Shown: one piece after another, positions 1 through 64,000 of the stretch
How the letters are laid out: each line of letters opens with the position of its first letter
How positions within the stretch are numbered: the first letter of the stretch is position 1
NCBI RefSeq assembly: GCF_032854445.1
Contig: NC_088298.1
Coordinates: 18,867,976-18,931,975, forward strand
Source of the DNA: Liolophura sinensis
Lineage: Eukaryota; Mollusca; Polyplacophora; Chitonida; Chitonidae
DNA length: 64,000 nucleotides
Direction of reading: 5' to 3'
Notes under the pieces: model-generated
The model's input: only the letters and a program-made list of their open reading frames with translations
What the model was told of the DNA's origin: nothing
The model's database searches: none
Made by a program: the position numbers and the translations under genes

Positions 1-950
1 ATGTATTTTATGATATGTTTGCCCAACCATTGTTTCAAAGCGTTAGACAACATCGGCACGTTGTCAGTAATGTGTTTATTTCTTAAAAACTAAAACGTTA
101 CGAAATAACGAAAGTATCGTAGTATTGTAGTCACTGAGAAGGATTAAGTCTTATTGTGTTTGACCGAAAATGTTCCATGTAACAGTATACAGTTATAGTC
201 AAACGTATTTTCAAGTAGTAACATCCTCCTCCGAAATACTTTTGATGGTGTCTTTTTTGCTCCTGTACAAAAGTTGACGTGGCCGTATAGGCGTCAGTTT
301 GTACGTCAAGCCGGTCGTCGGTCCATATTGTTGTATGCGCTCTTGTTTCTTTTAAGCTCGTTGTGTGATGGACCATACTTATGTCATGTTACCCATAGTT
401 ATTCGGGTATTCACTTTTTATTTTTGATGACATTGACCCAACTTTCTAGCTCATAATGGCGATTTGAGCTGTATTTTGTGAACTAGGCTCTTCACCGAAA
501 GGTATTGAGTATATTACACGGTATTTTCAGGCTCCTTGATGTATGAAGCCCAGTATGGATATGATTTGTGGCCTGTTTACGTTTTCATTTCATCTGCTTT
601 AATTAACACTGACAGTGTGTATTGAAAAATATTTGACCTTCAGGGACAAGTGAGAAAATTAAATTAAGGATCAGTTGGTAATACCATACGATTTGTAACC
701 CTTCACTTCAGTCACTGTGTGTGTTAAGCAACAGTCAAATAAGTAAGTCAGTCACTGGTGAAATGCGTTTAATACCTCAGCTTGTTTTTTATTCGCACCA
801 TCAGAAAGCAGGAGGTTACAGGACTACTCCCTCGGGAACATAAATAATAAATTTTAAAAAAATTGTATGCAGGTTTGTCTAAGGAGATAGCACTGTACCA
901 GATGAGTCATATTTTTAACTGAACAGGATACTTACGATATGTTGTGAACT
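1..950. other. Upstream of innexin, no gene seen
   Basis: AT-rich non-coding sequence. Short open frames have no recognisable domain. An innexin 5' untranslated exon is expected somewhere upstream, because the coding exon begins just after a splice acceptor, but I cannot place it. Confidence 0.5.
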
Positions 951-984
951 TTGGTGACTTTGATCATTTTATTTTCATATACAA

Positions 985-1006
985 TTTCTGTTTCTCTCTG
1001 TTGCAG
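985..1006 (+). promoter_or_regulatory. 3' splice site upstream of innexin start
   Basis: A pyrimidine-rich run ending in ttgcag lies one base before the innexin ATG. It implies at least one 5' untranslated exon farther upstream. Confidence 0.75.
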
Positions 1007-1007
1007 A

Positions 1008-2213
1008 ATGGACAGTATAATCGGGTCGGTTGGCAGGGTTGCCAAAGTCAAGGTCAGGAACGATGATGACCTTGTCGACAGGTTGAACCATTTGTATTCC
1101 ACGGGGATCCTGATCATCTTTACGGTGGTGGTCAGCGCCCGGCAATATGTCGGGGATCCGATCAGATGCTGGTGCCCTGCCCAGTTTACGGGTGCACACG
1201 TGGACTACACGAACAATATATGCTGGATTTCAAACACCTACTACATCCCAATGATTGAAACCATTCCAATAGAGCATCATGTCAGACGACAGAAGGAGCT
1301 GCCATACTACCAGTGGGTGCCAGTCGTCTTGTTGCTGCAGGCGTTGCTGTTTTACCTTCCCTGTATCATTTGGAGAATCCTCAACAGTCAGTCTGGCATC
1401 AACATTGATCGCATCGTCTCCTTGTCCACCGAGGCACAGTACGAGAGCCCGGATAACCGTATCAAGACCATCAAATACGTCGTCCGCCATCTCGACCGTT
1501 GTCTTGACAACCAGCGCGAGCATAGAAACACGTGTTGTGTGCGACTACGTCACATCCTGTCCACAAAGATGAACTTGCTGTGCGGGAAGCGGTATGGGAA
1601 TTATCTTCTGGCTGTGTACTTCCTCACCAAGCTCTTGTACATTGCGAACGCCATCGGTCAGCTGTACCTCTTGAACGCCTTCTTGGGGACACAGTACCAT
1701 TTGTACGGCGTCCAAGTCATCGAGGATCTTGTAGAAGGGAAGGAGTGGAGGGCTGCTGAGCGCTTTCCGCGGGTGACGTTGTGTGACTTTGAAATACGCC
1801 AGTTACAAAACATTCAGCGATACACTGTCCAGTGCGTCCTGCCCATTAACCTTTTCAACGAGAAGATCTACATCTTCCTCTGGTTCTGGTTTGTCTTCGT
1901 TGCGGCCTTCAGCTGCTACAGCCTGCTGTCTTGGCTCTGGAGCATGTTGTTTCCAGCCACGCGCATCACCTACGTGCGCAAGTTCCTTAAAATCATGGAT
2001 CGCATCGGTGCAGGACCGGACAAAAAACTGGCAAATCGTTTTACGATGGAATACCTACGTCACGACGGCGTCTTCACGTTACGTCTGGTAGGTAAAAACT
2101 CAAGCGATATTGTGGTGGGAGAAATCGTCTCTGGTCTGTTCGATATGTATAGAAATAAGAAGAACATTCAGATTCGACCGAATGGCCATGAGACGGAAGG
2201 TGAAGATGTATGA
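1008..2213 (+). CDS. Innexin gap-junction channel subunit
   Basis: A 401-residue four-pass membrane protein that should form gap junctions or hemichannels in the plasma membrane. TM1 lies near residues 30-47. The first extracellular loop has C54, C56 and C72 in a CWCPAQFTG...CW context. The family signature YYQWVP is at 100-105, followed by TM2 to about 123. TM3 is near 199-224. The second loop has C259 and C276 around FPRVTLCDF and RYTVQCVLPINLFNEK, then TM4 at about 288-310 and a ~90-residue cytoplasmic tail. Length and cysteine pattern fit a typical invertebrate innexin. The open frame extends 19 codons upstream, but a pyrimidine tract and AG end at 1006, so the start at 1008 is preferred and the upstream part is intron. 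The coding region has no introns. Lophotrochozoans have many innexin paralogs, so I give no specific symbol. Confidence 0.96.
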   Translation: MDSIIGSVGRVAKVKVRNDDDLVDRLNHLYSTGILIIFTVVVSARQYVGDPIRCWCPAQFTGAHVDYTNNICWISNTYYIPMIETIPIEHHVRRQKELPYYQWVPVVLLLQALLFYLPCIIWRILNSQSGINIDRIVSLSTEAQYESPDNRIKTIKYVVRHLDRCLDNQREHRNTCCVRLRHILSTKMNLLCGKRYGNYLLAVYFLTKLLYIANAIGQLYLLNAFLGTQYHLYGVQVIEDLVEGKEWRAAERFPRVTLCDFEIRQLQNIQRYTVQCVLPINLFNEKIYIFLWFWFVFVAAFSCYSLLSWLWSMLFPATRITYVRKFLKIMDRIGAGPDKKLANRFTMEYLRHDGVFTLRLVGKNSSDIVVGEIVSGLFDMYRNKKNIQIRPNGHETEGEDV

Positions 2214-2216
2214 TCT

Positions 2217-4400
2217 CGTTAAATTTTAAGAAGAAAGTAAAAAAATAAGGACATCAGAGCTATACATTTTGTTTCTTTGTTTCAAAGTAAATCGCGAAAA
2301 TTATTCCCTGAATACCTGGGTAACAGTAAACGATGACGTGCGAAGCTGAAGTCAAATCACCCCCGGAACGGACTAATGTACTTAGATTCCCTCGGAAGAA
2401 AATAATAACAGTGGAGATATGCAACACCTGGAAAACTTAAAATTCTTACGGAATTAGACCGATTTATGCGAGGGTGTAGTGTTCGATGGAAATTCTGGGG
2501 GCGGTTGTGTAGATGTGTGGTGTGGCATACTACTGTGTGATGAGGCTTCGGGTGTAGAGTGAGTCATATCCGGGCACTCCAGGTATTCTCAAAGCATTCC
2601 GGACTTTAGTAACCCCAGGAAGCCATTGCAAGTCCCGGCAAGGTTTCAAAGTCATGAAAACTGTTCTACGTGGTGGCAATACATACGTTGTACTAGTGAG
2701 AATCAATGAAGGACTTGTCGAAGAGGGACAATGTAATGGCCTTGGGGACACCTATAGTGTAGAAACACTGACGATGAAATCGTTCTGTGATCAAATTCTC
2801 ATCCATATTTTGTCAACGGTGGTTGCACTTTTGCTGGTTTGCGGGTTCTGCTGCATGCTGTGGTAAAGACCGTGGCAAAGAACGTTTGATGCGTGTTCAA
2901 CATCAGGAGATGGAACAGAATGGTTCAGTAGGCCGCTGACTGTATACCCTCATTTTCAATTAACGTTTGGATGTTGTGTTTAGTTTGGTGATTATTTAGA
3001 AATGGCGTTTAACACCAATATCATCCAAGGAATTAGAAATTCGGTTTCGGTTATAAACAATTTGATATTTCTCCTGATTTCGCCTATTGTTGGATTCAAA
3101 ATATGATTTCTTGACAATGAACCCCAGAAAAATGATCATCGTAGATTGATTGGTGCTAACCCACATGTATCACCGAAATCACATTTTAGTGCCTTCTCTC
3201 TACATTATTCACCATCCGTCCCAAGACGACTACGATATTAAAATGCTCCGCTAATTGAGATGTGATGGAAACATTAAAAGTGCCTTCCTTTTTGGTTGTA
3301 GCAAGGTAGCAACCACATTTTTTAACCTACCGTCTTCCTTCTATGCAAATCTGTTGCATGTAAAATCGAAAGTGCAAATAATTCATGTTGCTCATTTTGT
3401 ATGATCTGTTTTCACAGTGTGTTTCTATGCACTAGGAAAAGTAAGATGTAGTATAGTGGGATCAGTGTTATACATGGCTGTAGTGTTATTATCATGCAGA
3501 AGCACATTACGTAGTAATAAGGTGGAAATTATGATATTGGACTTATGTCATTTTGCCACGGGTGTCATTCTCATAACTACGATTGGCGTGAGTTATTTAA
3601 TGTCTGGATGAAATATTGGCAGATGCATTTATACTGATGGCGTGATTTTCTGATGTCGTGTTTAGCGTTAATAACAGCTGTACGATGGATATGGTTTGAC
3701 AGATTACCGCAGAGGGAATTTGCTTGAAAATGATAAAATATGGCACACGAAAACGAGCTTGACCCCTGGAAGTGCTGCAGTGTGGAAATGGTGTCAGAAG
3801 TGGGACCCTTGTATTTACTTGGAATGTAAACTATGAGGTGACTAAGCTGGGTGTGTGGTGCGATTGCAGGTCGTGGGTTTATATTACCACGACAGGTTCG
3901 ACCCATTCTGGTCAGTTCTCTTTACTTCCTGGAGGCCTTTCTGTTGTCTGGATGAATCCGATGGCAGCGTTCGCCCCGCCTACAACACCTGCTGCACTAA
4001 GGGCGCCCTGTTATCCATAGAAAATCTCCATCACTCTGCACGGTTCTCACCCAATCCACAGTCTACCCCAAGAATCGTAAAATTATTTATTTAAACTTTG
4101 ATCCTTTTTACTCAAAACTGTCGGTGTTTTTATGTCAATTCTCTACATCATTTCACTTTCGAAAGTGCGCGTTTGATCTTCTCAAAAAAGAAACATTTGA
4201 ATGTAAAAAAAAAGGTGACTGAACATTGTTTTTCGCAGGGTTCCTCTTGACATATACTTGTATTAGATATTCTCAAACCAACCAGATATCTTGAATCTGC
4301 AAGAGTATACACTCTCGCAAGTAGTTTCTGTATTGCTTTAGCTATATATAGCCTGTACACGTTTTTACTAACTTAGGGGCACAAAAAGTGGATAGTTTTA
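2217..4400. other. Innexin 3' flank and intergenic DNA
   Basis: No second gene is recognisable. The first few hundred bases are probably the innexin 3' UTR. I see no perfect AATAAA close to the stop codon. A phrase resembling the dispersed tRNA-like repeats (cgggcactcc) occurs near 2571. Short open frames here show no domain. Confidence 0.4.
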
Positions 4401-4414
4401 AAATATATTGTGGT

Positions 4415-4525
4415 AATTCGTTGATACTGGAATTACTCTGTCTTTGACACTGGAATTACGGCCTCCGTCGTTGATACTGGCAATATGACCTCCGTCACTG
4501 ACACGGGCATTACGATTGGTGTACG
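4415..4525. repeat. Short degenerate tandem repeat
   Basis: Three to four imperfect copies of a ~30-base unit containing gatactggaattac or a variant, alternating with 'gcctccgtc' phrases. It lies in intergenic DNA between innexin and the TRAK gene. Confidence 0.5.
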
Positions 4526-7500
4526 AGTGTCTTTATCGACGCACAGGTCCAACATGGGAAACATATTTGATAGAATGCATTGCTCCCAACATTACCGAAC
4601 AAAACATATCGTATCGTTGATGCTTATTACAACGGTTATATTTTAGCCCGTGGTTGTAAATTTTGTGTTTTTGCATGCGGATAAGTTATTCTAGTGGCTA
4701 TGAGGAACGACAGTTTTGTTCTATATTATTTCACTCATTTTTTATTTCTTTTTTTTTCTGTTAACAAACGTCTTTCGATTAAAACATAGGTGATGTACGG
4801 TACAGTATGGTTAATGGTTGTGGGTGGTTCACGGGCTCTTGATAGTGACAAATAAGTTTCGTTTTCATCCGAATTTTGCGAAATAAATGTTGTCATGGTG
4901 ATACCCGTGTGGTTCGGAAGGAGAAACGAGGACGTAGCGCAATTTTGTGATGTTTTTACCTGTGTTTTGTTAGTTTTTTTCTTGTTTCCCATTTGTTAAA
5001 ATTTTTATCAGCGTTGTATATAATACAGTTTTTGATAACTGCCATTTTAAATGTAACCAAATGGACAGTACATATATCTCGCAGATGTTTGCTTTGCTAG
5101 TGGAAGTAACCTTCCAGATATGATTGTATTTGGATTGAACATATATACAGACCTCTTTTTTTCGCCCGCCAAAAATAAATTGTATATGGAAATATTTTTT
5201 GTGTGAAAATAACCCACTTGTATGTCAGTAGTTTGCATTTAGCGGTACCGTAGTTAATCCTTTTTTTCTGTATGTTGTTTGTGTATCTCTAATTTCTTAT
5301 GTGGTTACGCAGAGCTTTCATTGCCTTGAATTCAGAACGTTTTCCTATGAAGTTGTGAATTTTACGGCGAATAGAGTCAAAACCTCGAACTGTCCTTGAC
5401 CTCTGAAATACTTCAGTTCTGTAGAACCATTATGGCCGAATACCATGAGGAGGAACTCTTAGATAGAGCGGGACTTCCGATTACGTCACTTGTCTATTAA
5501 TAAAACTGTTGTAGCTTTTTGTCATGCGGTGCAATGTTGTAGTATCTTACGGTCGCAAAATACCTGTCTGTTACCAAATAATACATTCTCTCTATGCAGT
5601 TGAATGCGGCTTTACATGCATTGTTATTGGTAGCAATGAGATAATTTGTAACTCGTCACTTCTATTGATTTTTAATCCTCTCATTTTTGGTTTTATTTTT
5701 ACGCCTTGCTGAAAGCAGTCATTGTTCACTCATGGTGTACATAAGTGTGTATTGGAAGTTGCCAGGGGTATGCATATGCCTGACTTAATATAGTTGAGAG
5801 TTTTATACAAGGTATGGTAGTCTGTAAATAAAAAAGACAAGACATTACAACGCGTATGTGAATTTTCAGCTGAAGTATTTCTGTTGCAATGAATTTCAAC
5901 AATGAGTGATGTGTAATATGCAAAACAAAGACCTTGCGCGCAATAAAATGCATAAAAGGAAAATATGTACTCTTCCAATACCTACATTGTATTTTGTATG
6001 ATGTATTATGTGGCATATGCTTTTGCTTCACCCTGTGAGGTCTGATGTTTGGATAGCGATATATAAAATTATGTCATACCGGAAACCCATTTACCCAGCC
6101 AACTGCTACCCAAAGTCACGCCACAGGGCATACGTTATTCAAGATGGAATTTTTATCAGTGTGCCAAAGTAGTTGTATACTCGACACATCAGAATTGAAT
6201 TGTTAAATCCATATACCTAATGTAAACAAAGTATTTTCCGGGGATAAAGAAAGCATTCATTCGTGCATTGGACCGAGTGCGCAGCGCTATATTAGCATGA
6301 ATGCTGACTCGAGTTCAAGCTGATACTTGCAATACAGCAGTACTACGTAAGCCGCTTGCTCGTGAAGCGTCACGCCAAAGGCAGAAAGGAACACTAAACT
6401 ACACAGCGTCAGGCCTGGATTACTCCAGGCGGGAAAAGCTCGCCATTGTATGGCGTCAGTGTTTTGTTTTATCACTAATAACCAGAATTCTAATCACAAA
6501 ATTTAATCACAAACTGATGTATTAACGGCTTTTTAGCCAGAACTACTTAGTCTCACGCTGAAATGATGCCTCAAGATTTTTACCGGAAGTATGGTTGAAA
6601 TGTACTGTATAAACTGTATAACCATGGTTGTCATGGCGATGTGATGATGTTGTTGTTGTTTTATTATGGAGATGTTCAACAGCTGTTACTGTCTATTGTT
6701 TTCTTTTTGTTCCCATTTGTTCCGTATGATAACGGTGACAGGCATGCAGTTATTTCACATTTGTGGTGTCCGATTGTGTTTCTATATTTGATGTCCAAAA
6801 AACATCGTCTCGTTTTACAAACTGTATAATTTTACCTAAATGTCTGTTGATTTTATTTCCGAAGCGGTATGTGTAGTTAATCTTTTTAGTATCGAGCTGG
6901 TTTGCTTCAAATTCGGCTTCAGAATGACGTGTGTTGTTCAGGACTGTTCCTTTTCTCTCGGATATTTCACATTTCCTTTTTTTATCTTGATTGATATGGT
7001 TCTGTTAGATTTGAAAAATCTAACTGGCTGATGATTGGTATGTTTACCTTTATCACGTGACATCAAGGATCACCATGATTCTGAAGTACATTAGCTGTTT
7101 TGTTACTTGATTTTATGACAATCTGCATGTGATAGCTATTCATGTATTAAGCGTATGTAGTCTTCCACTTGTATGATATGAAAACCCATATTTTTTACTT
7201 GTTAATTGTTTGAAGTGAGAAAAAAAATCATTTTGTATAGCACCATATTATATTCTATGACAGACACTAAAACAACATCCATAATTATATATATGTACAT
7301 GTATATATATATGGACACTATAACCCGGGGACGGATACGAATAAATGCTTTTTTATATGTTATTGACCAAACGAATTTGAGAAAAAAAATAAAATCATTC
7401 ATCATTTAAAACATAACTTTGATTTGTCTCATGAGATTTGTAGGTTTGGAAAGGGTTTTTTTTTCGCACATGTGAGTAGTGAGATAAAATCTCTGGTTCT

Positions 7501-7585
7501 CTTGTTTTCCACGTCAGCTTCTGTCAGTACTTATTCTGCTGAGAAGCAAACATTCCTTGTCCGCACCGAGTGGCATATCTTTCAG
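4526..7585. other. Intergenic, no gene seen
   Basis: AT-rich DNA with several T-rich runs and a small TA/TG microsatellite near 7287-7312. Open frames are short, low-complexity and without recognisable domains. Confidence 0.4.
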
Positions 7586-7589
7586 TCGC

Positions 7590-7845
7590 TAGGACAAGCG
7601 AGGTGTGAGTTCAAAGCCGGCTTGGGGCAGGGAATTTGTAGGTTCTTGAGACCTTAGTGACAATAAGCGGTCTACAACGCTCGTGTGTCCCTTTGTACAG
7701 TCCAACGTTCGGTGATAACCACTTGACTTCCACCAGTATGGTGTGTGTATAGCTGGAAAAGTTCGTGAGTAAGTTGCCAAAGGTCGGTGGTTTACCACAG
7801 GCACTCCGGCCGCTATCGTTTGAGTCTAATATGACACAAAGAATT
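7590..7845 (+). repeat. Dispersed tRNA-derived repeat, type C
   Basis: It contains a B-box-like phrase (gagttcaaagcc), then 'aataagcggtc', 'cttccaccagtatggtg' and 'gccaaaggtcggtggttta'. The same ordered phrases recur near 27.9, 44.7 and 57.6 kb, and in inverted form near 63.0 kb. This shows a dispersed SINE-like family that is older and more diverged than the main SINE. Confidence 0.6.
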
Positions 7846-8900
7846 AGTTAAGAAGATAAACTGACTGCACGACTGTTCTTTGTTCTTCCACGAACGATTC
7901 CATTTGGCACATTAAAATGAGTGATAATGAATTCTGCATGCAGTAACACCACAAGCTATCTTTCAGGGAGCCGGGATACCAGAAACGGCTCGGTGACGAA
8001 TAGCTACGATACCATTACTTGGCGTAGCTGACGCGTCGCTCCTGGCGACGAACGTCAGACTGTTGTAAGTCGGTGCTTGACATGACGCCTTATTTTAATG
8101 TCACATTCTCAATCAAAACTTACTCAGACGCTGTTTAGCTAGTTTGTAATTTAGATAAACAGCTAAATTGAATCCAACGTGAGAGGGTGGAATTATATCA
8201 TACTGAAGCGAATCTCTGGTACAGATTCTTACAAATGTAAGTGATTCGCATTAATTTGGATGGAACTCATGATGTCATGTGAAATCCCGCCGCTCAACGC
8301 GAACTTTCTTCGAAATAACAGAACTGACGCGTGAACACGAGTCTATCTGAGAGTCTAGGGACATTGGTTAGCAATAAATTACGACATGTCTCTGTAAATA
8401 TCCAAGTCCGGTTTTGGTCAGTAATCTTCCCTGTACCTATATAGCCTGTGGGTTATGCTTGTCACAGGTCGGTGGTTTACTCTGAGTTTCCGAGATTTTT
8501 TCATGAAAGTCACCAGCGTAGTAAATAACCAAAATATTCACGAGAGCAGCAATAAGAATCATTCAGTAAACCAAAGTAAGTCGCCTGTGGGCTGTGGCGA
8601 TATAGTCCTAATTGGTCGCTCTTATTTGGTCTGTAGAAGGCTGTACAACAGCTACAATTGAGGTTGACGACTCGTATTCTCTTCTCTCCATTTTCTGCAA
8701 ATTTCCATTCACTCATATACTATGCCATTAATCATTTTTTTTGGTATGAACCGTCGGAATATAATTTCCGTTCAACAGGAACGAAAGGATTTTGTACGGT
8801 AAGGCGGAAAATCGGCACCCAGAGAGGTACGATATAAAAAAAAAGCAAAATTCAAACCCCAGCATAATTCTGTAAATATCCAAATCAAAACTATAAATCT
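7846..8900. other. Intergenic, no gene seen
   Basis: Nothing coding is recognised. A fragment near 8460-8530 (gtcggtggtttactctgag) resembles the tail half of the type C/D dispersed repeats. Confidence 0.35.
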
Positions 8901-8904
8901 TGAT

Positions 8905-9540
8905 CAAGGTTACATGGCCATGAAACAGATGGTTGCGTAGTACTTGCCAAAAATGCACTCTCAATCAAAAAGAACAATTTTTCGTTCAAACGAGGCTCTG
9001 TTTTTAATTTATGGTATGAACATCAATGTTAACCAGACAAATATCTTTACTGAAACTTTCATGTGTTTATTTCTATGTGCGGTCAAAGTAACGTTTTGGT
9101 TAATATTTGTTTTCATGTGTAAAGCATAAACATTATAACGTGACCAGTTTTGTCATCTTTTTGGCAAGTTTGAAATCCTTATCCTTCTGTCATAGACGCT
9201 CAGAAATCCTCCACTGTACAGTGGAGTAAGGAAGTGGCTGTAGAAAACATATTGCACCTCTGGGAAGAGTTGGAATCTTTGTGCCTCTTCCTTTTTTTAT
9301 TTGGAAACATAATTTTGTGTGGGTAAAGATACAGGTCATCTTGTGCTAAATGAGTTTTCTGATGAATTGGAATGGACAAGCTATGGTATTACGTAACATC
9401 TGACAACTACAGCGAAATAGTACGTGAATCCTGGTTGAGAACACCGGTGGTCCTCTAGATATCATAAACATTAACATGTTATGCAAAGCGGGAGTATAAG
9501 GCTGAAAGTTACGTTTGTTACATATTTATACCATGCGGGG
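8905..9540 (+). repeat. Diverged dispersed block, copy A
   Basis: About 600 bases that align colinearly with 59255-59880. Shared phrases include 'gatca(a)...atcaaaaa', 'actttcatgt.tttatttct', 'taaaacataaac.tta' and 'agcgaaat..tacgtgaat'. No coding frame is conserved. It is a repeat or an old duplication of unknown type. An 18-base perfect palindrome lies inside it at 9209-9226. Confidence 0.6.
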
Positions 9541-10620
9541 TCCTTTACAGTTTCTCAGACAATCGGTTAGCCTTCTGCAGCCTGGTACTTCTGAAATATT
9601 TTCCTGTGTGTTATGAACAATTCTCAGAAACACGTGCCGATCAAAGCAAGGCGCTCCGCATTTGGCGGGAAAGTATATGGCGAAGCAACTTCTTCTCTAC
9701 AAACCAACCAATTAGATTAGCAGTTGTTAGATAAAATCACCTTGAGCAACAAACAGAAATAGGCCTACCTATCTGTCAAAAAGGAGTTTCCGGCGTCGAT
9801 TTTCTTAGGCCAGATTCTGACCTCTGCACACCAGTCTGGAAACTGCAGCTTGGTGTGAAAGGTCGATGTGTTCATCAGTCGCCTCAATCGAAGTTTAATT
9901 TAATTGAACTAACAATAGATAAGTTGGTTTGAAAAGCGATTTGCCAATCAAGGGAGATAAGTTTGAGAACCGGGTGTTTACATTTTTCAACAATTCTCTC
10001 CCTTGTTTAGTTGATAATCCTCGGCTATAGTTTACACGAACCCAATGATATTCCCTACTAATTCAGCTAAAATTAATCTGTCATGACCACCATGTTTTTG
10101 AGCTGTGCCCGCTTGAAGGGAAGTCAGGGATTTTGTTACAGTGATAACCTCACGTGGGTGGTAAGACTGGACAAAAAGTTTTCAGCTCTGTCCAACAGAC
10201 AAAATTCTGATATGTTTTAACTAGGTACAAAAGAGCTATGTGGCAGTATTATCCAATCTGTGCTTCTTCACTCTTCATTTCAGAGGCAAATCTTGGGCGG
10301 AGCCTATATTCGGCATTGCTTATGTCTGGTGTGAATCAAATGGTTATACAAATAAGCTGTTGTTTAAATAAAACAATAAATCTCCTATACTCGGCAAATG
10401 TAGCTGCATATATAATAATACATCTAAAGAGTTAAAATAAAAATTCAGGTATACCAAAATGTTGGGGGCGTCGTATATGGATCCCAGGTCCAGAGTCCAC
10501 ATTCACAAAACCTCATACATCAAACTGACATAATTTTTTTCGTAAATGACGAGACGCCTTATGGCACTATAACCTAGACGTCTTTTGCGAGCAAGGGAAC
10601 AAGAAAGATGACCCAAACTG
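9541..10620. other. Intergenic, no gene seen
   Basis: No domain-bearing open frame. A weak inverted pair (caagggaga / tctcccttg) lies near 9948 and 9996. Nothing else stands out. Confidence 0.35.
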
Positions 10621-10621
10621 A

Positions 10622-11456
10622 CAATTTCTGCAAGATTTTCCCGCTCTGACTGCTGGCGGGTTGTCGACACTAGATTTCCCCGCTCTGTCTTGGGTGGGGG
10701 TATTGACCCCAGATTTCTTGACTGCTAGTTGTGTGTGGATGGCAGATTTCCCCGCTCTTTCTGAGGGCGGGGTGTCGACTGCTGTTGGTGTATCTATTCT
10801 AGATTTCCCCGCTTTGTCTGGGGTGGGGGTGTGGACCGCGGATTTCTCCGCTCTTACTGCTGGCGGGGTGTTGACGATAGATTTCCCCGCTCTGATTGCT
10901 GTTGGTGTGTCGACTCTAGATTTCCTTGCTTTGTCTGGGGTGGGGGGTGTGGAGCGCAGATTTCCCCGCTCTGACTGCTAGTTGGGTGTGGACCGCAGAT
11001 TTCCCCGCCCTGACTGCTAGTTGGGTGTAGGCGCTAGATTTCTCCCCTCTGACTGCTAGTTGGGTGCAGACGCCAGATTTCCCCGCACTGACTGCTAGTT
11101 TGGTGCAGACGCTAGACTTCCCCGCTCTGACTGCTAGTTGGGTGTAGACGCCAGATTTCCCCGCTCTGACTGCTAGTTGGGTGTAGACGCTAGATTTCCC
11201 CGCTCTGACTGCTAGTTGGGTGTAGACGCCAGATTTCCCCGCTCTGACTGCTAGTTGGGTGTAGACGCTAGATTTCCCCGCTCTGACTGCTAGTTGGGTG
11301 TAGACGCCAGATTTCCCCGCTCTGACTGCTAGTTTGGTGTAGACTCTAGATTTTCCCGCTCTGACTGCTAGTTGGTTGTAGACGCCAGATTTCCCCGCTC
11401 TGACTGCTAGTTGGGTGTAGACGCTAGATTTCCCCGCTCTGACTGCTAGTTGGGAA
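10622..11456. repeat. 39-bp minisatellite
   Basis: A tandem array whose regular part (about 10975-11456) has a 39-base unit containing 'tttccccgctctgactgc'. The 10622-10975 part is more degenerate, with variable spacing. Because 39 is a multiple of three, the minus strand is open through the array (10916-11470, 184 codons). It encodes a 13-residue repeat of the form LAVRAGKSxVYTQ. No start context, splice site or domain supports translation, so I call it a repeat. Confidence 0.9.
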
Positions 11457-11460
11457 CACA

Positions 11461-12698
11461 TCTGAGACACATGGGAAAATTTGTCAGGAGATTACCCCGG
11501 TCTATATCCTGTTTCATCAACCTGTAAAACTGACTTGCCATCGCTAAAGTGAAATAATATTGCGTGTTGTGTCAGAAATCAAAGAAATAAATAAACACAA
11601 CTGAGGGCATCGACTGATCAGTTCCGCGGGTAAGTTTTCGTACGCAACGTAAAGCTTCCCTCTTGCTATAATCTGACACGGACTTTGACAGACAAATTCA
11701 GTTTCCACTGGCTTATTGAACAAGGCTTAACACGCCACGCCTCTAGGGAATAAGTCACAAGTGGGAAAGTCAAAACTGCCTGACAAACATTCAGCTGAAA
11801 ATTTTATTGAATTCAAACACGCGATTCCAGTGGCTCCCCTCATTAAAATTACCTTCTCATATACTGATATGCTTTCTGAATAAATCTATGAATAAATGTT
11901 TGGGGTTTAACATCGTACTTAATAAGTTTTCAGTCATATGATGACGAGGTGAAATGCTTTCTGTATACGCACTATTAATCGCTGGACCAGTAAGGCCGTC
12001 GTAAATTACATGCATATATTTTTAAATCAGCAAAAAAAACTATGGTAAAACAGAATAACACGACATGCATGGCGAGGATGTGTGAAAACGTGACAGATGC
12101 AATAGCCGAGAACTTTATCTGTGTAGATAGGCCTACATGACATATATGTATGCACTGTACAGTAGATCTATATGGTTTGCTGAATTTAAAGTTGAAAGCT
12201 TCATTGCATATACTGCCAGAGCTGTAAAAGTATACAAACATCAAGATCTGTTATATCTACACATTGACCGCCCTTAAATTGAATGTTCTATTCCTGTTCC
12301 CGATTGGGGCATGATTGATGTTGTACAGGTACTTGGGCACTTTTCCTTCATTGCACAAAGACTGCCCAATTGCTTTCAGTCATAGTTATTGCTGTCCTCC
12401 AACACATTTCGCATATATGACGGTGCCAAGGTAGGAGGCATGGTGGGGCCGAATAAAACCACCGAAATCTGGCAAGTAACTGTTGGACTTTCCCAATGAA
12501 TGCCAAACAGAGATTATCACCTGCAGAATGCGTGTCTACCATACCGATGTCTGGCTAGCGGAAATCTTTCTCTATACTGGCGCTGTTGACAAAGACAATG
12601 GAACCAAGGCAATTTCCTGTCTCAGACTGAATGCAATCATCTTAGCCTATGTGCTCCTGAATCCAGTTTCACACAAGATGTCGTACCTGTACGACAAT
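11461..12698. other. Intergenic, no gene seen
   Basis: AT-rich, no recognisable gene. The stretch ends at the target-site duplication of the SINE that follows. Confidence 0.35.
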
Positions 12699-12711
12699 CG
12701 CACATATAGGA

Positions 12712-12873
12712 TTTTTTTTTTTTTTTTTTTTTTTTGATTGGTGTTTTACGCCGTACTCAAGAATATTTCACTTATACGACGGCGGCCAGCATTATGGTGG
12801 GTGGAAACCGGGCACAGCCCGGGGGAAACCCACGACCATCCGCAGGTTGCTGACAGACCTTCCCACTTACGGC
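12712..12873 (-). mobile_element. 5'-truncated SINE with 13-bp target duplication
   Basis: The main SINE family on the minus strand. It has a long T run (A tail), then the tail phrase and central block, and stops before the tRNA-like head. It is flanked by identical copies of cgcacatatagga at 12699-12711 and 12874-12886, as expected for LINE-mediated insertion. Confidence 0.9.
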
Positions 12874-12889
12874 CGCACATATAGGACAA

Positions 12890-14385
12890 TGGTACGGTAA
12901 AAGTGACATGTAAAATGTCGTGCGACGAATGTACGATAAAAAAAATGTCGTGCGCCGCTTTGTGAAATCGGCCCAAGTTTTTTCGCGAAAAGACAACAAA
13001 TCTACGGCATATGATTTGTGTCACAGGCCAGCTTTATATTCTGTATCATTTAACAAACATATCAAACCTGTTAAGTTGTGGATACTCTGTAATTGTTCGT
13101 AGCTTTATATCTCAATTGTAAACCCTTAAGTAAATCTTAATCTCTTGAGGAAGAATGACAAAAATAACTTTGTAGATTTAGTATTTTGTTAATGATATGA
13201 TATATAACTTGCTAAATCGATTAACATTTTAAAATGTTAAAACGTGAACAGATTTGTTTATAACGGCTTCAATAGCGCGTGTTAATCACACGGACATAAT
13301 TTCCATCCTTTCAGAATTCGCAACTATGTGCACACATTTAAGAACTTTAGCTATAAATAATCATAAAATTTTATTATGTAATAAACAGACCGGGATATAT
13401 ATGAAGGGGTCAGTCACGGCTTGGTATCAGGAAGCAGACATGCACACATCAATGCATTTAGACGAAGGCTATTTACATATTATAATGTACATATATAAAC
13501 CTGCGCTTTTTTTCACCGGAAAAAGTGTTAATGTGTTTTCAAATGACCTGATTCAAAATTTAATTTAAGAATGTAAAGCTTTTAATTCGTGTTGTTATCT
13601 ATGTGAATAAAATGCTTTTTATAGCATGTGTATTGTGTAATTAGAAAGTGATGCCAGATTTCAAGCCATGCATATGACACCTATCATGAAGGTGAAATGT
13701 GTGGAGAAATGATTATGTCAGGGTAGGCAACCGTACAAATTAAACCAATTCAAAAAGTATGATTGCAAGATAAATAAGATATATCTAGCAGTTTTCTTTT
13801 AACATCTTAAATACCCGACAAAACAAAATAAAAAAGGCAATAGGTAACACCAGTAAACTTCTGCAAAGTTGCACTCGTTAATTCAGTAGCTCGTGCACAA
13901 TTTTTGCATCACTTGTTTTCCATACATTTCACTTCCAAGTGAAAAACCCTTGACTACGGCGTTAAATGAAAACCAAATAAAGAAAAAATTTCTGTGTAAA
14001 ACTGACGTATAAATACCAATACATTGATTTTCGCTCTACAGCAGTTATATGTACATATATGTGTCTACTTTTCCCTTACCACACATGAATGCAGAAACAT
14101 GGCACAGTTTTAATGTTACCGCTATGTTTATATAAACACCTGCAATAAAAGCTTAACATAGATACTTGTGTGCTTTTTCTTGATTTATGACAGGATGTTG
14201 TGAACAATTTATGTGCACATTTAAATTTCTGAACATAAAGTGTTGCGGATTACGTGCTGGATTTGACGAATTGGATATTGAACACAAAGGCCTTTGATAC
14301 ATCATTGGCTTACTACTTTTGCCTCCAGATAACCGTCTTCCGTTTAAGTTATATTTATTTTTAGAGATTGTCATTCTAATTTCAC
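12890..14385. other. Intergenic, no gene seen
   Basis: No gene recognised. A small fragment of the SINE tail (gactacggcgttaaatgaaa) is visible near 13951. Confidence 0.35.
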
Positions 14386-14560
14386 CAATTTGACTTTACT
14401 CTAAAAACATTAATCTGTTTATTTTAAGAGAAAGTCTGTTGTCTGAGTGAAGCTAGACCGTATTCTGTTATTGTAACACAACATTGTCATAAACGTTTCA
14501 TTCTTCTATTGATTATTAAAAAATATAACCTTTTTAGACAACTAACGACGTTAACGGTGA
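14386..14560. repeat. Partial MITE copy
   Basis: It begins 'actctaaaaacattaatctg' and continues with 'gtctgttgtctgagtga' and 'attctgttattgtaacacaa'. These match the left half of the MITE seen complete at 23.8, 54.75 and 55.1 kb. The right half is missing. Confidence 0.55.
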
Positions 14561-14652
14561 AAGTCTGGTTGTCGACATCGCAATAACAACTATATTCTTT
14601 TATTACACAGAGAGTGTTATAATATGTCCAAAAAAAAAATGATTTGCACTTT

Positions 14653-14800
14653 TATCTATTTATTTACTTGACGTGTTTTACGCCGATCTTATTTTACTTA
14701 TACGACGATGGCCAGTATTATGGTGGGAGGAAACCGGACAGAGACCGTTGGAAACCCACGGCCATCCGAAGGTTACTAACAGACCTTTCCACCCACTTTT
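14653..14800 (-). mobile_element. SINE, main family, truncated
   Basis: Minus-strand copy with tail phrase, central block and A-tail (tttatttact...), without the tRNA-like head. It is more diverged than most other copies. Confidence 0.75.
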
Positions 14801-15404
14801 ATCAAGCCTGCTTCTTTTAATCCATGATTGAAGTCTTCACTCGTTTGATAACAAGAGATAGTACACCGTATTGACATCCAGCTAAAGAACTAATATTCAC
14901 CGAACAACACATTTAATTTACCAAAAGGTAATAAATGAAACATGACATAAATGTTTTATTTGCACCTACTTGCTAGAAAAAAATTGAACCTTCAAAGTTG
15001 TACTTAATCGACCAAGAACGTAATTATTTACCCACATGTGTAAGGTGGACAAGAAAGTTGTAACTGGCAGATTTTTTTTATCTTTACATTCCATGTATAG
15101 TTTTATGTCAATTTCTGCTTTGTAATGGAGACCGTATTATTACATTTAAAATGGTAAAACCGTTGGATCCAACCAGGCTGTTCAGGAATATAGTGTTTAC
15201 GTTTTGACACTTGAAGACGTTGCAACTCTCCGAGAGGAATCTTGAAACACTTTATCACAAAGAAGACAGGCGGTATCATAATCTTCAAAGACAGCTGAGG
15301 AGATTTGCACGTGTCTCAAAACTACTACCTGTAATGCGTCAGTGAACGCTCCATTCGTGTAGTGACAAGAGGGACTACCCCATACTGTTACAGATTACAG
15401 CTAA

Positions 15405-15541
15405 TATTTATTTTTTATTTAATTGGTGTTTTACGCCGTACTCAAGAATATTTCACTTACACGACGGCGGCCAGCATTATGGTGGGGGGAAACCGGGCGG
15501 AGCCCAGGGATGAAACCATCCGCAGGTTGATGAACAGGGGT
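15405..15541 (-). mobile_element. SINE, main family, truncated
   Basis: Minus-strand copy with the ATTT-rich tail, 'ggtgttttacgccgtactca' and the central block. It stops within the central block. A short taatat may be the target duplication. Confidence 0.8.
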
Positions 15542-17816
15542 TAATATCCTTAACCATCCATCTGACCCGACCTACGTCGGATTTATAAAATCCAGGTAAG
15601 CCAAAAAAGGTTGTTAAAGAAAAACAACTGTCTTCTTTCATAACCTTGTCACTTTAAGAAGAATGACAAAAGGTCGAACTGTGTTTTAACCTTTTATTAC
15701 CCGTAAATGAAGTTTGACGTCAGAGTGAAGTTTGAATATTATATTATAGTAATGATAACAGATGGATTATACTTGGCTATTTTAGACTTGGTCTTCAGTT
15801 TTGACAGTTGAAGGCGTAAGAACTCAAACTAAAGGCGGTGCAACAACAACAATATATCATAATCTACAAAGACAACTAAAAGGATTTACGCGTTTGTCAA
15901 AACTGCTACCTGTAATCCCTAAATGAACGCCTCATTAGTGTGATGACAAGACAGACGACCCCCTACTGATGTCCAGTTAAAGAACAAGAAAACTTAAAAA
16001 CATGACACTATAGGCTCAAAAGAGCACATTTTTTTCTATCTGGTGGTGCCTGCTGCATAATTTTGCGATTTTTCCTCGCCATACACGTAAAGCCTGAGAA
16101 CGGCAAAGCTGGCATAAGTCGCTGAGTCCATCGCGTCCTTCATCTTTAACACCCTGTAATTTAATGCGGGGGGGTGGGGGGTGTCTCTCAGCCAGTGATA
16201 GTCGTTAAAACTGATGGCATGCTCGTGTAAACTCGGAACCTACGTCCAGCATTCCGGCCTCCCGATCGTCAAGCGGAAAACGAACTGTACTGTTCGCTAC
16301 CTTCTGGGAAGACGAGTTCTACCGAAAATGTACGAACTGCACTTCAGCGGTTTACAACAGCAATTCCTCTCCTAACACAGAAGACTCCAGGACTATTACT
16401 TAGGCAAAATGGAGTCGCCCACGGCGGATTTTGGCGCTGACTTTATTTATAATTTTTTCCACTTGAGGTACATAAAAAAAATTTGTATGGCATGCACCTG
16501 CCAGGAAATACATACTCTTTTCAATGGTATTTGATAGATATTTAAATTTTCTTCTCCTTTAAAGATTACAGCTAAATCGTCTTTAATTGGCAGACTCATT
16601 TTTGTTAATGCTCAGTGGATGACATTTGAATAAGAATTTTTAAAAAGTGATGAGATTTCTTTATTGTCGCCTCCTTCCAAAAAAGGACTTTCTTTTCTAG
16701 TTATGTCACTTCATAGAGCGAATAAAGAAAACACTTACCTGAACATGTTCCAAAGAATGCAAATTATTTCTCGTCGAAGTGATTTTATCTTTCCATTTCT
16801 TTTACTTTTTGCTTTTCCGTTGAGACAACGCTGTAGTAATGACGAAATATCAGTTGAATTCTAACGAACAGTTAGTTTTTCTTGGCAGACGGAGACGCTG
16901 AAAATATCTTGGTTTACCTTGCAACAGCAACTCTATCCTTTAAAAGACAAACAATGCCATAATTTATAAAGATAACCTGAAATATGTGTACCAAAACTGC
17001 TATCCTGACATCCAGAAAAAGATTAGAGTTGATGATGTCGTTAATGATTCATCTGTTTCAAATTATTACTCATCGAATGTCATTTTAATTTTAACAACAA
17101 ACAAGACGCGGTTTATTTATTTAATTACACTTCCTTGCATTCCGTCCGTTTCTGATTAAATAATTTCATTAGCCAAGAATGAATATGTTTAGCTGAACGT
17201 GTTCCATAGACAAGAAAGTTGTAACTCATCAAACTGTTTTAGATTTTGTTACACGTTGTTTGGCGACATTTTCTGTTTTGTTAAAACATTGTTGAGAGTT
17301 TGCTGCACGTGTGACATGAGTCGTCGATGTCTTCCAGAAAAAAGCCTTGTATTAAGTAGTCACTGTAGCTCGACTGTGTCAATTTCACTCTCTTAAAAAT
17401 AACATGAAAAGGACATAGCTACTGTTTTTTTAAGAGCAAGTCACCACGTATATCTTGTCGGAGATAATAGTTCTCGGCCACACGCTGTGCTTGTTATTCC
17501 AGCTATTTGCGCTGACATTTGGAGATCCGACACTGTCAACCACTCAACACCGCCGTCATGTTACATGCCGGGTCAGTGCGCCTCGACCAATCAGATCGCT
17601 CCTTACTTTTTCGAGGAAAAGACGCTCACCGGGTCAGAATAAAGGGCCTGATAAATAAGCCACCGGTGAGATGTGTCAAGTCAGTATGACCGCGAGCTTT
17701 TAACTAACACAGAGCTCCTCACCGATAAACTCCTATATCTGCTGGGCTGCCTGCCAGTCGACTCTATCCTCATAGTGTGACTGCAAACCACCTCGGCCCT
17801 CACTTTGACAGACACC

Positions 17817-17828
17817 ATGCTACCACAG
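17817..17828 (+). CDS. Possible tiny first coding exon of TRAK gene
   Basis: An ATG followed by three codons (MLPQ) runs directly into a consensus donor, cag|gtaaac. The phase is 0, which matches the phase-0 start of the next recognised exon at 25906. The upstream sequence has no competing ATG nearby and is less AT-rich than its surroundings. The placement rests only on phase and splice-site fit, so it is weak. True N-terminal exons may lie elsewhere in the 8-kb gap. Confidence 0.25.
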
Positions 17829-18351
17829 GTAAACCTGTATTTTATACTTCACCTGATTAACTAACAGGACTTATATCTCTTCTGAAACTGTATATCGTGG
17901 TACGAAAAGCCTAATAACATTACCAATTATATACGATTATCCTCATCAAAATTTTTGTTCTTCCTCTAAAACTCTAATGCCTTTAAACAAAGTTCTGTTT
18001 TATGAGTACAAATCTACCTTTAACTTATTTATTCATTGATTCTTTAATACATTGCACAACATAAAACCTTAATATGTGGATAAAAATTTATGTTTACTAT
18101 TGAGGTGATAAACAATGGGAGTCTTGCACGATCTCCGAGGCCAAAGTTTTCAATATGTTCACAATAAATTGATGATAAACTGGATATATATGTTGCACCG
18201 AATGCATGGGATTGTAAACTGGCATTAAACCAGGCAAGAAATTGTATTATGACACTGTACGTCCTGAACCAAGTTACATGTCTGTGGATATTCAGTCGTT
18301 TTACTGGTTAATTGACAGCGATACTATGAGAAATGCTATTCTTCGCCGATT

Positions 18352-18420
18352 TATTTATTTCATTTGTGTTTTACGCCGTTTCTTCAGTGCATTACGATGG
18401 AACCTATAATCCCGTGCATG
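18352..18420 (-). mobile_element. SINE tail fragment
   Basis: A short minus-strand remnant of the main SINE: ATTT-rich tail followed by 'gtgttttacgccgt'. Confidence 0.5.
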
Positions 18421-18744
18421 CTATCCATGCGAGCTAATGGTACACATAGTACAGAAAATACACACATTGGTATATTAATTCCATTTTCCTCTTTGGAATT
18501 TTCTTGTTAAGCTACCACGCATGCAAATTATTTATGTTTGCTTTGATATGATTGGTTTATGACTGACATGAGTAATGGCGTAGTGAATGCACCGTATAAC
18601 ATGTGGCTAGTATTTTTTTCAGAATGGCAGCATATTTTGTCGCGAGTAATTTCTCAGAATAGCAACATATTTTTACCTATATAAAGCACTATTCATATTT
18701 CAAAGAATATCTCTTACCCGTGAACGCTGACAGTTGTAGAGGCC

Positions 18745-19165
18745 CCAAATACACCTTTGCAGATACATCAAATAAACCTTAAAAGAGATGTCAAATAAAC
18801 CCATACAGAAGCGGCAAATAAACCTTTAAACAATCGGCAAATAAAACTTTAACGAGGTGTCAAATAAACCTTTACAGAGGCACCAAATAAACCTTTAAAG
18901 AGGTGTCAAATAAACCTATACAGAGGCGGCAAATAAACCTTTAAAAAATCGTCAAATAAAACTTTAATGAGGTGTCAAATAAACCTTTACAGAGGCACCA
19001 AATAAACCTTAAAGAGGTGTCAAATAAACCTTTAAAGATGCACCAAATAAAACTTTAAAGAGGTGTCAAAATTTTTAAGAGGCCTCAAATAAACCTTCGA
19101 AGAGGCACCGAATAAACTTTTAAAGAGGAGTCAAACAAACACTTTAATAGAAGCCAAATATTCCT
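18745..19165. repeat. 22-23-bp degenerate minisatellite
   Basis: About 17 imperfect copies of a unit like 'caaataaacctttaaagagg' with variants 'aggcacc', 'ggtgt' and 'cggc'. Units drift in length and sequence, so the array is old. Confidence 0.8.
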
Positions 19166-20036
19166 TTAAAGACATGTACAATATGATATTGTCCAAATTA
19201 TATTAAAAAAAAAAAACAGGTAGTTATACAGCAGTTAGGGTAATACTTAGATCGACGCGATAAAGTATATTTAACTCAACCGGTCATTAAAAAATTAAGA
19301 CTTCACAACAAAACGTGCCGAAATAAAAACTGGATTATTTAGGCTATCAGTTAGGCCATACCACAAACACCCGGTGTTAGCGTTGATTGAATATTGTATT
19401 ATGTACAAATTGCAGTTTGCCTTACAGGCCATGATGGTATGGATACCTACTGTAGGTCGTGATGTTTTCCATTTTCCAGTTTTTCACCTGTCATACTCGT
19501 GGTCATATGCCAGTCAAAACTCCGCGTGATTTTTTCTCGTCAGAAGCATTGAATAGCCTTGGCAGATCTCGTGCTTCACCGTAAACTCTCTGTGCCTGCG
19601 TGACTTGTTGGCTCGGGAGATGCAGCGTCACACACCAGGGGGCGCTGGCACAATTTAAATGAGTAATAAGTGTTAGGTACAAAAATATCCTGAAATATCC
19701 GTGTCAGTTCTCAGTGGGATATCCGTAAATGTTAAACAATGAACACGCTGTGGAGATGAGCTGGATGACCCAAGGTTGACCCATTTGCACCGTGAACATG
19801 TATGGGTTCGAATCCATCAGAGAGCAGCTGTATTCATTTTTGTAATTTTCTGACATTTTCACATCACTGGTTTTAAATACGACTATGTATGTTTCACTTG
19901 GAAATACTTAATCTTCAAACACGAAGTTGTTTTGGGTTGTGAAGAACCATTTACTCCTTTCGCAAAACCCCAAATACATAAAACATATGTAATATATTCC
20001 ATAGAACTGAATTTAATGAATGGCTACGTAGGCCTT

Positions 20037-20196
20037 AATCGGGTGCATGAAGTTTTAATCAGGTGCACAAAGTTTTAATCAGGTGCATGGTCTTTTAATC
20101 AAATGCATGATCTTTTAACCAGGTGCATGATCTTTTAAATAGTTGCAAGATCTTTTAATCAAGTGCATGATCTTTGAATCAGGTGCATGATCATTA
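20037..20196. repeat. 20-bp minisatellite
   Basis: About eight imperfect copies of a unit of the form 'aatcaggtgcatgatctttt'. Confidence 0.85.
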
Positions 20197-22547
20197 GTGA
20201 GAATTCATGTCCCTGGAGAAGTTTGTAATGAATTGCATGTTATTGTGGTTCAGCAATTTGTCTCTTGATCTGCCAGCAAATACCACATTGTTTGTGAGGA
20301 AAATCGTACAAGCATATTGTAAGCAAAGACTGACCAAATATGTGATAAGAAAATTGAATTACTATGTATACGGAAACTGTGGTTTTGAATCCAGCAGTAT
20401 AACATTGGGTATTTCTTTTCATCAGAATATGCCGTATGAATTTTAACAACTTGTACAACTGTACTTCTTACAAACCCTCGAGCTGCATCTCGCGCTAGCA
20501 TGTAAAACAGCAACGTTAGCCACAACAAAACAAAACTCAACCGCGGTGGACTATTTTTTGCAGCAGATGAGAAACTGCAGTGAAACGAACACTGATGATT
20601 ATCCCGGCGGTTTTCCGCATTCTAATATGACACTAAAGCTTGTAATGAAAGGTCTTCTTATATATCCATATTTTCTGGCTGCCGTTCGCTGGTCTACCGA
20701 AACCTTTTGACTCCTGGTGTGCGACACCCCTTGTCCATTAATTTCTCGTGACTCCCTTTAAATTTGCTACTTTCTAACATCATGCTGGACGTTGCATGTT
20801 TTAATGATGAAATCTCTCGTTTAATACAGGAAGATTTGTGAACAAACCTATTACATGTGATACAATTTTCATTTGTTACGGAAACCATACGTAGTGGAGA
20901 TAATAAATATTTGTACAAAGATACATCATATTACATCAACATTTAATTATTTTGCATTCAAATGATAACTAATTATGATTAATTACTGTTTTTCATTTAA
21001 AATAAGTGACATAAACAACAGAAGTGATGATACATAATAGTCGAGCCCTTTGTTTTTTTCAATTCCCTAAATTCACCTGTCAGTTAAACAGCCAGAAAAT
21101 AGAATTAACCGACCTATTTACGTCACGGTGTTGGTATAATGGTGCGAAACGTGTTGTAACGAAAAACTTCCGTGTGTAGTGGACAGCTTTAACGAAACCG
21201 TGTCAAATGGGGAAGGAGTGGTAAGGGGGGGGTAGTATTGCGACAAAAACAAAACGTATCTGCCACGTCATGCTACCTGCGCTAATTATTATTTAATTGC
21301 GGAACAATGTCCGACATCAGCACGGAACAAAATTGCGTCTAAATGGTAAGAGTTTTATCGGCTTCAAACACGTCACTAAAACCAAGAAATGATCGGAATA
21401 AATTTTAACAACGAATACCAATTTTCATTTCAAGATAATCACAGAATTTATATTAATGTAATATTTTGTCATACAGAAGCGCTGAAGTGGTTCTAACTTA
21501 TAGTGTGTTTATTTTAGCGAGTCGCTTAGGCCTATATTCTACTGTCAGTAAAATCAGTCATTTTCGCCACCAAAATTGCCTTTAATCAGCGACACGTAAC
21601 AACACAAGCTCTACAGGTCGACATATTGAAAGTTCATATTCTTGCAAGGAAAAGTTAGAACACATTTTCCACTCATAATGTTAACGTCCAAAAGCTCGGT
21701 TTCGACGGTAAGAACCCATTGCCTCGGGGTGAAGTCAGAAATATTAAAAAAAAACAGTGACATGCTGGATTTTGAGCGGAGTTGAACATGTTTCGATGGA
21801 GGGCAACACCAGTTACCTAAACTGCTATCGATTTAACTATTAACTCTGTTACTAACACTGTCATATTTAATATTGTTTATAATATTGTTTTATTATAATA
21901 TAACCTGAATAAATGAATTTTATATTATCTCTTGTAGTATATGATCCCACGGCAGTATAGATTTAGAGATGAATGTTAGGAAATGAAAGCAATGGAATGT
22001 GTTCGCAGAGACGGTAGTGTAGGCTTTGTTACTGCGTGGAGTTTGTTCTTACCGCCTGTTGGTGAAGCCATCGTAAAATAAGTTACTCTCCACGCCCATT
22101 CTCCAGCATGCAACTTGCTTTTGAATAATTATGACGTCACCGGACGCAATGTGTTCTTTGTGTCGAAACTAAGCATACGGAGTTTAACATTATGAATTAG
22201 AAAAAGTATTCTAACTGCATTTTCTCTGTGATATTATGGACATTCAACATATCTACATGTATTTGTAAAGCTTTTGTTGTTACGTGTCACTGACTAAAGG
22301 CAATTTTGGTACTGAGTATATGACCGATTTTGTAGAGAGTTGAATATAGGAGACTCCCTAAAAAGTAGACTATAGTATACGGCACCGGTATAGGCCTACT
22401 CTCATTAGGGTGTGTGTAAAAGTTGCACGTAGCAACAGTTCGAAACCAAGTCATGCATTTTCCGTGTATAATCACTGATGTCACACAATGCATGTCTTTC
22501 TAGGTGCTTTTTTGATATGTTGCAAAACAACATTCCAAATATGCATT

Positions 22548-22814
22548 GGGGGCCTCCATAGCTCAGTTGGTTAGCACGCTATCGCAGCGTAATGACCAAG
22601 AAGCCTCTCACCAATGCGGTGGCTGTGAGCTCAAATCCAGCTCATGCTGGCTTCCTCTCCGGCCCTAATTGGGAAGGTCTTCCAGCAACCTGCGGATGGT
22701 CGTGGGTTTCCGCCGGGCCCTGCCCGGTTTCCTCCCTTCATAATGCTGGTCGTGAAATATTCTTGAGTACGGCATAAAACACCAATCAAATAAATAAATA
22801 AATAAATAAACAAA
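22548..22814 (+). mobile_element. Full-length tRNA-derived SINE
   Basis: The tRNA-like head starts ggggcctccatagctcagtt and carries an A-box (tagctcagttgg) and a B-box-like phrase (agctcaaatcc). A central block (ggaaggtct.ccagcaacctg) and the tail phrase ending in AAAT repeats follow. The head is not a functional tRNA: the arms are degraded and it runs straight into the SINE body. The architecture resembles broadly distributed molluscan SINE families such as MetaSINE or V-SINE, but I cannot confirm the family name. Confidence 0.88.
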
Positions 22815-23646
22815 TATACACTGCTTCACATTTTCATCTCTTTTATTAACCACATAAGTTTAAAGTAACTATGCTAACTTCCGTGAGATCCGGTGGTATT
22901 ACTTGTTTATTTTTTTGTCGTTTTATTTCTTTTTTGCATGGATAAGATTTCTGTAGAGGTTATTTAAAACACTGATTCATGAACAGTGCATTTAATGCAT
23001 GCATGAACATCCTTTAAAATCACTTAAATGAGAAAGTATTTCTTCAGAGATTGTTCTAAAAAATGACTAGATTTATGCATGTAACATACCAAAAAAACCT
23101 GAATGTACACTAAAATGAAAAGATGCTTCTTAGAAAAAAATTTGATTATCTTGCAGTTTTAAGTCGACAGACATGCACGACAGTCGGACATCATTGTTTT
23201 ATTTTTTTATTATTATTATTATTTATTTTTTTCCCTCATTAATATAATTTAATTTCTATTTTTGTATCTTAAATTTGAAGCTTTAAACTTAATGCCTGTA
23301 TATATAAGCTTATTAAATAGCAAAATTTATCTGCTGTATAGTAAAATTTATAGTAGGGTTGGAGACTTTGAATATTAAGTAAGAATATCTCAATCCAGAA
23401 CGTTAACATCAGACGTCTTGATCACGCGATCAACGCCCTCTCCCCTCACCAGACACAGTGAGAGAATCTACACGTCTGTAAAGCATGTCACGTCCCCCTG
23501 AAGAAGTGGTCAAAGCCCTGTTTGTGTCTGAACATTGCATAGACTCGCCGTCAAATGTTTATCACCTTTTCACACAGTCAGCATATTTCTGGCTCAATAG
23601 TTGGCTGCCAACCAACTTCATTGTTCACTATGAGATGAACCCAAAT

Positions 23647-23693
23647 CCCCCCCACCCACATCCCCCACCCCCCCCCCCCCCCCCACCCCCCAC
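23647..23693. repeat. Poly-C/CCCA low-complexity tract
   Basis: A C-rich run with single A interruptions, likely length-variable and hard to sequence. Confidence 0.9.
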
Positions 23694-23832
23694 CATACTC
23701 AACTACAGCTCACTGACTCCCACTATGTACGTCTCTCCGTACCGAAGTAAACAGATGGTCAGAATGAGTTATATCTTTTGAAACATTTGTTGGATTTGTG
23801 TTATCAAATTTGGAGTCAAGGTAAGTAGTTCT

Positions 23833-24094
23833 TAAACATTCAAAACATTAACCTGTTAATTTTAACGGAAAGTCTGTTGTCTAAGTGATGCTACAATGTG
23901 TTCCGTTATTATAACACAATATTCTGTGATATGCAACAGAATATCTTGTTAGTCTAACAGAATCTTTATGTTGAATTAACAGAATATGTGTGTTATATTT
24001 AACAGAAAAATCTACTGCATTAACATAATACATTCTAGCATCACTCAGACAACAGACTTGCCGGTAAAATTAACATAGTAATTTTTTGAGTGCA
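23833..24094. mobile_element. MITE copy 1
   Basis: About 260 bases with long inverted ends. The left side has 'agtctgttgtctaagtgatg' and the right side its complement-like 'catcactcagacaacagact', with an outer 'ttttttgagtg'. There is no coding capacity. It is the same family as the copies at 54751 and 55122. Confidence 0.75.
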
Positions 24095-24624
24095 TGTCAA
24101 CCAAATATGCAAACTTAAGCACCGTCATGCGACGAGGGCACCATCCCAACCTTCCCTGACAAGACGCACGCATTTTTCATTTATATACACGGAGCTACAT
24201 GTATGAAGGATTGCAGTACAAATGAACATACATTTACAGATTTTCTAGTGCGCAGAGGTTGTGTCCATTACCCTCATAAGTTAATACAGTCACGTGTCGA
24301 CTGCCTGGACATTTTCTCGTTGGCAAGATCTACAAGCGAACCTCCAAACATGCATAGCTGGCTGCAAACTTACCGAGCCGTAGGGCAATCCCTGAACACA
24401 AATGGAATATTTCTACCGCTACCACTTGTGATGTAATAAATCGCTTAAAAATCCGAGTTGTCAGACAGCTCAAGGGATAACCTTGTGAAAATCGTCATCG
24501 CTTTGATAAAGAAGTAGGTTAGACTGGCATATATCTCCGCCTTAAGTTAACAAATTGCTCATAAAAAGAGACCTTTATACCCACTTTAAATCCAAAGTAG
24601 AAAGATTGCAAATAATACATGGCA

Positions 24625-24785
24625 TTTATTTATTTTTTTTTATATTTTGTTTACTTTCAGTTGTTTTGTTTAATAATTTATTTCTGTGGTTCTTTGTTTC
24701 AGTACTGTTTTTTGTTATTGTTCTAGTTTCTTTTTTTTTTGTTTGTTTTTCTTTTTTTCTTTGTGTGCTGTCTTGTTTCTTTGTT
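24625..24785. repeat. T-rich low-complexity stretch
   Basis: Strong T/G asymmetry gives an open frame rich in F, L and V. This is a composition effect and I do not call it a gene. Confidence 0.7.
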
Positions 24786-25639
24786 TATTTGAAAGGGTAT
24801 TGTAACCGAGCTCATTTCTACGTCGATGGCAGTAAAGCCCTTCTCAAAATCCGATCATTCCAGAAGGTTTTGGGCTTGCGTTGGGGCTATCATAAAAACT
24901 GTTAGTTTTTGTGTTAAAATTTACGACGTCTGAAACCCTAGACGGATAAATGGTTTTATCTTTATTATGTATACGACTGGTAAAAGTTATGACGCAGGTT
25001 TATCTGTCGAAGTTGTAAACACTATTTTACCTTGACCGGTGACCTAGTAAGTACTATCGATTTGTCTGAAAGAAAGTAAACAAACATGATAAACCTAAAA
25101 TGTTTATCTTTGCCTGTGAAAAGTACATTTTTATGGAAAAACAAACTGCTAACATATGCATAACATATACTGCTCGGTATGCATGAATGCCTAAGATACG
25201 AATCAGTGCAACTCAAATGGTCGTGGAAGGAGTTGGTTCCCATTGGCGATGGTCGTACAGTTTTTCTTATGATTGAAGCGCACACACTTAATAACTTCAA
25301 ACAGTTAACATCAGCTTTTTCTCGCGGGTCCCTTAGCAATCAACACGACACTTTCTTTCGATAAAGTGCATCATCACCTAAAATCAAATAGCGTGTATGT
25401 TGAGATTTTGAGAATCGTCAAACAACTTAGATTTCATCTTTGCATTGCCTTATCCACTCTCAAGCTGTTAGAAAGTTATGAAAATGCAAACAATTTGGGC
25501 ATACTTTAAACTAATAAAAACTCCGTGTTTACCAAGAAGTTCCTTAAGCACTGACACGTATGTTTCTTTAAAGTTTTGTAATTACCGGTGCAAGTAGTCT
25601 TGATAACATTTACTTCTAAAATGGTGTCATCGGGACTGT

Positions 25640-25858
25640 GTCGGGCTCATCAGGTTACACCTCTGATTCACGGCAACGGTTATGTCCTTCACGCGATCAC
25701 GGGTTCGAATCCAGCTCTAGTTATTCCGACTTTGTCAAGCACCTGAGCGACCAAGGTTGGTGGTTTATTTCGGGCACTCCGGTTTCCTCCACCCACAAAC
25801 CTGACAGTAGTCAGAGGGGTGAGAAATTCCTGAATACGGTGTTCAAAGTAAACAAATA
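25640..25858 (+). repeat. Dispersed tRNA-derived repeat, type D
   Basis: It has a clear B-box (gggttcgaatcc) near 25700, then 'gaccaaggttggtggttta', 'gggcactccggtttcctcc' and 'cctgacagtagtcagagggg', ending in aaacaaataaaaa. It lies just 5' of the first solid TRAK exon. A related copy is near 58.9 kb. Confidence 0.6.
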
Positions 25859-25905
25859 AAAATAGTTGATAAATTAAAAGGCGCTGTTATGTTTTGTGGT
25901 TTAAG

Positions 25906-26019
25906 GACGATGAAACGATTTCGGAGGACACCGTGATACTTAATCTGTATAAATCCAACCAATCGCTACAAGAAGAGAACAGTCTTCTCCGGAACGAGGT
26001 TGAAAATGCGGAAGATAAG
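25906..26019 (+). CDS. TRAK: TRAK exon A
   Basis: 38 codons, phase 0 to 0, donor aag|gtaggc. Coiled coil with NLYKSNQSLQEENSLLRNEV, matching the TRAK segment around NKTLTERNELLEEQV. The acceptor is tttaag, a weak non-C AG. No in-frame ATG, so it is internal. Confidence 0.8.
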
Positions 26020-29000
26020 GTAGGCAAATTTTCTGGGTTGCTTTATGGATACACAACAAACCACTGACCTTTGCCTGTATCTGACAAACCTGCTGACTAA
26101 AAATGGCCAAGGTATAGGTTAATATTAACCTAAGATGGTCCATTACCATATACTGCAACCATACACTTCATGCTACAATAACAAATGCATGGATCTGGCT
26201 GTATTTACAGAAACTCACCCAACACTTTTAAAACCCGTTTTCCGCCATTACTTATATCTTTGCAGCGCTCAATATAATTAACTCCATGTGTACTGGGCAT
26301 GTAGTTGAAGATAATACATGAAAGCTATGAGATGGGTTCGGTCGACATATCTTAGAAGTCGACCCGGTAAAAAACAGACGTGGATTATGGACGGATAGCG
26401 TGATCAAACTTGAGAATCCATGCCCGAGCCTTGCTGCCAGCATGGTGGACAAGCGGTTGTTACGCTCGTCCCATGCAAGGTGTTGAACATTAGATTTGAT
26501 AACAAAATGTATTTTATCAAATGCTTTTATTTGTTTTGTAGGTGCAGCAGTTGAGTCATGAGTTGAGCCAGAAACAAGTGCTGATGAGCTTGTACCACAA
26601 AGAAATAGAAACTCTTGAGCGTACAACCTCTGCAAATAGGTAAGTATATATTAATTCACGTAAACACATCCCCCGACCGCCCGGCTTGACCGCCCCGATA
26701 GCACAGTTGGTAGAGCCACCGCCTCGGGAGGCGGTAGATCCAGTGTCAATCCTGGGTCGGGTCACACCTAAGACCTTAAAACAGGAAGTTGTAACTTCAT
26801 CGCTTGGCGTTCAGAATTAAAGGGAAAGTCCAGCGATTGATTGACCTGTATCATGCTATGTAATGGCTCGGACGGAGCGCCTTAGTTGCCTTGGGTAAGT
26901 CGTCTCAGTGAAACAGCACTAGCTATAAGAGCGGTGGATACTCGTCCTGCAACAAGGAGGCACATTACATACACTCTAAGGACTCCTTCGTCGCCATATG
27001 ACTGAAAAAGTGTTGGGTGCGGCATTAAACCCGAAGCACTCATTCTTGCCACCAGCCGTAAAAAAACAAAGACGAAAACAATATTAAAAGATTATAGTCT
27101 TGTTTTTCACATTGTGCGTACATAGGTGTATTTAGAATTCATTACTTACGAAAATATATCCTTTCTTATTCAAGAATATTTCATCTGTTCAAGTTCAAAT
27201 ATATGTTTAAGAAAAATACCATCATTTAACAATAAGTTTCACTTGTCTTAGACAGCTTCGTGACCCTGCTGGGATGTGAAATAGTTTACATGACTTGCAC
27301 AGCACATTTTCCGTCAGAAACATGCACAGCAAACTGTTATTGATTTTCAACAGTAAATCGTACTTTTTGGTTTATTAATTATTACCGATGAAACCTCATG
27401 ATATCCCCCACAGAGACAGCCATCTGAAGACCACGCTGGACACGCTAGAGTCAAGAGCCCATCAGCTTGAACATGAGAAGTGGGAGCTGACATTAGAGGT
27501 AAAGTATCCTAACTCGTGAGGGAATCTGGCTAACCAGATGATCAAAGTGATTGCTCGGTTCGAATCTCACTGTTTCCACTGTGGCTTTAAGTTTCGAGAG
27601 ACCGAGAGGATACCAGACCGCCGTCATACAAGACAGGCCCGTTGTTCAAAAGTGTATTAAAAGTTAGGCCAGGTTTAAATCTTAATAGCAGTCATGGCCT
27701 AATGCAAAGCTTTTACTTTAGTCTAGACTAAAGCTAATACTAGACTTAATCCTTCCATCTTTGAACAACTAGGCCCAGTCACTCAGTCAATTCAAACGCG
27801 GCTTAATTACCAATGACACCAGGCATAGCTTTAGCACCAATCGCTGACATGGAATTCTCAAGATTCCCTTAGCTTCCATTCTTCCCGGATCCTGTGTGGC
27901 AATAAGCGGTCGATGATGCATGTTTTTTTTCGTGTACTCTTACATGAAGCTCGCAGGAGATCACATGACCTCCACCAACATGGCACACATTGAAAAGTTT
28001 GTCGGTGTGACTTGTCAAATGCCAATGCTTTACCACGGGCACTGTGATTTTCCCCATCCATCAGATACTGGTCGCCAATAAAAAGCGACAAAATGGCATT
28101 GAACAACGTCTTGACAATGCCAAAAAAGGAACTCGAGTGGCGCACGATGGATGTATTTTAGGAAGGTATCCTCAGATTCCAATCAGTACCATTTGGGAAA
28201 AATGATCTTGTTCAGTCTCTGTTTCATTTTTGTCAGCTCTCCGGCCGTAAGTTCTCGAAGCAACATGCGGATGGTCGTGGGTTTCCCCCGGGCTCTGCCC
28301 GGTTTCCACACACCATAATACTGGCCGCCGTCGTATAAGCGAAATATTCTTGAGCACGGCGTAAAACAACAATCAGATAAATAAATAAATTTTTGTCAGT
28401 TGCCCTACAAACAAGAAGCATTTTGTTGCAAGTGGTGTAAACCAAATACTGCGTCACGTTTGTGTATTTTGCGTCTAAGTGTATTTTGTGCCTTCCACAC
28501 AATTTGTCGTGGGACGAAGTGTCTGTGACATTCGTTGATAACGTTCTAGTTACTGTGATTCAGTTAGTAACTTACAATTTATATCCTGAATGCATTCGCT
28601 GTGATTTTTCAGCTGGAGTCACGAAAAGCCGAGTTAGAAGACAGAGCAGCAAAACTTGAAAGCCTGAAACAGTCTTACCTTAAGCAAATAGGTGAATATG
28701 GCCACTAATGTATTAACTGATGTATATCCAATCAATTCACACATTAATTATAATTATTTGAAAATGTATAATTACAAAAATTATAAATCACATCAACTGT
28801 AATTGCTGTCCCATTTTTGTATGTGTAGTGAACTCAAAATTATTATAACGCGCCGTTGTATTCCACAAAATATTTCTATTTTGAAATGTAAGTACATTTT
28901 TTCATGTTTATATGGAATTGATGCTGGTGTAAAGCAGAAATCACATAAATAAAGCATAGATCACATAAATAAATAAACGTATTACACGCATGTAGTCGTA

Positions 29001-32000
29001 TATGTAATGGAGACGAATGTGGCTGAATGAGTTTCTGATATTTGTCTATCACTACAGACAATTTGAACAGGAAGGTTCGCCGGCACGAAGAGACGGTGAG
29101 AGCACATGAGGATAGGAATGAGGCGTTACAGCTGGAGAAGGATCAACTTAAAGAGAAGTTAAAGTCCTGGCATCAGGTCATGGATAAGGTGAGAACCGTT
29201 TACAATACAGTCAGAGTGTTTGTCTGCTTCATTTATTTATTTATTTATTTGATATTAGTGTTTTACGCCTTACTCAAGAATATTTCACTGGCACGATTGT
29301 GGCCAGCATTATGGTGGGAATCCCACCACCATCCGCAGGTTGTTGGCAGACCTTCCTACGTACGGCCGGAGAGGAAGCCAGTATGAGCTGACTTTAATTC
29401 AATGTGACCACATTGCTGGGAGGCTTCGGTCGTTGCGCCGTGCTGGCTTGCTAGCGCCCTCGGCCACGGAAGCCCCTGGCTGCTTGAGGTTTATTATGGA
29501 TTTGACTGTCCATCATTTTCATATTCATTGAGGCATTGGTTGGAGGATAGAAGGCCTTAGTGTCCCGGAACTCTTGCTGTAATTGCTGTTTTTGTTGAAT
29601 AAATTATGAAATTAGAGGCCCCCATGGCCGAGTGCTTAGCATGCTAGCGCAGCGGAATAACTAATGCTCTGTAATCTGTATTATGGAGAATACCTAACTT
29701 CCTGATGTAATAATGAAGGATATTGTGATCTGTATGATGAAGGATACCTACATGTGATTTTCTGCTGTGACAATGAAGGATATTTTAATCTGTAGAATGG
29801 AGGATACCTACATGTAACTTTCTGCTGTGACAATGAAGGATATTTTATCTGTAGAATGGAGGATACCTACATGTGACTTTCTGCAGTAACAATGAAGAAT
29901 ATCTTAATGTGTAGAATGGAGGATACCTATATGTAACTTTCTAATGTAACAATGGAGGACATTTTAATCCGTATAATGGAGGATACCTAATTTTCTGCTG
30001 CAACTATGAAGGATACTTTAATCTGTATAATGAAGGATGGCTACATGTAACTTTCTGCTGTGACAATGAAGGATATTTTATCTGTAGAATGGAGGATACC
30101 TACATGTGACTTTCTGCTGTCACAATGAAGGATATCTTAATGTGTAGAATGGAGGATACCTACATGTAACTTTCTAATGTAACAATGGAGGACATTTTAA
30201 TCCGTACAATGGACGATACCTAATTTTCTGCTGCCACTATGAAGGATACTTTAATCTGTATAATGAAGGATAGCTACATATAACTTTCTGCTGTAAAAAG
30301 GGAGGATATTTTAATCTGTAGAATGGAGGATACCTACATGTGACTTTCTGCAGTAACAATGAAGGATATCTTAATGTGTAGAATGGAGGATACCTATATG
30401 TAACTTTCTAATGTAACAATGGAGGACATTTTAATCCGTATAATGGAGGATACCTAATTTTCTGCTGCAACTATGAAGGATACTTTAATCTGTATAATGA
30501 AGGATAGCTACATATAACTTTCTGCTGTAACAATGGAGGATATTTTAATCTGTATAATGGAGGATGCCTAATTTTCTGCTGCAACTATGAAGGATACTTT
30601 AATCTGTATAATGAAGGATAGCTACATATAACTTTCTGCTGTAACAATGGAGGATATTTTAATCTGTATAATGGAGGATGCCTAATTTTCTGCTGCAACT
30701 ATGAAGGATACTTTAATCTATATAATGAAGGATAGCTACATATAACTTTCTGCTGTAAAAAGGGAGGATATTTTAATCTGTAGAATGGAGGATACCTACA
30801 TGTGACTTTCTGCAGTAACAATGAAGGATATCTTAATGTGTAGAATGGAGGATACCTATATGTAACTTTCTAATGTAACAATGGAGGACATTTTAATCCG
30901 TATAATGGAGGATACCTAATTTTCTGCTGCAACTATGAAGGATACTTTAATCTGTATAATGAAGGATAGCTACATATAACCTTCTGCTGTAACAATGGAG
31001 GATATTTTAACCTGTATAATGGAGGATACCTACTTTTCTACTGTAACAATGAAGGATATTTTAATCTGTATAATGGAGGATACCTTCATGTGACTCTCTG
31101 CTGTAAGAAAACAGGATATTTTAATCATTATAACGGAGGATACCTAATTTTCTGCTTTACCAATGAAGAATACGCTGCTATCCAGAATAACGGTCGAAAT
31201 GTTGTCCAACATACTGTCATGTTCCCTGCATTTCATGTCCACCTTTTGAACTCATGTTTCATTCTTTTCTCAGGTCAGACATGATTTGGACGTCAAAGAC
31301 AAGCAGATAGAAGAGTTCGTACAACGAGAACACAGTATTTTAGACGAGGTAAATCTAAATTCTATATTGTACGGCTTGTCCACAGCTTTGGTGGTAATTA
31401 AATTAAGCCACACAGTCGATCATGTCCTCATACCCAAAATCAATTGCCAGTGATTGATTTATGTACTGCAAGCCGGTGAACGTTGTATTCTATAATGTTT
31501 TGTGTATACTGCATCTGGCAGAGTGGTTTGTGAAACAGTGCTCAGCTTAAACAACCGCCCTTGGCCAGATGCATAGCAAACTTTCTGACTTAAAGCTTCA
31601 GTCGGACAAGTCAGAACTGCATGGATTCACGCGCTCTACCCCATTAGTATGAACTGATCCTGTTATGCTGAGGGATTAATATTTGTGGTATTCATTCACA
31701 TACACTGGCATTATTTTATTCCATTTGTTTTATATTCTCTGTCTTCAGATGAAAGTAAGACAGGATGAAATCGACAATCTCCGGAAACTTTACGAAGCCC
31801 GCCGAGATGAGGCGCATCGTCTGCGCGTGTTAGAGCCGAGTCGGTACGGACGTTCTCGAACCTTTTCCGTAGAGGAATTCTGTGAGCAACACCGTTCGTT
31901 AAAGGAGGAATTAGAAGACTGTTTGAGTCCTCATAACGAGCTGGTGTCCCCGACATACAGTCCTGTGTCAAGGTAAAAATGTTATACTAGTTTGTACAAA

Positions 32001-35000
32001 TGAATTTCATACGTCCCTAAATGACCAGAGTGTCTAGACGTTGAAACTACCATGTAATACCTGTGATGGTAATGATTTTATTTGAATCCATGCTGTGTTT
32101 TAGCACAGTATGTCTCCATAAGTTTAAGCCACTGACAGGTAACAAAGAATAATACTTTAAGTATAACTTCCAGCCAATAACACGTCTTCAAGTTTTCAAT
32201 GTTAATGTCCTAATCTGTAACATAACTGTTCCTCTGTTTCCAGTCCTATTTCGAAAGTTTTTGAAACGGTTCGCTCTGCGAATATGTTCTTGGATGATCT
32301 CCAAGACAATATGCACAGCACAGCCTCAGTTTCGGATTCAAGTATGCAAATCGAACGATCGTCGACTTATTCGATTGGAGGAGATTCAGGGTGCGGTGAT
32401 TTGGGATCGGATGATGAAAACAGGTAACCACACCCACTTTAAAACAACTTCTCGTTGAAAATCCACCGAAAAGTGCAACTTTTCATTTTTGATTATAAAG
32501 TCTTTCACCAATACAGACTATCCAATTTTTCGATATTCTTACGTTCACTGCTCTTAGTGTTCTCAAGTTAAGCTTGTTTGCACCTGTTGTAGTTTTGGAA
32601 GTCATGTGTACCAAACATCCAATGTTAAGCGCAGACGCCGGACTCTCCCTAAGAAGTTACAAATCGTGAAACCTTTGGAAGGTACGTTTGTATGATCTTT
32701 CTCTCACACTTTGTTTGTATACATGTAGGTGCGAAAGTGAACAAGGAGATTTTTGACCTAGCACCAACTTTTCATGTCAGTCAGTAATGTACGTTTACAT
32801 AATGTATATGTAATAACAAGTGACACAATTCTAAACAGATGTGAGCACGAAATATGATACACAAATAAAATGCAGAATGATAGCCACGTTGTCCTATTAA
32901 GTTTATACCGCTGAAACTGTGAGGTTAAATCACACCTATAAAGAAAGTCGTGCATTTTTTAAACTTTAACATTCAGGTTCAGAGACTCTTCACCAATGGC
33001 AACGGTTGGCCACGCCCTCTTTGACAAAACTTCTAGAAGAACGTGATGGCGTATATAGTCGTCACGAGCAGGACTCAGAGCGAGGCTCACGTACTGATTG
33101 GAGCAATCACGGACTCGCGTGGAGTGACCCCGAGGAAGATGGTAAGCCGTCAATAGAATTAGTCAAACCATTTTATGCACTTCATTCTAACCTGTTATTG
33201 TCTGTTATTTATTTAATTTATTTCAAAAATCACCGTAATTATTTCTAGAGACGTCCATCATTTTGCAAGTACAAGTACTTCGATAAAACATTAAGAAGTA
33301 TAGCACCCTTTTCATTAAAGCAATACCCAGAAGTCACCGGTTTGATATTTCCATTAACAACCATATTAGCTTTTCATTAAAGCAATACCCAGAAGTCACA
33401 GGTTTGATATTTCCATTAACAACCATATTAGCTTTGTTCACATACTCATAGACTTACCTGCTATCCTTAGCTGGGCGTTCTCTAGTCTCATCTGACCAGG
33501 AATTGAATTTGTGGCGTCAGTGGTAGATATTGTTAACATTTTTTTTAAGAAATATTAGTTATGGAATATTAACCCCTCTTTGTAGATGACCTGGATTATG
33601 ACGAGCTTTGCGGCAGCGAAATGAGTCACTGCAGCGAATTTCGACAGGCACTTTCTGAAGAATTCATTCAGGGGATGTAAGTATCCAAGGACCACATGTA
33701 AAAGGCATCTTGAGCGTCGAGGATATATTATTGTTATTAGTCTCCAATGACAGGCTCTCGAGTAAAACACTTCTGTGAAACTGACTTTTGAATGTATGTT
33801 GCCCTAACTCGTCTTGTAACCGCTTTAAGTGTAAATTACACTGCTGATTGTGTACTACCCACAACATAGCCGTGCTCTCCACCATCACAAATACCAGCAT
33901 AAAACAGGCTAGAATACCGAAGACTGCTTTCAAATCCTCTCGTAATACTGGGCTGGCGGGGTATTATACCCGCAGGGGCAACCAATGGAAAACCAATGGA
34001 GTTTCACGACGAGTCCGATAAATATTTTCTAATCGATCTCTGCAGTCCATAACAGGTGTGACTGTGGCTCTTACCTCTCACTACGCCCACACACGCAACA
34101 CCCCACGATGACTCCACTTGGTAATGGCAAAAAGTTGTCGTTCCTGGATGGCGCATGCTCGTTAAACCTGAAAAGACGGGCCTAATGGCTGCTTTGTTTT
34201 GAAATGGGTTGTCATGTCGTGAGTACGGAGCTGGTGCGTTATTACAGAGTGGAATATACCAGTAAATGTTGTGTGTGTGCGTGGGCAAGCTGAGAGGTAA
34301 GAGCCAACGTTGACACTTGTTTAAATTTGGACTACAGACAACGTGTAGAAAGGACTTCTCGGACATGACGTGAAATGATGTACATTTTACCATGGGCTGC
34401 CGCTGTGGCCATATTACTCTGCCAGCCCTGTACGAAGAGAGGATCTGAAATAGCCACCCGGGCCCACCGAAGAGTACGTCACATATGAATCCTCTTTTAT
34501 CTAATCTTTTCTTCTCCACTTCCAGCTCCTGTTATGGCGTCCAACAACAACAACAACAACAACACCAAAATCACGAGAACGTGGAAAGTACACCGATACC
34601 AAAGCGGAGGCCGAGATCCAACTCGCTCGTGGACCAGGTTCAGTTGTCGGGATTTAGGGCGACTTCTTACCCTCGAGCAGACAGGCTTCTTTCTCAAGAG
34701 TCCCTGCCAGAAAACTTGGAGTCAGACAGGAGCACAGGGCTAGGCCTACCGAGCTTTCAAAACTCTTGCTTACGTCGCCACAGCGTCCCGGCTCAGATGG
34801 GACTTAACGTCTGCTCTCACAGTCGCTTCGGAAGACCCATAATTCCCCCAACTTCCGATCCCCGACGGTCGTCGGGTGGATTCGGGATTCATGATCTGGT
34901 TAAGAAGCAAATCCTACAAGTGTTGAAACGGCTGTCGTCTGGGGACCAGTCCAAGGGAGATAATCCTACTCCAATCCGCAAACCCTGCACCCCGGAAACA

Positions 35001-35285
35001 CCGCCTCCTTACACAGGACCAAAACTGAAACTCCGGGTGGGAACGCAGAAAAGTTCGCCCAAGCGCACCACCAAGCTGAAAATCAAGATTGTGAAGAATA
35101 AAAAACCACTGGGGTTCCAACCATTGGAAAATCAGACGGATCAAAATGTCGGCGTACTACACACAATTACCAGCCTGAGGAGGAACAATTTGCTAATCGG
35201 GGGGATGCCCGAAGTGCCAACCTCAACATTCCATGACGTCACATCATATTTGGATGACATCACAATGGGAATTTTCTCATCATAA
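25906..35285 (+). CDS. TRAK: Milton/TRAK-family kinesin-mitochondrion adaptor (12-exon model)
   Basis: Joined from exons at 25906, 26542, 27414, 28613, 29058, 31274, 31749, 32244, 32593, 32977, 33586 and 34526. All junctions are GT/AG and phase-compatible, giving 696 codons including stop. Milton/TRAK proteins link mitochondria, through Miro, to kinesin-1 and dynein. The first ~270 residues are predicted coiled coil aligning with the HAP1/milton N-terminal region. Residues SKVFETVRSANMFLDDLQ match the family's conserved KRVFETVR segment. The diagnostic motif is LPKKLQIVKPLEGSETLHQW, the milton-domain core shared with TRAK1 and TRAK2. Near the C-terminus RSNSLVDQVQLSGFRA resembles the conserved LVDKVRRFG block, and a short polyQ run precedes it. 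The usual NDIDAV-type N-terminal motif was not found, so the start is unresolved. The protein is shorter and more diverged than vertebrate TRAKs (about 910-950 aa). Confidence 0.85.
26542..26639 (+). CDS. TRAK: TRAK exon B
   Basis: 98 bases, acceptor ttttgtag, donor atag|gtaagt. Encodes VQQLSHELSQKQVLMSLYHK, which aligns with the VSQLRHELSMKDELLQFY stretch of vertebrate TRAK. A type B SINE begins about 50 bases downstream. Confidence 0.85.
26691..27048 (+). mobile_element. tRNA-derived SINE, type B
   Basis: An A-box-like phrase 'tagcacagttggtagagcc' is followed by 'tcaatcctgggtcgggtcac', 'cttggcgttcagaatta', 'gtctcagtgaaacagcacta', 'aaggactccttcgtcg' and an end with 'cactcatt'. A second copy with the same order lies at 38591-38947. 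It is unrelated to the main SINE outside the tRNA-like head. Confidence 0.8.
27155..27240 (+). repeat. Dispersed repeat fragment
   Basis: The segment starting 'cctttcttattcaagaatat' is nearly repeated at 59115-59190, including 'atttcat..gttcaagttcaaata'. It is a shared fragment of an uncharacterised dispersed repeat inside a TRAK intron. Confidence 0.55.
27414..27498 (+). CDS. TRAK: TRAK exon C
   Basis: 85 bases, acceptor ccccacag, donor gag|gtaaag. Coiled coil (DSHLKTTLDTLESRAHQLEH), corresponding to the LDSLQKKLKDLEEEN region. Confidence 0.8.
27850..28080 (+). repeat. Dispersed tRNA-derived repeat, type C
   Basis: Contains 'ggcaataagcggtcgatgat', 'acctccaccaacatggcaca', 'gaaaagtttgtcggtg' and 'ttaccacgggcactgtg', the ordered phrases of the type C family. 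Confidence 0.6.
28240..28395 (+). mobile_element. SINE, main family, 5' truncated
   Basis: Central block (catgcggatggtcgtgggtt) and tail ending in AAAT repeats. The head is missing. It lies in the intron before TRAK exon D. Confidence 0.82.
28613..28691 (+). CDS. TRAK: TRAK exon D
   Basis: 79 bases, acceptor tttttcag, donor atag|gtgaat. Highly charged coiled coil (LESRKAELEDRAAKLESLKQ). Phase fits both neighbours. Confidence 0.75.
29058..29188 (+). CDS. TRAK: TRAK exon E
   Basis: 131 bases, acceptor actacag, donor aag|gtgaga. Coiled coil with RKVRRHEETVRAHEDRNEAL. A full-length SINE begins about 40 bases after the donor. Confidence 0.8.
29231..29477 (-). mobile_element. Full-length SINE, minus strand
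   Basis: ATTT-rich tail, central block and tRNA-like head ending in 'cggccacggaagcccc'. It lies close behind TRAK exon E. Flanking 'gtctgctt' and 'ggctgctt' may be a worn target duplication. Confidence 0.82.
29615..29664 (+). mobile_element. SINE head fragment
   Basis: Only the first ~45 bases of the tRNA-like head (gaggcccccatggccgagtg...) remain. They stop exactly where the tandem array begins. Confidence 0.6.
29665..31165. repeat. 58-60-bp minisatellite with higher-order period
   Basis: The unit is two related halves, each with 'aatgaaggata' or 'aatggaggata' followed by 'ttttaatctgtagaatgg'-like text. The marker phrase 'aacaatggaggacatttt' recurs at 29948, 30181, 30415 and 30877. Those spacings of 233, 234 and 462 show a four-unit higher-order repeat of about 232 bases. 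It lies wholly within the intron before TRAK exon F. Confidence 0.9.
31274..31348 (+). CDS. TRAK: TRAK exon F
   Basis: 25 codons, acceptor ttctcag, donor gag|gtaaat. Coiled coil (VRHDLDVKDKQIEEFVQREH). The upstream intron is nearly filled by a 1.5-kb minisatellite that ends about 110 bases before this exon. Confidence 0.78.
31749..31972 (+). CDS. TRAK: TRAK exon G
   Basis: 224 bases, acceptor tcttcag, donor aag|gtaaaa. End of the coiled coil (MKVRQDEIDNLRKLYEARRD), then a Ser/Pro-rich linker with SFSVEEF-like and SPTYSPVS segments. It corresponds to the TRAK region just before the VFETVR motif. Confidence 0.85.
32244..32423 (+). CDS. TRAK: TRAK exon H
   Basis: 180 bases, acceptor tttccag, donor acag|gtaacc. 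Encodes ISKVFETVRSANMFLDDLQD, the conserved VFETVR motif, followed by a Ser/Asp/Gly-rich disordered region. Confidence 0.88.
32593..32681 (+). CDS. TRAK: TRAK exon I
   Basis: 89 bases, acceptor ttgtag, donor aag|gtacgt. Encodes KRRRRTLPKKLQIVKPLEG, the best evidence that this is a milton/TRAK protein. Confidence 0.92.
32977..33141 (+). CDS. TRAK: TRAK exon J
   Basis: 165 bases, acceptor attcag, donor gatg|gtaagc. Encodes SETLHQWQRLATPSLTKLLE, continuing the milton core (family form SATLHHWQQLAQPHLGGIL), then an acidic stretch. Confidence 0.92.
33308..33431. repeat. Recent 62-bp tandem duplication
   Basis: Two adjacent copies (33308-33369 and 33370-33431) that differ at one base. Intron between TRAK exons J and K. 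Confidence 0.92.
33586..33676 (+). CDS. TRAK: TRAK exon K
   Basis: 91 bases, acceptor ttgtag, donor at|gtaagt. Acidic (DDLDYDELCGSEMSH). The donor overlaps an in-frame ATG TAA, so retention of the next intron would end the protein here. Confidence 0.82.
33925..34457. repeat. Long imperfect inverted repeat in last TRAK intron
   Basis: The left arm (about 33930-34150) matches the reverse complement of about 34235-34455. Matched pairs include 'tggctcttacctctca' (34073) with 'tgagaggtaagagcca' (34291), and 'gggctggcggg' (33950) with 'gccagccctg' (34421). The RNA could form a hairpin of more than 200 base pairs with mismatches. Confidence 0.72.
34526..35285 (+). CDS. TRAK: TRAK terminal exon L
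   Basis: 760 bases including the stop, acceptor acttccag. Begins with a CAA-encoded polyQ run and continues through RSNSLVDQVQLSGFRA, a basic/Ser-rich region and a Lys-rich stretch (KRTTKLKIKIVKNKKPLGF). Ends DDITMGIFSS. The phase of the exon K donor (2) plus the first base gives Ile, in frame. Confidence 0.88.
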
Positions 35286-37440
35286 AGTGCCAGTGCTGAG
35301 TTCGTCTGAGTTTAATGAGTTGTAAATATTAATATATATATTGAGTGGTTAATGCGTGTGTGCTTATTAAAGATAAAATCATAGTTTACATTTACGCATG
35401 GGTAGAAATAATGTCATGTTTTCGTAATAAATTGTTTATTGCTCTTTGTTAATATTACTTTCGCGTCCTTTAACCGCATTACAAATAGAGATTGTTGGTC
35501 TATTTCATAGGTTTTCGTGAATGCGATATTCAAAGAAGACCCTAAACAACAGCACAAATATTTACAAGATTTTTGCTGTGTGGTTGAGCAAATCTGAAAT
35601 TTTCTTATTACTTAGTGAATTCTGAAAGAGTGCTTAACTTCTGCTTTGATGTTGTACGACATCCTGTATAGAAAGTTAACTTCATTGCCAATATTTTATA
35701 ACAGACATTGATACTAAATTTCAAGTGTGCATTGCTGTGGAAATTGGCCTTGCTATTATTGACGAGGAATGCCCATTTTGGTTTACGGCTGGTGTACGAA
35801 TGTCTGCTTTGACGCCAGATATGAGGAGACATTTTAATAGCATGTACAGTTTGTAGAAAGGTTTAAAATTGAGCTTACCAGTCACAATAACTATGAGTGT
35901 TGTGTGTTCCATTTCTTGTGTATTGTAAAGTGAATAATAGATAGATTACTTGGATAATAAATGTACATAGACCCCATAGAGTATTGTATATTGATGACAT
36001 TCGTTTAATAAATTTGCACAGCTAAAAGATTTTTGTATATACAGGCCGATTGAGTGAGGTTGACTATACAATATAACGTATAACAAACATGTAAATATAA
36101 ATGTACTTGTTAATAGTTTGTATTTATCTTGGTTACGTTGTATATTCGATAACATTTTGTCAAGTGCTTTCTTTGAATAAGTCTGTAATTCCAACTTCAA
36201 TATTATTTTATGTATAGCAGTGTACATCAGTATTACGTAAGGTAATCAATAGATTTTATCATGTATGTATGACATTTTTCCCGATTGCATTGCACAATTC
36301 CAGACTTCTATAGACAAAAGTGATACTACACAGTATTATTGTTTGTTAAACATGGAAACTGAAAGTTACATTTGTATTGTATATTTACAATTTTTCTCAT
36401 TTACATTGGTTAAACTTTGCTTACATCTGAACTAAATTTAGACTAAAACACATGACCTTTTCAAGTTTTTCAAGTATTTTGTTAAGGAACTAATTGGAGC
36501 CTTCGACTTTGTTAAAAAAAACGCGTTTACACGTAGTATTGTTAAAATTATACATGGTTGATCGTCTTTTGTAAAAAGTCATGAAAAGAATACAGTAGTT
36601 AAACGGCTTTTCCAAAATATAGTTCCTCCGAGCTGGTAATGATATCGGAAAGCTTTTTGCATACCAAGTTGCATTTCTTCCAATCCTTCGTTTCACTGTC
36701 ACCCAGAAATTGTGTATTGTGTGCTTTTCTTGTCATTATTAATTTAAAAAATATTCTTAATGGATTTACTTTGCAATAATGTGTACGTAGTAGTATGTGG
36801 AGCTTGTCGTGCTCCGTATAACTGACGGAAGACAATTTTTATAGTGACTATGACCGATTTTACAGAGAGCTCAATACAGACGACGAGTTCATTTCATGCA
36901 GGCGACAAGATAATCAATGGATTTCTAGATTTCGCACCAAATTTCGAAGAGAAATCCATCTGTCAGATGGAAGATGAGACATTTTGCGTTTTCTGCATGA
37001 AACACAAACTTATTAAGATATCAAAGTGATAATTTGCTCAGGTCTAGATATTACATGAAAATGCACCGATATATGTAAAACCAATAAATCTTCTCAGATA
37101 TGTAAAAATTAAACGGCAGAAAAGCACATTAGCAATGAAATGTAAGTTGACTTTCTAAATCACTGCCTCTCTGCCAGTCGTATATGCTATCTACTAAAAC
37201 TTCGTTGTTGTTGTAAATAACTCTGCATATATGGTTTAATCATTATATAAGATCTGGAGCAGCTTTGTTGGTAAGAAACCGGTTTAATTTTTAATACAAA
37301 TATTATTTATCTACATTATACATCTCTTTCTGAACTATACGTTATATACTTATACACTTCGAACTTGTTTTACTTGATGCACGTTGTTGTAAATACAGTA
37401 ATTTCTGTTGAGAAATATTCTGTTTTTTTTTTAATTGTGT
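35286..37440. other. TRAK 3' UTR and flank
   Basis: AT-rich sequence after the TRAK stop with several candidate poly(A) signals. No coding region is recognised. The 3' end cannot be fixed without transcript data. Confidence 0.45.
35426..35431 (+). terminator. Candidate poly(A) signal for TRAK
   Basis: AATAAA about 140 bases after the stop codon, the first perfect hexamer. Another lies at 35956-35961. Confidence 0.4.
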
Positions 37441-37559
37441 TAAGTGTGTGCCACAATGAGTGATTTGATTGATGTAGCTTGTTTTGTTGTTCTTCTTGTT
37501 TTCGGTATAATTGTCAGGAATTCCATGTATGTCCAGCTTTCTCGTCCTAAACATGTCAT

Positions 37560-37765
37560 CCCTGGTCATGGCGCTCCAGTCAGGCGTCTTTGTCACGAGT
37601 CTCCCGTGAGGCGTCGTTGTAATGGTGCTCAGGTGAGGCGGTCTTCATCATGGCGCTCCAGTCAGACGCCATCGTCATGTCGTCATGCGTCTTCGTCATG
37701 ACTCTCCCGTGAGGTGTCGTCGTCATGGCGCTCCAGAAAGACGTATTCGTCATGGCGCCCCACTG
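37560..37765. repeat. Degenerate CG-containing tandem repeat
   Basis: Repeated phrases 'catggcgctccagtcag', 'cgtctttgtcacgagt' and 'tctcccgtgaggcgtcg' recur four to five times with irregular spacing. It is more GC-rich than its surroundings. No gene is supported. Confidence 0.65.
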
Positions 37766-38590
37766 AGGCAGCAGCATAAGCATCTCGGCACCTGAGATAT
37801 AAACCTTTCCCCAATGTATGGAGACGTACCTTCTTGGAATGCCCGGAATAATACTTATTGAAAACAACGTACCAGCAAACACCAAAATAACGTTTGAATG
37901 ATAGTTTTGCTCGTGCCAGAAAACCAGGAGATGGGGAGGGGTGGGATGGGTGTGTGTGTGTGGGGGGGGGGGGGTCTTTCCCACTGGCTCTGCCCAGTTT
38001 CTTCCCATTAAAATGCGTAAAAAACAATCAATTAAATGCGCCGTGCACATGTTGTTTTCAAACGATAGAGTCAAACGATGGAGACAAATTTGTGCACTCT
38101 CCAGTTATTATCTGCCCGTTTTCACAGCTGTTTTGAACAACTGGGTCATGACTTAGTTTCCCGACGATTCTTTTCATTCCAGATGAAGTCCCGTGACACT
38201 GTGTTTGACTATACTGTCCAGGTAGAACTTATAACGGCTCTTTCTGTCCTTGGGCATGTTTGCTGACACGCCACAGATATGACCCCATGTGAGCTGACGT
38301 ACCAGGCTCAGGACGTTGACATATTAGCCTTTGTTACAAACCATGCTGACTCGAGGGGTAGGGCGGTTACATTATATGTTGTAATTATATGCACACAAAG
38401 CTCCACGTAGACAATTATCCTCTCGTTACTAAGAATCTAACATTAGACAGCGTTGGAAAGCAGAAATGAACTGGACACATTTATAATGTGAGATGTTAGA
38501 ACGACAGTCTTGAAGTGTACTTGCAACGCAGTGCATGGATAGACGCTGGGATGGTACATGTACTTAGGCACACATAGCCATACCTGGTAC
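37766..38590. other. Intergenic, no gene seen
   Basis: A short (TG)n-Gn run lies near 37948-37973. A fragment of the SINE centre ('ctggctctgcccagtttc') follows. No domain-bearing frame. Confidence 0.35.
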
Positions 38591-38947
38591 CGGCCCTGAT
38601 ATCACAGTTGGTCGAGCGTCCACTTCGGGAGCTAGATCCAGGGTCAATCCTGGGTCGAGTCACACCTAAGACTTTAAGAGAAAGTTTAACTTCCTCGCTT
38701 GACGTTCAGCATGAAGGGGATAGTGCAACGACTGGTTGACCCGTACCAGTATAATGGCTCGGGCGGGGCGGCTTACTTGCCTTCGGTAAGGCATCTCAGT
38801 GAAGCGGCACTAGATGAAAGAGCGTTAGAAATCCATCCTGCAACAAGTAGGCAAATTATATGCACTCTAAGGATTCCTTCGTCCTTCGTAATATGACTGA
38901 AAAATTGCTAAGTACGACGTAAAAGCCCAAGCACTCACTCACTCACT
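38591..38947 (+). mobile_element. tRNA-derived SINE, type B
   Basis: Second copy of the family at 26691: 'cacagttggtcgagcg', 'gggtcaatcctgggtcgagt', 'tcgcttgacgttcagcatga', 'catctcagtgaagcggcact' and 'aaggattccttcg'. It ends in four CACT-like repeats, a tail different from the AAAT tail of the main SINE. Confidence 0.82.
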
Positions 38948-39650
38948 TCATAGCTGGTAGACCTCCGACCTCTCTGCCTTAGATAGTTAAGGCGCTGGAT
39001 CACTGCGACTGATCGGCCCTTCGCCAATGAAGTCGAATCCAGCTCTTCCACAGGAAGGCGTGAACATTCGAACTCACGACTTCTCTCATGCTGGCATCCT
39101 CTCAGGCCGTGTATGGGATGGTCCGGTGACAACCTGCGGATGGAGTAACTCTGTAGCATGCGGAATCAAATCCCGCAACTACTGATTTTAATTCATAACA
39201 AAAAATAACGTTTTTAGCATCGCAATGAAACTTTTACCTCACTCAACCTAGTTATGAGTCCATTTAGAACATTGCTCATAATGGTAAGTGATTTCCAGTC
39301 AATGCGTGTATAAATTGCTGAGCGAAGTCACGTACAGGCGGACGAACGGACTGGCCGGGACTGTTGGAATAGACCGAGTGCAATAAAACGTCGTGTCATG
39401 ACGTTGACATTTGCGAAACCATCCGACCTTGCTGAACAGACAAATCTGGTTTTCCTTCTCTGGTTGAAATGTACACTTCTATGTAATCATACTAGATAAA
39501 CAGAAGGTATTCGTAAAGATTCTGTGAACAGCTGACCTAATTCATACAAACTAGAGTGAGGTGTACACAAACCGTGATGAAATGATAGCTCGGGTGTTTT
39601 GCTGGCAGAGAGACAGCGGTCATTCCCACCAGTGACATAAACGGACGAAA
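38948..39650. other. Monooxygenase 5' flank with repeat remnants
   Basis: 38960-39175 contains tRNA-like and SINE-centre fragments (gaagtcgaatccagctc; acaacctgcggatgg). The stretch just before 39651 is the presumed 5' UTR and promoter. No TATA box is convincing. Confidence 0.4.
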
Positions 39651-39944
39651 ATGGCCACATTTCTCCCTTACGGACTTTTTCTCTGTGTGGTGATGTTTAT
39701 TTCTACCTCAGCAAAGATCTTTCCCAAGGACTTATCTGCGGTCAAACTTCCCCATTCAGTGGTTTTAGACGAAGACGAAAAATTCCATTTGTGGTGGGAC
39801 TTTGATGAGGAGAAGGTCATCTTTGAGGTCCGCGTAAAGACGCTGGGTTACGTGGGCCTGGGACTGTCTCCTAACGGAGGCATGACCGGCGCTGACGTAA
39901 TCATGGGCGGAGTCAGTGACGTTGACGGTAAAGTCTTTTTCGAG
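39651..39944 (+). CDS. MOXD1: Monooxygenase exon 1 (signal peptide, DOMON start)
   Basis: 98 codons, donor gag|gtgagt. Starts MATFLPYGLFLCVVMF, a signal peptide, then the DOMON strand pattern FHLWWDFDEEKVIFEVRVKT and LGYVGLGLSPNGGMTGADV, typical of DBH/MOXD1. Confidence 0.96.
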
Positions 39945-42900
39945 GTGAGTTGCACACTGTAACAAAAAGACAGAAAATGTGGCGAATTTCTGACTTCTCG
40001 TTACTCCACAACTGAGAAAGCATAGTTTAGTATGCTTCTATAGTGAGGTCCTTATATATTTTATTTTTACTATCGGGCATTCTTTTCTCAATTAACTCTC
40101 TAAGACACGATGCCGCCAAGCGACAAAGCAAAATAAGTGTCCATTAAATAGTTCATTGTGAAGGAAAATACAACAAACATTGAAGTCGGCATCATCACAT
40201 ACACATCTGAACAGCTTATCTCAGAATACCTAATTTATATCACTTGCTTTTAAAACTTTCATGAATGGATCAAATGAGTTCAAATCTTTGAATTTTAAGG
40301 CGGATTTAATGAGCCAAATTGATATTTTCCTCAGAATACCTCATTTAAATCACTTATTTCTAAAACGTTCTTGGGCGGAATCAAAGGAGTTCAAATCTTT
40401 AAATTTTAAGGCGGATTTAATGAGCCAGGTTGATACTTTTTTACAACAATTACGGTATACGACATTCGTACTACGTGTATAAACCATTTATTTACGTTAA
40501 TAATTGCTCTGTGTGTACTTGGTATAATACGCTCCACGTGAAATTCTTTCCATAGCCAAGCCTAAAATTTAACAAGGCTTTTTGACGCTATCGACGCCAG
40601 ACGTAATGAATACGGATAATAAAGCCAATTGTGAAGAGTTCAGATATATAAATACATTTATCTTTATTCTTTATTGAAGAACATTTTAAGAATTATCTGA
40701 AGGCATTTAGATACTGTTTTAATCAGTGGTTTGTTTGGTGATGATGACTCCCTTAGTTTGTGTTTTATTTAAAGTATACCTTCACCTTCATATATCAATA
40801 GACATATTTATTCTCATTCTTGTTTTCTCATTTTTGACATCACTAAATTACTCGCCAAATATTCTTGAGTGCGCCGTTAAACAAAAATAAATCAGTCAAT
40901 CAATCGTAAATTAATCAGTCAATCAATCGTAAATTAATCACCTGATATGACACGCACCTTAAATGTTGAATGCTTATAGCTGGGCAGTCCTGTAGTTTTA
41001 TCCGTTGGTGTGAATCCGCTTTCTATTCAACTATAGATCTCTTATACATTAAGCGAACAGTTACGATAGCGAATGTAGGCCTATGTATTTGTGCTTGAGG
41101 TTTAACGTCGTGTTTAACAATTTTCAGTCACATGACGACAAGATGCCATTGGTTGTGTGTAAATATACTGTGTCTTCTTGTGTCAGGGCGAACCCAATGC
41201 CGTCAAAGAGCTACCGCCACTGTAACATCATGCCGAAGACACCCCACCCAGTCAAATTACACTGACACCGGGCTAACCAGTCCCGTTTCCTTACTCTAAC
41301 CTCTCAGTGGTGAGCGCTAAGCGAGACAGCAGCAGGTACCATTTTTAAAATCTTTGGTATGACCCGACCCGGGTTTGATTCCGGGGTCTTCCGACTTCAC
41401 CATAGTAAAATGACACCAGACACAAACACTAATGAGCACGTTTAATCAGCTGTATAGTGCCTTGTTGATGTTTTCATGTGCTCAGTTGTTACTCAAGAAT
41501 TTGTACTTATACAATGGCGTTAAGTTATGTGGGTGCTGGTAACCGGAGAGCCCGGCATAAACCATCGACCTTCGTCAAATTTCGAGCAAACGTTCCCACA
41601 TGTGACCATTTTGATATGAGACAAATAGTCTTTAACGCACGTGAGACTGTGTAAACGGCCCCACGGGCATCGACCACTTATTGACACTAACACCCACACG
41701 AACTGTGAGAGAAGGTGAAACAAATTGCCAGGCCGTCTTCCACTAACATGGTGTACACATTGTGCTCGCTCTGCACTTGAAAACCTGTGCACTATATTTG
41801 GAAAACTTCGTGAGTTACTTTGGAAACTATTGAATCCCTTATCGCACGTGTACCAAGCAAACACTTCAACAACTCTTGCTACTTCATAAGCATTCACATG
41901 AATAGTTAGACTAATAAAACCAACAGAAGTAAATTGAGAAGAAATCGTTTTTCGGGGTATAACTATCACACATTTCCAGTCATTGTTGTCGTCTTTTGTA
42001 CAAGGGCGCTTCATTGTGTACTTATTCAGACATCTGATTCCAGTGAGAAAGTTGTTTTAATTTTTAATTTTTCAAAACGACTATTCATCTCATTACGACA
42101 TAATTAAAGATGTACAGCCTAGAGAGTGCAAGTAGAGCATCGACGACAGAGTGGTAGACGTACAGCATAGAGAGTACAAGCAGAGCAGCGACGACAGTGT
42201 CATAGCCGTACAGCATAGAGAGGACAAGCAGAGCAGCGACGACAGTGTCATAGCCGTACAGCATAGAGAGTACAAGCAGAGCAGCGACGACAGTATGAAA
42301 GACGTACAGCATAGAGAGTACAAGCAGAACAGCGACGACAGTGTTATAGCCGTACAGCATAGAGAGTACAAGCAGAGCAGCGACGACAGTGTCATAGCCG
42401 TACAGCATAGAGAGTACAAGCAGAGCAGCGACGACAGTGTGATAGACGTACAGCATATGGAGTTCACCCAGAGCAGAGACGACAGTGTGATAGACGTACA
42501 GCATAGAGAGTACAACCAGAGCAGCGATGACAGTGTGATAGACGTACAGCATAGAGAGTACAAGCAGAGCAGAGACGACAGTGTAATAGACGTACAGCAT
42601 AGAGAGTACAAGCAGAGCAGCGACGACAGTGTGATAGACGTACAGCATAGGGAGTTTAACCAGAGCAGAGACGACTGTGTGAAAGACGTACAGCATAGAG
42701 AGTACAACCAGAGTGTTGACGACAGTGTGATAGACGTGCAGCATAGAGAGTAAGACCAGAGCAACGACGACAGTGTGATAGACGTGCAGCATAGGGAGTA
42801 CAACCAGAGTGGTGACGACAGTGTGATAGACGTGCAGCATAGAGAGTAAGACCAGAGTGGTGACGACAGTGTGATAGACGTGCAGCATAGAGAGTAAGAC

Positions 42901-45900
42901 CAGAGCAACGACGACAGTGTGATAGACGTACAGCATAGGGAGTTTAACCAGAGCAGAGACGACAGTGTGATAGACGTGCAGCATAGAGAGTAAGACCAGA
43001 GCAACGACGACAGTGTGATAGACGTGCGGCATACAGAGTACAACCAGAGCAGCTATGACAGTGTGGTAGCTGGCAAATAGTCACACCCAATTGGTGCAAT
43101 ACAGCCTCTTGTCAATTTACCTAAGCCATGGTTTTATTCTAGCTGTTCACGTAAGTTCATAAATAGTAGCAATTTACACGCCCCCTAGCATCATGGCTTA
43201 AGTAGACTTAGGTAAAAAAAAAATTTAATGTGATTGTATGTGATGCGAGTCCATTTTTACAATCACGAGTCATTTATCACAAAACCTGGACAACAACCAT
43301 AATTATGACCCATCTATGATATTAAACATGGCCAAATTTTTCTCAAATGCTTTTATTCTGTTTTATCGTAAAGGATCGTCATGCCACAGGTAAATGGGAG
43401 CCTATTTCCGACACTAGCCAAGATTGGAAGCTTATCACAGGATCTCAAAACGATACCCACACAGTCCTTCGATTCTGGAGGAAGCTGCAAACCTGCGATA
43501 AGCAAGACAGGCCTATCACGGTAAGGTACAGATAGACTGGTGGTGGATATACACTGATAAACTTGAAAACATTTTCTGAATCTAAAGATAGAATACATAC
43601 ATGCATTTTATACATTCTTGTATTCTATTATATTTCTCTACTTTATTTTGTTGGGGGGCCTCCGTGGCTCAGTCGGATAGCGCGCTAGCGCAGGGCAATG
43701 ACCCAGGAGTCTCTCACCAATGAAGCCGATGAGAGCTCAAGTCCAGCTCATGCTGGCTTCCTCTTCGGCCGTAAGTGGGAAGGTCTGCGAGCAACCCACA
43801 GATGGTCGTGGGTTTCCCCCGGACTCTGCTCGGTTTCCTCCCACCATAATGCTGGCCGCCGTCGTATAAGTGAAATATTCTTGAGTACGGCGTAAAACAC
43901 CAATCAAATGAAATGAATTTTACTTTGTTTGATTTTATTTGCTTTTTATATGCATTATTTATTCTTTTTATGTTTCTTGCTTTCTTGTGCACATTTTGTG
44001 CGGATGATTCAGAGACTTTGAGGGACTTTTAACATCAGAATACACAGAGACGCCGCTATTCAGACTATGCAGATCTGTATTTGTCTTATTGGAAGCAAAT
44101 ATTTCGGTATAAATGGTGATGTATTGCATGAAAAAACTGAAATATGGCTGAAAATAAATATATTTCGCCTGACAATATACACTCTTTCAACTAGATCATT
44201 ATTGGCCTACAGTGTGTACGTTGTAGTTTAAAACATTTTAGATGCTTAAAACGAAGTATGTGCACACGCATGAATGTTCAAGTTTACACAAGCTGTATAC
44301 CACAAGTTATCTCGTAACGCTTTCTTCACACGGTGCCTTCCAGGCGGACACGACCCGTGTGATATGGGCGTACAAGGACACGGACCTGTCTGAAAGCAGT
44401 GGGTCTTTGTACCACGGCACCCACCACAGAGGCTCCAAAAGCATATTCTTACTCAACCCACAGAGCGTGCGGCCGGAAATGCCCAAAGATGCCATAACCA
44501 TGGAATTCCGCAACAATGACGTAAGTATGTTAATTATCAGTCACCTAATAGCTTCCCCAGACCATCACAAGGTCACTCGAAGCGTGGATTCGATACCAAC
44601 CTTAGGCTGAGAATATTGAAGATTTCGTGTGTTTCCATTGTTCTGGGTACCTTGGTGGAAGTAAGCTCTTTCGTGCAGTCTTACACGAAGTTCTTTTGAG
44701 ACGACTTGCCTTCCACCAATGTGACACGTGTCACGGGTGAGACTGTTCGCCAGAAACTCGTCACGGATGGGTGGTTGTCAGGGCACCACGGTATCCTCTC
44801 CGCTATCGTTTAAGCTAAAAGGTCTTGAGTGTAGCATTAAGCAAACAGATTAATAGCTTCCCAGCGAATTCCCTCTTCGGCTGTTCTAGAACCCATGGTG
44901 GTAATGTTTATTTATTTATTTGATTGGTGTTTTACGCCTTACTCAAGAATATTTCACTACGACGGCGGCCATCACTATGGTGGGACGAAACCGGGTACAG
45001 CCCGGGGGAAACCCACAACTATTCGCAGGTTGCTTAGCGGTAATAAGCCAGATAGCTGTTTCGTCAGGTGTAAAAGATCGCACTGATCGCATAAATGTTA
45101 AAGTTGAGAACAGAGAATTCCAAGTCTAGTGTCCGCTGTTCACCCTACCTGCAAATCATGACAGCTACAAAAGCTCGATTGCTCAGGATGGTAGAAAGTT
45201 GGTTTTCTTCGTAAGTAAGACTTCTTAAACACAACAGAGGTCTGGGTGTGCCCGCTTGAAAACAAGTGACGCAGATATGTTTTCTTTCCTTTATTTTTGA
45301 ACCCCACCCAAGTTTCATCTCATATTCCCGGCGCACGCGCCCGCAGTAAACTGCACACCCTCAAGAAAAGTTGACACAGAGGGCAGAAACATGCAAACGG
45401 TCGTCCCCCGAAAATGATCTCATTCACTACTTCAGGAATGCTCTGTTTGGTCATGTTTGCAGAAGTAGGTCATCATCTGTAGGTCATATATAACGTGTAA
45501 GGATATTACCTTATGTATAGATGACCTACTTGTGAACACATAGCTTAATAGTAGTCTCCCCTGAATTGGTGGATAAGACCTTGGTAATACAAATGGTACC
45601 ATTATAACATTATACTGTTTCAAAGTAAAATTAATTATTATTGATTTAATATACCACCACTCATTGATATAATTTCGCACTACCCCTTAATAATAAATCA
45701 GCACTACGCTGTGCTGTAAATTAGCAGTGCTCGCTGCTGTAATTTAACACTACTCTCAGCTATGATTTAGCACTACTCGATGCTGTAATTTAGCACTGCT
45801 AGCTTGTATAATTTAGCGCTACTTGTTGCTGTTCTTTAGCACTACTCTGCGATAATTTAGCACTACTCTTTGGTATATGTTAGCACTACTCATTGATCTA

Positions 45901-48900
45901 ATTGTGCAGTAGTCAGTGCTATAAGTTAGTGCTTCTGTTGAAAAAAGTTAGCGCAACTCCTTGATATAATTTAGCACTATTCTCGACTATAAGTTAAAAC
46001 TACTCGTTGATATAACTTAGCAGTACTCCTTGATATAATTTAGCAGTACACAGTAACTTATTAGGTGAATGCACTTCAACGGGGTAAGTGTTACTAACTG
46101 TTGACTAAATCATTCCTGCAAAACTGTCAATAAATAACCATGTCAGCACAAATAAAGATGTGGGGCCTCCGTGGCTCAGTCGGTTAGCGCGCTAGCGCAG
46201 CATAATGACCCAGGAGCCTCTCACCAATGCGGTCGCTGTGAGTTCAAGTCCAGCTCATGCTGGCTTCCTCTCTGGCCATAAGTGGGACGTAAGTGGGAAG
46301 GTCTGCCAGCAACCTGCAGATGGTCGTGGGTTTCCCCCGGGCAGTGCCCGGTTTTCCACCCACCATAATGCCTTAAGACCGCGTCGTATAAGTGAAATAT
46401 TCTTGAGTACGGCGTAAAACACCAATCAAATAAATAAATAATAATAACAAATAAAGATGTATCAGTCAACCATTTCATCTTTGTCCACTTCCAGCTCATG
46501 GTTCCGGCTAATGATACAGTGTATTGGTGCCAAGCCTTCTCAACTCACCAATTCTCAACAAAACATCACGCCATCAAGGTAAGTACTATCTTAACAGATC
46601 CAACCACTCATCATTTCTTCACAAAATATCCCGCCACCAAGGATAGTAAACTATTAACAGATCTGCCCATTCACCAATTCTCCGCAAAAAACACCATCAA
46701 GGTGAGTACAATCTTAACACATCTACCATTTCACTTCTCCACCAAATATCCCGCCATCAAGGTGAGATCAATTTTAGCAGATCTGGCTGTTTCACTTCTG
46801 CACCAAATATCACTTAAAAGACCTACCTACTCACCTGTTCTGCACTAAACATCACGCCATCCAAATGAGTTATTTTTTATCATAAAGGTATGTCTTTTTC
46901 CTGACATACCGACGTACAAATCATTTCTTTTTATCATTATTATAAGGGGTTTTCACAAAATTGAAGGCATCCCAATATCTCGGTTCCTGACGTAAAGTTA
47001 TACTGGTTGCATTTTCTTTCATCCTTATTCATGTATTTGATCGGTGTTTTACGACGTACTCAAGAATATTTCATTTGTACTACGGCGGCCAGCATTATGG
47101 TGGAAAGAAACCGGGCAGAGCATGGGGGAAACCCACGACCGTCCGCAGGTTGCTGTCAGACCTTCGCATTAACGGCCCGCGAGGAAGCCAGCAGGAGCTG
47201 GACTTGAACTCTTTCATCCTTGTTTTAATATTACACATGCAGCACAAATATTCTTGAGTACGGTGTAAAACACCAATCAAATAAATAAATAAATAAATAA
47301 ATCTGCAAATCCATGTTGATTGTATATAGCAATATAACATCTTAAATTAATCAGTAGTTACAATAAAATTAGCTTACGAAGACTGCGGAACACAGCCTTG
47401 ACAGCTAACAAAAATACGATTATTATGGCGGACCTACTTTCATTTTCAAGTTTGAACCCGTGATCTCCAAAGGCAACGAGGGCGTGGTTCATCACTTTGT
47501 CCTGTATGCATGTCCATTAGAGACAACCAATGAAACGGCAGGAATCACCGGAAGATGTTACGACACATCAGTTCCTGTGGAATGGAGGCGATGTTTGACC
47601 AGTATTTACGCCTGGGCGATCGGAGGAGGGGTAAAGATGGCACCAATCTCAGTAAATTCAGATCAGAAAAGTTAAATGTTAAAGTTATTTCACTTCATGG
47701 ATTTTTTGATACAAGGGTTCTGATTGGTAGTTCGATTTTTTCACTCTGCATTTAAAAAGGGGCCAGTGTGCATTTATTTATTTATATGATTCGTGCTTTA
47801 CGCCATACTGAAGAATATTTCACTTATACGACGGCGGTCAGCATTAGGGTGGGAGTAAAGCGAACAGAGCCCGGGGGAAACCCACGACCATCCGCAAGTT
47901 GCTGAGAGACCTTCCCACTTACGGCCAAAGATGATGCCAGGATGAGCTGGACTTGAACTCACAGCGGCTGCACTGGTGGCGGGCTCCTCGGTCATTGCAC
48001 CGTGCTGGCTTGCTCACTCCTCGGCCACGGAGGCCCCCCGGGGCGTTAGTGGGTGCACTATAAATATGTAACGCGTCAAATCTTGTGAGCGTCAAAACCA
48101 ATATATGTTGCCTTCAGGATCTGAATTTACCTATATTGGGTATGATTAGCTGGTCGCTGATGATTTACGACGCTGTTGACATGACCTGTTTGACTCAATC
48201 AAAGTGAGAGGTCAAATGACTTTTTCTTTAACTCATGCAAGAAAAACATGCACTACGGTAGGCGTAGCACATAAATATATGCTTATTTTGTCACCTTTAG
48301 TGTATGTGAATTGACGCGTAGAATCATGTCATAAAATGTAAGATCCCAGTATTGTTACCACGAATTATTGTGGTTGACTGGAAGTACGACAGGACTGATT
48401 ATATTAAACGCCAACACTAAACTGTGGGAAATCATTCCCAATTTTTCATATTCAAAATTACCTCAAAATGTTAGATGTAGGCGCACTTATTTAATTGAAT
48501 GATCTGACTGGGCTTTTTTTATCGCCGTGCTAGATATATTTTACTTGTGAGAAAAGGTTTATTCTGTCTGACAGATTTAGGTAGCCTGGAGAGAACCGCC
48601 GAACATTGAGGCTAAATCAGCCATAGCTGGATTTGAACCTCGACTTCGTTGGTCATTCAGCAAAAGCCATCAACTACACGGCCCAGTATAAAATACATAA
48701 TCACAAATTGTAATACTGACACATCTGTCGTGCACAAAGCATTTTGCTATCTGCGGCATCGTTCTCAAAGCTTCAGGCAACGTTACTTCTAAACACAGGA
48801 CAGTAAAATACAATTTTCATTACGTCATGGTCTGGAAATTAAGTAACCTGCAGTCGTGACTTCAATTATGAAACCTCCGAATGCCGTTTTAAGGAAGACA

Positions 48901-51900
48901 AAGTTGGGGTCAGGGAGGGGAAATAATCTGGTCCCGAGTTGCCAGTAAGTTTATCGCCGACAACATTTCCGAAAACTATTGACAGAAAATAAACAGACAA
49001 TACCGGGGTAAAAAAGAGATATTTAATATGTCCCAAAACATTTCGTTTATATTTTGACTTGTTTTTATTTTTCAGTTTACTTGTGGCCATAATCTTCTTT
49101 TTCATGACTTTTGCTTTATTTTTAGATTTTTTCATGACCATATCGAAAGCCATTTACCGCCTCGTGTTTTCAGCCTGTTCTCGCCACGATATGGCTGAAA
49201 TATTGCCGACTTGGCGTAAAGCCATGATCATTCATCCATTAATTTCTTTTCATGAATTTTATACTAACATACACATTTCTTAATTAGACATAGAACCGAA
49301 TCCCAACTGGTAGTGGTATTCTTATTTTTAGCCATTTTATCTACCGGAACACGTGGGCTACCCCTTTGGATCTGAAGGCGACCCCAAACTTGTTTTACTG
49401 GAGACCCACTTTGATAACCCGGACAAGCGGTCAGGTAAGCTGTACGCGGATTAGTCGCAATTATTTACTTTCAGTTTATTTGAGTCATTCATGTTTTTTC
49501 ATCTTAATCAATGATATTCCATTTATATCAAAACCATATGTTTGCTGCGTGAAGTAAATTGAGCAGGCCAGGATAAAACGATTTTTTTTTTTTTTTTTTT
49601 TTTTGATTGGTGTTTTACACCGTACTCAAGAATATTTCACTTATACGACGGCGGTCAGCATTATGGTGGGTGGAAACCCACCCGGGGGAAACCCACGACC
49701 ATCCACAGGTTGCTGGCAGACCTTACCACTTACGGCCGGAGAGGAAGCCAGCATGAGCTGGACTTGAACTCACAACGACCGCATTGGTGAGAGGCTCCTG
49801 GGTCATTATGCTGCGCTAGCGCGCTAACTGACTGAGCCACGGAGGCCCCAGGATAAAACGAGCGCATCTCTCTGTGAAACAGCATAGTAAACCTAATGAT
49901 TTACCGGAAACGTGCATCCGATTATGAGCTAACTGGATTTGATCATACAACCACGTTGATCTTAAAGGAAAATGCCTGAGAAATGACCTCGCCCATCAGA
50001 CGGAATACATTTTGGAGAAATAATCACGTAATTTCATGCTTGGTGTGAACTGGATTTGGAGTCCTCCTTTTCCAGAGGTCAAAGAATTTTTCAATTCAAT
50101 CACATTAATTGATGAACGTCGGTTGTGTCTTACCCCGAAAGTAACGTGAAATGGCTTAAGAAATGGCTTCCTACACAATGAGTGACAAGCCATTTCTAGT
50201 TTGGTGTCCTCTTGTATTAAGCCATGAAATGTTCAGGTCCTCTTGAATTAAGCCATGAAATGTTCAGGTCCTCTTGAATTAAGAGATGAGATGTCCAGGT
50301 CCTCTTGTATTAAGCCATGAAATGTCCAGGCCCTCTTGTATCAAGTGATGAAATGTTCAGGCCATTTTATATTAAACGATGAAATGTCAAGGTCCTCTTG
50401 TATTAAGCGATGAAATGTCCAGGCCCTCTTGCATCAAGTGATGAAATGTTCAGGCCATTTTATATTAAACGATGAGATGTCCAGGCCCTCTTGTGTTAAG
50501 CCATGAAATGTCCAGGCCCTCTTGTATCAAGTGATGAAATGTTCAGGCCATTTTATATTAAACAATGAGATGTCCAGGTCCTCTTGTATTAAGCGATGAA
50601 ATGTCCAGATCCTCTTGTATCAAGTGATGAAATGTTCAGGCCATTTTATATTAAACAATGAGATGTCCAGGTCCTCTTGTATTAAGCGATGAAATGTCCA
50701 GGTCCTCTTGTATCAAGTGATGAAATGTTCAGGCCATTTTGTATTCAGTGATGAAATATCCAGGCCCTCTTGTATCAAGTGATGAAATGGTCAGGCCATT
50801 TTATATTAAACGATGAGATGTCCAGGTTCTCTTGTATTAAACCATGAAATGTCCAGGCCCTCTTGCATCAAGTGATGAAATGTTCAGGCCATTTTATATT
50901 AAATGATAAGATATCCAGGCCCTCTTGTGTTAAGCCATGAAATGTCCAGGCCCTCTTGTATCAAGTGATGAAATGTTCAGGCCATTTTATATTAAACAAT
51001 GAGATGTCCAGGTCCTCTTGTATTAAGCGATGAAATGTCCAGATCCTCTTGTATCAAGTGATGAAATGTTCAGGCCATTTTGTATTCAGCGATGAAATGT
51101 CCAGGTCCTCTTGTATTAAGCGATGAAATGTCCAGGCCCTCTTGTATCAAGTGATGAAATGGTCAGGCCATTTTATATTAAACGATGAGATGTCCAGGTC
51201 CTCTTGTATTAAACCATGAAATTTCCAGGCCCTCTTGCATCAAGTGATGAAATGTTCAGGCCATTTTATATTAAACGATGAAATGTCCAGGTCCTCTTGT
51301 ATTAAGCGATGAAATATCCAGGCCCTCTTGTATCAATTTATTTATTTATTTGATTGGTGCTTTACGCCGTACTCAAGAATATTTCACTTATACGGCGGCG
51401 GCCAGCATTATGGTGGGAGAAAACCGGGCAGAGCCTGGGGGAAACTCACGACCATCCGCAGGTTGCTGGCAGACCTTCCCACGTACGGTCTTGTATCAAG
51501 TGATGAAATGTTCAGGCCATTTTGTATTCAGCGATGAAATGTTCCGGCCATGTTGTATTAAGCGATGAAATGTCCAGGCCCTCTTGTATCAAGTGATGAA
51601 ATGTTCAGGCCATTTTATATTAAATGATGAAATTTTCCGGCAATGTTGTATTAAGCCATGAAGTGTCCAGGCCCTCTTGTATCAAGTGATGAAATGTTCA
51701 GGCCATTTTGTATTAAGCGATGAAATTTTCCGGCCATGTTGTATTAAGTGATGGGTCTTGGGTTTCAACCAGGCTTTGCCCTCTATTTTCCCATCATTAT
51801 GTTGGCCGCCGTTGCATAAGTGTCATTTACTAATCTTCTCTGCAGATGTAGTGGACTCGTCTGGTTTGAGGCTCACCTTAACCCCTTCCCTGCGTCAACA

Positions 51901-54032
51901 CGATGCTGGCACTCTGGTTGTGGGGATGACATCATCACCGTCTCAAGTTATACCGCCATTTGCTGATGACTTTAGAATCGACGGACATTGTGTTCCTGAG
52001 TGCTTAGCAAAGGTGTATAACACATTCCTTTTTAAGAGCCATTCGTCACTGATTGGCTGGGGCATCTCGGTTTCTCGGTGTGTACGACCAATCAGATGGA
52101 GTTTCCGTTTTCTGCTCTTGCTAGGTGAACTGCAGGTTATGTCAGGGGGTTTGTCAGGAACCTGTCGAAGGTCGATGGACTCAACAGGGTTATGGCAAGT
52201 TTCCTCAACTAATAAACCAAAACGCCACACCACTTTCTCTCAAAAACAAAACCACGACCAAATAAAAAGAAACACGAGACAAATGTTTCTGGTTATAGAT
52301 CACTGACTTACTTAATAGTCAGCGTCTAGTTTGTTTCATTTTAGTTTATTTATCATTTTATCACAGAAATTGGTCTTGTAATAATAACCAAACATTGTGT
52401 TAATATAAATGTTACTAAAGTCTTATTGTGATCAAAATTATCTTACCATAATGACGAAAAAATCTAAACTCGGCTTCGTCCAATACCATCTTGGGTTTGT
52501 TTGTACACAAATACCGAACAATAGAAAACTCATCACTTACTGTTCCGTATATCCAGCCGAAGAAGTCAGACATCAGTCAGTATGCTCCTATGGCAACGCT
52601 GTGACATCACAGAGCATACAAGCAAGTGTAGGCATTGCGTTACTCAACTAATTAGCTTATTTCCAGTGGTATTGTTTTGATTGGTCAATGAATGTTCTTA
52701 ATTGGCAGATTTGAAAAACCACATGTGTTAAGTGCACGCATTAAAGTGACAGAAATCTAACAATGAAGAAAGTTTGATCAGAATGGTAAAAGAAAGCTAT
52801 GAGTAAAACTACTTTCATCTTTTTTTTTGGATTTCATTGAGATAACAGCATTAACTGGACCTTATGTGCAATATAACTGGTGTTTAGGTACTCTGGCGTG
52901 ATGTTAGAATTCTATCATCCTAAGATGATTAACATTTTAATTGTTGAAATATAGCCTATATTACACACGAGTAAAAGGTTTTTTAAAATTTTATTCGCAA
53001 AAATTGTAATAGGTGTTTCTGTTTTGCTCCCCCACGTGTCAGGGCATGGCACCCAGGTCTTCTATCAAAGTATTCGCTGGGTTCCTACACGCCCATCTCC
53101 TAGGTGTCGCTATCAAATTTCGTCATTTCCGGAAAGGAGTTGAACTGCAACCAATTATCAAAGACGACAACTACGACTTCAATTTCCAGGAAACCAGGAT
53201 GTTACAGAAGGAGGTCGAGATTCAAGCTGTAAGTTGTGGAGAATCCAAGTAAAAATTTGTGGGAATCCATGTGAAATTTGGTGGGAATCTGAGTGAAATT
53301 TTTGGAATATTTGTGGGAATCTGAGTGAAAAGTTGTGGGAATCTGAGTGAAAATTTGTGGGAATCTGAGTGAAAATTTGTGGGAATCCATTTGAAAATTT
53401 GTGGAAATCTGAGTGAAAATTTGTGGAAATCTGAGTGAAAATTTGTGGGAATCCAAGTGAAAGTTGGTGGGAATCAAAGCGAAAATTTTTCGGAATGCAA
53501 GCAAGAATTTGTTGGAATCCATGCAAAAGTTTGAGGGAATCCAAGCAAAAATTTGTGATAACAAAGGTCAAACTTTTGTGAATTCAGAAGGTAATTCATG
53601 AGAACCCAAATCAAAAGTTATAAAAGTGAAAAAAGTCAGGAGTCCGTGGGAAAATTTGCAGGACTCAAAATCAGGTTTTCGTGCTCTGCAGTTCAGGTAT
53701 GTCAAACCAGAAATCTAGCTTAAGAAGTATACCTACCTGTACATCAGGTAAATTAATTACACTGGGTGTTGCGCCTGCTTTATTTAAAGCCGTTTTTTTT
53801 GTGCAAAAAATTTGTATGGTACAATGTAAGCCTCTTGGAGCCATACATTGCTCACTGGTGCCATTTCTCCATCCCTGATGCCATTTGGTCCCTAACCAAT
53901 CAGTATGCAGCTTCGGCTGTTGCATTAAGTAAGGTCATTTGGTAAGTGCTTCCAGAAGGGCGGTGATACACTACGCGCGCTCCGGTTTCCCTTCTGGTTA
54001 ATCCGGCCGTCGTCATACACACACACATATAT

Positions 54033-54076
<44 letters not shown>

Positions 54077-57000
54077 GCAATAAAATGTGTACGACAGGAA
54101 CATGATAACCCAAGTCTTTGTAATTCCATTTTGCTTCAGGTGTGTCAAACAAATGGAAATTTTTTCACATCATTTCTCATTGAACAATATTTCACTGTTG
54201 TGTTATTTTATTTTCCAGGGCGACCACTTAATATCGGAATGTCACTATTCATCCATCCACAGAAACAAAGTCACCTTCGTAAGACTCCAGTTTTTTCTTC
54301 TTTTGACACATTATCAACCACAACTACAAATGTACCTTACCGTTATTTAAATAATTTAATATTTGTCTTCTCAGAACCCTATCAAAGGAGTTACAAGTAC
54401 AAGTAGTGAGAGGCAAGTGTCTCTTCACGGAACAAGATTTCCATGCATAAATGAACCATGAACTGTGGACGGCGGACACCAAGTGGAGTCTCCCTATGGA
54501 CTATGGAATCCGACTGGAGGCCCCATGTAGCCGCCTGACACAAACTAGTGATCTCCTTTGGACTATGGACACCGACTAGAGGTGACCTGTAGCCGACTGA
54601 CACAAACTAGAGGTGTGCTATTGACTGTATTAACTATAGCGGCTCGCTGTGGACTATTGACACCAAACAGAGGTTTCCTTTGGACTATTGACATCAACCA
54701 CAGGTTTCCTGTGGACTATGGGACACCGACTTCAGGTTCTGTGTAGGCTACACTCAAAAACTTTATGTGTCAATTTTGTGTGAGTGATGTCAGAATGTAT
54801 TCTGTTATTATAACACAATATTGTGTCACGTTCAACATAATATCCTGTTAGTCTAATGATTATATTGAATTAATATAGAGTATGTGTGTAATATTTAACA
54901 GAATAATTTGCCGCAGTACAGAACACATTCCAGTATCACTCAGATAACAGACTGTCTGTGAAATTTAACAGATTAATGTTTTGAGTGTAGAGGTCTGCTG
55001 CAACCGCCTAACAAAAACTAGAGGATTTTGGATTCCTTTGGATTATTGGCACCAACTAGAGGTTCCCTGTCGGACTGTTGGCACCAACTAGAGGTTCCCT
55101 GTGGACTGGTGACACCAACTACAGACTCCAAAAATAAGTCTGTTAATTTTAACAGAAACTCTATGGTCTGAGTGATGCAAGAAGGTATTCTGTTATTATA
55201 ACATAATATTCTGTGATATTCAAAATAATATGGTGTTAGTGTAATAAAATCTCAATCTTAAATAAATATAATATGTGTGTTATATTTAAAACAGCACATT
55301 CTGCTGCTATAGCAGAATACATTCTAGTAACACACAGACAACAGATTAATTTTTTGAGTGTACTGACATTAACTAGAGTGCGCATGTGGAAAACTGACAT
55401 CAAATGACATTCTCTGTGGACAACTGGAATCAACTAGAAGGTCGATGTGGACTAATTGCACCAGCTAGAGGTCTCCTATGGACTCCTGACACCAACTAGA
55501 CGTCCTCTGTGGACTACTGACACGGCTTGCAGAGTAAGATCCCCTGTGGGATATAGAGGCCCCCTCTGGAACGCAAATGACGTTAAAACTGATGGAAAAC
55601 AATTTCCCGACAGCAGCTTTATCTACCCAGTACACCGGGATAACTCGCGTGCTACATGTGAAAGGGGTCCCCACTTTACATCGTGTATGTTGTCTCTTCA
55701 TTGATCTGAGCGGATTCAAACCGTACTTTTTTTATCAACACTGTGTTTTACACATGTATTTTCAGGGTGGCTTTAGCACCAGGGACGAAATGTGTGAAAC
55801 GTTCGCTTTGTATTACCCTAAGATATCTCTAGCGGGTGCTACACAGGGGTTGACGGCAACACTACGGCCGACTTTGCCAATGTCACCATTTTGTGAGTAT
55901 CTTAAGTGACGTCACCATTTTGTAAAAACTGTAGGTGACGTCACCCTTTTGTGATTATTTCCAGTCACATAACCATGTTTGTGTCATAACCATTTTGTGA
56001 ACAAGTATAATTTTCCAACTTTGCCTACGTCATATTCTGTCAGTCAGTAACACACTCTCCTCGCTGCTTTGGTTACACTCCCTATGCTGTAAATCTTTCA
56101 TATTTTGAAAATCTAGGGTTATTCTACCTTATATGCCTTATGTAGGCCTAATGACATTTTCATCTGCATTTCCTGTAGGAGTATATTCAAGATGATTGTC
56201 ATCTTATAAACCCTTTTCATGACAAACAAACCTTTTTATTAATAACTCCATTATTTCTGATTTTAGTGCTAACTACACGGTTCGAGACCCAGAGAATTCC
56301 AAGGCGAAAGCCTTAGTGACGTCATCATGGACAGAATTGACTGGTCTGATGAAAGCACGAGAGCTCGCTATCAAGGGGAGGCAACTTCTTACGACAATCA
56401 TGTGATCTCATACTGCAGTCAGAACGTGGTCACTACATTTCCGGTATGTAGCAAAACCATATGCAAGAACACATAAATACATTACCATTACAACCACAAA
56501 TAGGGAACAGTTTAACCCAATCACCGCCATTTTCTCCAACCCCCTAGACTGGTCATCAACGAGTAAGTGAAAACTTGTTGTGTATGGCATTAAATAACAA
56601 TCAAATGAGTAAAAGAATAAATAGATGTATAAACAGAACGACAAATATAACAGCGGACGATTTTACCCTCATTTTTCACACAATTTGATGACAAGGCAAG
56701 CATGGTCCTATATCAAACTGTTACTAAAACACCTTTCAAAACGACGTCCATCAATATCATATGTTCAGTTTTTGAATACGATGTTCTTTCAGTGAGTACA
56801 TGTATATATGTAAACTTTTATCGTATGTCAATGGAGAAAACACAGATTTATAACGCAAGTTTCACAAAAAATCCGAGTATTGAACTACTGGGAGACAAAG
56901 TTCTCAGCAGTTGAAAAGTTTTAAAGGAGAAGACAACACCAATGTGTATAGATAAAGCATCCACAAAAGGTTTAAAAGCATAACCTTTGACTTTTGTGAT

Positions 57001-58052
57001 GTTGATCAACACGGATATCGCAAAATCGCGCATATTGAGACAATCGATAGCGCGACCATGATATCAATTTTAACCAATAAAACCGTGAGTTATTTCTATT
57101 ACCTGAAGACGCAGCTGTTTCCGCTTAAGTCACCCGAACTGTTTGCCTTTTCACCATATGTACAAGGGGTACGAGTGACGCGACATCGTACTTCCTGTTG
57201 ACCTAACATGGTGCATCTCATGGCCTCGTAAGAAATCCTGATTAAAACGTTGATTTATAGTGTCACTAAGCAAGTCATAAAAAATACCTGTGGCTGTTTA
57301 GGTGAGCTTCCACTCCTCTCCTTAAGTAACTCAGGTCTTATCATTTGTTTTTCCTTTCTTATCAAGTAATATACACTGCGTAGTTTACAGTCTAAGAAGT
57401 GTAAATTGTGATGAGATTTGTCTTGACATAACACTTATTACGGGTTCCCAATGCTAACTCCATAGATTCAAAAATTAAGTCCCGCTGGGAATCAGGTTGA
57501 AAGCGGTTGCCTTTCAGTCTTTAGGGCACACAATGTGGGGAACAGGTAATCTGTAGATTCCCACGCTATTCTCTTATTGCTGACCATGGCGATAATAAGC
57601 GTTCAACGACCCTCAAGTGGCCGTATACATAGGCTACCATTCCATTAATACGGTGCACACGTCGCATGTGGGAAAGTTCGTCAGTGTCTTGCCAAAGGCA
57701 GGTGGTTATGGGAAAGTTAGCTTGTAACTTATTGTGGTTTACAGCGGGCACCCTGCCCATAAAACCGACTGTCATCATATACGTGAAAAATTCTACCTTT
57801 AACAGTAATCAAATAAATCTACTACAGAAGCCATCTCTTCACTCAGGCCAATATGTTTTTCAACTGTTACAGTTCGTCCAGCGGGTAAAGCTGCCAAGGA
57901 TCCAAAAAGCTTACGTCGCCCACGATAAATGCATGATGCCATTTGAGTCCACCAAGGACAGCAGAGATCCAAATAAGGCATCGTCTGTGACGTATGGATA
58001 TGTCGTCATCGTGTCAGCAGCGCTTTTATGGTATCTTCATGGTGAACTGTGA
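39651..58052 (+). CDS. MOXD1: DBH-like copper monooxygenase, MOXD1 type (12-exon model)
   Basis: Joined from exons at 39651, 43374, 44344, 46495, 47451, 49332, 51846, 53043, 54219, 55766, 56267 and 57873, giving about 627 residues (human MOXD1 is 613). The family hydroxylates small substrates using copper, ascorbate and O2 in the secretory pathway. The substrate of MOXD1 proteins is not established. Residues 1-21 are a signal peptide, followed by a DOMON domain to about residue 175. The CuH site has H248, H249 (VVHHFVLYAC) and H320 (LLETHFDNP). The CuM site has H400 and H402 (GFLHAHLLG) and M475 (STRDEMC). These spacings match dopamine beta-hydroxylase closely. The C-terminus ends in a hydrophobic segment (YVVIVSAALLWYL), suggesting membrane attachment. 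Exons 10 and 11 each lack one base needed to hold frame. The introns are unusually rich in minisatellites. Confidence 0.94.
40222..40441. repeat. 110-bp tandem duplication
   Basis: Two imperfect copies (40222 and 40332) sharing 'ttttaaggcggatttaatga'. Intron 1 of the monooxygenase gene. Confidence 0.85.
40852..40935. repeat. SINE tail remnant with short direct repeat
   Basis: 'atattcttgagtgcgccgtt' is a SINE tail fragment. It is followed by a ~22-base direct repeat containing 'cagtcaatcaatcgtaaatt'. Confidence 0.55.
41480..41850. repeat. Type C repeat fragments in both orientations
   Basis: 41530-41600 matches the family reversed (ccggagagcccggcataaac). 41725-41840 matches it forward (cttccactaacatggtgtac; gaaaacttcgtgagtta). 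Intron 1 of the monooxygenase. Confidence 0.45.
42105..43072. repeat. 48-bp minisatellite, open on both strands
   Basis: About 20 copies of a 48-base unit containing 'gacgacagtgtgatagacgt'. The period is 16 codons, so long frames stay open: plus 42151-42753 (200 codons, unit VIDVQHREYKQSSDDS) and two minus frames of about 315 codons. It lies inside monooxygenase intron 1 with no splice or start evidence. I treat it as non-coding. Confidence 0.92.
43374..43520 (+). CDS. MOXD1: Monooxygenase exon 2
   Basis: 49 codons, acceptor cgtaaag, donor acg|gtaagg. Encodes DRHATGKWEPISDTSQDWKL then LQTCDKQDRPIT, matching the DOMON end (family form DRYAxG...QTCDxxDRPIT). The 48-bp minisatellite ends about 300 bases upstream. 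Confidence 0.95.
43655..43915 (+). mobile_element. Full-length tRNA-derived SINE
   Basis: Complete main-family copy: head 'ggggcctccgtggctcagtc', B-box-like 'agctcaagtccag', central block and 'caccaatcaaat' tail. Intron 2 of the monooxygenase. Confidence 0.9.
44344..44520 (+). CDS. MOXD1: Monooxygenase exon 3
   Basis: 59 codons, acceptor cttccag, donor gac|gtaagt. Encodes TTRVIWAYKDTDLSESSG, then HHRGSKSIFLLNP and the start of the catalytic region. Confidence 0.95.
44640..44850 (+). repeat. Dispersed tRNA-derived repeat, type C
   Basis: Contains 'tgccttccaccaatgtgaca', 'ccagaaactcgtcacggatg' and 'tctccgctatcgtttaagc', the family's ordered phrases. Intron 3. Confidence 0.5.
44907..45037 (-). 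mobile_element. SINE, main family, truncated
   Basis: Minus-strand tail and central block without the head. Flanking ggtaat may be a short target duplication. Intron 3. Confidence 0.8.
45655..46056. repeat. 23-24-bp degenerate minisatellite
   Basis: About 17 imperfect copies of a unit like 'tataatttagcactactcgt'. Intron 3, upstream of the SINE at 46162. Confidence 0.85.
46162..46446 (+). mobile_element. Full-length SINE with 14-bp target duplication
   Basis: Complete main-family copy flanked by identical acaaataaagatgt at 46148-46161 and 46447-46460. A short internal duplication of 'gtaagtggga' is present in the body. The insertion lies only 34 bases upstream of monooxygenase exon 4, next to its branch-point region. 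Confidence 0.95.
46495..46578 (+). CDS. MOXD1: Monooxygenase exon 4
   Basis: 28 codons, acceptor acttccag, donor aag|gtaagt. Encodes VPANDTVYWCQAF, the conserved VPxxxTTYWC motif. A full-length SINE and its target duplication end 34 bases before the exon. The exon's 3' end and donor are copied in a tandem array downstream, with two further usable in-frame donors. Confidence 0.95.
46579..46860. repeat. 60-bp tandem copies of an exon/intron boundary
   Basis: Four to five imperfect copies of the segment spanning the last ~35 bases of monooxygenase exon 4, its donor and ~20 intron bases. Landmarks are 'aaatatcccgccatcaaggt' and 'cttaacagatc'. Donor-like gtgagt/gtgaga remain at 46702 and 46762. 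The frame from exon 4 stays open to about 46848. Confidence 0.88.
47027..47210 (-). mobile_element. SINE with 11-bp target duplication, truncated
   Basis: Minus-strand tail, central block and part of the head, flanked by ctttcatcctt at 47016-47026 and 47211-47221. Intron 4. Confidence 0.88.
47247..47302 (+). mobile_element. SINE tail fragment
   Basis: 'attcttgagtacggtgtaaa', 'caccaatcaaat' and AAAT repeats on the plus strand, next to the minus-strand copy. Confidence 0.75.
47451..47630 (+). CDS. MOXD1: Monooxygenase exon 5 (CuH His pair)
   Basis: 60 codons, acceptor ttttcaag, donor ggg|gtaaag. Contains GNEGVVHHFVLYACP with the two adjacent copper ligands and ends IYAWAIGGG, the conserved FAWAxGG segment. 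Confidence 0.95.
47772..48040 (-). mobile_element. Full-length SINE, minus strand
   Basis: ATTT-rich tail, central block and tRNA-like head ending 'cggccacggaggcccccc'. Intron 5 of the monooxygenase. Confidence 0.88.
48041..49331. other. Rest of monooxygenase intron 5
   Basis: AT-rich intron. A tRNA-like B-box in reverse may be present near 48630 (gatttgaacctcgac). Nothing else recognised. Confidence 0.4.
49332..49434 (+). CDS. MOXD1: Monooxygenase exon 6 (CuH third His)
   Basis: 103 bases, acceptor tttttag, donor tcag|gtaagc. Encodes PFYLPEHVGYPFG and LVLLETHFDNPDKRS, where the His completes the CuH site. Confidence 0.95.
49582..49847 (-). mobile_element. Full-length SINE with 14-bp target duplication
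   Basis: Long T run (A tail), tail, central block and complete head, flanked by ccaggataaaacga at 49568-49581 and 49848-49861. The clean duplication and long A tail suggest a recent insertion. Intron 6. Confidence 0.95.
50200..51735. repeat. 31-bp minisatellite
   Basis: About 45 copies of a 31-base unit with 'tcttgtatcaagtgatgaaa' and two main variants, one carrying 'caggccattttatattaaac'. Variants alternate in a roughly 93-base (three-unit) pattern. It is interrupted by a SINE at 51337-51488. Intron 6 of the monooxygenase. Confidence 0.95.
51337..51488 (-). mobile_element. SINE inserted inside the 31-bp minisatellite
   Basis: 5'-truncated minus-strand main-family copy flanked by tcttgtatcaa at 51326-51336 and 51489-51499. 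The flank is also part of the repeat unit, so the duplication length is ambiguous. The array continues on both sides. Confidence 0.88.
51750..51815 (+). mobile_element. SINE centre fragment
   Basis: Diverged plus-strand piece (gggtttcaaccaggctttgc; ggccgccgttgcataagtg) directly before exon 7. It provides part of the DNA between the array and the acceptor. Confidence 0.55.
51846..52012 (+). CDS. MOXD1: Monooxygenase exon 7
   Basis: 167 bases, acceptor ctctgcag, donor aag|gtgtat (weaker than its neighbours). Encodes DSSGLRLTLTPSLRQHDAG and IDGHCVPECLAK, matching the disulfide-bearing GHCTxEC segment. Confidence 0.94.
53043..53228 (+). CDS. MOXD1: Monooxygenase exon 8 (CuM HxH)
   Basis: 62 codons, acceptor gtgtcag, donor gct|gtaagt. 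Encodes IKVFAGFLHAHLLGVAIKFR with the HAH copper ligands and DNYDFNFQETRML, the conserved YDFNFQE block. A 22-bp minisatellite starts at the donor. Confidence 0.96.
53229..53565. repeat. 22-bp minisatellite starting at exon 8 donor
   Basis: About 14 copies of a 22-base unit like 'gtgggaatctgagtgaaaat'. The first unit (gtaagttgtggagaatccaa) contains the exon 8 splice donor. More degenerate copies run to about 53660. Confidence 0.88.
54015..54072. repeat. (CA)n-(TA)n microsatellite
   Basis: A short CA run continues into a long TA run with one shift. Intron 8. Confidence 0.95.
54219..54278 (+). CDS. MOXD1: Monooxygenase exon 9
   Basis: 20 codons, acceptor ttttccag, donor ttc|gtaaga. Encodes GDHLISECHYSSIHRNKVTF, matching the GDxLITxCxY motif with its disulfide Cys. 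Confidence 0.93.
54751..54987. mobile_element. MITE copy 2 with TA duplication
   Basis: 237 bases starting cactcaaaa and ending ttttgagtg, with TA on both sides (54749-54750 and 54988-54989). Long subterminal inverted repeats and no coding capacity. TA target and structure fit a Tc1/mariner-type MITE. Confidence 0.85.
55122..55361. mobile_element. MITE copy 3 with TA duplication
   Basis: 240 bases, left end cagactccaaaaa (diverged), right end ttttttgagtg, TA on both sides (55120-55121 and 55362-55363). Same family as copy 2, 130 bases away. Confidence 0.8.
55766..55892 (+). CDS. MOXD1: Monooxygenase exon 10 (CuM Met), frame break
   Basis: 127 bases, acceptor ttttcag, donor tttt|gtgagt. Encodes GGFSTRDEMCETFALYYPKI with the Met copper ligand. 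After SLAG the conserved continuation (YTGVDGNTTADFANVT) is in another frame. One extra G in the GGG at 55834-55836 would join them and also place the conserved Cys. With that base the exon phase fits exon 11. Confidence 0.88.
56267..56443 (+). CDS. MOXD1: Monooxygenase exon 11, frame break
   Basis: 177 bases, acceptor gattttag, donor ccg|gtatgt. The first part reads ANYTVRDPENSKAKA and the second LSDVIMDRIDWSDE...ISYCSQ. Together they follow the MOXD1 order (KSPKQYKNLSFMDAMNKFKW), but they are in different frames. One extra C in the CC at 56311-56312 would join them and give phase 0 into exon 12. Confidence 0.82.
56444..57872. other. Monooxygenase intron 11
   Basis: Contains a type C repeat at the 3' end (listed separately). 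The rest holds short open frames with no domain. Confidence 0.45.
57520..57790 (+). repeat. Dispersed tRNA-derived repeat, type C
   Basis: Contains 'gcgataataagcgttcaacg', 'ggctaccattccattaatac', 'ggaaagttcgtcagtgtctt' and 'agcgggcaccctgcc', the family's ordered phrases. It ends about 80 bases before exon 12. Confidence 0.6.
57873..58052 (+). CDS. MOXD1: Monooxygenase terminal exon 12
   Basis: 60 codons including stop, acceptor gttacag. Encodes FVQRVKLPRIQKAYVAHDKC, then a polar linker and the hydrophobic end YVVIVSAALLWYLHGEL. The Cys after LP...Y corresponds to the family's C-terminal PLVC. The hydrophobic end suggests a TM anchor or GPI signal. Confidence 0.85.
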   Translation, partial: FVQRVKLPRIQKAYVAHDKCMMPFESTKDSRDPNKASSVTYGYVVIVSAALLWYLHGEL

Positions 58053-58189
58053 TACACAGACATCGATGACACTGCAAAGAGGGATTGTCCATACAATTTC
58101 AGGCCAAACACGAAGGCAACGTCATTTTACCTGCTTTGCTGTTTCTAGAAAACAAGCTAATGCCTATTTTAGATTCAGCTTTAATTGTA

Positions 58190-58808
58190 GTTTTTAGCAA
58201 TGATATTGTTTCACGTGTTGGTCAGAATCATGGTGTGCGTTTTAATAAAGAGTTTTGGAATGAGTACAAGAAGCAAAGTCTGACACAGAGTGTTTGTGTT
58301 TTCCGCCATCACTTCCGGTCTTATTACTACGACCCCAGTGGCCCTGGCGTTGATTTCTGTTACTGCGATGGCAGTAATATAAATTGTTTTGATGACGTCA
58401 CTTAAATCTCATTGACTGACTGGAATCTGCACCTGAGTTCCTGTACGATGTTGTCTCATTCTCAGTCCTTGTGCCGCTCTCTACGTTCGTTCTACATCAC
58501 TGCCACCACAAGGCAAGCTTGACCTTTCGAGCCTGTGTGACCTATGTAGGCTTTGCCTCAGGACTGGTGTCCTTGAGCCGAGCTATTTAATCAACTTTCG
58601 GCAATAAGATTGTTTCGGGTGTTGGTTAGAATCATCATGTGCATGCTTCAGACAAACGGAGTGCATGTGTATGAAGTATTATTAGAAACAAAGGTTGTGA
58701 CAGAGTTTGTATTGTCTGACATCACGTTGTTCCTCATCACCATGACCCCAGTGACCTCGGCGTTGTTGAATATTTCTGTACAAATTTTGCTAATGGTGGC
58801 AGTGATGT
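58190..58808 (+). repeat. Duplicated block in monooxygenase 3' flank
   Basis: 58190-58385 and 58595-58808 are diverged tandem copies. Shared phrases include 'ttgtttc.cgtgttggt.agaatcat', 'gtgacagagttt/ctgacacagagt' and 'accccagtg.cc'. Both could be in the 3' UTR. Confidence 0.7.
58244..58249 (+). terminator. Candidate poly(A) signal for monooxygenase
   Basis: AATAAA about 190 bases after the stop codon, inside the first copy of the duplicated block. The second copy has lost it. Confidence 0.4.
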
Positions 58809-58885
58809 GAAACGAACATACAAAAGCGGGGCATGTGTTGCAATTCACGAGTATGGCGTTAAGTAACAACACATCAAGTAAATCA

Positions 58886-59195
58886 TCAGACCCCACTAGC
58901 TCAGACGTTTAAAGCGTAGGCTCACTGAGCCTGTCACGACATTGACTAATGAGGTACCGTGCTTGAATCCCGCTCTCTGGTTGGACGAAGCCTAGATGTT
59001 TATCAGGTACGTGGTAAAGGATGGTGGTTTACTTCAGGCACAACGGCTTTACTCCAACCGTAAACCTGATCACAGCCATAACGGAAAAGACTTCATATAT
59101 ATGCATATATATCAATCCTTTCTTATTCAAGAATATTTCATGCGCTCAGGTTCAAATACGTTTAGGAATGATACTCCCATTTAACACAAAGTAAT
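58886..59195 (+). repeat. Dispersed tRNA-derived repeat, type D
   Basis: tRNA-like start (ccccactagctcagacgttt), B-box-like 'tgcttgaatcccgc', then 'ggatggtggtttacttcagg' and the fragment 'cctttcttattcaagaatat' shared with 27155-27240. Confidence 0.55.
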
Positions 59196-59254
59196 GGTAT
59201 AGAAATTCTTTGCGCTCAGCCGTGCATTCCTTCATAAGTGCCCATAAAAGTTAT

Positions 59255-59880
59255 ATAGCCATAGAAGAGATTATTGTTAAGTAATAACCCACCAAATATG
59301 ATCAAAAACTCTCGATCAAAAACGCCATTTTTTTTTGTTTAAACGTGGCACTGTGTACTAAATTTACTGCATGAAGATCAACGTTAACTAGAAAAATATT
59401 TTTACTCATACTTTCATGTATGTATTTCTGCGTACTGTCAAAGTTTAGTTTTTGTTAACGTTTGTCTTAATATGTAAAACATAAACTTTATCACGTGATC
59501 AGGTTTGTCGTATTGTGGCAAGTTCCGTATTTCTGCCTTACTATGTAAGGTATCCTTCATATACAGCTAACTAACGAAGTCACAGTGGAGAACACGTAGT
59601 ATATTGAGAAAGAGTTCGGATCTAAATCGTTCCTTGTTTTTCTTTGGAAACATACATTAGTGTGAGTAAAGATATAGGCCAACTTGTATTAAATAAGTGT
59701 TGTCATGAATCAGTGCAAGTAATCCTTAAGGTAACATTTGTCAAAAAAAATTCAGCGAAATCATACGTGAATTCTAGTTGAGGGCCTTTTTGTCGTCGTC
59801 TATCATAACTTGCAATGTCACGGGTGACGTGTACGGGAATTGTAAGGTTGAAAGTTGAAAGTTGTGATATAAATAATAAT
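59255..59880 (+). repeat. Diverged dispersed block, copy B
   Basis: Colinear partner of 8905-9540 (see that entry). No coding frame is conserved. Confidence 0.6.
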
Positions 59881-60436
59881 ACAACATTTGTTTTATATTT
59901 ATTTATATGGTTGGTGTGCTCAAGAATTCGTTGGAAAGTTGTATTTGTGGTGCAGCAATGTTCCCCACTCTACAGTCTCAGAAAAGGGTACTTCAGTGTG
60001 ACTACAGTATAAGCTGCCACTTTTCGATTTTATAACCTATACATCGCTAACACGCATATAGGATTCGCTTCAGAATGTTTTGCAAGCTTCATGAACCCAA
60101 TGCGTGATATGTAACAAATAATACAGAACTGAAAACAGAAGTGGCCTAATGAAAGTGACAACAGCTGTCAATCAATCAGCTATAGTCAGTTTCACTTCCT
60201 GAGGAGCACAGTTTCTTGCACTGGTGCCGATTCCCTGCCTTACCATAAAAGTTTCCTTTATGTCTTTCGGGTACATAACTAAAATTCTTGACTTCTTCCA
60301 GATAATTAACTTTCGTTTATATTATTAAAATTACTTCTACATTTGGTAACAGACTGTGATGCTAATTTTGTTAACTGAATTATTACTTTGTGGCCTGAAT
60401 ATTGGCTTGATTCTAACTGGTATCCTGAGTTTACCA

Positions 60437-60594
60437 GAGGGCCCGTACGTGGGAAAGCCTCTCAGCAACCGGCAGGAGGTCGTGGGTTACCCCTGGGCTC
60501 TACCCGGTTTCCTCCACCATAATGCAGGCCGCCGTCATATAAGTGAAATATTCTTGGGTACGGCGTAAAACACCAATCAAATAAATAAATACAT
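60437..60594 (+). mobile_element. SINE, main family, 5' truncated
   Basis: Central block (caggaggtcgtgggttac) and tail ending 'caccaatcaaataaat'. The head is missing. Confidence 0.82.
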
Positions 60595-60799
60595 ACCAAA
60601 CGGCTTTGGGAAGGTCAGTTCCCTTTTTTGTGGACCGGCGTGGATTGGTCTTTCAAATAATTCACAAACAAGAAAGACCACCAAATACACAGGATGTTAT
60701 CCTTGGCATAATTGGGATGTGGGTTATATGATATTCAGTATAAGACATGCGATATCGGCGCCTACGAAAAAAAACAAAAAAAACCAGACAGGTTTCATT

Positions 60800-61830
60800 T
60801 GATTGATTTCAATAATTTCATTGCTATGGTTGATTCTTGCACAAGGTAATTGACGGTATTTTATTCCAATGGTTTCATTGCTATGATTGATTGATTGATT
60901 CACCTGGCGATGGGTGGTGATTTATTCCAATGGTTTCATTGCTATGACTGATTGATTGATTCACCTGGCGATAGGTGGTGATTTATTCCAATGGTTTCAT
61001 TGCTATGACTGGTGATTTATTCCAGTGGTTTCATTGCTATGACTGATTGATTGATTCACCTGGCGATGGGCGGTGATTTATTCCAATGGTTTCATTGCTA
61101 TGACTGATTGGTTGATTCACCTGGCGATGGGTGGTGATTTATTCCAATGGTTTCATTGCTATGACTGATTGGTTGATTCACCTGGCGATGGGTGGTGATT
61201 TATTCAAATGGGTTCATTGCTATGATTCATTGGTTGATTCACTTGGCGATGGGTGGTGATTTATTCCAATGGTTTCATTGCTATGACTGATTGATTGATT
61301 CACCTGGCGATGGGTGGTGATTTATTCCAATGGTTTCATTGCTACGATTGAGTGGTTAATTCACCTGGCGATGGGTGGTGATTTATTCCAATGGTTTCAT
61401 TGCTGTGACTGATTGATTGATTCACCTGGTGATGGGTGGTGATTTATTCCAATGGTTTCATTGCTATGACTGATTGATTGATTCACCTGGCGATGGGTGG
61501 TGATTTATTCCAATGGTTTCATTGCTATGACTGATTGGTTGATTCACCTGGCGATGGGTGGTGATTTATTCAAATGGTTTCATTGCTATGATTGATTGGT
61601 TGATTCACCTGGCGATGGGTGGTGATTTATTCCAGTGGTTTCATTGCTATGACTGATTGGTTGATTCACCTGGCGATGGGTGGTAATTTATTCCAATAGT
61701 TTCATTGCTATGATTGATTGATTGATTCACCTGGTGATAGTCGATGGTTTACTTCAATTTCATTGCTATGACTGATTGATTCACGTGGCGATAGTCGATG
61801 GTTTACTTCAATGTCATCGCTATGATTGAC
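60800..61830. repeat. 61-bp minisatellite
   Basis: About 15 copies of a 61-base unit containing 'ttcacctggcgatgggtggt' and 'aatggtttcattgctatga'. Edges are degenerate. One unit near 61010 is shortened by an internal deletion. Confidence 0.92.
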
Positions 61831-61834
61831 TTGC

Positions 61835-62955
61835 AAGTTGTGACATAATGTTAGATAACATGGTGTTTGATATTTCCAGTACAACATCTGACAGAGGTTA
61901 TAAAACATAAGATACTGTAGTGGTTAGTGGTTTAGTTTATAAAGTGGTAATCAACATCTGAATTGCACTTATGATTGGATGTAAAGAGCAAATCACCTAT
62001 GTAGGCTACGAGGTCCAGCGTTTAGACAATATGTCAATATCCACAAATGATAATCGAATATCGGCAGGCCGGTTAAACTCGCTTACAGTTTTACCCAACA
62101 GATGAAAGAACAAGTTTTTGTTGATCTATATGTTAGTACAAAACACCAGACGTTTCCTCAAACATGTATCTTGGAGCATCTCTTAAACGTACTTGACGAG
62201 TACACACCATGCATTCTCTCTGTCACCCACCCTCCTCTCCCCTGCCCTTTTCATTGTCAAAATTTATTAGACATGCCTCACTTTACTCATAGAATGTTTG
62301 ATCCTAAATACCCATTGTTTTTCATATGTCCGTTTCGTCTTTAGGAGAAATTGAACGTATGAAATTCACCTCATTTTTATGTTTTCTCCTCAATGTAAGG
62401 TGACCTCGACAAGATGAAAATCCTAATTGTGAATTAATTTAATGACTTGGGGAAAAGATCAGAGAACAAAAATAAAAACAGGTATTGAATCTGTTCACAT
62501 TAGGCCTACCATTGCCTGACCGAGTTATCTCCCCTACAGTGCGACCCAACTGCTTTCGGTTGAAATTCTGAACATTTGAGGTATTTTAGATATACACTCG
62601 GGCACTACTAATAAAAAAAGTCCAGTTAAGTATACCCTCAAGAACAAATGCCTGATTCAGAGATCTAAACTAAACAAACCACAGTTTCCACAAACACTTA
62701 TTCCCTGGCGAAGAGCCCGCTGGTAAATCTAATTTGCAGAGTTATCTCCCCATTAAGTGCGCACAGTCAAAACTCTTGTTCGAAGCATGTTTTCTTATCG
62801 CCATGTGTGCTTCCCCCCTTCTCTGTCGAAGATTTTGAATATTTACAGAGAAGTTTACAAACTGTTCATTGTATTATGGATACAGTAAACTTCCCTTAAT
62901 TTATTTATTTCATTGTCATACTCAAGGATTCTTTTCAATTTTATGAAGGTGGCCA
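61835..62955. other. Intergenic, no gene seen
   Basis: No recognisable gene. The open frame at 62102-62344 has no domain, and I see no splice or codon-usage support for it. Confidence 0.35.
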
Positions 62956-63070
62956 GTTTTAAGGCCTCAAAAACAATGAGTCGTGAACCTGCAAATTCCC
63001 TGTCCAAGGCCGGGTTTGAACCGGCTTACGCATAACTCATGTGTTCTACTAATGAAAAGACAAGCCACCT
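62900..63070 (-). repeat. Dispersed tRNA-derived repeat, type C, reversed
   Basis: Reverse complement contains 'gttcaaacccggccttggac' and 'agggaatttgcaggttc', matching the start of the copy at 7600. The plus-strand tail side begins with ATTT repeats. Confidence 0.55.
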
Positions 63071-63074
63071 TATA

Positions 63075-64000
63075 AATCGTTTGTCCACAGACTGTCCCAA
63101 AATCATTATCCACAAACATAAGGGGAAAAGTTATGACGAAGGAAAAGTGCATTTATTATCTACTTAAGGCTGACTGATAAAACGGTACAGCAACAACGTA
63201 ATGGAGCACTGATATCTTCACCTTTGACAACCGTAGCGAAAAGTAAAATTAAAACAGATATTTAATTTTTGAAAGCTTATTTATAAAAATTTAACCTAAA
63301 CTAGAAGAAGAGAAGAGAAGAAATTAAATTAATGGAATTTCTACGTATTGTGACTTCCTGATTTTGTTTGTCTTGGGAGTCTTGTTTAAAACGTTGTAAA
63401 TATTTTCTATACAGATATTCAAATAATGAGTTGTTTAAAAATATTAATGTTCGGCTACGGACACATGTAGGCCTACCGGTTGAACCGACCTACAATACGA
63501 CAGCGGACGAAGCACATGGGAACGAGGTAAATCGGGTGTCGCCGGGTGCAAGGTGTCCCACGCAATGCCGACAGAAACAAGCGAGTTGTTTAAAGTAGGG
63601 CAAGTTTTGTAGATTTTCAAGTTGACAGTTTACTGGAGTATGTTTCGATGCAAACATTGTCATGATTTTGTGATTTTACGGATTGTGTACGGTAGCTGTA
63701 CAGACAACTGTTGATCTATAGGTAAGTGACAACAACGCGCACTAGTCAACACAGGTGGAAATTGTGACGGGCGAAATGCCTGGCTAAGTTACAGGTTGAC
63801 ATTTTTAGAGGCCAGGTGACCGCCCATGCGAGCGGGGAGTGGGGGTAAAACTCGGCCTGTCTTTTGAATAACTATAGCAACTCAGGGTTGTGAGAATGGG
63901 CATGGGTCTGTCGAATGTTCTCACCTGTGATTGGAAGTGCAGTCGACACACATCTATAATGTAGCTTATCAAGTTATATTATAACCGGACGCAACATTCA
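63075..64000. other. Window end, no gene seen
   Basis: 63460-63900 is more GC-rich than its surroundings and could be a promoter or first-exon region of a gene continuing beyond the window. The open frame at 63368-63598 has no recognised domain. Confidence 0.25.

Follow-up and report, generated by a model that had tools for sequence, protein, structure and literature searches.

In the chiton Liolophura sinensis, the end of one exon of a monooxygenase gene, its splice donor and the beginning of the following intron are copied in tandem, and the question raised by this locus is whether the multiplied donors are put to use in splicing or are simply removed together with the intron. The locus lies in a stretch of 64,000 nucleotides on contig C4 (18867976-18931975; hereafter the window), in which a Pfam search matched the domains DOMON (PF03351), Cu2_monooxygen (PF01082) and Cu2_monoox_C (PF03712); on these domains within the 64-kb window, the host gene is assigned as a copper monooxygenase of the DBH/MOXD1 type. 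The gene is outlined by its domain matches (Table 1), and its exons are numbered as in the initial annotation of the window. Exon 4 (LMVPANDTVYWCQAFSTHQFSTKHHAIK) matches PF01082 with an E-value of 2.7e-6 and 28 bits, slightly below Pfam's cut-off of 30, and exons 4 and 5 together match human dopamine beta-hydroxylase (DBH, 4zel) in phmmer with an E-value of 9.9e-14. The alignment to the human enzyme is gapless at the position of intron 4, and the homology of exon 4 stops at 46578. Exon 5 (FEPVISKGNEGVVHH...AIGGG), the end of which was placed by analogy with the exon 5 ends of paralogues and by reading the sequence, contains a VHH pair that we take to be the CuH pair; another HH is found at the C-terminal end of exon 4 (KHHAIK).

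The array was detected by TRF at 46543-46811 with a period of 60-63 and 70% matches, or as a 120-bp dimer with 79%. Its unit comprises 36 exonic nt, the donor and some 24-27 intronic nt, and the tandem units span a real exon/intron boundary, the exon being recognised by homology and the copies downstream of copy 1 by alignment. The initial annotation had described the end of exon 4, the donor and the start of intron 4 as tandemly copied, and this holds, with four full and two damaged copies now distinguished. The boundaries at 46579, 46642, 46702 and 46762 share one phase, and the splice signal is present in many, not all, units, GT being kept in copies 3 and 4, lost in copies 2 and 6 and deleted in copy 5. 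Between any two of the four full copies, 15-36% of the exon-like and 17-33% of the intron-like sites differ. A search of the whole genome (609,464,459 bases in 632 contigs) returned no matches beyond the array itself. Exon 4 and the array are flanked by inverted repeat copies, SINE-like by eye, at 46240-46454 and 47012-47211, the arms being 79-85% complementary; inverted repeat pairs around an exon can promote exon skipping or circular RNA. An assembly artefact at the array is unlikely, because the HiFi reads of the published Liolophura japonica assembly, with a mean of 8.3 kb according to the accessible text of PMC11068029, far exceed the array length.

Table 1. Features of the monooxygenase gene and of its donor-anchored arrays (positions in the window)
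Feature	Position	Strand	Basis
DOMON parts	near 39774-39956 and 43368-43520		Pfam PF03351
Cu2_monooxygen	exons 4 and 5, also 49326-49430		Pfam PF01082
Exon 4	46495..46578	+	PF01082, phmmer, acceptor CCACTTCCAG, donor GTAAGT
Copy 1: last 36 nt of exon 4, authentic donor, intron 4 start	46543..46605	+	TRF, copy alignment
Authentic donor GTAAGT, 7.90 bits	46579..46584	+	donor matrix; intron position common to 9/9 paralogues
Copy 2; boundary 46642 without GT (GATAGT)	46606..46665	+	copy alignment
Copy 3; copied donor 46702, AAG/GTGAGT, 8.32 bits, +123 nt	46666..46725	+	copy alignment, matrix
Copy 4; copied donor 46762, AAG/GTGAGA, 6.71 bits, +183 nt	46726..46785	+	copy alignment, matrix
Copy 5; boundary deleted	46786..46830	+	copy alignment
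Copy 6; degenerate boundary CCAA/ATGAGT at 46865	46831..46893	+	copy alignment
First stop in exon 4 read-through frame	46846..46848	+	translation
Exon 5, with VHH pair	47451..47630	+	Pfam PF01082, E 1.7e-16
Cu2_monoox_C	53016-53225		Pfam PF03712
Second donor-anchored array, 22-bp unit (GTGAAAATTTGTGGGAATCTGA)	53229..53557	+	TRF, reading; exon by PF03712

Donor-like GT sites had been noted at 46702 and 46762, and both indeed score as strong (8.32 and 6.71 bits) in a donor matrix. Among the 4,097 plus-strand GT sites of the window, the score of 46702 is reached by two and that of 46762 by ten, themselves included, and 46702 outscores all 17 scored donors of the paralogues (8 of exon 4 and 9 of exon 5). 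The splice donor has been multiplied, as the initial annotation stated, and two of the copies would be strong enough for use or for competition.

The paralogues of the gene, taken as the nine loci in which both exon 4 and exon 5 were detected, share the position of intron 4 in phase 0 throughout, and none of them carries an array at the exon 4 boundary. Weaker matches at C4:23.17 Mb, C6:60.3 Mb, C8 and C11:14.5 Mb were left out of this set, and for one member (L020) exon 4 was identified by eye from the printed frames, its donor being left unscored. The closest paralogue, at C4:19552617-19553340 (L003, L012), lies on the window's contig at a distance of about 0.64 Mb and has an exon 4 without an array. 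Repeats are found elsewhere in intron 4 of L018 (tandem repeats) and of L012 (a dinucleotide run). By reading, one repeat of about 105 bp in intron 4 of L018 (two copies, L018:1386-1596) stops about 7 nt before exon 5, near the acceptor.

A second array in the same gene is anchored at a donor as well. The Cu2_monoox_C exon ends with ...KEVEIQA and is followed by GTAAGTTGTGGAGAATCCAA, which is both the start of the intron and the first unit, and the units run in register from intron base +1 (53229) towards 53557. The authentic donor there scores 1.81 and the copied GT positions, among those listed, about -1. Tandem repeats altogether cover 13.4% of the window (8,570 of 64,000 bases in 29 arrays, TRF rows being merged by hand). 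One of them, a 48-bp array of 20 copies at 42108-43069, is overlain by an open frame of 331 aa on the minus strand (42085-43080), again an open frame with a period divisible by three.

We consider it likely that the exon 4 array is a degenerate, near-neutral "mirage", as tandemly copied exon/intron boundaries are called in amphioxus, lying in intron 4 and leaving splicing to the first donor at 46579. Slippage or unequal exchange would probably have produced a tandem duplication of a short stretch across the exon 4 donor, and a duplication of this kind would keep the first exon-donor junction intact. We infer that splicing takes place from 46579 only, this upstream-most donor still defining exon 4, and that the copies are spliced out with the intron and are nearly neutral. 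The persistence of two copied donors may reflect incomplete decay or past homogenisation with the selected first unit. This reading agrees with the end of exon 4 homology at 46578, with the intron position and phase common to all nine paralogues, none of which has an array at that boundary, and with the second array, which starts at intron base +1 of another exon and whose copies no longer appear to score as donors. Against it stands the score of 46702, slightly above that of the authentic donor, so that use of 46702 or 46762 is conceivable; where donors are duplicated, intron-proximal sites are often favoured.

The exon 4 locus is probably one of a larger group of minisatellites that are anchored at donors in the chiton genome. 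Motifs were counted on both strands, a triplet being defined as tandem motifs with gaps of 40-70 (40-72 for the acceptor). The donor motif MAGGTRAGT gave 33,494 singles and 1,557 triplets, or 46.5 triplets per 1,000 singles, as compared with 24,251 and 368 (15.2 per 1,000) for the same motif reversed, 22,980 and 428 (18.6 per 1,000) for the killed donor MAGGARAGT, which differs by one base, and 28,700 and 267 (9.3 per 1,000) for the killed donor reversed. The donor triplet rate is thus 2.5 to 5 times that of its three like-composed controls, and donor pairs number 2,492 versus 653 for the reversed motif. Two-fold differences between motifs must be regarded as ordinary, since a gap of this size already separates the killed donor from its reversal. 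Over the whole genome, triplets of the acceptor YTTTYCAGR (82,206 singles, 408 triplets, 5.0 per 1,000) were without excess over the reversed acceptor (46,361 singles, 256 triplets, 5.5 per 1,000), and a general boundary effect that would also yield acceptor-anchored arrays was rejected.

Triplet matches are not independent, one array giving many, and distinct arrays were counted by eye. Among the matches listed, the same 80.9 Mb of contig C1 held 29 donor, 8 killed-donor and 13 acceptor arrays, and the number of donor arrays exceeded that of killed-donor arrays with a one-sided p of 0.012 given the singles. Scaling by length or by matches suggests about 200-450 donor arrays in the genome. Finding arrays by a motif favours those that keep the motif, a bias that the control motifs share; the exon 4 array itself does not show up among the triplets, having lost its second donor. 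One donor array, L046 near C1:54809267-54809438, also came up, on the other strand, in the search with the acceptor pattern.

Whether donor arrays begin at exons was examined in 30 of them, 28 of the 29 counted by eye among the matches listed (C1 to 80.9 Mb; the array at C1 49.776 Mb was left out) together with L053 and L054, which were chosen from the single-motif listing for their regular series. In L025 and L035 the start of the array lacked an ORF of 20 aa, and the other 28 arrays were tested with 30 ORFs, the ORF being chosen by the analyst where several frames were open. With Pfam at E up to 1e-3, an exon ran into the first unit in L021 (ankyrin, E 9.8e-12), L027 (DUF3535, E 1.2e-5, slightly below Pfam's cut-off), L040 (GH31, E 6.3e-14) and L053 (antistasin, E 1.8e-7). 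Four ORFs picked by eye as exon-like were searched against PDB, and matches were obtained for L050 (cullin-1, E 9e-14, ending at LLIQ), L037 (ABCC transporter, E 6e-17, ending at NMVQ) and L038 (choline transporter, E 5.3e-14, ending at FTMT), while L052 gave no PDB match. In L054, for which Pfam gave no match, a 126-bp unit is repeated ten times (L054:1285-2560) after an exon-like stretch that has a clear acceptor and terminates as SLSQEISELKREK/GTAAGT, and its motif columns are fully conserved.

As controls served 22 killed-donor arrays with 30 ORFs, for which Pfam gave no match at 1e-3 (the best being 0.045) and PDB none among four ORFs picked by eye. A recognisable exon thus runs into the first unit in 7 of 28 donor arrays versus 0 of 22 control arrays by Pfam or PDB (Fisher p 0.014, the PDB-tested ORFs, four per side, being picked by eye), and in 4 of 28 versus 0 of 22 by Pfam alone, which is not significant (p 0.12). 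In the remaining 21 donor arrays no homology was found in these searches, and short exons would look alike. The control set has its own peculiarities: L056, L059 and L061 were tested solely at the opposite-strand end; for the first eight controls, the array with the highest score at the locus was taken, and in L056 this is another array than that of the motif; the array of L072 touches the locus edge; a repeat family at C4:12.5-12.6 Mb was excluded; and the control listing extends to C4, the donor listing being confined to C1. The unit of L056 has both GGTGAG and GGTAAG and resembles a decayed donor array, so that the killed-donor motif picks up donor arrays to some extent. These homologies establish an exon origin for some donor arrays, not for the class as a whole.

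If the first donor wins and duplications across an acceptor, which would lengthen the mRNA more often, are removed, the survival of arrays at donors rather than acceptors would be explained. Tolerance at donors alone does not account for the excess over background; candidate causes are that arrays form more readily at donors or that the copies are homogenised with the first, selected unit.

A decoy role, in which the extra donors would bind U1 and tune splicing or keep premature 3' end formation away from the start of the intron, draws some support from the preponderance of donor over acceptor motifs in tandem triplets. In the exon 4 array, the conservation of the donor 9-mer ranks 20th among the 52 windows of the unit and is not a peak. 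Across arrays, donor columns exceeded other columns by a mean of +0.019 (19 positive; 28 of 30 arrays usable), whereas the motif columns of control arrays gave -0.005 (6 positive; 19 of 22 usable), with p 0.07 for the difference with all 22 controls and p 0.10 with the first eight; L027, L042, L058, L059 and L074 were dropped, their consensus being unusable. This trend is a weak hint that donor columns may be slightly better kept under constraint, but it is not significant, and selection on the copied donors was rejected as an explanation. Furthermore, two of the five downstream boundaries in the exon 4 array have lost GT and one is deleted, and the copied donor positions listed for the second array score below zero, all of which makes a decoy role unlikely.

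The initial annotation had suggested, besides a pool of decoy donors, that the copies create isoforms, exon 4 gaining 41 or 61 residues just ahead of the CuH histidine pair. The additions of 123 and 183 nt are stop-free as claimed, the frame staying open to 46845, both donors are strong and in phase, and in human IFI6 repeat units do serve as alternative donors (PMC4526556, as far as its accessible text goes). Read-through from exon 4 meets no stop for 89 codons, as compared with 1-39 codons past the donor in the nine paralogues (the value of 1 codon, in L020, being read by eye). The insertion point lies 13 residues upstream of the VHH pair (FEPVISKGNEGVVHH), and the insertion would interrupt a block that aligns without gaps to human DBH. 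When copies were mutated neutrally from the unit consensus, the three downstream full copies were all free of stops in 35-47% of runs and at least two of the three donors were strong in 26-29%; both occurred jointly in only 9-13%, which counts against neutrality. Variable columns numbered 10, 8 and 10, of 20 each, at codon positions 1, 2 and 3, and pairwise dN/dS between copies, each pair offering about 13 synonymous sites, was 0.22-1.03. The copies show no sign of coding constraint, and coding selection was rejected, since codon positions, dN/dS and the stop simulation all failed to support it; with tests of such low power, weak selection on the copies would still be compatible.

Nor is frame keeping a property of the class, because the base periods of 29 other donor arrays (taken by hand from TRF rows with multiples reduced to the basic unit, L025 left out) are spread evenly modulo 3, with 10, 10 and 9 arrays. 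The frame keeping seen by the initial annotation would accordingly appear, as part of the mirage reading considered likely above, to be chance: stop-free copies are common under neutrality, codon positions vary alike and class periods are unbiased. With the insertion falling inside the gapless DBH block and no array at the boundary in the nine paralogues, the creation of isoforms is decidedly improbable.

That an unrelated intronic satellite merely happens to contain AAGGTRAGT is, even in a window so rich in tandem repeats, hardly credible and was rejected, as the first unit holds 36 coding nt of exon 4, the copies align to these and are homologous to exon 4, and the sole genome match of the array is itself. 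Just as far-fetched is a step towards a new intron or exon, in which a boundary copy would be recruited as an exon on the model proposed for amphioxus globins (PMC3087553, accessible text); the copies retain exon-like sequence, but nothing in the exon 4 array points to such recruitment.

The interest would lie in the class rather than in the single locus. As a tentative generalisation, with the odds somewhat against it, minisatellites of this mollusc genome could arise or persist preferentially at 5' splice sites but not at 3' splice sites, and could do so in hundreds of genes, with the exon 4 locus as an old member. If this is true, either tandem duplication is stimulated where donors are spliced or transcribed, or exons robustly ignore long series of near-identical downstream donors; under the second option, donors, and not acceptors, can be multiplied at no cost. 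Confirmation of the class would give the chiton many genes with a run of near-identical strong donors behind an exon and make it a natural experiment on the choice of the spliceosome among equal 5' splice sites and would bear on why donors, apparently not acceptors, get multiplied. The class is testable soon, because RNA data from five tissues, namely digestive gland, foot, gill, gonad and heart, exist, having been used to build the gene models of Liolophura japonica (PMC11068029, accessible text).

The initial annotation called a repeat that multiplies a splice donor unusual; boundary minisatellites are known as amphioxus mirages, and the repeat donors of human IFI6 are used. The IFI6 (6-16) minisatellite has multiple splice donors and a unit of 12 bp. 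It was reportedly described by Turri et al. 1995. Its downstream repeat units are used as donors, giving rise to isoforms (PMC4526556, accessible text). The chiton minisatellite likewise repeats a splice donor, but with a unit of 60-63 bp and with predicted copied donors, whereas the IFI6 repeat donors are used in mRNA. In the potato RdRp gene, an intron was gained by tandem genomic duplication, as the accessible part of PMC4974935 describes; this too is a tandem duplication inside a gene and linked to introns, but the chiton copies sit within an existing intron. A minisatellite linked to alternative splicing is known from C. elegans, where the repeats lie in introns and, from the accessible text of PMC4039745, are seemingly not copied boundaries. 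Topic searches of an open-access library turned up neither mirages in molluscs nor a described bias towards donors.

The original paper on mirages is said to be that of Canestro 2002. The accessible texts of PMC3087553 and PMC3902484 describe amphioxus mirages as minisatellite-like tandem duplications of exon/intron boundaries in the genes for Adh3, troponin C, the globins BflGb6 and BflGb9, and PGBD5, with units of 10-160 bp, many but not all of which carry splice signals, and report them as leaving regular splicing undisturbed. The units of the chiton array likewise span an exon/intron boundary and have splice signals in some units. In contrast, the host is a chiton and not a cephalochordate, the array is strongly diverged, and the chiton excess is found at donors and not acceptors, whereas amphioxus mirages are reported at both boundaries. 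By this comparison, the exon 4 locus looks like a decayed chiton example of the kind of repeat described in amphioxus.
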